The notes under the pieces are model-generated. The model had not been told where the DNA came from and did no database searches. It saw only the letters and a list, made by a program, of their open reading frames with translations. DNA of 42,130 nt from Nitrospirota bacterium (GTDB lineage Bacteria; Nitrospirota; 9FT-COMBO-42-15; HDB-SIOI813): NCBI GenBank assembly GCA_020846775.1, contig JADLDG010000005.1, forward strand, positions 1-42,130, written 5' to 3'. Position numbers and translations under genes: made by a program. Below are positions 1 to 42,130 of this stretch, piece by piece; the stretch's first letter is position 1; each line of letters opens with the position of its first letter.

Positions 1-807
1 CCTGACATAGCTGTTGGTGATGTACTTGGAAGTTGTGTGTTCAACATGTTCATACTTGCCTTCCTTGATGTCTTTTACAGGCCAATGCCGGTATCAACAA
101 AGGCCAATCAGGGGCATGTATTATCTGCAGGTTTCGGTATACTCATGTTGAGCATAATTGCGCTGAGCCTGTTTGCACAGAGTTATGTTCCTGCAATATT
201 ATGGATTGGGGCATACAGTCTTTGTACTTTGTTTATATATATTATTGCAATGAGGTTGATTTTCTATTATGAAAAGCGCCAGATGTCTAAATATCTGGAA
301 GAGATTGCAACTGAAACAAAATATGAAGATGTAACAATAAACAATGCAGTTATGCATTACGGAATTAATGCATTTTTCGTAATCGTTGCAGCCGCCTTTC
401 TGCCAGGTTTAGGCGAAGGCATTGCAGAAATGACCGGTCTTGGACAGACATTTGTTGGAAATATTTTTATTGCAGTATCCACTTCCCTGCCTGAAGTTGT
501 GGTTTCAATAGCCGCTATAAGGATGGGCGTTATAGACCTTGCGGTGGGGAATTTATTTGGAAGTAATATCTTTAATATACTCATTCTTGCAATTGATGAT
601 ATTCTTTTCACCCGGAGCCCCATCCTCTCTGTCGCCAATCCTCACCATATCGTCTCGGCAATAGCTGCTATAGCAATGGCTGTAATCGCCATAATCGGTC
701 TGACTTATCGTGCTGAAAGGAAACCGTTTTACTTCATGGCATGGGATTCCCTTGGAATAGCGACAGTCTATATTGTCAATCTTATGCTCCTCTACAGGAT
801 GAGATGA
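1..807 (+). CDS. Sodium/calcium exchanger family (CaCA) membrane protein, 3' part
   Basis: The frame is open from base 1, so the gene starts before the window; the GTG at 37 is internal. The CaCA family moves Ca2+ or another cation across the inner membrane against Na+, H+ or K+. Two alpha-repeats form the ion path. Bases 1-60 encode AVGDVLGSCVFNMF, the tail of alpha-repeat 1, and bases about 541-580 encode AVGNLFGSNIFNIL, the clear second repeat. Several hydrophobic helices are visible, with a charged cytoplasmic stretch between them at about bases 265-340. In repeat 1 the usual GN/GSN residues read GD/GSC, a mild deviation in ion-ligand positions. The substrate cation cannot be told from sequence. 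It converges on the minus-strand apbE with a 10-bp gap. Confidence 0.85.
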   Translation, partial: PDIAVGDVLGSCVFNMFILAFLDVFYRPMPVSTKANQGHVLSAGFGILMLSIIALSLFAQSYVPAILWIGAYSLCTLFIYIIAMRLIFYYEKRQMSKYLEEIATETKYEDVTINNAVMHYGINAFFVIVAAAFLPGLGEGIAEMTGLGQTFVGNIFIAVSTSLPEVVVSIAAIRMGVIDLAVGNLFGSNIFNILILAIDDILFTRSPILSVANPHHIVSAIAAIAMAVIAIIGLTYRAERKPFYFMAWDSLGIATVYIVNLMLLYRMR

Positions 808-817
808 CTCAAAACGA

Positions 818-1810
818 TTAGTCTTTTTTTTCGATCCCCTGTGAGTAATGAATCCTGCCGTTGCTGTCTACAATTATTCCTTCAACACCAGGAAGGCCCT
901 GTATCAGTTGCATCCCCTTTTCCGGTCCTAGGACAAAGACAGTTGTGGATAATGCATCTGATGTCATTGTATCCGGCGCAAGTATGGTTACGCTCGTACA
1001 GCCCCTTGCCGGCATGCCGGTTTTTGGATCAATTATATGGTGATAGAGGACGCCATCTTTAATGAAAAACCGCTCATAATCACCTGATGTTGAAACTGAT
1101 ATGTTGCTTAGGGGAAGCGTGGCCATGACCTTGTCTTTATCCCTCGGATGCTGAATTCCAATATCCCATGCCGCCCCGTCATTCGTCCCCTGAATCCGCA
1201 TATCCCCGCCTGATTTTATAATCGCATCAGTTATACCCTGTTTAACCAGGACATCCATCGCCATATCTACAGAATAACCTTTCGCTATCCCCCCAAGACC
1301 GATGGCCATACCCTGCCTCGTCAGGAACACTGATTTCTTTGTTTCATTCAACTTAATTTCCCTGTAATTTAAATACGGCAATTTCTCTGCGATTTCTTCC
1401 AATGAAGGGACACGCTCTTCCCCTTTCGAAAACTTCCATAATCCGCGCATTGCTGCCCATGAAATATCAAAGGCGCCACCGGAAAGTTCAGCAATCTTCT
1501 GAGAGGCAGCTATTACATTAAACAGCTCCGCAGGGACTTCAATCTCTGCCCTCCCGGCATTTCGATTAATTTTAGAAACGTATGACCCATCCTTCCACTC
1601 GCTCATCTCCATCTCGATACGTTCCATTTCCCTTACAGCAAGGTCAAATGCCTTTTCAACCTTTAAGTCATCTGAATCAGATGAGATTGATGCAATCAGC
1701 TCAACATCCGTGCCCATGAGAACGACATTCCGTTTAATCAACTTCGCTGAACATACAGATGGGCTCAGAAACAGCAAAAAGGTAAGAATATATAAGAGGG
1801 GGTATTTCAA
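818..1810 (-). CDS. apbE: FAD:protein FMN transferase ApbE, exported
   Basis: ApbE cleaves FAD and attaches FMN covalently to a Ser/Thr of target proteins outside the cytoplasm. The 330-residue protein begins with a hydrophobic signal peptide (to about residue 22, CSA). It carries the family motifs MGTDVEL near the N-terminus, GGIAKGYSVD and SGGDMRIQG in the middle, and HIIDPKTGMPA followed by the metal/catalytic segment D285-A-L-S-T near the C-terminus. The start is TTG, 2 bp after the DUF3570 stop and without a clear Shine-Dalgarno, so translation is probably coupled. It is the last gene of a tlpA-DUF4266-DUF3570-apbE operon. The natural target is not proven; the DUF3570 neighbour has a candidate acceptor motif. 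The enzyme assignment is firm, the operon role is inferred. Confidence 0.95.
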   Translation of the reverse strand: MKYPLLYILTFLLFLSPSVCSAKLIKRNVVLMGTDVELIASISSDSDDLKVEKAFDLAVREMERIEMEMSEWKDGSYVSKINRNAGRAEIEVPAELFNVIAASQKIAELSGGAFDISWAAMRGLWKFSKGEERVPSLEEIAEKLPYLNYREIKLNETKKSVFLTRQGMAIGLGGIAKGYSVDMAMDVLVKQGITDAIIKSGGDMRIQGTNDGAAWDIGIQHPRDKDKVMATLPLSNISVSTSGDYERFFIKDGVLYHHIIDPKTGMPARGCTSVTILAPDTMTSDALSTTVFVLGPEKGMQLIQGLPGVEGIIVDSNGRIHYSQGIEKKD

Positions 1811-1812
1811 TA

Positions 1813-3039
1813 TTAGAAAATAAATTTTAGACTGACTATAAAATCATGTGCACTGACATTGGTAGATTGCGTATAAAACTCATATCCACCTTCCAGATAA
1901 CTGTTTGCAAATATTCCAATATCTGGATCATCCGCAAATTGGTGTGATAGTTTTACTCCAAAAAGATATGTATCCTGCTTTTCCAATTGTGGTGACACGG
2001 ACAGGTATTTATCACTGCTTGTGTAAATACTTCTGACAAAGGATGCCTTTGACTGCTGATACATTCTTGCGTCTAATCTCAACAGGTTTTGATAGGGAAG
2101 ATACTGATAATACTCTGCCTGCTCTGTAAACGAGTCTACGTTCCAGTCATCCTTATAATATCGTAAGGTCAACCTGACAGATGCTGCTGAAGGAGAATAA
2201 ATTAGGCCATGCTGCAAATAATGGTTAATCCCAAGTATTAATGCATCACGATTTCTTGAGTCAGGAAATTTCTCAACCTTGCATGTTGTTGATATGTCAG
2301 TGCATGACAACGCAGTTGCACCATTTACAGGCACAAGCCTGTTTCCCTCAGACAAAAACCCTGCTGCCTCACTCCTTAAATAACCGATCTGTGCGATTGT
2401 CTTAGATGTTATTATCTGTGTAAAACCTGCATAGTAATTATTAGTGTTCTTTTTCTCCGTTAATGTCATGTACTTACCATCAACACTATCCATGTTCTTT
2501 GAATATCCAAGTATCAATGTCGTGTTTTTCAGGAACAGATCCTTTTTCAGAGTTATTCCAGGTGTGTTCGACACATAATCTTTTTCAGCGCTATAGTCAT
2601 AACCTGCCTCAACACTGATTATATTGTCAAAGTTATGGGTTAAACCTAATGTAATGTTATTTCTTGTATCTGTCGCCGCACTACTGCCTCCTATGGTAGA
2701 TGCGCCTGAGACTGCGGCAAGGGCCTTTGGAGCCGACTTCTTATCTGCCTCCACACCCCCACCGCCTCCTCCACCGCCTTCTTCAAACAGATTTGGATTT
2801 ATCATATCTACAGTGTACTTAAAATATGCCGTTGTATTGAGAGATACGTCCTTGTTAAGGGCAAATACACCGGTGTAAACAGTTATGTTATTGCTGAATG
2901 CGTGTATATACGTCTGTGCCGTTGCATAATCTTCAGAGAAAGCAGGCGAAACGGTAATTAAGAAGATGAAAAGGTTTAAAAGTAAACAAAGGATCAGCTT
3001 GTACTCATGTGGCTGTCTATTATGTTTAATTGCAGCCAC
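1813..3039 (-). CDS. DUF3570 outer-membrane beta-barrel protein
   Basis: This 408-residue protein has a long signal peptide (hydrophobic about residues 14-35, cleavage near AFS-ED), then repeated amphipathic beta-strand patterns, and ends in Phe (SLKFIF), as expected of a barrel inserted by BAM. It matches the DUF3570 family in pattern and neighbours. A loop at residues 86-125 is unusual: eight glycines in a row, then VSGASTIGG. SGAS (S111-S114) resembles the ApbE acceptor motif Dxx[ST]GA[ST], with Ala at the usual Asp position. The GTG start lies inside the end of the DUF4266 gene (14-bp overlap) and is supported by a GGAGG sequence just upstream. Function is unknown; a flavinylated outer-membrane protein is an inference from the motif and the adjacent apbE. 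Confidence 0.85.
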   Translation of the reverse strand: MAAIKHNRQPHEYKLILCLLLNLFIFLITVSPAFSEDYATAQTYIHAFSNNITVYTGVFALNKDVSLNTTAYFKYTVDMINPNLFEEGGGGGGGGVEADKKSAPKALAAVSGASTIGGSSAATDTRNNITLGLTHNFDNIISVEAGYDYSAEKDYVSNTPGITLKKDLFLKNTTLILGYSKNMDSVDGKYMTLTEKKNTNNYYAGFTQIITSKTIAQIGYLRSEAAGFLSEGNRLVPVNGATALSCTDISTTCKVEKFPDSRNRDALILGINHYLQHGLIYSPSAASVRLTLRYYKDDWNVDSFTEQAEYYQYLPYQNLLRLDARMYQQSKASFVRSIYTSSDKYLSVSPQLEKQDTYLFGVKLSHQFADDPDIGIFANSYLEGGYEFYTQSTNVSAHDFIVSLKFIF

Positions 3040-3277
3040 AACCGCCTCCGCTCACTCCAAAACTTCCGGAACTGGCCTCTCTGGTACTTAGAAAATGCTC
3101 CCGGACAGCCTTTTCTTCCCTGCAGTAATCAAACTGCATGATCGGATCAGCAAGATATTCCCTTTCCCAGGGCTGTACAACAGCACATCCTGAAAGCCCC
3201 GGCAGTATCAGGACAATTAAGATGAATATAACCCTTCCAGTCAGGGGGATGCGTTTTTTATTTGATGAGGCTGTCAA
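3026..3277 (-). CDS. DUF4266 small lipoprotein with Gly/Cys-rich C-terminus
   Basis: A small exported protein with a hydrophobic N-terminus ending in the lipobox LSGC, so a lipid-anchored mature chain of about 55 residues is expected. After the Cys comes AVVQPWEREYLADPIM, a typical DUF4266 pattern, and the chain ends in GGGCGCN. The family usually sits beside DUF3570, ApbE and a TlpA thioredoxin, as here. Start choice is uncertain because all candidates are non-ATG: TTG at 3319, GTG at 3310, or TTG at 3277. I prefer 3277, which has AAGGA close by and gives a normal-length signal peptide. It overlaps the end of tlpA by 20 bp. The two closely spaced C-terminal Cys could bind metal, form a disulfide, or be modified. 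Function is not known. Confidence 0.8.
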   Translation of the reverse strand: MTASSNKKRIPLTGRVIFILIVLILPGLSGCAVVQPWEREYLADPIMQFDYCREEKAVREHFLSTREASSGSFGVSGGGCGCN

Positions 3278-3773
3278 TTTCCTTAATCCATTTTGACGGG
3301 TCAGTCTCACTAAACCCAAAGTGTATATACCTTACAACCCCTTCTTTATCAATGATAAAGGAAGTCGGCATTGCCCTTGGACCGTAAGATGATATGACAG
3401 AAAATTGCGGATCTGTCAGTACCTTCATGTTAGAACTTGATATGGGATTCTTATCGAGAAATTCCACCATACCTGACCTGGTCTTGTCCTGATTTATCGC
3501 AAGTATAAAAAGACCAGAGCCGGAATACGTTGCGGCAAGTTTTTCAAGCTGTGGAAACTCCTGTTTACATGGTCCGCACCAGCTTGCCCAGAAATTTATA
3601 TAGACTACTTTTCCCTTTAGACTGTTAAGAGATACGGTTTTCCCATAGATATCAGGCAGGTTAAATTCAGGCGCCTTGTTATTAACCTGAATAGCCCACG
3701 AGTTAGTTGCGATGAGCAGCACTATGACAGACAGGGTAATGCTATTTACTATTTTATTGAGTCCTAAAACCAC
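3258..3773 (-). CDS. TlpA/ResA-like exported thioredoxin
   Basis: A 171-residue periplasmic thiol-disulfide oxidoreductase. An N-terminal hydrophobic segment (about residues 9-27, ending SWA) exports or anchors it. The thioredoxin fold follows, with APEFNLPDIYG, the active site WASWCGPCK (C66, C69), and the cis-Pro segment RAMPTSFIID. TlpA and ResA proteins typically reduce Cys pairs in the periplasm, for example apocytochrome haem sites. It is the first gene of the operon with DUF4266, DUF3570 and apbE, so the Cys pair at the DUF4266 C-terminus and the many CXXCH sites of the divergent cytochromes are both plausible clients. The start is GTG. A promoter and palindrome lie just upstream. Confidence 0.9.
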   Translation of the reverse strand: MVLGLNKIVNSITLSVIVLLIATNSWAIQVNNKAPEFNLPDIYGKTVSLNSLKGKVVYINFWASWCGPCKQEFPQLEKLAATYSGSGLFILAINQDKTRSGMVEFLDKNPISSSNMKVLTDPQFSVISSYGPRAMPTSFIIDKEGVVRYIHFGFSETDPSKWIKEIDSLIK

Positions 3774-3782
3774 GTTGTCTTA

Positions 3783-3802
3783 TCCCAAATCAATATTTGG
3801 GA
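3783..3802. promoter_or_regulatory. Palindrome at the divergent redox operon promoter
   Basis: TCCCAAAT and ATTTGGGA form a perfect 8-bp inverted repeat around a CAAT spacer. It sits between two divergent redox operons and covers the predicted start site of the leftward one, the usual place for a repressor site. The regulator is unknown and none is encoded nearby. Confidence 0.45.
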
Positions 3803-3830
3803 ATATTATCACAAATTTATTTATATGCAA
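3803..3830 (-). promoter_or_regulatory. Putative sigma-70 promoter of the tlpA-DUF4266-DUF3570-apbE operon
   Basis: On the minus strand TTGCAT (3825-3830) and TAATAT (3803-3808) are 16 bp apart. This places the transcription start at about 3796, inside the palindrome at 3783-3802 and roughly 20 bp before the GTG of tlpA. Prediction by eye. Confidence 0.45.
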
Positions 3831-3894
3831 GAACTATTTTTTCATCATTAAATCAATCGAATTATTTAATACGCCCGGTTTAACTTTCAACTGT

Positions 3895-3923
3895 AACCTC
3901 CGATGAAAAACTCAAAGGAGGTT
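3895..3923 (+). promoter_or_regulatory. Hairpin that would mask the ribosome-binding site of the porin gene
   Basis: AACCTCC (3895-3901) pairs perfectly with GGAGGTT (3917-3923), leaving a 15-nt loop. The right arm is the Shine-Dalgarno of the porin gene, 4 nt before the ATG at 3928. In the mRNA the stem would block initiation unless opened. No known riboswitch core was recognised around it. Confidence 0.5.
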
Positions 3924-3927
3924 GTAA

Positions 3928-5145
3928 ATGAGGCTGGTAATTCTTTCCGCCTTCTCTGCCTTATTGTTTTTTGTCTTGCCGTTAACGGCAGATTCAGCCG
4001 AGGTTAGCGGCCGAATCTCTACACAGCTCCTGTGGTATAACGATATTGTTGACGCAAGCCGGCAGAATGATGTTTCCGAGTATCTTCGTTTCTCTGTCAC
4101 TCACTTAGATAAAGAAAACAACATTTCTCTTACCGGTTATGGCAGACTGCTCTGGAATATCAAAGGCAGCAATACAAGGGATGAAGTTGAAACAAGACTG
4201 TACTATCTGTATGCCGATTACAGAAATTTTCTTAATGTATCTGACCTGCGGGTTGGCCGTCAGTTCGTGAACTTCTCCGCTGGCAGTGCACTGATGGAAG
4301 GTATACAGGCAGACATACGTGATATCGGACCTGTCGGGTTGGTGGTCATAGGGGGCCGCAATGTCATCTTCGGCGAAGATAAATTACTCACGAACCATTC
4401 TTATTCTGCCGGTTTTTCTGTGTATATTACCGGTAAATCCATGAACTATTTTGATGTCAGCTACTTACGAACCTACGATCACGGCGATATAGCTCGCGAC
4501 ATAATCGGCAGCAGTTATAAACAATATATATCAGAGTTGTTTAAACTTTATGCTAATGTGCGATATGATTTGACTGCAGAAGTCTTAAACGAGATACTGG
4601 GAGGCATCAAGTATTTCCCCACAAGCGATCTAATCTTAACCGCTGAGCACTACCAGAGTTATCCCACATTTGACTCTACATCTATATATTCTGTATTCGC
4701 TGTTGACCATTTCAAAGAGAATATTGTAAGGGCTGATTATACAGCAGCAGAGTGGGTTGATATCAACCTTCGTTACGGTTATGAGAGCTTCGGTGAAGGC
4801 ACTGATGCCACGCTGTATGAAGCAGGATTAAAGGTCCGGCCTTCTGTTCAAACTGCAATAGGCCTGTTTCACGATAGACGATGGGGTTATCCAGGAGACC
4901 TCGATGGATACAGGGTATATGCAGAATTCAACAATACGGCGAAGTGGAATGCTGCAATAGGAATTGACCATGACGTATACAACAGAGACAACATGACCGG
5001 AGAGGAATCGGCCAGGAGATACTGGGCTTCAGGCAGATATTCCTTTGCAAGGAAAATGTCAGGTTCATTCCGTCTTCAGGACAGCGTGGACGTCAACTAC
5101 AAAAAAGACATTCAGGGGAGGCTGACCTTCGATGTGGACTTCTAA
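3928..5145 (+). CDS. Porin-like outer-membrane beta-barrel of a porin-cytochrome complex
   Basis: A 405-residue protein with a signal peptide (cleavage near ADSA-EV, residue 24), many alternating hydrophobic strands separated by polar turns, and a C-terminal Phe (DVDF). The start is ATG with an unusually strong AAAGGAGGT site. It is the first of three genes, followed 18 bp later by a nonahaem cytochrome and then a decahaem lipoprotein. This is the order of Geobacter ombB-omaB-omcB clusters, and the length is closer to the short Omb porins than to MtrB of Shewanella. Its likely role is a sheath that lets the periplasmic cytochrome reach the surface cytochrome. No specific family domain was recognised, so the role rests on the barrel pattern and context. 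Confidence 0.75.
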   Translation: MRLVILSAFSALLFFVLPLTADSAEVSGRISTQLLWYNDIVDASRQNDVSEYLRFSVTHLDKENNISLTGYGRLLWNIKGSNTRDEVETRLYYLYADYRNFLNVSDLRVGRQFVNFSAGSALMEGIQADIRDIGPVGLVVIGGRNVIFGEDKLLTNHSYSAGFSVYITGKSMNYFDVSYLRTYDHGDIARDIIGSSYKQYISELFKLYANVRYDLTAEVLNEILGGIKYFPTSDLILTAEHYQSYPTFDSTSIYSVFAVDHFKENIVRADYTAAEWVDINLRYGYESFGEGTDATLYEAGLKVRPSVQTAIGLFHDRRWGYPGDLDGYRVYAEFNNTAKWNAAIGIDHDVYNRDNMTGEESARRYWASGRYSFARKMSGSFRLQDSVDVNYKKDIQGRLTFDVDF

Positions 5146-5163
5146 GGTATTACGGAGGCATTT

Positions 5164-6069
5164 ATGAACAAACCTGTTACTCTTCTGATATTCATTATCA
5201 CCTTTGCTATTACAGTCTCAGCCGGCTTCAGCAGATTGCCAATGGCACAGGACATTCCCGGGATGCCGGAGGAGACTAAAACAGACGCCAATGTTTCGGC
5301 ACCAGTAGCGGAGGGAACATCAGCACCCTCCGGGGACAAACAGGTAACAGAGAAAAAGAGCTTTATGGTTAAGCTCTCCCACAAAGAGTTTGCAGATATG
5401 GATCTGAAGAAGTGCGCCGAATGCCACATGGGCTCAGGTGTCGCTCCCACCCATGGTGGAGATCAGATGCGGGAACATGTATCGACCGCCCGTCGGGAAG
5501 AAGGGAACTGCGTTGACTGCCACAAACAGCAGTTCTGCCTTGATTGTCACACTGGCGGCGGAATAGATGCCAAATTGAATGTCGCAAATTACCGTGGGAA
5601 CTATGTACCAAATACCCACAGGACCAGCTTCAGGGAAATCCATCCGCTTAAGGCTCTGGATAACCCGCAGACCTGCATTCGCTGCCATGACACAAAGTTC
5701 TGCACTGAGTGCCACGAAAAGTTCCGGGGCGAGGATTTGAGAACCCTTTCTCACCGGAGGTCTTTCTCTGACCTCTCTGCAGGGACAGGCCCTTCTCATT
5801 CAAACTTTACTACAGGCCAGTGCCGGACCTGCCATCCCGGAGGACTTTTGCCGAAACAGGCCTGGTCGGCTGACCATGCCGCAGAGGCACGAAGGAATTT
5901 GCAGTCATGTCAGGCCTGCCACAGCGACGGAGATATATGTTTAACATGCCACAGCGCCAGGCAGGGATTGATAGTCAACCCCCACCCGCGTAACTGGAGC
6001 GATGTCAAGGACAAATACAGATTTAAGAGCGGGGGGCGAAGCTGTAATAAATGCCATGATAACTTTTAG
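5164..6069 (+). CDS. Periplasmic nonahaem c-type cytochrome (MtrA/Oma-like role)
   Basis: The 301-residue protein has a signal peptide (about residues 1-29) and nine CXXCH haem sites starting at residues 84, 116, 125, 171, 180, 220, 249, 259 and 294. Several sites come in close pairs, typical of wire-like multihaem proteins. A Pro/Thr/Ala-rich linker follows the signal peptide (about residues 31-60). The start ATG follows a GGAGG. Between a porin and an outer-membrane decahaem lipoprotein, its likely job is to carry electrons from the periplasm into the porin conduit. Shewanella MtrA has ten haems and Geobacter OmaB eight, so nine is intermediate. The c-type cytochrome call is certain; the partner assignment comes from context. 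Confidence 0.92.
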   Translation: MNKPVTLLIFIITFAITVSAGFSRLPMAQDIPGMPEETKTDANVSAPVAEGTSAPSGDKQVTEKKSFMVKLSHKEFADMDLKKCAECHMGSGVAPTHGGDQMREHVSTARREEGNCVDCHKQQFCLDCHTGGGIDAKLNVANYRGNYVPNTHRTSFREIHPLKALDNPQTCIRCHDTKFCTECHEKFRGEDLRTLSHRRSFSDLSAGTGPSHSNFTTGQCRTCHPGGLLPKQAWSADHAAEARRNLQSCQACHSDGDICLTCHSARQGLIVNPHPRNWSDVKDKYRFKSGGRSCNKCHDNF

Positions 6070-6098
6070 GGATATTTTTTGTTAAGGAGGACCGGGTA

Positions 6099-8327
6099 AT
6101 GGTTAAGCGGAACAAGGCACATGCAATTGTCCTTATAGCGATTATATTGGCTGGTATTGTCACAGGCTGCGGGAGCAACAAAAAAGAAGGCGCTCAGGCG
6201 CCAAAGGCTGCGGTCAGTCCCGGTGGAAATCTCCAGTCAACTATTCAAGGCTTTGATACTAATGGTCCCAAACCAGTAGTCACCTTTACGCTGTTTGATG
6301 AGAAGGGGGAGCCGATTGACCCCTCTACACCAGGCATGAGCGTGAGGTTTACTCTTGCCCGGATAGGCGCTGACGGTAATTACAGGAACTACATTAAGTC
6401 TTCTACCGCTGGTCAGCCAGGGCTGGACTCTGGAGGAACCTTTGCCGCGACAGACCAAGACGGCACCTATACATATACTTTCGGGACCGACATTAAAGAC
6501 ACAACAAAGACATTAGGGGGCCTGGCGTTCGATTCATCTTTAACCCACACGGTCGGGGCACAGATACAGCGTACAGTAGTTTCTGCAGCCGGCACCCCAT
6601 TTCAGCAGGCAGTGAATCCATACCTGAACTTCAGGCCCGACGGCAAGGCAGTAACAGTAAGCAGGGAGATAGTTTCTATCTCTGCCTGCAACGGTTGTCA
6701 CGGTAAGCTTGGACTTCATGGGGGAGGAAGGCGGGAGATTGCCCTGTGTATACTCTGTCATAATCCGGGACCGACTGACCTTGAAACTGATCAGGCAATT
6801 GACATGAAATCACTTATACACAAGATACATATGGGTGAAAAACTTCCAAGCAATGCTGCAGGCGGCGACTACACTATTATAGGCTTCGGTGGCGCCGTTC
6901 ACAGTTACAAGACAGTGGCCTTTCCTTTTATGTCAGGAGACACTACTATAACTGCTACGCCGATAGAGTGCATCAAGTGCCATGTGTCAGGGACGGATCT
7001 TTCAGGCAATAGTTATGGCAAAGATGCAGATAAATGGAAGGAATCCCCGACAAGAGAAAAGTGCAGCACCTGCCACGATTTAACGACATATGACGACAGC
7101 GTTACAAAAGTGGTTAAGAACGGAAAAGACAACATTACTGCTACAGCAGTGCCGCACACAGGAGGTGTACAGACCGGTGATAGTCTTTGTGCAGGATGTC
7201 ACCCTGATACGGGCGGCAATGATTATGATATTACACCGAAAGATGCAGAGGAGCCCAGGGTGCCTGTCCCAAGCGCACACACTATACTGGAAAGATCAAC
7301 CGTATATTCCGGAATAAACTTTGCGATTATTTCAGTTATTGACGCAACTGCAGGCAGCGCCCCGACTGTGACCTTTAAGGTAACAGACGATGAAGGAAAT
7401 ATAATTTCGCCTGCATCACCGTCAAGCTTCAGTTTAAAGGTCGGGTATTTTTCTCAGACGGACTATATCAATAACGGGATGGTAGAATATGGTCAGCCGT
7501 TAACACAGGCGCTCACAGGGGCCACAGCAAACGGAGACGGCAGTTATACTATAACCTTTGCCTCACCAATCCCGGCGACGGCAACAGGCGTCGGCGTCAT
7601 CGGTATAGAGGGCAGAAGACCATACTCAGTGTCTACACCACATAAGGGGACACAAAATTACAATGTGGGTGGAAAAGCAGTGCAATATTATTTTGACCTC
7701 GCAACTGGATTAAAGATCACTGATCCATCAAAACAGAGGCGTCAGGCAGTAGACACAAACAAATGCCTGGTCTGTCACAGCAGGTTATCATTGCACGGTG
7801 CAAACCGTGTCAACAATGTGATGGAATGTGTAATTTGCCATAACCCTAACGCTACTGACAGGAGCAGAAGACCTGCTACCCCGGTAGACGGCCTCACAGA
7901 GCGGCCTATTGACTTCAAGGTTATGATCCACAGCATCCACACAGGTGAAAACCTCGACCTGTCAAAACCATACGTGATTTACGGTTTTGGAAACAGCGTC
8001 AACGACTTCTCCGAGGTCCGGTTTCCGAGGGATCGCAGGGACTGCCTTGCCTGCCATATTGATGCAGAGCCAGTGACGTATGGAGTTCCTTTGACGGCAA
8101 ATATACTTGGTACGACTTCCAATACCGGTACGGATCTGAATAATAAAGTGTCAGATGACAACTCAAGGACACTGCCGCATAAATCCGTATGCGTATCGTG
8201 TCACAATAATGCCATAGCATCCGGCCATGCTGACGGCAAGGTAGTTAATGGAGTGGAAACTTGTTCACAGTGCCACTCTACAGGGCTGCTACTCGGACCG
8301 GATTTTGCTCATTTACCTGCGAGATAA
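6099..8327 (+). CDS. OmcA/MtrC-family decahaem outer-surface lipoprotein cytochrome
   Basis: The 742-residue protein begins with a lipoprotein signal peptide (lipobox VTGC, C24). It has ten CXXCH sites in two blocks of five: block 1 from about residue 197 to 370 and block 2 from about 555 to 726. Each block is preceded by a beta-rich domain (about 45-190 and 405-540), matching the four-domain MtrC/OmcA layout. The two halves repeat the same sequence pattern, for example CHGKLGLHGG...CILCHNPG with SLIHKIHMGE, and CHSRLSLHGA...CVICHNPN with VMIHSIHTGE. Members sit on the cell surface and pass electrons to minerals, shuttles or partner cells. It follows the nonahaem gene by 29 bp with its own AAGGAGG site. 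Confidence 0.95.
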   Translation: MVKRNKAHAIVLIAIILAGIVTGCGSNKKEGAQAPKAAVSPGGNLQSTIQGFDTNGPKPVVTFTLFDEKGEPIDPSTPGMSVRFTLARIGADGNYRNYIKSSTAGQPGLDSGGTFAATDQDGTYTYTFGTDIKDTTKTLGGLAFDSSLTHTVGAQIQRTVVSAAGTPFQQAVNPYLNFRPDGKAVTVSREIVSISACNGCHGKLGLHGGGRREIALCILCHNPGPTDLETDQAIDMKSLIHKIHMGEKLPSNAAGGDYTIIGFGGAVHSYKTVAFPFMSGDTTITATPIECIKCHVSGTDLSGNSYGKDADKWKESPTREKCSTCHDLTTYDDSVTKVVKNGKDNITATAVPHTGGVQTGDSLCAGCHPDTGGNDYDITPKDAEEPRVPVPSAHTILERSTVYSGINFAIISVIDATAGSAPTVTFKVTDDEGNIISPASPSSFSLKVGYFSQTDYINNGMVEYGQPLTQALTGATANGDGSYTITFASPIPATATGVGVIGIEGRRPYSVSTPHKGTQNYNVGGKAVQYYFDLATGLKITDPSKQRRQAVDTNKCLVCHSRLSLHGANRVNNVMECVICHNPNATDRSRRPATPVDGLTERPIDFKVMIHSIHTGENLDLSKPYVIYGFGNSVNDFSEVRFPRDRRDCLACHIDAEPVTYGVPLTANILGTTSNTGTDLNNKVSDDNSRTLPHKSVCVSCHNNAIASGHADGKVVNGVETCSQCHSTGLLLGPDFAHLPAR

Positions 8328-8391
8328 CTGAATGAAGCCTGTGACCGTCAGTGTTTCGTAAATTGAAGAAGCCCGATCTACCTCATAGGTA

Positions 8392-9531
8392 TTAATTGGT
8401 ATGAAACAGGGCCATCTTGATCAGCTTTTCAACATCAAGCCTTTGTTCCGACCTTTCTATCTCCCTGATTTTCGTCTTTACTGCAGGATTTTTGGGGATA
8501 AACAACTGACAGCAGTCCTGATCAGGGATTATTGATATTTCATAAGTGCCTATACATTTAGCCTGATCTATTATCTCTCCCTTGTCCATCCCGATAAGCG
8601 GTCTTAACACAGCAAGCGTTACTGCATCCTCAGTTGTAGTTATGTTCTCAAGTGTCTGGGAGGCCACCTGTCCGAGGCTGTCACCTGTTATAAGGGCAAG
8701 GGCGCCTGTCTCACCTGCAACACGTTCAGCAATCCTCAGCATCATCCTCCTGTATATCACAACCCTGTACTTCGCAGGCACACTCAAGACTATCTCCTTC
8801 TGTATCTCCCCAAATGGAAGCATATATGTCTTAACAGGCGGTTGATATTGATTCAAAATCTCTGTGAGGTCCTGAACCTTCTCCTGCGAGGTCTTGCTGA
8901 GAAATGGATAGCTGTGGAAATGGACATAGATAACAGAGCATCCCCGTTTCATCATCCTGTACGCAGCCACAGGTGAATCTATGCCGCCGGAAAGCAGACA
9001 GACTACAGTCCCTCCGGTGCCAACAGGAAGACCGCCGGGGCCCTGGACCCTGTCAAGATAAAAGTATGTCTCTCCTGACAGGATCTGGATAAATATAGTA
9101 AGTTCAGGTTTCGTTAGATTAACCTTTGCGCCTGTGGACTCTTTTATGTGGGCGCCGACTATCCGGTCTACATCCATTGAAGTAAGAGGATACCCCTTAT
9201 AACCCCTTCTTGCAGAAACCCTGAAGCTTTTAAACTCTCTGCCCTTTATGTACCGGAGGATCTCCTCCCGGAACACATTGACATCATTTGAAATCTTATG
9301 GGTCAGGACAAAATTAGCAATTCCAAAGGTCTTTGACAGCCTGTCAGATATCATTCCTTCCCGGGCCCCTGCTGAAATGTCCAGTATAAGCCTGCCGTCT
9401 TTGTGCCTGATCTGTTTTACACCAAGGCTTGTCGTTGCGTACTTGATATTCTCTATCAGCTTGTTGACGAAGATATACCTGTTTTTACCTTTAAGGATGA
9501 TTTCCTGATAGTGTACGATAAAGTGCTTCAT
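8392..9531 (-). CDS. thiI: tRNA 4-thiouridine synthetase ThiI, without rhodanese domain
   Basis: ThiI activates U8 of tRNA with ATP and inserts sulfur; it also supplies sulfur for the thiamine thiazole in some bacteria. The 379-residue protein shows an N-terminal ferredoxin-like/THUMP region (about residues 1-165) and the PP-loop SGGIDSPVAAYRM (about residues 182-194). A conserved DQDCC segment lies near residue 338. It stops soon after, so the C-terminal rhodanese domain of the E. coli enzyme is absent, as in Bacillus-type ThiI; sulfur must come from a separate carrier. ATG with an AGGAAAG site. It is divergent from the small Cys-rich gene at 9602. Confidence 0.95.
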   Translation of the reverse strand: MKHFIVHYQEIILKGKNRYIFVNKLIENIKYATTSLGVKQIRHKDGRLILDISAGAREGMISDRLSKTFGIANFVLTHKISNDVNVFREEILRYIKGREFKSFRVSARRGYKGYPLTSMDVDRIVGAHIKESTGAKVNLTKPELTIFIQILSGETYFYLDRVQGPGGLPVGTGGTVVCLLSGGIDSPVAAYRMMKRGCSVIYVHFHSYPFLSKTSQEKVQDLTEILNQYQPPVKTYMLPFGEIQKEIVLSVPAKYRVVIYRRMMLRIAERVAGETGALALITGDSLGQVASQTLENITTTEDAVTLAVLRPLIGMDKGEIIDQAKCIGTYEISIIPDQDCCQLFIPKNPAVKTKIREIERSEQRLDVEKLIKMALFHTN

Positions 9532-9550
9532 AACTTTCCTATTGAACTCC

Positions 9551-9593
9551 TTGACCCATATATCCGATATCCCTTATACTTAGAATATAAGGG
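9551..9593 (+). promoter_or_regulatory. Promoter with overlapping palindrome before the small Cys-rich gene
   Basis: TTGACC (9551-9556) and TATACT (9575-9580) are 18 bp apart on the plus strand. An inverted repeat, CCCTTATA (9571-9578) and TATAAGGG (9586-9593), covers the -10 box and start site, suggesting an operator. The right arm also feeds the ribosome-binding site AAGGGGG. Confidence 0.5.
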
Positions 9594-9601
9594 GGTTATC
9601 A

Positions 9602-9802
9602 ATGAACACATTATGTCCTTTCATGAGTACACCAGCGGAAGAGGTTATCTGTAAAGAAAATTGCACTATGTATATTGCCGGCCAGGGGAAAAACTGTGTC
9701 TTCTCAAGGCTGCCTATATATTATAATCAGACGAGAGAGTCATTGACCGTTCTCTCAAACAAGTTAGAATCGCTTCTGAATGTAAGTAAAGAAAAAATAT
9801 AA
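9602..9802 (+). CDS. Small Cys-rich protein of unknown function
   Basis: A 66-residue cytosolic protein with an N-terminal Cys cluster: CPFMS, then C17KENC21 and a further Cys at about residue 32 (KNCVFSRLPI). The second half is polar and helix-prone. A good promoter and AAGGGGG ribosome-binding site precede the ATG, which supports a real gene. The spacing CPFM-x10-CxxxC-x10-C looks like a metal-binding knuckle, but I cannot name a family. It converges on purA with a 1-bp gap and is divergent from thiI. Confidence 0.7.
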   Translation: MNTLCPFMSTPAEEVICKENCTMYIAGQGKNCVFSRLPIYYNQTRESLTVLSNKLESLLNVSKEKI

Positions 9803-9803
9803 C

Positions 9804-11212
<1,409 letters not shown>

Positions 11213-11848
11213 TTAAAAAGGGCTTATCGCCATATAACCTTCCGGAATAACGAATAGCGACGGATCTATTACATCTTTCTTAATATTTTCATATTCAATT
11301 ATTTTTTTACTTTCATCAGAGAAATCGAACTCGTATCTGACAGGCATCCCATCCAGGGCATCAGCCTCCCACAAGAGATATTTCTCAATTATACGGTCTT
11401 CTTTATCCCTGCCCTTTTCTGCCTTCTTGATTACCTTTATTTCATATATAGTCGTATCATAACCTTCTATTGTATCCTTGCCTTTCCTGGTCTTTTCAAC
11501 CTTGAGCTCTTTCCTCAAAAAATATTTTTTATCAGGAGGCTGTTCAAACATTATGGCATCCTTTTCAGCGGCAAGGTCCTGTTCCAGATATAACTTCACA
11601 TTCAACATAATAGTGAATAATTTCTTTTTCTTAAAATCATAAATCTTTATGCCCGGATTACCTTCTATCCCGGATGATTCCTCTTCGACCCTAAGTACAT
11701 CCCCGTCCGAGAAGAACTTCTGCTCAAGCACCACATTATCTTCATCCTTTGTCACAATTCTGGTCTTCTTAACAAATGAAAGACCGGCAAAGGCGGAGTC
11801 AGCCATAAAAATCGCCAATATAATTATTAATGATAATGTTTTATTCAT
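11213..11848 (-). CDS. Exported protein, LolA/DUF4412-like fold
   Basis: A 211-residue protein with a clear signal peptide (cleavage near SAFA-GL, residue 22), so probably periplasmic. The mature part is built of charged beta-strands (for example KKTRIVTKDEDN, KIYDFKKKKLFTI, KGKDTIEGYDTTIYEI) and ends with DPSLFVIPEGY, a closing pattern seen in DUF4412 and LolA/LppX-like proteins that bind lipids or lipoproteins. No enzyme motif is visible. It has an ATG start and is separated from ychF by a large perfect hairpin. Family assignment is by pattern only. Confidence 0.65.
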   Translation of the reverse strand: MNKTLSLIIILAIFMADSAFAGLSFVKKTRIVTKDEDNVVLEQKFFSDGDVLRVEEESSGIEGNPGIKIYDFKKKKLFTIMLNVKLYLEQDLAAEKDAIMFEQPPDKKYFLRKELKVEKTRKGKDTIEGYDTTIYEIKVIKKAEKGRDKEDRIIEKYLLWEADALDGMPVRYEFDFSDESKKIIEYENIKKDVIDPSLFVIPEGYMAISPF

Positions 11849-11872
11849 ATTTGCTTACCCCTCCGACTCCGC

Positions 11873-11934
11873 GTTAAATAGGGACAGCGACTATTTATTT
11901 GAACATCAATAAATAGTCGCTGTCCCTATTTAAC
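11873..11934. repeat. Perfect 27-bp inverted repeat (long hairpin)
   Basis: Arms 11873-11899 and 11908-11934 are perfectly complementary around an 8-nt loop. Arms contain GGGACAGCGACTATTT. The same AAATAGTCGCTG core recurs at about 38923-38934. It lies between ychF and the exported-protein gene and could act as a terminator or as a REP-like target of a Y1 transposase. Confidence 0.85.
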
Positions 11935-11948
11935 AATTTAACCAAAAG

Positions 11949-13043
11949 CTACACGTTAAAACGAAAGTATACCACGTCTCCTTCCCTCATAACATAATCC
12001 TTCCCTTCAAGACGGAGCAAACCTTTTTCTTTAACCGCAATTGACGAACCCAGTGAATCAAGGTCAGAATATGACATGACCTCGGCCCTTATGAAACCTC
12101 GTTCTATATCTGTGTGTATCCTGCCTGCTGCCTGAGGGGCCTTCGTCCCCTTTAGCACTGTCCACGCCCTGACCTCTTTCTCACCTGCTGTAAAAAAGGT
12201 CAGAAGATTTAGCAAATCGTATCCAGCACGGATTAATTTATACAATCCTGGCTCTGAAAGCCCCATCTCTTTCAGAAACTCCTCATGCTCCTCAATTGGC
12301 ATAGTTGACAACTCGTCCTCTATCTTACCACAAATCGTAACTACAGTAGCCCCCTCTTTGGCCGCAATATCTTCTATCAAGCGAACGTATTGATTCCCTT
12401 TAAGCATCTCCTCTTCACTCAGGTTAGCTGCATAGAGGACAGGTTTTGATGTCAGGAGATGCAGCTCATCGAGGATTTTATTTTCACTATCAGAATAGTT
12501 TAAATGTCTTAGAGGTTTCCCTTTTGAAAGCTGGTCGTTGAGCATTATCAGGAATTCCACTTCAGCTTTGACGTTCTTGTCACCTGACCTTACCTGCTTT
12601 TCAGCCCTCTGAATCCTCTTGCTTATTGAATCTATATCAGCAAGGGCAAGTTCTGTCTCAATTATTTCGATGTCACGGATAGGGTCAACATTACCATGAA
12701 CATGCACAACATCAGGGTCTTCAAAACATCTCACAACATGCACAATAGCATCAACCCCCCTTATGTGCCCGAGGAATTTATTGCCAAGCCCCTCTCCAGC
12801 AGAGGCTCCTTTAACAAGACCCGCTATGTCAACAAACTCCATTGTAGTTGGAGTAACTGCCTCTGGCTTGAACATCTCAGTGAGTCTCTTCAACCGTATA
12901 TCAGGGACAGAGACTACACCCACATTCTGGTCAATAGTACAAAAGGGGTAATTCGCCACCTGCGCACCAGCTGACGTCAGTGCATTGAATATTGTGGACT
13001 TGCCGACATTTGGCAGTCCGACTATGCCGCAATTAAAACCCAT
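11949..13043 (-). CDS. ychF: Ribosome-binding ATPase YchF (Obg family)
   Basis: YchF is a universally conserved OBG-family protein that prefers ATP and associates with ribosomes; it is linked to translation and oxidative stress control. The 364-residue protein shows the P-loop GLPNVGKSTIFNAL (residues 8-21), the G3 region DIAGLVKGAS, and NLSEEEM in place of the NKxD motif, the change that gives ATP specificity. A central coiled coil (about residues 130-200) and a C-terminal TGS domain ending YFRFNV follow. ATG start. In many relatives ychF follows pth; here it follows hppA, separated by repeats. Confidence 0.97.
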   Translation of the reverse strand: MGFNCGIVGLPNVGKSTIFNALTSAGAQVANYPFCTIDQNVGVVSVPDIRLKRLTEMFKPEAVTPTTMEFVDIAGLVKGASAGEGLGNKFLGHIRGVDAIVHVVRCFEDPDVVHVHGNVDPIRDIEIIETELALADIDSISKRIQRAEKQVRSGDKNVKAEVEFLIMLNDQLSKGKPLRHLNYSDSENKILDELHLLTSKPVLYAANLSEEEMLKGNQYVRLIEDIAAKEGATVVTICGKIEDELSTMPIEEHEEFLKEMGLSEPGLYKLIRAGYDLLNLLTFFTAGEKEVRAWTVLKGTKAPQAAGRIHTDIERGFIRAEVMSYSDLDSLGSSIAVKEKGLLRLEGKDYVMREGDVVYFRFNV

Positions 13044-13065
13044 ATTACTCCTTCAAAAATATAAA

Positions 13066-13136
13066 GGGGACATTCCGCGTCCCCAGTTTAAATCCCCCCT
13101 CACCCCCCTTTGAAAAGGGGGATTAAGGGGGGATTT
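13066..13136. repeat. Two intergenic inverted repeats, including an AAATCCCCC-type repeat
   Basis: A small stem, GGGGAC (13066-13071) with GTCCCC (13079-13084), is followed by a larger imperfect palindrome at 13090-13136, whose left arm starts AAATCCCCCC and right arm ends GGGGGGATTT. The latter resembles the AAATCCCCC short dispersed repeats seen in many bacterial genomes. It lies just past the hppA stop and may end its transcript. Confidence 0.7.
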
Positions 13137-13162
13137 GCTTTGTCCTTAGTAAACCTAACTGC

Positions 13163-15160
13163 CTACCCTATCAACAGCGGTGCAATAACCAGCGACACAA
13201 TTGACATCAGCTTTATCAATATATTCATTGCAGGGCCTGATGTATCTTTGCACGGGTCACCTACGGTGTCGCCTACAACTGCGGCCTTATGGGCATTAGA
13301 ACCCTTGCCGCCAAGGTTTCCCTGTTCTATATATTTCTTTGCATTATCCCATACGCCGCCGGCATTTGCCAGAAAAAGCGCCATTGGAACACCGACTACC
13401 GTAGCGCCTGCAAGGAATCCTCCAAGCGACTGTGCGCCCAGCACAAAACCGACAATAATAGGGGCAACCACTGCCAGCACGCCAGGGATAATCATCTCCT
13501 TCAGGGCTGCAGTTGTACTGATTTCAACACACCTTACTACATCCGGCTCTGCCTTACCCTCCATTAGACCTTTGATCTCACGGAACTGGCGTCTTACTTC
13601 CTCGACCATCTTGCCTGCGGCCCTTCCAACTGAAGACATTGTTAGTGCAGCTATAAAAAACGGCATAATTCCGCCAAGAAGCACTCCCATAACCACAAAA
13701 GGCTCAGTTAACGATATAACCTGTATTTTTGCTGCCTGTGAATAGGCTGCAAAAAGGGCGAGGGCTGTAAGCGCGGCAGACCCTATCGCAAATCCTTTAC
13801 CGATAGCCGCCGTTGTATTACCCAGTGCATCCAGACTGTCTGTTATCGCCCTCGTGTCTTTACCCAGACCAGCCATCTCTGATATACCTCCTGCGTTGTC
13901 TGCTATCGGGCCATAGGCATCTACTGACATGGTAATCCCGATAGTTGCAAGCATGCCTACTGCTGCTATACTTATGCCGTACAGACCAGCAAAATAATTT
14001 GATAAATAGATACCTATTATAATTGCAATCATTGGAAGGGCAACACTCTCCATGCCTATTGCAAGTCCGGTAATAATATTGGTTGCAGCGCCTGTGTTCG
14101 AGGCATTTGCGGTCTTTGCGACCGGTGACCCGGCTGTATACCATTCAGTTATAAGACCAATAGAAATACCTACTATACACCCGACAGCAATAGCCCAGAA
14201 GACTCCCATATCAACACCGATAGACTGAGTCATAAAATATGCCAGAACCAGGAAAATCCCGGCTGCAATGAATGTAGCATACCTGAGCGCTGCAGCAGGA
14301 CTTAACTTCTCCAGTATCAGCATTGAACCTATTCCAAGTAGAGATGAAATAAGGCCGACTATTATTACTGCAATTGGAAATGCCATGTAAGTAGTTAACA
14401 TTCCGGTGCTAAGTATGGATGAAGAGGTTGTAGCAAGCGCTATTGTGGCAATAACTGCTCCGACATAAGACTCAAACAGGTCGGCTCCCATGCCTGCTAC
14501 ATCACCCACGTTGTCGCCGACATTATCTGCAATAACGGCAGGGTTTCGCGGGTCATCCTCGGGAATACCCGCCTCAACCTTGCCGACGAGGTCTGCACCG
14601 ACATCGGCGGTCTTTGTATAGATACCGCCGCCTACACGGGCAAAAAGGGCTATAGAACTTGCCCCCATCGCATAACCGCTGACTGCAGATATAGTCGAGA
14701 GGTCATGTCCGTATAAATAGTATAATATCCCTATGCCAAGCACACCTATACTCGCTACACACAACCCCATGACTGAACCGCCTGCAAAGGCAATAAAGAG
14801 TGCCCTGGCAGAATTAGGCTTGTATAAATTGGCTGCATTTGCCGTCCTGACATTAGCACGGGTCGCAGCGTTCATCCCAAAAAAACCTGCGAGCATGGAT
14901 GAAATGGCTCCTCCAACATATGCTATTGCAGTCTGGATTCCAAGACCATACATAAGTGCAAAGAATATAATAATAATGAAGACGGCCAGTATTGTATATT
15001 GCCTCCTGAGATATGCCATAGCACCTTCGTGGATCTTGTTTGCAATGCTGCGCATCTTATCATTGCCGTCAGGCTGCCTGCTTATATAGAGGAATATGAA
15101 TCCAGCAATAATCAAACCTCCTGCTCCGAATAACCAGGCAAAATCTACCAGTCTTTCCAT
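13163..15160 (-). CDS. hppA: Membrane-bound ion-pumping pyrophosphatase
   Basis: HppA couples hydrolysis of pyrophosphate to H+ or Na+ pumping across the inner membrane. The 665-residue protein has about 16 hydrophobic helices and the substrate motifs [20 protein letters not shown] and [21 protein letters not shown], plus the C-terminal [15 protein letters not shown]. The segment [13 protein letters not shown] has Ala where K+-independent enzymes have Lys, indicating a K+-dependent enzyme. The Glu in DLFESY is at the place associated with Na+-pumping members, so a Na+ pump is the better guess, though H+ pumping is not excluded. Such pumps save energy in anaerobic or energy-limited cells. ATG start. 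Confidence 0.96.
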
Positions 15161-15184
15161 CTCATCCCCTTTCTTGAAAAAAAA

Positions 15185-15736
15185 TTAGTTATATTTGTTC
15201 ATTGCCGCAACAATATTATTCCCGACGGTCATCCTTACTGCATCTACTGCGTTGTCCACTGCAGTTTCAATAAGCGGAACCTCTTGACGGGAAAATCTTG
15301 ACAAGACATATCCCACCACATCAACTCTACCTGCCGGCCTTCCTATCCCTACCCGAATCCTTATAAAATCTTCCGTACCAATGGCAGCTATTACAGATGA
15401 ACACCCATTATGGCCGCCGCTTCCGCCTTGTGTCTTTATCCTGATATCACCGGAATCAAGGTCCATGTCATCATATATAAGGATAAGGTCTGATGGCAAC
15501 AGTTTGTAATATCTCATCAACTCTCTAACGCCATCACCGCTTCTGTTCATATATGTTACAGGCATCGCAAGCATTACATCTTCACCTGCTATCTTACCTT
15601 TCCCCGACATGTAGAGACTGCTTTCTTCTCTGATCTTAATTGAATGGTACGCAGCAAGTTTTTCTATCACAAGAAAACCGGCATTATGTCTTGTATCCTT
15701 ATATTTATCTCCAGGATTGCCAAGTCCAACAATCAA
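15185..15736 (-). CDS. pth: Peptidyl-tRNA hydrolase
   Basis: Pth recycles tRNA from peptidyl-tRNA released during stalled translation. The 183-residue protein starts IVGLGNPGDKY and has the catalytic His in DTRHNAGF, then PVTYMNRSG, IYDDMDLDSG and GGSGGHNG, all family signatures. The start is TTG, 2 bp after the rplY stop; a CTG two codons earlier would give the usual MKLIVGLGNPG but overlaps rplY. Expression is likely coupled to rplY. The rplY-pth pair is a common operon. Confidence 0.96.
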   Translation of the reverse strand: MIVGLGNPGDKYKDTRHNAGFLVIEKLAAYHSIKIREESSLYMSGKGKIAGEDVMLAMPVTYMNRSGDGVRELMRYYKLLPSDLILIYDDMDLDSGDIRIKTQGGSGGHNGCSSVIAAIGTEDFIRIRVGIGRPAGRVDVVGYVLSRFSRQEVPLIETAVDNAVDAVRMTVGNNIVAAMNKYN

Positions 15737-15738
15737 CT

Positions 15739-16428
15739 TCAGGCCTTGCCCTCCTTCTCAGCTGCCTTCTCACCTTCCTTAACAGGCTTCTTTATAACCT
15801 CAGGCTCCTTTGCCGCCTCTCCAGGGGCAGGTGCTGACAGTAGTTCCTGCATCTTCTCCTGAGATACAGGTGCAGCTATATTTAGAATTACATGCTCTGG
15901 TTCAGTAACGAACCTGATCCCATCAGGTATACTTAAATCACTGACATGTAGGCTGTCTCCAACCATCAGAGCTGAGGCATCTGCAAGGATATTGTCAGGA
16001 ATCAATGATGGAAGGCACTCTATCTCTACCTCCCTGCTCACGAGCTGGAGAAGACCTCCCTCTACAACGCCTAAAGGGGTCTTTCCTGTCAGTTCAATCG
16101 GCACTGTAACCCTGATCTTTTCGTCCATTGAAACCTCAAAAAAATCTACATGCAAAAGCTCTCCGGTCAAAGGGTCTTTTTGATAATCCCTTAATATGGC
16201 AATCTTGTCAGACTTATCAGCAGCGCCTTCAAGTTTAAGATCAATGAGTGTACTTTCAGCATGTCCCAGCATTATCAGCTTCCTCACCTTTGAAGGATCA
16301 AGACTGAGACTGGTTGACACACCTTTACCACACAGAACTGCAGGGATACGTCCGCTCCTTCTAAGGCTTCTTGCAGCGCCTTTTCCGCTTTCGCTCCTGA
16401 CATTTGCATTTAATGATATTCTTTCCAT
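15739..16428 (-). CDS. rplY: 50S ribosomal protein bL25, long (CTC) form
   Basis: bL25 binds 5S rRNA. The 229-residue protein is the two-domain CTC form: an N-terminal L25 domain (RSESGKGAARSLRRSGRIPAV, about residues 1-95) and a C-terminal beta domain (about 100-190). It ends in a Lys/Glu/Pro-rich tail of about 35 residues, EKAAEKEGKA at the very end. ATG start after an AAGGAGG site. Between prs and pth in the same orientation. Confidence 0.96.
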   Translation of the reverse strand: MERISLNANVRSESGKGAARSLRRSGRIPAVLCGKGVSTSLSLDPSKVRKLIMLGHAESTLIDLKLEGAADKSDKIAILRDYQKDPLTGELLHVDFFEVSMDEKIRVTVPIELTGKTPLGVVEGGLLQLVSREVEIECLPSLIPDNILADASALMVGDSLHVSDLSIPDGIRFVTEPEHVILNIAAPVSQEKMQELLSAPAPGEAAKEPEVIKKPVKEGEKAAEKEGKA

Positions 16429-16476
16429 GATACTAACTCCTCCTTAATTGTTGTTGTATTTAGATTTCTTTTCTGT

Positions 16477-17421
16477 TTATAGAAAGAGAGAGCTTACAGA
16501 TGTCTCATTGTGGGTATTTCTTATAGCCTCACCCAGAAGAGGTGCAACTGATAAGGTTGTGATCTTTTTACAGGACAGGTCTTTCCCGTTGAGAGGAATA
16601 GTATTCGTTACTATAACTTCATCAATCACTGATCCATTCAGACGATCTATCGCTGAACCTGACAATACAGGATGGGTACATGCAGCAAAGACTTTCCTTG
16701 CCCCGGCCTTTTTCAATGCACCTGCTCCCTGAGTAATTGTGCCTGCCGTATCTATCATATCATCCAGCAATAGTGCATCTCTGCCTTCTACATCACCTAT
16801 TATGTTCATTACTTCCGAGACATTAGCCTTCTCCCTCCTCTTATCTATAATAGCAAGAGATGTGTCCAGTTTTTTTGCAATCGCCCTCGCCCTCTCCACA
16901 CCGCCGGCATCCGGTGATACGACCACCAGGTCCTTTAAGTCTAATTTCTTCAAATACTCCAGAATTACCGGAGTTGCAAAGATATTATCAACTGGTATGT
17001 TGAAAAAACCCTGTATCTGACCAACATGCAGGTCTAAAGTAAGAACCCTGTCAGCGCCTGAAACAGTAATAAGATCAGCAATCAGTTTCGCCGTAATCGG
17101 AACCCTTGGCTCAGCTTTTCTATCCTGCCTCGCATATCCATAATAGGGCAGAACTGCAGTTATCCTGTATGCTGAGGCCCTTTTAAGGGCATCCATCATA
17201 ATCAGCAACTCCATCAGATGCCTGTTAACCGGATTTGAGAATGTCTGAATGACAAAGATGTCTTTGCCCCGTACATTCTCATTTAACTGCACATTTATTT
17301 CACCATCACTGAAAGTGCCAACTGAGGCCTTACCTAAAGTTATCTGTAAATATTTACATATCTCCTGAGCAAGGTCCCTGTTAGAATTTCCGGTAAAAAT
17401 CTTCATTTCATGATCAATCAT
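16477..17421 (-). CDS. prs: Ribose-phosphate pyrophosphokinase
   Basis: Prs makes PRPP from ribose 5-phosphate and ATP for nucleotide, His and Trp synthesis. The 314-residue protein has the class I motifs FSDGEINVQL, PYYGYARQDRK, the flexible-loop/PRPP region VVSPDAGGVERA and the metal-PRPP loop LLLDDMIDTAGT. ATG at 17421 is favoured over the internal ATG five codons later because AAGGG lies just upstream. It precedes rplY and pth on the same strand, a conserved order. Confidence 0.97.
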   Translation of the reverse strand: MIDHEMKIFTGNSNRDLAQEICKYLQITLGKASVGTFSDGEINVQLNENVRGKDIFVIQTFSNPVNRHLMELLIMMDALKRASAYRITAVLPYYGYARQDRKAEPRVPITAKLIADLITVSGADRVLTLDLHVGQIQGFFNIPVDNIFATPVILEYLKKLDLKDLVVVSPDAGGVERARAIAKKLDTSLAIIDKRREKANVSEVMNIIGDVEGRDALLLDDMIDTAGTITQGAGALKKAGARKVFAACTHPVLSGSAIDRLNGSVIDEVIVTNTIPLNGKDLSCKKITTLSVAPLLGEAIRNTHNETSVSSLFL

Positions 17422-17561
17422 TATACCCTTGAATAAAAACTAAATTCTAAACCCTAAACATGATGAATCAAAAATACTTATACCCAAACTGCTGATTGTC
17501 CTCGAAAAACACAATGTGCCGCTTCAGTGTTTAGGAGTTAGAACCTGGTATTTATCTGAAG

Positions 17562-17633
17562 CTGGGGCGGGAGGATTCGAACCTCCGGATGCGAGATCCA
17601 AAATCTCGTGACTTACCGCTTGTCGACGCCCCA
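17562..17633 (-). tRNA. tRNA-Gln (anticodon TTG)
   Basis: A full cloverleaf is readable on the minus strand: acceptor TGGGGCG pairs with CGCCCCA, the anticodon arm is CGAGA-TTTTGGA-TCTCG with anticodon TTG (reads CAA), and the T arm is GGAGG-TTCGAAT-CCTCC. The discriminator is G, as expected for Gln tRNA. The 3' CCA is not encoded. It lies between spoVG and prs. Confidence 0.95.
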
Positions 17634-17639
17634 TTACGT

Positions 17640-17909
17640 TTACTGAATTACATTCCTGCCTAATTCTTTCTCATATTCCTTTAATATTACCCCTTCGATC
17701 ATCTCCCTTGCTTCATTATTCAGCGGATGGGCGATATCCCGGAAAGTACCATCTTTCCTCTTACGGCTTGGCATAGCTACAAATAAACCTGTATTCCCAT
17801 TTATAACCTTCACATCCCTGACAATAAAAGCATCATCAAATGTAACCGTTACATATGCCTTTAATCTTTCTTCATTAACCGGGAAAACTTTAACCTCTGT
17901 AACTTCCAT
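17640..17909 (-). CDS. spoVG: Septation/RNA-binding regulator SpoVG
   Basis: SpoVG is a small nucleic-acid-binding protein known from Firmicutes and spirochaetes as a post-transcriptional and division regulator; homologues are common in Deltaproteobacteria and Nitrospirota. The 89-residue protein starts MEVTEVKVFPV and contains the signature VRDVKVINGNTGLFVAMPSR and FRDIAHPLN. The reading frame is open further upstream to 17987, but the ATG at 17909 with GAGGAGG before it gives the normal family length. It follows ispE by 20 bp, the usual neighbour. Confidence 0.95.
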   Translation of the reverse strand: MEVTEVKVFPVNEERLKAYVTVTFDDAFIVRDVKVINGNTGLFVAMPSRKRKDGTFRDIAHPLNNEAREMIEGVILKEYEKELGRNVIQ

Positions 17910-17929
17910 GTTGGTCGCCTCCTCTATTA

Positions 17930-18895
17930 TTATGAAACAATCTGATACGGGGAACTTCGCAGGGCTTGAACAATCCATGTTCTCCATTCGTAATGCTGCA
18001 TATTACGCCTGGCCCTCTCTACGCTTTCTCTATCCCTGAAAATCCCGAAAACTGACGATCCACTCCCAGACATCAATGCATTAATTGCCCCACTGGCAAC
18101 CATCTCGTCTTTTATTTTCTTAATAACAGGATATCTGCGTATCACCACCCCCTCAAGGTCGTTATAAGGAAACAACCAGATTTTATTACCATCAAGCCTA
18201 AAGCCATCAGGCACAAAAATTTTAATATGGACTTCCTCTTTTGTCAACTCTAAATTTGGATTCACAAGGGGACCAATCCAATTATCAATCTCCCGGGGAG
18301 AAATATCGCATCTGACATTCTCAGAAGTGGTATCAACATGACTATATACCCATGCAGTAGAAATCAGAATCCCGGGGTTGACAAGCAAGTACCAGAAATC
18401 CGTCTCATTCAAAAGATGAATAAGTTCATCACCCCTTCCAAATCCAGCTGCAGTGGGTCCTCCCAGAAAAAACGGGACGTCGCTTCCAATTTCACAGCCC
18501 AGGCTATGAAGCGTTTCTTTCGACAACCCCAGACCCCACAAAAGGTTCAACCCTGATATTGCGGCAGCCGCGTCACTACTGCCTCCTCCAAGCCCTGCTG
18601 CAACAGGAATATTTTTTTTTAGATTTATCCTGGCGCCCTTATTTGTCCTTGTAAACTCCCTGAGCTTCACAGCCGCCTTATAAATCAGGTTATTTTCATC
18701 TGATGGGACCTCCGGAGAATTGCATATTATTTCAAGTTGATCTGCCTCATCAATAAAAAGCTCATCAAACAGGTCTACTGCCTGCATGACTGTAACTATA
18801 TCGTGATACCCGTCCGACCTTTTCCCCTTTATATGCAGCAGGAGATTTATCTTCGCTGGAGTTTTAATCTTTACTGATGCCGGTGATGAAGTCAC
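17930..18895 (-). CDS. ispE: 4-diphosphocytidyl-2-C-methyl-D-erythritol kinase
   Basis: IspE phosphorylates CDP-methylerythritol in the MEP isoprenoid pathway. The 321-residue GHMP kinase has PAKINLLLHIKGKRSDGYHDI (lysine and substrate site, about residues 13-33), the ATP loop PVAAGLGGGSSDAAA (about 91-105) and the third GHMP motif LMSGSGSSVFGIF. The start is GTG, overlapping the stop of the upstream regulator gene by 4 bp (GTGA), so translation is coupled. Confidence 0.97.
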   Translation of the reverse strand: MTSSPASVKIKTPAKINLLLHIKGKRSDGYHDIVTVMQAVDLFDELFIDEADQLEIICNSPEVPSDENNLIYKAAVKLREFTRTNKGARINLKKNIPVAAGLGGGSSDAAAAISGLNLLWGLGLSKETLHSLGCEIGSDVPFFLGGPTAAGFGRGDELIHLLNETDFWYLLVNPGILISTAWVYSHVDTTSENVRCDISPREIDNWIGPLVNPNLELTKEEVHIKIFVPDGFRLDGNKIWLFPYNDLEGVVIRRYPVIKKIKDEMVASGAINALMSGSGSSVFGIFRDRESVERARRNMQHYEWRTWIVQALRSSPYQIVS

Positions 18896-20280
18896 TCTTC
18901 ATCCCTGGATAAATTATATTTGACAAGCCTGTAGCGAAATGATCTCAAATCAAGATGGAGCAGTTCTGCAGCATCTTTTTTCACACCTTTTGCCATATTC
19001 AGCGCCTTAATGAGAAAATTCCTCTCTATCTCCATAAGGAATTCCTCCATATCAAGACCACCTGCAGGGATATCAGTTGAAACAGGTACTTTGTAAGGTA
19101 TTCCCCGTTGAAGGCATTCATCTATAGTTTGTTCTTCTATAATCGTTCCTACCCCCAGTGTCGCAGCCCGTTCTATTACGTTTTCAAGCTCTCGTACATT
19201 GCCTTTCCATGGAAAGTTAATCATTTTCTGCATTGCTTCCGGCGTCAACCCCTTAATATCCCGGCCAACCAGACGGCTGTATTTTGAAATAAAATACTCT
19301 GTAAGCAGTGGAATGTCATCCTTCCTCTCCCTTAATGGAGGCATCTCAACTGGAATCACATCAAGTCTGTAGAAAAGATCTTCCCTGAAGTTCCCCTCTG
19401 CGACAGCCTTTTTAAGGTCTCTGTTAGTTGCAGCAACAATCCTTACGTCAATCTTTGCCTCCTGTGCTCCCCCGACACGTTTAACTGACTTGTCTTCAAG
19501 GACACGCAGCAGTTTTACCTGAAAATTAGGGGGGATATCTCCAATCTCGTCAAGAAAGACCGTTCCACCATCAGCTGTTTCAAAGATTCCCTCCTTATTT
19601 GCAATTGCACCTGTAAATGAACCCTTAACATGTCCAAACATCTCGCTTTCAAAAAGTCCCTCAGGGATTGCACTGCAGTTTATGGCTACGAACGGGCGGT
19701 CCTTTCTGTGACCATAATTATGTATAGCCCTCGCAACCAATTCCTTGCCTGTCCCTGATTCGCCAGTTATCAGCACATTACTGGGACTGTCAGCTATCTT
19801 GATAATCAGTTGAATTAAATTTACGATAGAAGGACTTTTACCGACAATACCTCCTATGACGCCGGATGTTGTCCACTCCTGAATCTTCCTTCTCAGGATT
19901 AGATTCTCTTCGCTTAATCTTCTTTTCTCAATTGCGTTTCTTACAATCAGTTTAATCTCTTCAATCTTGAACGGCTTTGTTATATAATCATACGCACCCT
20001 GCTTCATGGCATCAACAGCTGTCTCTGCTGAAGCATAAGCCGTAATCATTATAACAACTGTCTCAGGGGCGCTCTCTTTAACGGTTCTCAATACACCAAT
20101 CCCGTCAAGCTGCGGCATCTTCAGATCAGTAATAACAATATCAAATGTCTGCTGACCTATTAAACTAACAGCCTCCTTGCCATTCGATGCAGAGGCCACA
20201 TCATGACCTTCTTTCTGCAGCATTATTGTAAGAAACTCCCTCATACCCCGTTCATCATCAACAACAAGAATCTTACCCAA
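18892..20280 (-). CDS. Sigma-54-dependent response regulator, PilR/NtrC type
   Basis: The 462-residue protein has a receiver domain (about 1-120; VVDDE, phospho-Asp in VITDLKMPQ), a sigma-54 AAA+ domain (about 138-370; Walker A GESGTGKE, GSFTGA loop, FLDEIGDIP, GNVRELEN) and a Fis-type helix-turn-helix (KKDAAELLHLDLRSFRYRL). The sigma-54 contact loop reads GSFTGA rather than GAFTGA, a tolerated variant. The start is TTG, supported by GGAGG six bases upstream. It follows a membrane PAS sensor kinase and pilBTC, so it probably controls pilus genes; its pilA target is not in this window. Confidence 0.93.
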   Translation of the reverse strand: MGKILVVDDERGMREFLTIMLQKEGHDVASASNGKEAVSLIGQQTFDIVITDLKMPQLDGIGVLRTVKESAPETVVIMITAYASAETAVDAMKQGAYDYITKPFKIEEIKLIVRNAIEKRRLSEENLILRRKIQEWTTSGVIGGIVGKSPSIVNLIQLIIKIADSPSNVLITGESGTGKELVARAIHNYGHRKDRPFVAINCSAIPEGLFESEMFGHVKGSFTGAIANKEGIFETADGGTVFLDEIGDIPPNFQVKLLRVLEDKSVKRVGGAQEAKIDVRIVAATNRDLKKAVAEGNFREDLFYRLDVIPVEMPPLRERKDDIPLLTEYFISKYSRLVGRDIKGLTPEAMQKMINFPWKGNVRELENVIERAATLGVGTIIEEQTIDECLQRGIPYKVPVSTDIPAGGLDMEEFLMEIERNFLIKALNMAKGVKKDAAELLHLDLRSFRYRLVKYNLSRDEE

Positions 20281-20345
20281 TCAATACCTCCGAGCTATTT
20301 CAAGCAGCATGCAATTGATGCCAATAATGTCTAATTGCCTCTATA

Positions 20346-21989
20346 TTACCCCACTGGCAGGTATATTGTAAACTGCGTCCCAATGCCTTGTTTGCTGTCA
20401 ACATGTATCCACCCGTCATGCTCTTCAATTATCCTGTGTACAATAGACAAACCAAGCCCCGAACCATTTTCCTTTGTTGTAAAAAATGGTACGAATACCT
20501 TATCCAGGATACCGTCATCAATGCCCTGACCTGTATCCTTAAACACTATCTCAGCCCACTTTCCCGATCTTGAGTTTTTAACATCTCCCTTATCACCGCT
20601 CATCCCTGAGCTGATAGTTAACACTCCACCATCAGGCATTGCCTGGACTGCATTTATAGCAAGGTTCCAGAATACCTGTGACATTTGATGCGGGTCAACA
20701 GACAACATGAGATTCTTTTCTTTAAATTCTTCACGTGTGTAATTTTTCGCACTCCTGTAGATATCGCTGTTCTTCAATAATTTTATTGTATCAAGCAGCA
20801 GGTCATTAATATCCATAAGTTTCTTTTGAGGCTGGTTTGGCTTGGCATATGTAAGAAATTCTGTAATTGTCATATTAAGCCTGTCCATTTCCCTGAGGGC
20901 AATCTCCATGAGGTAAGCATTTTCACCCTCCAGGGATAACTCTTCCTTCAATATCTGCATTGAACCGCTGAGGGATGCAAGCGGGTTCCTTATTTCATGT
21001 GCCATACCTGCTGCAACCTCACCTATCATGGCCATCTTCTCCCTGTCTTTAACTTCCTTTTCCATCTCTTTGACCTTAGTCAGGTCCTGAAAAATAACTA
21101 TCAAACCGTGGCTTTTGCCACTTTCATCCAGGAGGTGAGAGACATTCATACCCAGTATTATCCGGGAATCATGTCCTTTGTTAACTTCACTTTCAAAACG
21201 GTAAATCGGGAGAATCTGTTTCACACTGCTTAGAATATCTTCAATTTCCTTTACCGGTAAAATCTCGAGGAACCCTTTCCCCCGCACATCATCCCACTTA
21301 AGGCCTGTTATTTCCTCTGCAGCCCGGTTGAACGCCGTAATCCTGCCCTGTCCGTCTGTAGTAAGCAGCCCCGTACTCATGCATTGGGCAACATTTACAT
21401 TAAATGCCTGGAGTTCCTCGATGTTGCTGTCTTTAGCCCTGAGCTCCTCCTTCATCCTCCTGAGTGTTTCGACTGCACTGCTGCCAAGATATGCAACTGC
21501 GAAGAATGCGGCAATGTGGAGTGACAACACATAGAATAATGTTTTTCCAGGAAGCGCCGTGCCTGTCAGGAATGGAAACAATTCATAAAACTGAGCATTT
21601 ACAATCACCCCGTACGAGATGCTCGCTGCAGCGGCCGCCAAAAGGGCGCCTCTGCGATAAAGTAATATTGATGCCGGTATGATTGAGATGAGATATAAGA
21701 ATACAAAGGGGCTTTCAACTCCCTCTGTTGCTGAAACGAGTGCTGTCACAAGGATTATGTCACTGAAGATCTGTATGTAGGCAGATACTCTGTGGCTGAT
21801 TAATTTATAAAGGATTGCATAGATTATTGTGAAGAAATATGTAATTGCTATGAGGGAGTAAAAGGCTGGGATTAAAAACGGGCCTTCCTTGAATCTAATA
21901 CCAAGGAATAGGAAAGAGCCCAGAAAAAGGGTCACAAAAACAACCCTTACAACCATTAAGCTTATAAGCTTTTTCCCCAGTTCTTCCAA
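20346..21989 (-). CDS. PilS-like membrane sensor histidine kinase with PAS domain
   Basis: The 547-residue protein has about six hydrophobic helices (residues 10-175), a PAS domain (about 193-310; TDGQGRITAFNRAAEEITG), a HisKA segment with the phospho-His in MAHEIRNPLASLSGSM (about 333) and an HATPase domain with NLAINAVQAMPDGG, DTGQGID and GSGLGLSI. It is the cognate kinase of the adjacent PilR-type regulator, 65 bp downstream. In Pseudomonas, PilS senses pilin in the membrane; the six-helix layout here is the same. The start is TTG without a strong Shine-Dalgarno, so the exact start is unsure. Confidence 0.92.
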   Translation of the reverse strand: MEELGKKLISLMVVRVVFVTLFLGSFLFLGIRFKEGPFLIPAFYSLIAITYFFTIIYAILYKLISHRVSAYIQIFSDIILVTALVSATEGVESPFVFLYLISIIPASILLYRRGALLAAAAASISYGVIVNAQFYELFPFLTGTALPGKTLFYVLSLHIAAFFAVAYLGSSAVETLRRMKEELRAKDSNIEELQAFNVNVAQCMSTGLLTTDGQGRITAFNRAAEEITGLKWDDVRGKGFLEILPVKEIEDILSSVKQILPIYRFESEVNKGHDSRIILGMNVSHLLDESGKSHGLIVIFQDLTKVKEMEKEVKDREKMAMIGEVAAGMAHEIRNPLASLSGSMQILKEELSLEGENAYLMEIALREMDRLNMTITEFLTYAKPNQPQKKLMDINDLLLDTIKLLKNSDIYRSAKNYTREEFKEKNLMLSVDPHQMSQVFWNLAINAVQAMPDGGVLTISSGMSGDKGDVKNSRSGKWAEIVFKDTGQGIDDGILDKVFVPFFTTKENGSGLGLSIVHRIIEEHDGWIHVDSKQGIGTQFTIYLPVG

Positions 21990-22017
21990 ATCTAACCCGG
22001 CTTATTACTACCTTCCA

Positions 22018-23223
22018 TTATCCTATAGTCCCCGCTAACTTGAATATTGGCAGATACATGGCTACAACTATGAATCCTATAACCACACCAAGAAAAATCA
22101 TCAAAATGGGTTCAAGAAGAGATGTCAGGATTCCTACCGTTGAATCAACTTCTTCATCATAAAAATCTGCGATCTTTGACAACATAGCATCCAATGCCCC
22201 TGTTGTCTCACCTACAGCTATCATCTGTACAACCATAGGTGGAAACACTTTGCTTGCTTCAAGGGGCTCAGAAAGGGTTTTCCCCTCACTTATGCTCTGC
22301 CTTGTAGCGTAGATTGCCTTTTCAACCACCTTATTTCCAGATGTCTTTGCAACAATGTCAAGGCCGTCCAATATAGGCACTCCACTGCTTATCAGTGTGC
22401 CAAGCGTTCTGGTAAACGTTGCAACCGAGATCTTCCTTGCAAGCATGCCAAATACAGGTAATTTCAAAACCATAGAGTCTATTACCATTCTACCTTTTTG
22501 GGTCTTGTAATATTTACGTACACCGAAGATTGCAGCGGCCAATATCCCTATGATAATAAGAATATTAGCACGCATGAAATTACTTGCACCAATTACCAAT
22601 TGAGTCGGCACCGGTAGGGTCCCTCCAAAATCTGTAAACATTTTGGCAAAGATAGGTATAACATAGACAAGCAATACTATGATTACGATAAAGGCAACGG
22701 CTACAATTGTGGAGGGATAAAACAGGGCGGCCTTTACCTGGCGTTTAAGCTTTATATTCTTTTCTATGTATTTGGAAAGCCTGTTTAATATCGTATCCAG
22801 TATACCGCCAACCTCCCCTGCGGCGACCATATTCGCGTACAAGTCACCAAAAACTTCCGGATGCTTCTTAAGAGAATCTGCATATGTAGAGCCGGCCTCC
22901 ACATCCTGCCTTATCTCGTTAATAATTGAGGCAAAGGCTTTATTATCAGCCTGTTTGGACAAGATGTCCAGGCACTGTACAAGTGGTAAACCTGCATCTA
23001 TCATTGTGGCAAACTGACGGGTAAACAATGCTATATCCCTGTCAGAGGCCTTAGATTGAAAAGGTAAATTAATACTGAATTTCCTGGCACGTTTTGCAAC
23101 AGAAGTAACCATTATATTCTGTTTGCGCATTATAGAAATTACTTCATCCTTATTTTGGGCAGTTAATTCTCCCTTCTGCCTTTGTCCCTCTCTGCTCCTG
23201 CCGCTCCACACATACGTTTCCAT
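22018..23223 (-). CDS. pilC: Type IV pilus inner-membrane platform protein PilC
   Basis: PilC (GspF family) is the membrane platform on which PilB and PilT act to extend and retract the pilus. The 401-residue protein has two GspF repeats (about 66-190 and 270-395), each with a cytosolic helical bundle and membrane helices; LFTRQFATMIDAGLPLVQCL and FTRTLGTLISSGVPILDGL are the matching starts. ATG start; it overlaps the pilT stop by one base (TAATG), so translation is coupled. Confidence 0.96.
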   Translation of the reverse strand: METYVWSGRSREGQRQKGELTAQNKDEVISIMRKQNIMVTSVAKRARKFSINLPFQSKASDRDIALFTRQFATMIDAGLPLVQCLDILSKQADNKAFASIINEIRQDVEAGSTYADSLKKHPEVFGDLYANMVAAGEVGGILDTILNRLSKYIEKNIKLKRQVKAALFYPSTIVAVAFIVIIVLLVYVIPIFAKMFTDFGGTLPVPTQLVIGASNFMRANILIIIGILAAAIFGVRKYYKTQKGRMVIDSMVLKLPVFGMLARKISVATFTRTLGTLISSGVPILDGLDIVAKTSGNKVVEKAIYATRQSISEGKTLSEPLEASKVFPPMVVQMIAVGETTGALDAMLSKIADFYDEEVDSTVGILTSLLEPILMIFLGVVIGFIVVAMYLPIFKLAGTIG

Positions 23224-24314
23224 TATCTTACACCTCCTGCACCAACACCTCCCCTATTGATCATTGCCAGCAACTCTTCCGGCAGATTCGAACGACCTAA
23301 CGCATCGTCTTTAGTGATAACTCCGCGTAAAAAAAGGTCATTAAGGGATTGGTTCATTGTTTGCATTCCATACTTGTTTTGACCTGTTTGCATGATTGAG
23401 TAGATCTGATGAACCTTGTCTTCTCTTATAAGGTTTCTGATAGCCGGATTAGGGACCATAACCTCCAGACAAAGAGCACGCCCCATACCACCCTTTTTCG
23501 GCAGTAATTGCTGTGAAATAACACCCTCAAGGACAAAGGAAAGCTGAGCCCTTATCTGCGGCTGCTGATGGGGGGGGAACACATCAATTATTCTGTTCAT
23601 AGTCTGAGCACAGGAATTGGTGTGCAGTGTGGCAAAAGTAAGATGTCCTGTCTCTGATATTGTCAGCGCAGCCTCTATGGTCTCAAGGTCTCTCATCTCA
23701 CCGATCAGTACAATATCAGGGTCCTGCCTCAAAATATATTTCAATGCATTCTTAAATGACTTGGTATCAGCATGAACTTCTCTCTGATTTACTACACACT
23801 TCTTGTGGGCATGTATAAACTCAATCGGATCTTCTATTGTGACTATATGTTCTTCACGCTCGGCATTAATCATATCAATCATAGTAGCCAGAGTGGTAGA
23901 TTTCCCACTGCCGGTAGGGCCCGTAACAAGAATAAGACCACGTGGTTTCCTTACGAGATCTTTAATAACTTGAGGAAGACCCAGCTCTTCAAATGATCTT
24001 ATATGAAATGGAATAGACCGGATAGCTGCAGCCACTGCACCCCTCTGGACAAATATATTTGCCCTGAATCTGCTAAGACCCTTAATACCAAATGAAAGAT
24101 CAAGCTCGTTTTCTTCCTCAAAACGGTGTTTCTGGGATTCCGTCAGTATGCTATAGCACATCTGCTTAGTATCAGATGCAGTTAGCTCATTATTGCCTAC
24201 AGGAGTCAACCTCCCATTAACCCTCATTTGCGGCGGCGAACCGGTTGTTATATGCAGATCCGACCCCCCCCGCTGAATGGTAAGCTGAAGCAGCTCATAC
24301 AAATTTGCACTCAT
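23223..24314 (-). CDS. pilT: Type IV pilus retraction ATPase PilT
   Basis: PilT powers pilus retraction. The 363-residue hexameric ATPase has an N-terminal PAS-like region, the Walker A GPTGSGKSTTLATMID (about 130-145), the Asp box and Walker B VLIGEMRDLETIEAAL, and the AIRNLIRE motif (about residue 290) characteristic of PilT. ATG start with GGAGGTGGAAT. It lies between pilB and pilC. Confidence 0.97.
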   Translation of the reverse strand: MSANLYELLQLTIQRGGSDLHITTGSPPQMRVNGRLTPVGNNELTASDTKQMCYSILTESQKHRFEEENELDLSFGIKGLSRFRANIFVQRGAVAAAIRSIPFHIRSFEELGLPQVIKDLVRKPRGLILVTGPTGSGKSTTLATMIDMINAEREEHIVTIEDPIEFIHAHKKCVVNQREVHADTKSFKNALKYILRQDPDIVLIGEMRDLETIEAALTISETGHLTFATLHTNSCAQTMNRIIDVFPPHQQPQIRAQLSFVLEGVISQQLLPKKGGMGRALCLEVMVPNPAIRNLIREDKVHQIYSIMQTGQNKYGMQTMNQSLNDLFLRGVITKDDALGRSNLPEELLAMINRGGVGAGGVR

Positions 24315-24364
24315 ATTCCACCTCCTTGCAATGAGTATCTGCTGTTACGCTATCGTCATAATTA

Positions 24365-26071
24365 CTATCCGAATGTAGTTCTCAGTATTTCTTCTACCGT
24401 TGTCACGCCCTCTTTAAGCTTTGTCAGCCCGCTCATCCTGAGTGTCTTCATACCTGAATCTACTGCCTTCTTCTTAACTTCTGCTGCTGATGCACCCTGC
24501 AGAATCAACTCCTTAATCTCATCATTAACTGTCAAAACCTCATATAATGCAACACGTCCTTTATACCCTGTGTTATTACATGCAGGACAACCTTTCCCCT
24601 TGTATGTGATAATTGACTCAACTTCCTGCTGGTTTATTCCTAAATCCAATAGGATAGCCGGGGTCATCTTTTCTTCCTCCCTGCACTCTTTACATATACG
24701 CCTCACCAGCCTCTGGGCTATTATCAATAATAAAGAAGAGGCAACAAGAAACGGTTCTATCCCCATATTCAGGAGCCTGGTAATTGTACTCGGTGCGTCG
24801 TTAGTGTGAAGTGTGCTCAAAACAAGATGTCCTGTAAGTGCGGCCTTGACAGCTATTTCAGCTGTCTCATAATCTCTTATCTCTCCAACGAGTACTACAT
24901 CCGGGTCCTGTCTTAAGAAAGACCTGAGGGCCGCTGCAAAATTCAACCCTATTTCCTCTTTCATCTGAACCTGATTTACCCCAAAAAGGTTATATTCTAC
25001 GGGGTCTTCTGCTGTCATGATATTGATGCCGACTTCATTTATCTGCTGAAGGGCAGCATAAAGTGTTGTACTCTTTCCGCTTCCAGTGGGACCGGTAACA
25101 AGCACCATACCAAATGGGGAATGAATGGCCTTCATAAGGTCATCAAGCGCCTGCTGCTCCCAGCCCATTTTTTTAAGATCAAGACTCAGAGCGCCCTTGT
25201 CGAGAATCCTCATTACTACCTTCTCACCAAAAAGACAGGGAAGTGTACTTACACGCAGGTCAATCTCCTTGTCTTTCATCTTCAGCTTTATCCTCCCATC
25301 CTGCGGGAGACGCCTTTCTGCAATATCAAGCTCCGCCATGATCTTCAGCCTCGATGTCAGGGCCGCCCTTAGCTTCATTGGAGGATTCATTACTTCATAA
25401 AGAACTCCGTCAATACGGTAACGGACACGGAACTTCTTTTCATACGCCTCAATATGGATATCACTTGCGCCCTTTTTTATTGCGTCTGATAAAATCAAAT
25501 TTACCAGTTTGACAACCGGAGCCTCATCAACGGCCTCCTTCAGCTCTCTTAAATCAACCTTTTCCTCTGCATCAGCCTCTACTATGTCCAAACTGTCATC
25601 GCCGCCGTCCATGCTCTTCAGTACCTGCTGGAGGTTCATTGAGCTCGTATCATACATTTTAGCCATTGTGGCCTTGATGACACTCTCAGAAGAAACAACA
25701 ACCTCGATGTCATAACCTGTCATAAACTTAATGTCATCAATTGCAAAAACATTAGAAGGATCCATCATGGCCACAGTCAGGACAGCCCCTACACGGCGAA
25801 TTGGTATAACATTATACTTTTGAACCACCTCTGGAGGGATCAGTTTAGTGACTGAAGCGTCTATTTCAATCTTTGTGAGGTCAACGGACTGCACACCATA
25901 TTGTTTACTCAGGAAATGCAGGAGTGTTTGTTCCGGAATATAATCGAGCTTAACTAAAATGCTGCCAAGACGCCCGCCTTCTTTTTGTTGAAATGCAAGG
26001 GCCTTTTCGAGTTGTTCTTCTGTAATAAGACTTTCATTGACAAGCATCTTTCCTATTTTGCTGATTATCAC
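24365..26071 (-). CDS. pilB: Type IV pilus assembly ATPase PilB
   Basis: PilB drives pilin polymerisation. The protein has an N-terminal T2SSE/MshE-type domain (about residues 1-150), the Walker A GPTGSGKSTTLYAAL, Walker B VLVGEIRDYETAEIA, His box TLHTNDAPST and a tetra-Cys zinc site CKEC...CPAC near the C-terminus. The frame runs to a GTG at 26095, but that lacks a ribosome-binding site; the GTG at 26071 has GGAG at ideal spacing and gives IISKIGKMLVNESLITEEQ, so I chose it. First of the pilB-pilT-pilC set. No pilin gene is in the window. Confidence 0.96.
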   Translation of the reverse strand: MIISKIGKMLVNESLITEEQLEKALAFQQKEGGRLGSILVKLDYIPEQTLLHFLSKQYGVQSVDLTKIEIDASVTKLIPPEVVQKYNVIPIRRVGAVLTVAMMDPSNVFAIDDIKFMTGYDIEVVVSSESVIKATMAKMYDTSSMNLQQVLKSMDGGDDSLDIVEADAEEKVDLRELKEAVDEAPVVKLVNLILSDAIKKGASDIHIEAYEKKFRVRYRIDGVLYEVMNPPMKLRAALTSRLKIMAELDIAERRLPQDGRIKLKMKDKEIDLRVSTLPCLFGEKVVMRILDKGALSLDLKKMGWEQQALDDLMKAIHSPFGMVLVTGPTGSGKSTTLYAALQQINEVGINIMTAEDPVEYNLFGVNQVQMKEEIGLNFAAALRSFLRQDPDVVLVGEIRDYETAEIAVKAALTGHLVLSTLHTNDAPSTITRLLNMGIEPFLVASSLLLIIAQRLVRRICKECREEEKMTPAILLDLGINQQEVESIITYKGKGCPACNNTGYKGRVALYEVLTVNDEIKELILQGASAAEVKKKAVDSGMKTLRMSGLTKLKEGVTTVEEILRTTFG

Positions 26072-26149
26072 TTGTTCTCCAATAGTCAACTGCACGCAAA
26101 AGCAATCAGTCAGCAGTTTCTTAATAAACCTACCAACAATAAGCTCACT

Positions 26150-27028
26150 TTAAGATCTGCTTGAAGATAAACTCTGATGAAGTGCGTCTTGCAATACTTG
26201 TCTCATGACATGAACTGGCGGCTCAATACCGGTCCATAATTTAAAGGAGGCTGCTCCCTGAAAAATCAACATTCCTGAACCATTCATATACCCGCTGCAC
26301 AACTCCTTTGCATATCTTATTAATTCGGTATCAGGAGGATTATAAATTAGGTCGCAGACAAAAAGATCTCTATGAAGGAATTCTCTGGGTACGGGAGAGG
26401 GATCTTCCTTCATTAGCCCTATAGAAGTTGTATTTACTACCATGTCAACGCTGTTTATTACGCCTCGTAAATCTTCAGGGTCCATTCCTTTAACGTCAAG
26501 ATTAATTGAAGAAAAGTATTTACCAATCTGCTCTTTAAGGGACTTTCCCTTGCTGATAGTCCTGTTAGCAATAAGAATGGAACCGGCTCCTCCTCTTGCC
26601 AGAGAAAAAGCTACAGCCCTTGCTGCACCGCCGGCGCCTATAATCAGGATTGAGCGGCCATTAACAGACTGTCCGCATTCATTAAGGGAAGCAATAAAAC
26701 CTTGTCCATCCGTGTTATGACCTACAAGTCTGTCACCGGAAACTGTAATTGTATTAACTGCCCCTATCATCTTTGCCTCTTCTGACAATTCTGAAAGACA
26801 AGATATTACACTTTCCTTATATGGAATAGTTACATTAAGTCCGGCGATATGCAAGGCTCGAATGGCGCTAATAGCTGTCTCTAAGTGTCCTGCATCAACA
26901 GGAAACGGGACATAGCAACAATCAAGTCCCAGAAACTCAAATGCGGCATTATGTAATACAGGTGAGAGGCTATGGCTGACAGGCCGTCCAATAATTCCAA
27001 AGACTTTCGATTTTCCAGTCACTTTCAT
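26150..27028 (-). CDS. aroE: Shikimate dehydrogenase
   Basis: AroE reduces 3-dehydroshikimate to shikimate with NADPH in aromatic amino acid synthesis. The 292-residue protein has the substrate site GRPVSHSLSPVLHNAAF, catalytic Lys in NVTIPYKESV, the conserved NTDGQGF and the nucleotide loop GAGGAARAVAFSLA. ATG start. It lies between pgsA and pilB in the same orientation with short gaps. Confidence 0.96.
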   Translation of the reverse strand: MKVTGKSKVFGIIGRPVSHSLSPVLHNAAFEFLGLDCCYVPFPVDAGHLETAISAIRALHIAGLNVTIPYKESVISCLSELSEEAKMIGAVNTITVSGDRLVGHNTDGQGFIASLNECGQSVNGRSILIIGAGGAARAVAFSLARGGAGSILIANRTISKGKSLKEQIGKYFSSINLDVKGMDPEDLRGVINSVDMVVNTTSIGLMKEDPSPVPREFLHRDLFVCDLIYNPPDTELIRYAKELCSGYMNGSGMLIFQGAASFKLWTGIEPPVHVMRQVLQDALHQSLSSSRS

Positions 27029-27073
27029 GTGTTATTATATCATCTAATCCTTGAAAGACAAGATAAGCATGAA

Positions 27074-27601
27074 CTAACTATAAAAAGTTCTAATCTCCCT
27101 GTATATATAATGTAATCCGGATAAAGCGGTAGCAGCAACTGTAACGACTAAAAAGCTATAGAGGACATATCCTTTTATTCCTGACAAGACTGTCAAAATT
27201 GTCAGCACCTGCAGAACTGTAGATGCCTTTCCTAAAACAGATGGCCTTATATGATATTTACTTATATCAATAAACCCCATCAGTACCAGCAAAGTAATAC
27301 CTATTAAAACATCCCTTCCCACAATAACTATTGAAACCCATACTGGTATCATTTTTAACGCTGCAAGGGTGACAAACGAGGCAAAGAAAAGGAGCTTATC
27401 CGCAATAGGGTCAAGATATTCCCCTATCCTTGTTTTAAAACCCCATGTTCGTGCAATAAACCCATCCAGGGCATCGGAAATACCTGCTGCCGCCAGGACA
27501 CCAAGCGCATACATGTTATGACCCCGGATCAGCAAAGATACAAATACCGGGATTAAAAGTATCCTTATGAAACTTATAAGATTGGGCAGATGCTTCAACA
27601 A
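27074..27601 (-). CDS. pgsA: CDP-diacylglycerol-glycerol-3-phosphate 3-phosphatidyltransferase
   Basis: PgsA makes phosphatidylglycerol phosphate at the inner membrane. The roughly 175-residue protein has four to five hydrophobic helices and the CDP-alcohol phosphotransferase motif DALDGFIARTWGF...GEYLDPIADK with all Asp residues present. No ATG fits. TTG at 27601 (or the next TTG at 27598) gives KHLPNLISFIR, the usual start of the family, and lies just after the OB-HD gene stop; an earlier TTG at 27646 would overlap that gene. Confidence 0.93.
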   Translation of the reverse strand: MLKHLPNLISFIRILLIPVFVSLLIRGHNMYALGVLAAAGISDALDGFIARTWGFKTRIGEYLDPIADKLLFFASFVTLAALKMIPVWVSIVIVGRDVLIGITLLVLMGFIDISKYHIRPSVLGKASTVLQVLTILTVLSGIKGYVLYSFLVVTVAATALSGLHYIYREIRTFYS

Positions 27602-27608
27602 GGTCTGT

Positions 27609-28571
27609 TCACTCTGTATTTCCGCTTTTATACAGGTACCTGTCAAGGGGTTTGTTGTAACTGGTAAAATCTCCCTCGCCCGTGTCTGTCAGGACAGCTT
27701 TGCGAAAAACATTGACCTTGGCGCTCAAATCATCCAGATTATGGAGTATGATCGCCTCCAGGGTCTGAGGTACCTTCGGCGAACCCCACTCATATGTCCC
27801 CTGATGACTGACTATGAGGTGCCTTAAGAGCATGGCAAGTTTGACTGGAAAGTCTCTGATTAAGCGGATCCTCTCATCCACCATCTCTACCCCTATCATT
27901 ATATGTCCAACAAGCCTTCCTTCGTCAGTATAATCAAGGCTTCTATTGAACTTTAACTCCCGAACCTTACCGACATCATGTAAGATTGCCCCGGTAACGA
28001 GAAGATCCAGGTCTATCTCATCATAATGATTCTTCATATCCTTGCACAGGTCAACAATCTCGAGTGAGTGTTCAAGGAGTCCCCCCAGGAAAGCGTGGTG
28101 AATCTCCTTGGCTGCCGGAGCCGTCCTGAACAACCCCATGAATTCTTTATCTTCATAAAAGAGTGTCAGCAGTTTCTTTAAGAAAGGATTCTTGAGATTT
28201 CCTATTACTGCTAATAACCTTTTCTCGAGTGCATCAAAATCATATTCTGACACTGCAATAAAATCACTCAGATCAACCACCTCGTCTGCAATCTTCTCTA
28301 CAGCCTTTATGTTGATCTCCTTTGTACCCTTATAACTGCTCATAACCCCTTTTATCATTACAATATCATCTGCAGCAAATCTGCCGGTCAATTCTTCAAC
28401 ATTGTCCCAGACTTTACCATCTATAATACCGGTCCTGTCGCACACCTTGAGCATAAGATAAGGCCTCCCGTCTTTTCTCAGAAGCTGCTGTTTAACTTTT
28501 ACAAGAAAGATGTCTTCAACCTGGTCGCCATCTTTTATATTCGTAATTTCACTTATAAATATTGTTTTCAT
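27609..28571 (-). CDS. OB-fold/HD-domain nuclease, YhaM-like
   Basis: The 320-residue protein has an N-terminal OB-fold nucleic-acid-binding domain (about residues 1-95; YLMLKVCDRTGIIDGKVWDN) and an HD phosphohydrolase domain (about 155-290) with HHAFLGGLLEHSLEIVDLC and ILHDVGKVREL as metal ligands. This is the layout of YhaM, a 3'-5' exoribonuclease of Bacillus, so a nuclease role is likely but not shown. ATG with AAAGGATA upstream. First gene of a run leading into pgsA and aroE. Confidence 0.88.
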   Translation of the reverse strand: MKTIFISEITNIKDGDQVEDIFLVKVKQQLLRKDGRPYLMLKVCDRTGIIDGKVWDNVEELTGRFAADDIVMIKGVMSSYKGTKEINIKAVEKIADEVVDLSDFIAVSEYDFDALEKRLLAVIGNLKNPFLKKLLTLFYEDKEFMGLFRTAPAAKEIHHAFLGGLLEHSLEIVDLCKDMKNHYDEIDLDLLVTGAILHDVGKVRELKFNRSLDYTDEGRLVGHIMIGVEMVDERIRLIRDFPVKLAMLLRHLIVSHQGTYEWGSPKVPQTLEAIILHNLDDLSAKVNVFRKAVLTDTGEGDFTSYNKPLDRYLYKSGNTE

Positions 28572-28657
28572 ATTTATATCCTTTCCTTTGAGGGAATTAT
28601 ATGGAATAGTAATATGGCTGTCAACCGATTCAGACTGACGAATACTGTGTCTTTAAT

Positions 28658-28686
28658 TTGACAAGCACATCCCGCTTTGTTACCAT
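28658..28686 (+). promoter_or_regulatory. Putative promoter of fbp
   Basis: A consensus TTGACA (28658-28663) and TACCAT (28681-28686) are 17 bp apart, about 30 bp before the fbp start codon. Prediction by eye. Confidence 0.5.
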
Positions 28687-28717
28687 CCAGTAAATCTACT
28701 CACAGGGAGGTCATGCC

Positions 28718-29725
28718 ATGAAACTAAAGACCATAGAACGGCATATACTTGAACAGCAGCGTAAATATCCTGAGGCATCGGGCGGGTTTTCCGGACTACT
28801 TTATGATATAGCACTGGCTGCAAAGATGATCTCAAAACAGGTCAACATGGCTGGTCTGGTCAACGTCATAGGCCCTACAGGAGATGTCAATATTCAGGGC
28901 GAGGTTGTACAAAAGATGGATACCTATGCTAACGAACTCCTGATTAATATATTGACAAACAGCGGTAAGGTCTGCGCAATTGCCTCAGAGGAAAATGAGA
29001 ATATTGTTGAAATCCATGATGAGTTTCTGGTGGGTAAATACGCCATCAACATGGACCCCCTTGATGGATCTTCCAATATAGGCGCCAATGTAAGTATCGG
29101 AACGATATTCTCAATACATCGTAAAATAAGTAAAGGACATAAAGGGGCAGAAGAAGACTGCCTTCAGAAGGGGACACAACAGGCCTGTGCCGGCTATGTC
29201 ATTTATGGGTCATCAACTATGCTGGTATACACTACAGGGACAGGTGTCCATGGATTTACATTAGATCCGACTGTCGGTGAGTTTATCCTTTCTCACGAGA
29301 ACATTCAGATGCCGGAGCCTTGCAAAATATATAGTGTAAATGAAGGTAACTTTAATTACTGGGACAACGGCACAAAAAAATATATAGAATCTCTGAAGGA
29401 GGTGGATAAACCTACAAACCGTCCGTACACTTCACGATATATTGGCTCTCTCGTATCAGACTTTCACAGAAACCTTATATACGGCGGGATATTCCTGTAT
29501 CCTGCTGATTACAAAAAAGACCCGAAAAATCCGGAGGGAAAACTCAGGTTACTGTTTGAGGCATCACCGATTGCATTTGTCGCTGAACAGGCCGGAGGAT
29601 ATGCAACCACTGGGACTCAAAGGATACTGGACATAAAGCCGGAACATCTGCACCACCGGGTTCCATTGATAGTGGGGAATAAGAATGAGGTTTTGCGGTA
29701 TGAAGAGTTCGTGAAGAAGGGCTAA
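28718..29725 (+). CDS. fbp: Fructose-1,6-bisphosphatase, class I
   Basis: Fbp hydrolyses fructose 1,6-bisphosphate in gluconeogenesis or the Calvin cycle. The 335-residue protein shows the class I metal sites ASEENENIV, MDPLDGSSNI and the C-terminal GKLRLLFEASPIAFVAEQAGG. The ATG at 28718 follows GGGAGGT. It stands alone on the plus strand. It is the last ordinary core gene before the mosaic region begins. Confidence 0.97.
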   Translation: MKLKTIERHILEQQRKYPEASGGFSGLLYDIALAAKMISKQVNMAGLVNVIGPTGDVNIQGEVVQKMDTYANELLINILTNSGKVCAIASEENENIVEIHDEFLVGKYAINMDPLDGSSNIGANVSIGTIFSIHRKISKGHKGAEEDCLQKGTQQACAGYVIYGSSTMLVYTTGTGVHGFTLDPTVGEFILSHENIQMPEPCKIYSVNEGNFNYWDNGTKKYIESLKEVDKPTNRPYTSRYIGSLVSDFHRNLIYGGIFLYPADYKKDPKNPEGKLRLLFEASPIAFVAEQAGGYATTGTQRILDIKPEHLHHRVPLIVGNKNEVLRYEEFVKKG

Positions 29726-29744
29726 GGGATCTTTGACATCCTCC

Positions 29745-29800
29745 CTGACACTATTTATCTTCTTGGTTTACTCAATTTCATATGACTGCATAACGACTGA
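29745..29800. repeat. 56-bp repeat, copy A
   Basis: Matches 38931-38986 in the same orientation at 54 of 56 positions. Its left end contains the CTGACACTATTTATC motif. Immediately to the right, 29798-29819 matches part of the Mrr-type nuclease gene (39225-39246) at 20 of 22 positions, so this appears to be a collapsed copy of the 38.9-39.2 kb region. Confidence 0.85.
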
Positions 29801-29821
29801 GAGCCTTCGACTATATCAACT

Positions 29822-29996
29822 GTAAGCGTCTAATTAAGCGCATCCCTCAGAATTTCATATTGATGATGAGTTCACGATCTGCGTACTGAGGCAGCAGTGC
29901 CTTGTAATCTGAGTCACTCGTAACCACAGGCAGCCGTTCAAAGAGATATCTGAGGTATCTGTATGGCTTCAATCCATTGGTCTTTTCAATATCATA
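29822..29996 (-). mobile_element. IS66-family remnant: transposase C-terminus and terminal inverted repeat
   Basis: On the minus strand 29847-29996 encodes IEKTNGLKPYRYLRYLFERLP followed by DYKALLPQ and a TGA stop, the conserved end of the IS66 transposase. The terminal repeat GTAAGCGTCTAATTAAGCG (29822 onward) lies 25 bp beyond that stop, the normal IS66 spacing. The rest of the transposase is missing: upstream sequence passes directly into mug. A similar, oppositely oriented end lies at 37162-37190. No intact IS66 gene remains in the window. Confidence 0.8.
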
Positions 29997-30504
29997 GACT
30001 TTGGATAGTTCGCTTAATCTCTTGCAATTCTCGGACTCTAATAATGGCTTCGCCGCGTAAAGGGAAATGCATGACAAAAACTTTTGACGCGCTTATATTT
30101 TCTTGCCAGCCAAAAGAGAAATCCTTTGATCCGGCGTACTTTTCATACGTGACTTTGCCGATGAAGCAGACCACCTTCGGCATCTCAGCTTTTATAATAC
30201 GAGAAATCTTTTTACGGCCGGGCAACTCCTCGTGCTTCTTAATCCCTGTTATATCTCGCGTCGGTCTATCAATAATGTTCACGAATCCAAGCTCATATAC
30301 CGTATTAAATTTTTCTTTGTAGACACGTTCCAATGTCTTGTCGTCGCGCAATTCGTCTCTTTTCTCCTTAATGAGACCGGCGTCCGAGAGGAGGTACCAA
30401 AAGAGCTTATTGTTGGAAAACGGCACTCGACGATTGAACGATCCGGGATGAGGATTAATACCCACGAAAAGTATTCCCGGCTTCTTGTATCTATAGCGGA
30501 TCAT
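29992..30504 (-). CDS. mug: G/U mismatch-specific uracil-DNA glycosylase (Mug/TDG family)
   Basis: Mug-type enzymes remove uracil or thymine from G mismatches. The 170-residue protein opens with GILFVGINPHPGSF, the family's GxNP active-site segment, has VVCFIGKVTYEKYAG in the middle and VFVMHFPLRG near the end, in place of the usual NPSG motif. Length equals the E. coli protein. The ATG overlaps the stop of the DUF488 gene by 4 bp (ATGA). Its own stop lies at the junction with the IS66 remnant, so the last few residues may not be native. Last gene of the folE-folK operon. Substrate preference is not certain. Confidence 0.8.
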   Translation of the reverse strand: MIRYRYKKPGILFVGINPHPGSFNRRVPFSNNKLFWYLLSDAGLIKEKRDELRDDKTLERVYKEKFNTVYELGFVNIIDRPTRDITGIKKHEELPGRKKISRIIKAEMPKVVCFIGKVTYEKYAGSKDFSFGWQENISASKVFVMHFPLRGEAIIRVRELQEIKRTIQSL

Positions 30505-31031
30505 GTTTCAGGCCCGGGATATATGATCTGCCCTTTCTTTACTTTCAAAAAAGGCGTCAGGCGGTGCTTTGTGGCGGAGGTGCGGCTCATGATGTCTTTC
30601 ACTGTCCACCCTCTTTTCGTGAGTGCGTCGGCAATAAGCGAGCGGTGGCATCGCCACGGCACGGCTTCGGCGCACATGATAGTTGTTTCTCTCAAACTAG
30701 CGGTCTTTATAAGGGCTTCCAGACCTTCTGAGAATTCAGGCGTTGCCATGTAATCGGCGAATCCTCTAAATGAGGCGTTGCGCCAACCGAGATTTAACGA
30801 ATCTTTCGTTGAGTGGCGTAGCCCTCCGAGTTTTTGTACATGCTTATACCGTATGTGCGCCCGTTGTAATGATTCTTTGAGCGTCTCTGAATTGAACTGA
30901 GGGTTATGGCGCGACTTTGGTATTGACCTTACGTCAATGATCTCTTTAATACCATGTGCCTGTAACAGCTCCACAAATTCACCGATAGGATGAGTAGAAT
31001 GGCCGATGGTAAATATTACAGGTTTCTTCAT
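30501..31031 (-). CDS. DUF488 protein (large type)
   Basis: The 176-residue protein begins IFTIGHSTHPIGEFVELL, has the DUF488 signature IDVRSIPKSRHNPQF and ends with MCAEAVPWRCHRSLIADAL, including the conserved Cys and C-H pair. The biochemical function of DUF488 is not established. ATG at 31031 and a 4-bp overlap with mug place it in the fol operon. It is unrelated in detail to the shorter DUF488 protein at 34788. Confidence 0.85.
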   Translation of the reverse strand: MKKPVIFTIGHSTHPIGEFVELLQAHGIKEIIDVRSIPKSRHNPQFNSETLKESLQRAHIRYKHVQKLGGLRHSTKDSLNLGWRNASFRGFADYMATPEFSEGLEALIKTASLRETTIMCAEAVPWRCHRSLIADALTKRGWTVKDIMSRTSATKHRLTPFLKVKKGQIIYPGPET

Positions 31032-31094
31032 AGTGCATTTTTTGTATCTTTATTTTCCATTAAGTATCAGCATTTTTATTCAGTGAGTGGCCTG

Positions 31095-31637
31095 TCAACG
31101 CAAAATGAGGCGGCGAAGCATATCGGTGAATTCGCTTTCAAGGTGCAGGGCGATTTTAAGTTTTGTTACAGGTTCAGTTGAAAGCAGCTTGCCGGTATCC
31201 GGCATGACAATGTCAGGTGCAAGCTCTAAAAACGGAACAGCCACAAACGAATAGGTGTAAATTGACGGATCTGGCAGGCGAAGGCCGGGCTCATTAATTA
31301 CTGATGTCCCGTACAGAATGAGGTCGAGGTCGATAGTTCGCGGTGCGAATTTATCGTCAGAACGCACGCGGCCAAGGCGTACTTCAATTTTTCGCAGGAT
31401 ATCAAATTTTATTTCGTGCGGTTGATGATCGGTTTTAATTCTGACAACGCCATTTAGAAAATAAGGCTGCGCAGAGGCGCTGACGGCGACGGTCTTGTAG
31501 AAATTAGAAATGGCGGCAATCGGCATTTGTGTGCTGAGCATAGTCAAGGCGCGGCAAATATTGTCCTTCGGATCGATATTTGAGCCAACGGCAATAAAGG
31601 CATCGGCCACAGGCCCGGTATGCAATATTTCAGTCAT
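31095..31637 (-). CDS. folK: 2-amino-4-hydroxy-6-hydroxymethyldihydropteridine pyrophosphokinase
   Basis: FolK transfers pyrophosphate from ATP to 6-hydroxymethyl-dihydropterin in folate synthesis. The 180-residue protein starts near DAFIAVGSNIDPKDN and contains YFLNGVVRI and RTIDLDLILYG, both family signatures. The frame is open further upstream to 31703, but the ATG at 31637, overlapping the folB stop by 8 bp, gives the normal start. Confidence 0.95.
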   Translation of the reverse strand: MTEILHTGPVADAFIAVGSNIDPKDNICRALTMLSTQMPIAAISNFYKTVAVSASAQPYFLNGVVRIKTDHQPHEIKFDILRKIEVRLGRVRSDDKFAPRTIDLDLILYGTSVINEPGLRLPDPSIYTYSFVAVPFLELAPDIVMPDTGKLLSTEPVTKLKIALHLESEFTDMLRRLILR

Positions 31638-32004
31638 CGCTGCGCATCCTGAAAATTTCGATTCCGACGCTTTTTGCGTATCGCAGTGCGCCGGGTTTCT
31701 CAACTCGTATAGTTACGGCCTTGACGACTGGGTGGGTAAGACAAATCTGAGCGATGCTGCCTGCCAGCCGCTCGACAAGATAGAAACTTGAGCTTTCCAC
31801 TGTTGTGACTATCTGCTTTTTTATTTCTTTGTAGTCAATGGAATCATTAATGCGGTCGTTTTGACAGGGAAGTCTCAAATCGGCATAAAGAGTGATGTTA
31901 ATGAGCACATCCTGTTTTTGCGTGCGCTCCCAGTCGTTTAGGCCGATAACGCATCGAAGCAGCAGATCAGTAATACAAATTTTGTCGAACTTTTCTCTAT
32001 CCAT
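31630..32004 (-). CDS. folB: Dihydroneopterin aldolase
   Basis: FolB cleaves dihydroneopterin to 6-hydroxymethyl-dihydropterin and glycolaldehyde. The 124-residue protein shows RCVIGLNDWERTQKQDVLINI, DSIDYKEIKK and FYLVERLAGSIAQICL, the last with the conserved active-site Glu. The C-terminal KAVTIRVEKPGALRYAKSVGI contains the conserved catalytic-region Lys. ATG start, 6 bp after the reductase gene; overlaps folK. Confidence 0.93.
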   Translation of the reverse strand: MDREKFDKICITDLLLRCVIGLNDWERTQKQDVLINITLYADLRLPCQNDRINDSIDYKEIKKQIVTTVESSSFYLVERLAGSIAQICLTHPVVKAVTIRVEKPGALRYAKSVGIEIFRMRSDD

Positions 32005-32010
32005 AAATCT

Positions 32011-32775
32011 TCATCCGTACGTATTGCCAATAAGGTGTCTGCCGCCATCGACATAAATGACCTGGCCGGTGACAAATTCGTTATCTATCAGAAAGCGGAC
32101 GGCGGCCGTGATCTGGCCGACATTACCGATGTTGTTGAGCGGATTGGTGGATTTAAGCTGCTCAAGATAAGCCCGATCTTTACCGGCCGGAGGCAGTATC
32201 AGACCCGGTGCAACAGCATTGACGCGGACATTAGGGGCAAATTCGAGCGCCATCATTTTTGTCAGTGCAAAGAGTGTGCGCTTGGCCAGATGATACGCGG
32301 CGTGCTGACGGTCGTAATCGGTAATACGTGAATCAAGAAAATTAATGATCACCGGCAGCACGGCCGACGCACGATGTTTGTTCAAGCTGGCAAATGAACG
32401 GGAAAGCAGAAACGGTGCGAAGGCATTGGTCATCATGTTGCGCTGGATGTCTTCCATTGAAATTTCAGTAAGGCCGCCGGTTTCAAAAATTGAGGCATTG
32501 TTAATGAGCACATCGATCGGCCCTGCTATGTCCCATACTCGCTTGAGCAGATTTTGCGCCTCAGCAGGGGATTCAAGGTTTGCGGCAATCGTAAAGGTCG
32601 TGGTTCCGTTGTCGCGGATTTCTTTGGCCAATTCTTCAGCAGCTGATTGAGACGAGCGGTAATGAATAACTACGGCGGCGGCTTGATGAGCGAGATATCG
32701 TGCTAATTCCCGGCCGATCCGATTGGCTGCGCCGGTGATCAAATAGGTTCGTTTTGAGTTTTGCAATGCCGTCAT
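32011..32775 (-). CDS. Pteridine reductase-like short-chain dehydrogenase (FolM/PTR1 type)
   Basis: The 254-residue SDR has TGAANRIGRELARYLA at the nucleotide site, the NNAS motif followed by IFETG, and the catalytic Tyr/Lys in YHLAKRTLF. The NRIG and NNAS-x-F variants are those of pteridine reductases PTR1 and FolM, which reduce dihydro- to tetrahydro-pterins or folates with NADPH. Between folE and folB, a role in reduced pterin production is well supported by context. ATG at 32775 with GAGGA upstream. A generic SDR acting on another substrate cannot be excluded. Confidence 0.88.
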   Translation of the reverse strand: MTALQNSKRTYLITGAANRIGRELARYLAHQAAAVVIHYRSSQSAAEELAKEIRDNGTTTFTIAANLESPAEAQNLLKRVWDIAGPIDVLINNASIFETGGLTEISMEDIQRNMMTNAFAPFLLSRSFASLNKHRASAVLPVIINFLDSRITDYDRQHAAYHLAKRTLFALTKMMALEFAPNVRVNAVAPGLILPPAGKDRAYLEQLKSTNPLNNIGNVGQITAAVRFLIDNEFVTGQVIYVDGGRHLIGNTYG

Positions 32776-32796
32776 CAAAGTCCTCGCGTTATACTA

Positions 32797-33444
32797 TCAT
32801 TGTTTCTTTCCGCATGCCGCCAGAAATTCCGCTCGCAGCGCTGAATCGCCATCATAATTTCCACGCCAAAACATCGTGCGGCTAATGGAAGATATTTCTT
32901 TAACGCCGCGCATCTCGACGCATAAGTGATGCGCCTCAATGTACACGGCGACCCCGTGAGGAAGAAGAAGTTGGTTGAGGGTGTCAGCGATCTGTTGACC
33001 GATTCGTTCCTGTACCTCAAAACGACGCGAAAAAAGATGCACCAGACGCGTGAGTTTGGAAAGACCGATAATATGTTCATGTGAGATATAGCCGACATAG
33101 ACCACGCCGTAAAACGGCAGGCAGTGATGTTCGCAGAGAGCGAAAAAGCTAATCGGGCCTTCGATTATCTGACTCAGGCGACAATCAGGCCCGCCGCGGC
33201 ACTCGGTTTCAAACACCTTGACTAATTTTGCGTCGCCGTCATAACCCTCAGTCGACTCGATAAGAGCCTTGATAAAACGGCGGGGCGTTTCCTCTGTGGC
33301 GGCGGTATTCAAATTCAGCCCCAGTGCGGCGAATATCTCGGCGGCATATCCCTCGAATTTGCGGATTTGTTCGTCACTGATCTGGCGTTTTTTAACCTTC
33401 AGGAAATTATTTTCGTCAGCGATTACATGCTCGTCAGCGTTCAT
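32797..33444 (-). CDS. folE: GTP cyclohydrolase I
   Basis: FolE converts GTP to dihydroneopterin triphosphate, the first step to folate and tetrahydropterins. The 215-residue protein has the zinc ligands in CEHHCLPFYG and the signatures HEHIIGLSKLTRLV and RFEVQERIGQQIADTL, with HLCVEMRGV near the C-terminus. ATG at 33444 with GAGGG at good spacing is preferred over the in-frame TTG two codons earlier. First gene of the operon folE-reductase-folB-folK-DUF488-mug. folP and folC are not here. Confidence 0.96.
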   Translation of the reverse strand: MNADEHVIADENNFLKVKKRQISDEQIRKFEGYAAEIFAALGLNLNTAATEETPRRFIKALIESTEGYDGDAKLVKVFETECRGGPDCRLSQIIEGPISFFALCEHHCLPFYGVVYVGYISHEHIIGLSKLTRLVHLFSRRFEVQERIGQQIADTLNQLLLPHGVAVYIEAHHLCVEMRGVKEISSISRTMFWRGNYDGDSALRAEFLAACGKKQ

Positions 33445-33511
33445 ACTCAAAGCCCTCTTTTCTTTTTTAAATGATAGATGAAAGGAAATTACTTTTTTTC
33501 ATCTCATGGTT

Positions 33512-33540
33512 ATTTTAGAAAAAACAAAGAAATATTACAA
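33512..33540 (-). promoter_or_regulatory. Putative promoter of the folE operon
   Basis: On the minus strand TTGTAA (33535-33540) and TAAAAT (33512-33517) are 17 bp apart, about 68 bp before the folE ATG. The leader contains a short inverted repeat, GATGAAA with TTTCATC. Prediction by eye. Confidence 0.4.
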
Positions 33541-33665
33541 ATTATTTTTATTTCATCATTATGTCAACATGACTTGTGACGTGTTTGCTTTTGAATATAT
33601 TTGCCTAACCTTGACGTCTCCTGTTTTGGAGAGTAGACTAAGACTCAACATTTCCATTTTCCTGT

Positions 33666-33893
33666 TTGCAAGATCTTGAGGAGCACAAATCGATTGTCGC
33701 CGCGTTGGAGAAGCTCTTAGCGGCAGCGAAAAAAGCGAACAAGGTGGAATACGTGGAGTTCGCCAAAGAACCGATGCATCACGGGCAAACTGAACAGGAG
33801 GTGTCGTACATTCATTATGTCGAGGGGATGTACGAGACTGCAATGAATCCGGCATCTGGGCATTACCCAGAAGGGGCAACGGTTCCACACTAA
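33666..33893 (+). pseudogene. Truncated hemerythrin-like (HHE) protein, C-terminal part
   Basis: The 75 residues read LEEHKSIVAALEKL, then FAKEPMHHGQTEQEVSY, resembling the third and fourth iron-ligand helices of an HHE-type hemerythrin (usual pattern EEHK...H.QTEEEVLYP). The N-terminal helices are absent: an in-frame stop lies 24 bp upstream and the only start is a TTG without a Shine-Dalgarno. After EVSY the sequence departs from the family. I therefore read it as a degraded gene, though a short expressed protein is possible. Confidence 0.5.
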
Positions 33894-34044
33894 GACAAAT
33901 GACACCGCGTGCAACGCGGCCTGACAACTCATTGCAGGCGCGACGGACTTAACGGGCCGCGCGGCCTGAACTCGAACGTTCGAGCCACTGCGCGTGGCGT
34001 TTTTGTGTGTGTTATTTTCTAAACGACAGTACGGAGAATTGCAT

Positions 34045-34767
34045 ATGCCAATCTACAAAGTCAAATTAAAATACAAACGGGAAATCGCTGATGGAACGAT
34101 GGCGTTTCATTTTGAAAAGCCGGAGGGGTTTGCCTACAAAGCTGGCCAATCCGCGGACTGCACCCTGATCAACCCCGCAGAAACTGACGCCGAAGGCGGC
34201 ACACGAACGTTTTCTATGACGAGCGCCCCTTACGAAGACGATCTCATGTTCGCAACACGGATGCGTGACACTGCGTTCAAACGGGTATTAAAAACCATGG
34301 AGCCAGGCACGGAAGTCACTCTGGATGCTCCTCATGGCTCGTTCACGCTCCACAACAAGATGAGCATTCCAGCCGTTTTCCTCACCGGCGGTATTGGCGT
34401 TACGCCTGTGAGAAGCATTGTCCTTCAAGCTGTTCACGACAATGTTCCGCGCCAAATCTTCGTCTTTTATTCCAATCGCAGGCCGGAAGATGCGGCGTTT
34501 CTGGACGAGATGATGAAATCCCACAAGACAAATCCGGACTATACCTTTGTAGGCACGATGACGCGGATGGAAGAATCCAGCCGCAAGTGGCATGGGGAAA
34601 CCGGGTTTATCAACAAGACCATGATCCTGAAATACATTGATGATTTGACGCTCCCCATCTACTACCTCGACGGCCCGCCAGCGATGGTGAATGCGATGCG
34701 TAAATTACTGAGCGAAGCGGGAGTCGATGATGACAATATCCGTACGGAAGAGTTTTCAGGCTACTGA
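34045..34767 (+). CDS. FNR-type FAD-dependent oxidoreductase
   Basis: The 240-residue protein has a ferredoxin-NADP reductase fold: a FAD-binding barrel with RTFSMTSAPYEDDLMFATRM (RxxS flavin motif) and a nucleotide-binding half with LTGGIGVTPVRSIV, then YYLDGPPAMVNAM near the end. It has no ferredoxin or globin domain of its own, so it must pass electrons to a separate partner. The start ATG at 34045 has GGAG upstream; the frame is open earlier but without homology. It follows the hemerythrin relic and precedes a DUF488 gene. The partner is unknown. Confidence 0.88.
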   Translation: MPIYKVKLKYKREIADGTMAFHFEKPEGFAYKAGQSADCTLINPAETDAEGGTRTFSMTSAPYEDDLMFATRMRDTAFKRVLKTMEPGTEVTLDAPHGSFTLHNKMSIPAVFLTGGIGVTPVRSIVLQAVHDNVPRQIFVFYSNRRPEDAAFLDEMMKSHKTNPDYTFVGTMTRMEESSRKWHGETGFINKTMILKYIDDLTLPIYYLDGPPAMVNAMRKLLSEAGVDDDNIRTEEFSGY

Positions 34768-34787
34768 TGACGGCTTAAGAGTAAACC

Positions 34788-35138
34788 ATGAAAATCAGGA
34801 TTAAAAGGGTATATGAACAGCCGGATAAGCATGACGGCCGACGTATCCTCGTGGACCGGCTCTGGCCGCGCGGTTTAACAAAGGAAAAAGCAAACATTGA
34901 TCTGTGGTCAATAGATATTGCCCCCGGCACGAAACTCAGGAAATGGTTTGGCCACGATCAGAGCAAATGGGAAGAGTTCAAGGAAAGGTATCTCGCCGAA
35001 CTAAAAGGCAACAACGAGCAAATCCGGCTCTTAAAGCAAGAGTTGGACAAGGGCATCGTGACGCTCGTCTACGGCGCAAAGGACGAAGAACACAACGAGG
35101 AGGTTGTCATCCAGGAGAACAGCGCATTATTCCGTTAA
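34788..35138 (+). CDS. DUF488 protein (short YeaO type)
   Basis: The 116-residue protein has the signature RILVDRLWPRGLTKEKANIDLW, WFGHDQSKWEEFKERY and a C-terminal TLVYGAKDEEHNEEVVI. This is the YeaO-like subtype of DUF488, whose function is not established. It begins 20 bp after the FNR-type gene, suggesting co-transcription. It converges on the ferredoxin reductase gene. Confidence 0.88.
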   Translation: MKIRIKRVYEQPDKHDGRRILVDRLWPRGLTKEKANIDLWSIDIAPGTKLRKWFGHDQSKWEEFKERYLAELKGNNEQIRLLKQELDKGIVTLVYGAKDEEHNEEVVIQENSALFR

Positions 35139-35252
35139 TCAATGCTTCCGGCACTCAAGATACGTTTTGCTGGAATTGCAGGGATAAGAGGGGGTATACC
35201 AGGGCTAAATGCCATATATTAGAACTGCTGAATTCTGAACACCTGTGGCAGA

Positions 35253-36263
35253 TTATGATTGCTTGTCAAACACCTTCAGAGAAGTACTGTGTATATCCCT
35301 CATCTTGCCTCTTGGCCTTACGTATGGGACACTTCTTCGAACCGCCTGAGCAGCATCTGAAAATCCTGTAAGAATCAGCTTTAATTTACCAGGATAGTTT
35401 GCAATATCTCCAACAGCAAAAATACCTTTACGGTTAGTCTCCATATTTATATCCACTTTTATCCGACTGTCTTCTATATCTACCCCCCAATTCTCTATGG
35501 GTCCAAGATCAGATGTAAAACCTAACAGAAGCAGTATGTGATTAGCTTTTATAAACACTTCTTTTCCCGTCAAGTCTGTGATGATTACTTCTTTCGGATA
35601 TTCAGTGCCTGTAACACTCTTTACCTCATAAGGGGTAAGAATCTTTATACGTCCTGTTTTTGAATACTCAGTAATCCTTCGAACCGAATCAGGATGCGCC
35701 CTGAACGTCTCCTTACGATGGACAAGGGTTATCTCTCCCGCAGTATCAATAAGGTTAAGAGCCCAGTCAATGGCTGAATCCCCCCCTCCTACAATAACAA
35801 CATCTTTTCCTTTAAATAAGTTTTTTCCCCTGACAAAATAATAAACACCTCTTCCCTCAAATCTTTCAATGTCCGGCAGCCCAAGTGTTCTCGGCTTAAA
35901 TGCACCAAACCCGGCCGCTATAATAACAGTCTTTGTGAGATACAGGCCTTTGTCAGTTTTAACATGGAATACATCCGCGGAGTTAACAATCTCTAATGCT
36001 TTTTCGTTAAGACGTAACTCCGGAGAGAATTGATCTGCCTGATTGAACAGATTCTTTACCAGATCTTTTGCTGTTATTTTCGGAAACCCGGGGGCATCAA
36101 AAATATATTTTTCCGGATAAAGAGCTGATAGCTGGCCGCCAGGTTCTGATATACTGTCAATGATACGAACCGACTCCTCATACATCCCTGCCTGGAAAGC
36201 GGCAAAAAGGCCAGAGGGACCTGCACCGATGATTGTAATATCTTTTATTTCTTCCTCAGACAT
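35253..36263 (-). CDS. Ferredoxin/flavodoxin-NADP+ reductase, thioredoxin-reductase-like type
   Basis: The 336-residue protein has a FAD site IIGAGPSGLFAAFQAGM and an NADPH site VVIVGGGDSAIDWALNL, plus the C-terminal FAD segment IFAVGDIANYPGKLKLI. There is no redox CxxC, which separates YumC-type ferredoxin-NADP reductases from thioredoxin reductase. The ATG at 36263 overlaps the stop of the upstream Cys-rich gene by 8 bp; the frame is open to 36290 but that start is inside the other gene. It likely balances NADPH and low-potential ferredoxin. Confidence 0.93.
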   Translation of the reverse strand: MSEEEIKDITIIGAGPSGLFAAFQAGMYEESVRIIDSISEPGGQLSALYPEKYIFDAPGFPKITAKDLVKNLFNQADQFSPELRLNEKALEIVNSADVFHVKTDKGLYLTKTVIIAAGFGAFKPRTLGLPDIERFEGRGVYYFVRGKNLFKGKDVVIVGGGDSAIDWALNLIDTAGEITLVHRKETFRAHPDSVRRITEYSKTGRIKILTPYEVKSVTGTEYPKEVIITDLTGKEVFIKANHILLLLGFTSDLGPIENWGVDIEDSRIKVDINMETNRKGIFAVGDIANYPGKLKLILTGFSDAAQAVRRSVPYVRPRGKMRDIHSTSLKVFDKQS

Positions 36264-36570
36264 ATTTTTTAATGGTAAAACCCATATCATCTATAATCCC
36301 GAATTCTATATACAGGATATGTCCATTCTCTTCCATTTCCCTGATTTCAACATAGGTTGCCTTATCCTTCGGCAATATATTACCAGCGGCGTCTGTAAAA
36401 TAAAGATATGCAAAACTACCGCCATGAGGTGTAGCGCCATCATAGCGATATACCCCCTCTGACTCCTGAACAAGCACACATTGCCCACCTTCTGCAATAG
36501 CATCACAACCTATACATTGACAGTAAAATCCTTTATCCAAGCTTTGAATATTACATCTTGGGAAACGCAT
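36256..36570 (-). CDS. Small Cys-rich protein coupled to the ferredoxin reductase
   Basis: A 104-residue cytosolic protein I do not recognise. Its N-terminal third holds Cys at positions 6, 17, 19, 22 and 31 (CQCIGC core), enough for a zinc or iron-sulfur site; the rest is beta-rich (FAYLYFTDAAGNILPKD, YVEIREMEENGHILYI). The ATG has AGGAAAAG upstream, and its stop overlaps the reductase start by 8 bp, so the two are translated together. A redox or electron-carrier link to the reductase is an inference from this coupling alone. Confidence 0.7.
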   Translation of the reverse strand: MRFPRCNIQSLDKGFYCQCIGCDAIAEGGQCVLVQESEGVYRYDGATPHGGSFAYLYFTDAAGNILPKDKATYVEIREMEENGHILYIEFGIIDDMGFTIKKYV

Positions 36571-36639
36571 ATATGATCTTTTCCTATACCTATAAGCGGA
36601 AATCTATCATTCTCCGGGACCTGATGCCGGTTCAGTACC

Positions 36640-36812
36640 CTTGAGCAGATACTACCTTCCGTGAAATCCGAACACGAAATGCGATCGCATCCAGGTAGAG
36701 AAAAATAATTCTCTACTCACCAAGGCTGTGCTTTCACCATTCGTCAATAACACGCTTGAGCCGTCCCACAACCCTGGAGACAGCACTCTTAGACAAAGGA
36801 GCGCCTCGAATG
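36640..36812 (-). mobile_element. IS256-family transposase fragment, degenerate
   Basis: On the minus strand one frame reads APLSKSAVSRVVGRLKRVID, then after two in-frame stops (a gap) IIFLYLDAIAFRVR followed by ISRKVVSA. This is the middle of an IS256 (mutator) transposase, including the first catalytic Asp in LYLDA. Stop codons and small deletions mean it is dead. No ends of the element could be placed. Confidence 0.75.
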
Positions 36813-37161
36813 GTGTACATTCATTCTTCATAGGCGTGTCCCTCCTTGGTTTTGGCCCTCTCAAAGGTCTTTTTTTTGGTTACTAACAGGATACGCCTTT
36901 TTAATTTTCACAGCAAGAGGGACACTACCGGTAAGAATAACCCTGTTCTGATCATGAAAGTGCCGTTAACTATGTGCACTTGCTGCCTGGTGATGCCCTG
37001 TTGTTTGTGCAACTCCTCGTGGCATCGCATCAACTCATATAGCTATCCTCCTCAATTTACCACGAGCTGTTGAATAAGACTCACAGGTATCCTTCCGGCC
37101 TTCTCCTGCAAGACCGGTTCTTTATGCCCCTCATGCCATGCCAAATGCTCTGTGGTCTTTT
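36813..37161. other. Intergenic remnant DNA between IS fragments
   Basis: No gene is supported here. A 9-bp inverted repeat (GTGTCCCTC at about 36836 and GAGGGACAC at about 36927) and several broken minus-strand frames without recognisable homology suggest decayed mobile-element DNA inside the IS66-type end at 37162-37190. Confidence 0.4.
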
Positions 37162-37190
37162 CTGAGTGGGGCGGTTATTTAGACGCTTAC
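37162..37190 (-). mobile_element. IS66-type terminal inverted repeat
   Basis: On the minus strand GTAAGCGTCTAAATAACCGC begins at 37190. It matches the IS66 end at 29822-29850 at 24 of 29 positions in opposite orientation. No 8-bp target duplication is shared by the two outer flanks. Confidence 0.65.
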
Positions 37191-37201
37191 TTTTCCAGTT
37201 G

Positions 37202-37218
37202 TAAATGATTCTTATTTA
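37202..37218. promoter_or_regulatory. Possible Fur box upstream of the porin gene
   Basis: TAAATGATTCTTATTTA is an imperfect palindrome that, read on the minus strand, contains AAGAATCATTTA, similar to Fur boxes of gammaproteobacteria (AATGAGAATCATT). It lies about 140 bp before the porin start in an AT-rich leader. Confidence 0.35.
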
Positions 37219-37358
37219 GATTAGCATTATTTTATTCGATTGTATGTTTAAGTTTTTTCACAATAAATATTGTTAACTGAAGAACGCTGTTTTGATAATT
37301 TTATACCATTAGTTTTTGAATCTTATTCTGCTAAAATTTTAATAATACGGAATTAAAT

Positions 37359-38519
37359 ATGAGAAAATTTTCTTTGTACTTACTTAAAGGTAGTTTGCCC
37401 CTTGTCAGTTTTATTGTGCTTGCTCATTCGGGGCTTGTATCTGCCGCATCGGATCTAACTTGGTCTGGTGATTTCCGAACAGGTTATTTTTCGAATAAAA
37501 AAGATGCGCGTGATGGTGTAAATAGCTCCAGAGATGAAGGCCGGGTGCGGCTACGTATTGGTGGTGAATATACAGCGAGCGAAAGCTGGAAATTTAAACT
37601 CAGAGCTGCCGGAAGAACTTTTCTGGAAAATAATCATCCAGACGCGGAGATAAAAATTTTCAGCGAAATCCCTTCGGGTGATGGTCTACGGGCGGGGGAT
37701 GCAACACTAGATGAAATCAATGCCAGGTATATAAAAGATAATCTGGATGTGATATTTGGTCGTTTTCAAACCAAGATGGAATTAGATGGGGTAGCAAAAA
37801 AATCATTGGATCGAAATGATAGTCCAAATACGGATATTACCTGGACAGATGGTGTTTATGCCAAAATAAAAGTGGCGGGTGACTGGGCTCATCATTTTAT
37901 CCTTCAATATAATTACTCAACGGGTGCAACCGAAGTCCGTCGTTCACCGCTTGATTTTTCTTCATCGGCAAGTCGTGCGAGCGCATTTTGGGCATTAGAA
38001 AATCGTAAAAAAGCAGGTGCTTTTGTACAGCGTGGAGTTGATATCACTTATTTACCAGATGCTTTATGCACTGATGGCGGTTCATGTAACCAACGTAAAG
38101 ATTACATCACAATAGTTGGACGAGCAGCGATGGAATGGCCTTTAGGCACATCAGGCACAAAATTTATGTTGGGTACAGAAGCGGGGTATGCTGTAAATAC
38201 CCAGACACGTGTTGCAGCAAATACTGGCACAAGTGGTGATGCAGATGGCCTTGCATGGCAACTGACATTTAACTTTATTGATATTGTACCTAAACATAGT
38301 TTAGGACTTGTCTACGCAAATGCCGGTGCAGGTTGGTTGATATCACCGGATATTCGCAACAATAACTCTTTAGTTGAATTGCGTTATAAATGGGCAGTTG
38401 ATAAACGTAACAGCATAGAAGCACGTATCCGTCAGCGTCAGGATTTAGAAACACTCGTTGGTGAAACGCGTAAACAGGTTGATGATGATTTATATGTTCG
38501 CTATACGTGGAAGTTCTAA
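37359..38519 (+). CDS. Outer-membrane porin-like beta-barrel protein
   Basis: The 386-residue protein has a signal peptide (cleavage near VSAA-SD, residue 31) and alternating barrel strands such as LTWSGDFRTGYF, EARIRQRQDL and the closing VRYTWKF with terminal Phe. A loop contains a Cys pair (ALCTDGGSCNQ). No specific substrate family was recognised; it resembles putative alginate/OprD-size porins of gammaproteobacteria. The AT-rich codons, long AT-rich leader and its own strong terminator differ from the neighbouring genes and suggest recent transfer. It sits alone between IS relics and an adenine deaminase fragment. Confidence 0.75.
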   Translation: MRKFSLYLLKGSLPLVSFIVLAHSGLVSAASDLTWSGDFRTGYFSNKKDARDGVNSSRDEGRVRLRIGGEYTASESWKFKLRAAGRTFLENNHPDAEIKIFSEIPSGDGLRAGDATLDEINARYIKDNLDVIFGRFQTKMELDGVAKKSLDRNDSPNTDITWTDGVYAKIKVAGDWAHHFILQYNYSTGATEVRRSPLDFSSSASRASAFWALENRKKAGAFVQRGVDITYLPDALCTDGGSCNQRKDYITIVGRAAMEWPLGTSGTKFMLGTEAGYAVNTQTRVAANTGTSGDADGLAWQLTFNFIDIVPKHSLGLVYANAGAGWLISPDIRNNNSLVELRYKWAVDKRNSIEARIRQRQDLETLVGETRKQVDDDLYVRYTWKF

Positions 38520-38527
38520 GCATAAGG

Positions 38528-38557
38528 ACAAAAGCCGCCTTCGGGTGGCTTTTGTTT
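38528..38557 (+). terminator. Rho-independent terminator of the porin gene
   Basis: ACAAAAGCC (38528-38536) pairs with GGCTTTTGT (38547-38555), extended by three more pairs to a TTCG tetraloop. A short T run is part of and follows the stem. Nine bases after the stop codon. Confidence 0.85.
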
Positions 38558-38610
38558 AAAATGGCTTAACTCTCGCAAGAATAATAATAGCGACTAATAG
38601 TAATATTGCC

Positions 38611-38912
38611 TCATGGTTCGATTCCTACAATTTCGAATTTATTAACATCAACAAGACCTTTGTCTGTTATCTTCAGTTCCGGGATTACCGGAAGTGCAAG
38701 AAACGAGAGCTTAATGAAAGGTGACAGAGGCATTACTCCAAGCCCCCGGGCAATAGCGAGAAGCCGTTCTTCTTCTTTCACAACATCCTCAAGAGATTTG
38801 TTCGATAACAAGCCGGCTATTGGTAACGGCATGCTCCCCAGCACCTCGTCTCCGGATGTTATTACGTGACCTCCCCCCAACCTGATTAATTCCTTCACTG
38901 CAGAATACATGT
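38611..38912 (-). pseudogene. Adenine deaminase C-terminal fragment
   Basis: About 100 residues read GGGHVITSGDEVLGSMPLPIAG, LEDVVKEEERL and SFLALPVIPELKITDKGLVDV, matching the C-terminal domain of adenine deaminase (normally about 550-590 residues). The catalytic metal-binding domain is missing. Upstream sequence runs directly into the 56-bp repeat, which marks the breakpoint. No promoter or plausible start is seen, so it is a relic. Confidence 0.8.
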
Positions 38913-38930
38913 CGAAATTAAAAATAGTCG

Positions 38931-38986
38931 CTGACACTATTTATCCTCTTGGTTTACTCAATTTCATATGGCTGCATAACGACTGA
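38931..38986. repeat. 56-bp repeat, copy B
   Basis: Matches 29745-29800 at 54 of 56 positions. Its left end joins AAATAGTCGCTG, a core shared with the hairpin at 11873-11934. Its right end runs into the attC-like site at 38974-39034. Confidence 0.85.
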
Positions 38987-39034
38987 ATCCAGTGGATGGC
39001 GTTATTCGCCACTCGCTGGATTTGCTTGTTAACC
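38974..39034 (-). repeat. attC-like site of the Mrr cassette
   Basis: On the minus strand GGTTAACAAGC begins the site and CAGTCGTTATGC ends it, fitting R'' and R' boxes (AAC...GTT). Between them AATCCAG pairs with CTGGATT and GGCG with CGCC around a short loop, giving an imperfect stem of about 60 nt. The TAA stop of the nuclease gene lies inside the R'' box, as is common in gene cassettes. Confidence 0.65.
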
Positions 39035-39835
39035 CTCATATGGTTTTATTGCACGACAATTAGGAAACTTTGAACAACCCCAGAATTTTTGACCAACATT
39101 TGAGCCCTTCTTTGCAGTTCTTAAAACCATTTCACTGCCGCATTCTGGACAAATAACAGACGCCTTTGAAACAAGCAGCGAAGCTTTACGATCGCGCTGA
39201 ACGTTTCTAATAAACTCCAACAGTTGAGAGCCTTCGACCATGTCAATGGGTTTGTTTGCTGCGAAATTCTTTGCTTCTTGAGTAAAGAAACCAGAAGTCA
39301 TTAAAATTGACTTGTTTGCATTTTGAGAAATTTGAATGCCGTATAACTCGCGAACTTTATCAACACCTACCTTGATATTTCGCCACTGCTTACATTGAAC
39401 AAGAATCAGTTCGCCATTCTTCTTCAATGTCAAATCAATGCCGCCATCAGGACCAGCACTGGTATTTTCATATACGGTATATCCTTGGCGCCGGTAAGCC
39501 TCCCCGACTAATTCCTCAAATTCCTTCCAGTTTAAATTACGAACGGTATCAATGGATTCCTGCTTATCCAAGAGTTTACGCTTCCGCCAAGAATTAATTA
39601 CCGAAATAGGAGCAGGAATTAACAATAATAGTGCAATTATCGGAGCAATCAAGGGCGCGGCATTAGCCAGCCCTTTGAAAAGCATATATGTCATTTGTGA
39701 CAGCCCCTTTTGCTGAATTTCTATTGAGGGTATGAAGTATTTGAGAATCAGATATGAAATGCCAGATAACGCAACACTAACCCACCACGGAAACAGAACC
39801 AGCAGGTCGAGAATTGATTCATTCTTTTTTGCCAT
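39029..39835 (-). CDS. Membrane-anchored Mrr-type restriction endonuclease with zinc ribbon
   Basis: The 268-residue protein has two hydrophobic helices (about residues 10-30 and 52-75), an Mrr-catalytic PD-(D/E)XK domain (about 95-205) with GPDGGIDLTLKK and LILVQCKQW, and a C-terminal topoisomerase-type zinc ribbon, CPECGSEMVLR...FWGCSKFPNC. Mrr-family nucleases cut foreign or modified DNA, so a defence role is plausible. ATG start 20 bp after the preceding attC-like site; the stop is within the next one. It is the only gene of its cassette. The membrane anchor plus zinc ribbon is a known but poorly studied layout. Confidence 0.88.
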   Translation of the reverse strand: MAKKNESILDLLVLFPWWVSVALSGISYLILKYFIPSIEIQQKGLSQMTYMLFKGLANAAPLIAPIIALLLLIPAPISVINSWRKRKLLDKQESIDTVRNLNWKEFEELVGEAYRRQGYTVYENTSAGPDGGIDLTLKKNGELILVQCKQWRNIKVGVDKVRELYGIQISQNANKSILMTSGFFTQEAKNFAANKPIDMVEGSQLLEFIRNVQRDRKASLLVSKASVICPECGSEMVLRTAKKGSNVGQKFWGCSKFPNCRAIKPYEG

Positions 39836-39855
39836 TAAATTTCCTCTATTTTATG

Positions 39856-39925
39856 GATTAACGAACTAAGCTCACCTGCGAGTGTGCCCGCAGGGGCGCA
39901 CGTCAGATGGAGCGCCTTGTTAGGG
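39856..39925 (-). repeat. attC-like site of the toxin-antitoxin cassette
   Basis: On the minus strand CCCTAACAAGGCGCTCC begins the site and GTGAGCTTAGTTCGTTAATC ends it, close to classical attC boxes. The middle folds: CTGACGTGCG region with CGCAGGTGAGC, and GTGC with GCAC around CTGC. The parE stop TAA lies in the first box. Confidence 0.75.
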
Positions 39926-40243
39926 TGGCTTTGGTGCATTTCGATCCCGGAGTTTTGCTTCGACGGTGAGGGGGTCGCGGGCACAATGGAAGACCCCAAA
40001 CACAATAATCGTGTCGTCTTCTATCCTGAAGTAAACAGCGTAGGGAAATCTCCGAAGCAGACGACGCCGAAATTCGCCGTGCACCTTTGGGTAAAGCACT
40101 GGATTGCGTGGAATCTCACCAGCACAGGCATAAAACACCCGAAGGAATTCCTCTCCGAGGCTCGGCGACTTCCTTTCATACCATACATAACCACCAATGA
40201 CATCTTCCGCGACTTCGGGAAGGAAACGCAGGGTGTATGTCAT
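39920..40243 (-). CDS. ParE/RelE-superfamily toxin
   Basis: The 107-residue basic protein begins YTLRFLPEVAEDVIGGYVWYE and contains FRRRLLRRFPYAVYFRIEDD and VFGVFHCARDP, the usual pattern of ParE-type toxins, which poison gyrase, or RelE-like mRNA nucleases. The target cannot be told. The ATG overlaps the antitoxin stop by 4 bp. Its stop falls in the attC-like site. Confidence 0.9.
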   Translation of the reverse strand: MTYTLRFLPEVAEDVIGGYVWYERKSPSLGEEFLRVFYACAGEIPRNPVLYPKVHGEFRRRLLRRFPYAVYFRIEDDTIIVFGVFHCARDPLTVEAKLRDRNAPKPP

Positions 40244-40461
40244 TTCGTCCCTTCTATTCTTGTCCGAAGTTCCTCAAGAGATAAAAGGTTGCCAGGACCC
40301 AGTTCATATCTTTTGAGCCTTTTGTCCAACTCATCCATATGGCTCTGGGGGACAGGTACGACAGACTCATCCGAAGCAATGTTGTCCCACAGATCCTCAA
40401 CCAACAGGATCTTTTCCGGCGTGTTTAATTTTGTGATTTCAGGAATATCGCTTATACGCAC
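40240..40461 (-). CDS. Addiction-module antitoxin component
   Basis: The 73-residue protein shows LNTPEKILLVEDLWDNIASDE, the signature of the short addiction-module component family (TIGR02574 type) found upstream of ParE-like toxins. It has no separate DNA-binding domain visible. It is the first gene of the pair and should neutralise the toxin. ATG start after an AAAGGAG site, 69 bp inside the cassette boundary. Confidence 0.88.
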   Translation of the reverse strand: MRISDIPEITKLNTPEKILLVEDLWDNIASDESVVPVPQSHMDELDKRLKRYELGPGNLLSLEELRTRIEGTK

Positions 40462-40523
40462 TGTTTATCTCCTTTCTTTATAGATGCCTTAATAATAACA
40501 TTTTTGGGTTTGTTTAGCTATGT

Positions 40524-40610
40524 CCCTAACGTTCGCCATAACCGGCAGTGAAAAGTGGGGCGACGAAGGCGCACAGCTTTTCACTGTCCGCGTTGATGGC
40601 GTTGTTAGAT
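40524..40610 (-). repeat. attC-like site upstream of the toxin-antitoxin cassette
   Basis: On the minus strand ATCTAACAACGCC begins the site and ATGGCGAACGTTAGGG ends it; CGCCAT pairs with ATGGCG, and AGTGAAAAG with CTTTTCACT, giving an imperfect stem of about 87 nt. It would belong to an older cassette on its right, which has been replaced by IS debris. Confidence 0.7.
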
Positions 40611-40678
40611 GCTAGTGTAGTGCGTCATAAATAGCCTTACATAATAGAAGAATTACATATACTGTCATGCATGAGCAG

Positions 40679-40825
40679 ATGAGCGGCGCCGATTGTTTTA
40701 TCACCGGAGGAACGGGCCACGATAGATATGTGGTCACGTGGAAAGCGTTTTCCTGCGCGATTAGTCCAAAGGGCACAGATTGTTCTAATGGCAGCGGGGG
40801 TCAGTGGTCCGGTTAGTCGGGGGTC
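40679..40825 (+). mobile_element. IS630-family transposase N-terminal fragment, frameshifted
   Basis: From 40692 the plus strand reads [20 protein letters not shown] then [19 protein letters not shown], the typical N-terminus of an IS630 transposase. An extra G just after ATGAGC (40679) breaks the expected MSAPIVLS start. The remainder of the gene is missing after about 45 codons; sequence passes into a 13-bp tandem repeat (40817-40842) and a MITE-like element. Confidence 0.75.
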
Positions 40826-40839
40826 CAGGTCGGGGGTCC

Positions 40840-41129
40840 AGGGTCGGACCACGCTAACCTATTGATATTTACGATAAGCATTCCTATAATAGGTGTATTC
40901 AGCCCTTAGAACACTATTTTCAGTGGTAAAATTGGCATTGTAAGGAGGGGGGAGACTCTCTAAGTTCCTAAGTATCATTAGTTTTTTTCGCAACATTTGA
41001 TCCTGTTGCTCTTGTATCAATTTATTATCCGTGTGATTTTATCCCTAAAATGACTGCTCTAAGCCATAAATTAGGGCATCTGTTTCGATTTTACTGCGTA
41101 AATTCATATAGTTAGTTCGGTCCGACCCT
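40840..41129. mobile_element. MITE-like element with AGGGTCGGACC ends
   Basis: The ends AGGGTCGGACC (40840-40850) and GGTCCGACCCT (41119-41129) are perfect inverted repeats. Similarity continues inward with CTAAC and ATTTACG on both sides, so the inverted repeats span about 34 bp imperfectly. The 290-bp body has no coding potential. No target duplication was found. Confidence 0.55.
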
Positions 41130-41185
41130 TGCAACGCCGCTGCAACGCAGCCGCTCAAACTTGCAGCTCAAACCCGGTTGCGGAC

Positions 41186-42130
41186 TTACCACTCGCCCCT
41201 CCGGTGGTTTGAGACCCACCGATACATGCCCATGATGTTTAGAGTCTTCATGGTGTCAAACCCGATCCAGTGTATTGTTTCATCACTGAATTTCACGTTG
41301 CGATAGAGCTGATCCCATGACTGGCCGGCTCGCACTAGATCCAGGACTTGCTGGTGAAGGTCCACCATATAATTGCGCAATGCCGCCTCGTCTGCCTTTA
41401 TTGCGGGGCTGTAGTGGCCAACGTCGATAATCTCAACGTCTTGCTTGGCCACCCAGTCAAGTGTCTCTATCCACCCGGGGTAGTAAAAGTCCAAGAAGTC
41501 GTTGTATGGCATTGACTTGCTTTCGCACACGTCGGTGCACTGCAGGGCCTTGTACTTGGGAAAAAGCACCATGGTCATGCTGTCCGAATGGCTCGGCGCG
41601 ACCCGGTGAAGCAATACGGTTTCGCCTCCAAGTGTGATTGTCATGTCCGTATCGAACGTTCGATCTGGCAGTGCTGTTGGTATCTTCTCCCCAACAATTG
41701 GCTCGACGGCGCGCTGATTGGCAACAACAATTGCACCTTCGCTCTGGAATATTTGCCCACCACTAATATGGTCGGCGTGAGCGTGGGTGTAGATGACATA
41801 TTTGACCTGAACGTTGAAGCGCTTTTTGATCTCATCGCGAAGCCATCCCGCGGTGCAGGTCATGGCAGGGTCAATTACCAAAGCGCCCTCTTTAGTGACC
41901 AGCACGAAGCCGCTGTGAACGGCGAGTCCTGCGCCAGTTGTATGGCGATAGAGATTGCCATTAATTTGATCAAGGCTGCGAGGATTGTTAGGGCAATCGC
42001 CTTCAGTAAAGTCAGGGAGACGTGGTCTGTTCTCAAACTTGGAATGATCAACAGGCAAGCCATTGTCTGAAGCAACTGCGGCAAGCGGGGTTATAACGCT
42101 CAAGGCAAGCAACAATAGAGAACGAATGAG
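41186..42130 (-). CDS. Exported MBL-fold metallo-hydrolase, partial at the right edge
   Basis: The protein continues past the window; codons before the TTG at 42115 are open and hydrophobic (LIRSLLLLALSVITPLAAVA), a signal peptide whose start lies outside. The mature part is a metallo-beta-lactamase fold with all metal ligands in sequence: HAHADH, His in APSHSDS, Asp in CTDVCES and His in VGHYSPA. Family members include beta-lactamases, SoxH-like and quinoprotein-relay hydrolases; the substrate cannot be told. A small stem, GCTGC-AAC-GCAGC, lies about 40 bp past its stop. Confidence 0.88.
   Translation of the reverse strand, partial: LIRSLLLLALSVITPLAAVASDNGLPVDHSKFENRPRLPDFTEGDCPNNPRSLDQINGNLYRHTTGAGLAVHSGFVLVTKEGALVIDPAMTCTAGWLRDEIKKRFNVQVKYVIYTHAHADHISGGQIFQSEGAIVVANQRAVEPIVGEKIPTALPDRTFDTDMTITLGGETVLLHRVAPSHSDSMTMVLFPKYKALQCTDVCESKSMPYNDFLDFYYPGWIETLDWVAKQDVEIIDVGHYSPAIKADEAALRNYMVDLHQQVLDLVRAGQSWDQLYRNVKFSDETIHWIGFDTMKTLNIMGMYRWVSNHRRGEW

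Follow-up and report, generated by a model that had tools for sequence, protein, structure and literature searches.

The locus described here raises the question of whether a predicted outer-membrane barrel of the DUF3570 family is itself the protein to which the adjacent flavin transferase, ApbE, attaches FMN, and, if so, what a flavin might do at such a place. The genes lie on the minus strand of the window, i.e. the whole stretch of 42,130 nucleotides that was analysed. There they form a compact operon in the order TlpA, DUF4266, DUF3570, ApbE, and Pfam backs all four:

3258 to 3773, minus strand: periplasmic thioredoxin of the TlpA/ResA type with a WCGPC active site (Pfam AhpC-TSA 1.5e-26 and Redoxin 2.2e-26; NCBIfam ResA-like 2.6e-30)
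3026 to 3319, minus strand: small DUF4266 lipoprotein with an LSGC lipobox and a C-terminal GGGCGCN (CxC) tail (Pfam DUF4266 3.8e-21)
1813 to 3039, minus strand: DUF3570 protein of 408 amino acids, a predicted 16-strand outer-membrane barrel and proposed ApbE substrate (Pfam DUF3570, PF12094, 9.9e-37, 127.2 bits, cut-off 25; AlphaFold2; Foldseek)
818 to 1810, minus strand: ApbE flavin transferase (Pfam ApbE, PF02424, 3e-86)

Both the protein family and the gene cluster are known. Meheust et al. (2021, eLife; PMC8238504) presented DUF3570 as an ApbE substrate with two conserved [ST]GA[ST] motifs, and the Chlorobium luteolum protein was flavinylated by its cognate ApbE, an effect abolished only when the serines of both motifs were changed. 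The same study also reported clusters in which genes for DsbD and a thioredoxin-like protein stand together with those for DUF3570, ApbE and a DUF4266 protein bearing CxC at its C-terminus, and left their function open. In our literature search, no other paper naming DUF3570 or PF12094 was found. DUF3570 flavinylation and the cluster are thus already published, and what the window adds is a member of the family with a single site that lacks the motif Asp.

The window's operon corresponds to the type of cluster that has no local DsbD gene, of which 316 were published (PMC8238504): four of the five genes stand in one operon and the DsbD gene is absent from it, whereas the operon of a relative from the same genus has one. 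In this relative (G017) and in G298, a DsbD/CcdA gene is found between DUF3570 and ApbE (contig C25 of G017, L049:11787-15450; contig C36 of G298, L048 and L037), and the only DsbD_TM match in the window's own genome is on another contig, C34. The cysteines of the two remaining candidate carriers are intact in the sequence, both the CxxC of the thioredoxin and the CxC of DUF4266, and the GGGCGCN tail of this very small lipoprotein is nearly invariant among relatives. Elsewhere in the window, a 386-aa frame on the plus strand (37359-38519) had no match in Pfam at 1e-5.

The proposed flavin site and its conservation in the family

The candidate site is on the loop that joins strand 3 to strand 4 of the DUF3570 protein. 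Three short stretches of codons are of interest:

2698 to 2712, minus strand: codons of V110-SGAS114, family site 2 with the motif Asp changed to Ala; FMN is predicted to be attached to S114 (sequence; alignment with DAVTGAT/DAVSGAT of relatives)
2755 to 2778, minus strand: eight consecutive Gly codons, G88-G95, of the strand 3-4 loop (sequence; disordered in the model, pLDDT <50)
2797 to 2808, minus strand: codons of D78-M-I-N81, the position of family site 1, with the Asp retained and the acceptor motif gone in the window's clade (alignment; LDAITGAT in two-site relatives versus VDMINP here)

What the earlier note had read from the letters is accurate: the DUF3570 gene is directly upstream of apbE (1813-3039 and 818-1810, both on the minus strand); eight glycines in a row (G88-G95) precede V110-S111-G112-A113-S114-T115, which starts 14 residues further on; and the Asp expected six positions before the acceptor is an Ala (AAVSGAS). 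The DUF4266 and thioredoxin genes lie further upstream on the same strand. Because the ApbE rule takes the last residue of SGAS, S114 and not T115 is the predicted acceptor. The [ST]GA[ST] core, including a Ser or Thr as acceptor, is present (SGAS, 111-114) and is kept in the same loop of relatives; at the composition of this protein, 0.06 such motifs per protein are expected by chance. The window's protein does not carry two canonical sites, since site 1 reads VDMINP and site 2 AAVSGAS, the latter followed by a degenerate SSAAT.

It is useful to compare this arrangement with known ApbE targets. With the DUF3570 substrates of PMC8238504 it shares the Pfam family, the loop motif and an adjacent ApbE; it differs from them in that theirs have two [ST]GA[ST] sites and the window's protein has one canonical site, an Ala for the Asp and a longer Gly-rich loop. 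NqrC and RnfG resemble it inasmuch as ApbE links FMN to a Dxx[ST]GA[ST] motif. Unlike these, the window's protein has no FMN_bind domain, and its site falls within a disordered stretch between two strands of a predicted outer-membrane barrel.

The conservation of the site was followed in an alignment of the window's protein with 34 further DUF3570 proteins (n = 35), drawn from the window's phylum and from relatives in genome_contigs. The motif [ST][GASTQ]A[ST] is found in all of them (35 out of 35), always in the loop preceding a strand that starts with a conserved acidic-x-Arg, and the density of [ST]xA[ST] is 4.7 per 100 amino acids in this loop as opposed to 0.05 elsewhere, an approximately 90-fold difference. 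The Asp six positions before the acceptor is present in 25 of the 35 proteins. A conserved [ST]GA[ST] in the same loop had been proposed as a check of the earlier idea, and the alignment bears it out in the form of [ST]xA[ST].

The same is true of the proximity to ApbE, which adjoins DUF3570 downstream and on the same strand in 21 of the 34 relatives' loci with sufficient downstream sequence (at least 700 bases). DUF4266 occurs nearby in at least 32 and TlpA in at least 30 out of 37 loci, both numbers being lower bounds because the contigs are short. At the level of whole genomes, ApbE is present in all 24 good-quality genomes that have DUF3570 above the Pfam cut-off (G052 and G078, with matches under the cut-off, were omitted) versus 285 of 325 good-quality genomes in the phylum (p = 0.055). 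Since ApbE is this common anyway, we rejected genome-level co-occurrence as evidence; only the adjacency and the loop conservation are informative. A search of viral contigs found no relatives, and the plasmid search gave distant matches alone, in Vibrio and Hymenobacter.

The operon ApbE itself keeps the catalytic residues S242, H258 and D285, which were located by alignment to FmnB (7esa) and others and are conserved among the ApbE partners; a catalytic triad of Ser, His and Asp is named in PMC12052999. The proposal that the barrel is the ApbE target is thus supported by the loop site in every aligned protein, by the adjacent ApbE and by the flavinylated homologue (PMC8238504), and we consider it very likely that the window's DUF3570 protein is a flavinylated barrel, with FMN attached to S114 by the ApbE of the operon.

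The predicted barrel, the side of the loop and a possible electron route

The AlphaFold2 model of the mature window protein (built from 13 sequences) has 16 strands and a mean pLDDT of 83, while mature residues 50-86, which include the glycine run and the SGAS loop, are disordered (pLDDT <50). A second AlphaFold model, led by the homologue L042 (39% identical), again contains 16 strands and places the site after strand 3 and before strand 4. As the same 13 sequences went into both models, they count as partly dependent. The protein has the marks of an outer-membrane barrel, i.e. an even number of antiparallel strands (16, predicted), a signal-type N-terminus (a hydrophobic segment judged by eye) and a C-terminal Phe, the residue with which outer-membrane proteins usually end. 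Its Foldseek matches are solved outer-membrane barrels, and the top TM-scores, those of the polysaccharide-export proteins BcsC and PelB, are modest (0.53-0.57). The export barrels BcsC, PgaA and PelB, which have 16 strands, are the best fold matches (query TM-score 0.51-0.57). They differ from the window's protein in that they share 7-10% identity with it, have no detectable sequence relation to it and carry no flavin, and the window's protein has no TPR domain.

The longest loops of outer-membrane barrels are usually extracellular, and the termini are by rule periplasmic. Given the even strand count, two periplasmic termini and the C-terminal Phe, the loop past strand 3 is predicted to be on the outside. 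The prediction leans on this rule for the termini, and on this basis we regard an extracellular position of the strand 3-4 loop as reasonably probable. In the models, the three longest loops are all on the same side as the flavin loop.

Residue conservation in the lumen agrees with a functional loop-side end of the barrel. Each half of the barrel has 53 strand residues that face the lumen. In the half nearer the loop, 18 of these reach at least 3.5 bits, among them D78, R126, E152, Y155, D184, R262, R293, Y295, D297, R325, Y327 and Q329; in the opposite half only 1 does (Mann-Whitney p = 7e-6). Of the 48 residues that face the membrane in the half nearer the loop, none reaches this value. Since lumen-facing residues were assigned via the alternation of polarity, the contrast between inside and outside is partly built in, which does not apply to the contrast of the two halves. 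What is new here is the side on which the loop is predicted to lie, together with this conserved outer pocket.

We propose that the system works as follows. Secreted ApbE would attach FMN to S114 of the unfolded DUF3570 protein in the periplasm, most likely before insertion. Modification before folding fits the failure of ApbE to act on an engineered target that was already folded (PMC10722498); the published DUF3570 protein was flavinylated though mostly found in the pellet (PMC8238504). The barrel would then be inserted with the flavin loop pointing outward, and the FMN may dock at the outer end, in the pocket that conserved charged and aromatic residues form on the lumen side; we infer this docking, as the loop itself is modelled with a pLDDT below 50. 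Reducing power might pass from DsbD/CcdA to the TlpA-type thioredoxin, then to the CxC cysteines at the end of DUF4266 and from these to the FMN, both the route and its direction being conjectural, and the electrons could leave the FMN for an acceptor at or beyond the outer membrane.

Taken as a whole, the suggestion that DUF3570 forms a flavin route through the outer membrane, with the FMN of an extracellular loop held in a conserved pocket at the outer mouth of the 16-strand barrel, where the Gly-rich CxC tail of DUF4266 would reach in from the periplasm and hand it electrons that DsbD and TlpA supply, is tentative and less likely than not. If true, it would be a counterpart of the MtrCAB conduit that runs on thiols and needs no heme, and with the flavin at the cell-surface end, a widespread cluster may carry thiol electrons across the outer membrane without heme. 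The predicted loop side and the pocket provide the function of the cluster with a testable hypothesis of outer-membrane electron transfer.

A different reading keeps the flavin and moves it to the periplasmic side, or to the inside of the barrel as reached from the periplasmic mouth, where it would serve a periplasmic reductase (for example of iron or of disulfides) and pass no electrons across the outer membrane. The TlpA, DUF4266 and DsbD donors as well as the modifying enzyme are all periplasmic or in the inner membrane, as this reading would have it, and an iron transporter is part of 25 published clusters (PMC8238504). However, the even strand count of both models and the terminal Phe place the loop outside, with the other longest loops, and we view a periplasmic reductase as possible but rather doubtful.

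A clade with one site and without the motif Asp

The proposed flavin site has a varied history within the family. Two sites are present in 15 of the 35 proteins (e.g. LDAITGAT...VDAVTGAT). In the window's clade site 1 reads VDMINP or similar, D78 being retained and the acceptor lost, and site 2 keeps its core with the Asp changed to Ala in 9 of the 11 members. The two exceptions are L038, which retains the Asp, and L039, in which the Asp is shifted by one residue; the latter reads GDAVTTGAT followed by AASGAS, possibly a re-arranged double site. The sister group in the tree (L040-L042) has lost site 1 and kept the Asp at site 2, which suggests that site 1 was lost first, before the Asp of site 2. 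L016 and L020 (genomes G083 and G048) show a pattern opposite to that of the window's clade: they keep site 1 (DAISSAT/DAITSAT) and have lost site 2.

It had been argued in the earlier note that the change from Asp to Ala weakens the case for flavinylation. We find this a weak objection, as mutagenesis of another ApbE target gave only minor effects of an Asp-to-Ala change in the motif (reviewed in PMC12052999), although the Asp is called essential in PMC10722498. The Asp-less clade offers a natural test of the strictness of the ApbE motif.

One could also imagine that the loop in this clade is a relic that is no longer flavinylated and that the barrel is purely structural or used for transport. 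The loss of the acceptor at site 1 and of the Asp at site 2 would be in line with this, all the more if the Asp is essential as stated in PMC10722498. On the other hand, [ST]xA[ST] persists in every member of the clade while the loop around it varies freely in the alignment, ApbE is adjacent in most members and is catalytically intact, and the published effects of the Asp-to-Ala change are minor (PMC12052999). A relic would also leave the ApbE of G298 without a substrate of known type. This genome (95% complete) has one ApbE, which adjoins an Asp-less DUF3570 protein (VAAVSTAS), and neither FMN_bind nor DUF2271 proteins were found in it, so that DUF3570 is the only substrate of known type for its ApbE. 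We consider an unflavinylated relic improbable and retain flavinylation of S114 as the preferred reading.

Neighbouring cytochrome genes and the ApbE partners

Next to the operon and divergent from it, on the plus strand, is a cluster of three genes (3928-8327) that looks like a porin-cytochrome conduit. One gene encodes a 405-aa protein, probably a barrel, for which Pfam has no match; the other two encode a multiheme cytochrome of 301 aa and a decaheme cytochrome of the OmcA/MtrC type (TIGR03507, 9.3e-147). The earlier note had tied the flavin barrel to a cytochrome conduit, and it is conceivable that the barrel is an accessory that exchanges electrons with this cluster, given that the starts of the leading genes of both operons are at most 155 bases apart and that an OmcA/MtrC-type cytochrome is present. 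Yet none of the three proteins has a match near DUF3570 in the flanks of relatives, including about 12 kb upstream in the same-genus genome G017 and the longer flanks of L034, L035, L037 and L039. The adjacency to the cytochrome cluster is therefore not evidence of shared function, and a functional link as a conserved feature was rejected. The tie to a conduit is unsupported, and we think an exchange of electrons with the cytochrome cluster unlikely to occur.

Least plausible of all is that DUF3570 is a bystander and the operon ApbE acts mostly on some other protein, for example the one FMN_bind protein of the same genome, which is RnfG-like and encoded in an Rnf-type cluster: a second ApbE is encoded on another contig, so that by count the operon ApbE is not needed for it, and relatives with DUF3570 but without FMN_bind keep the adjacent ApbE.

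Finally, we considered whether changes in ApbE compensate for the lost Asp, and rejected this possibility. Sixteen positions separate the ApbE partners, and at 14 of these the partner of L038, the one Asp-bearing member of the clade, carries the residue of the clade; these positions therefore go with membership of the clade, irrespective of the Asp. Within the clade, the ApbE proteins share residues that are absent from the other partners, such as W72, W118 and L255, where those have Y/F, mostly F/V, and R, respectively, and these residues likewise follow the clade.
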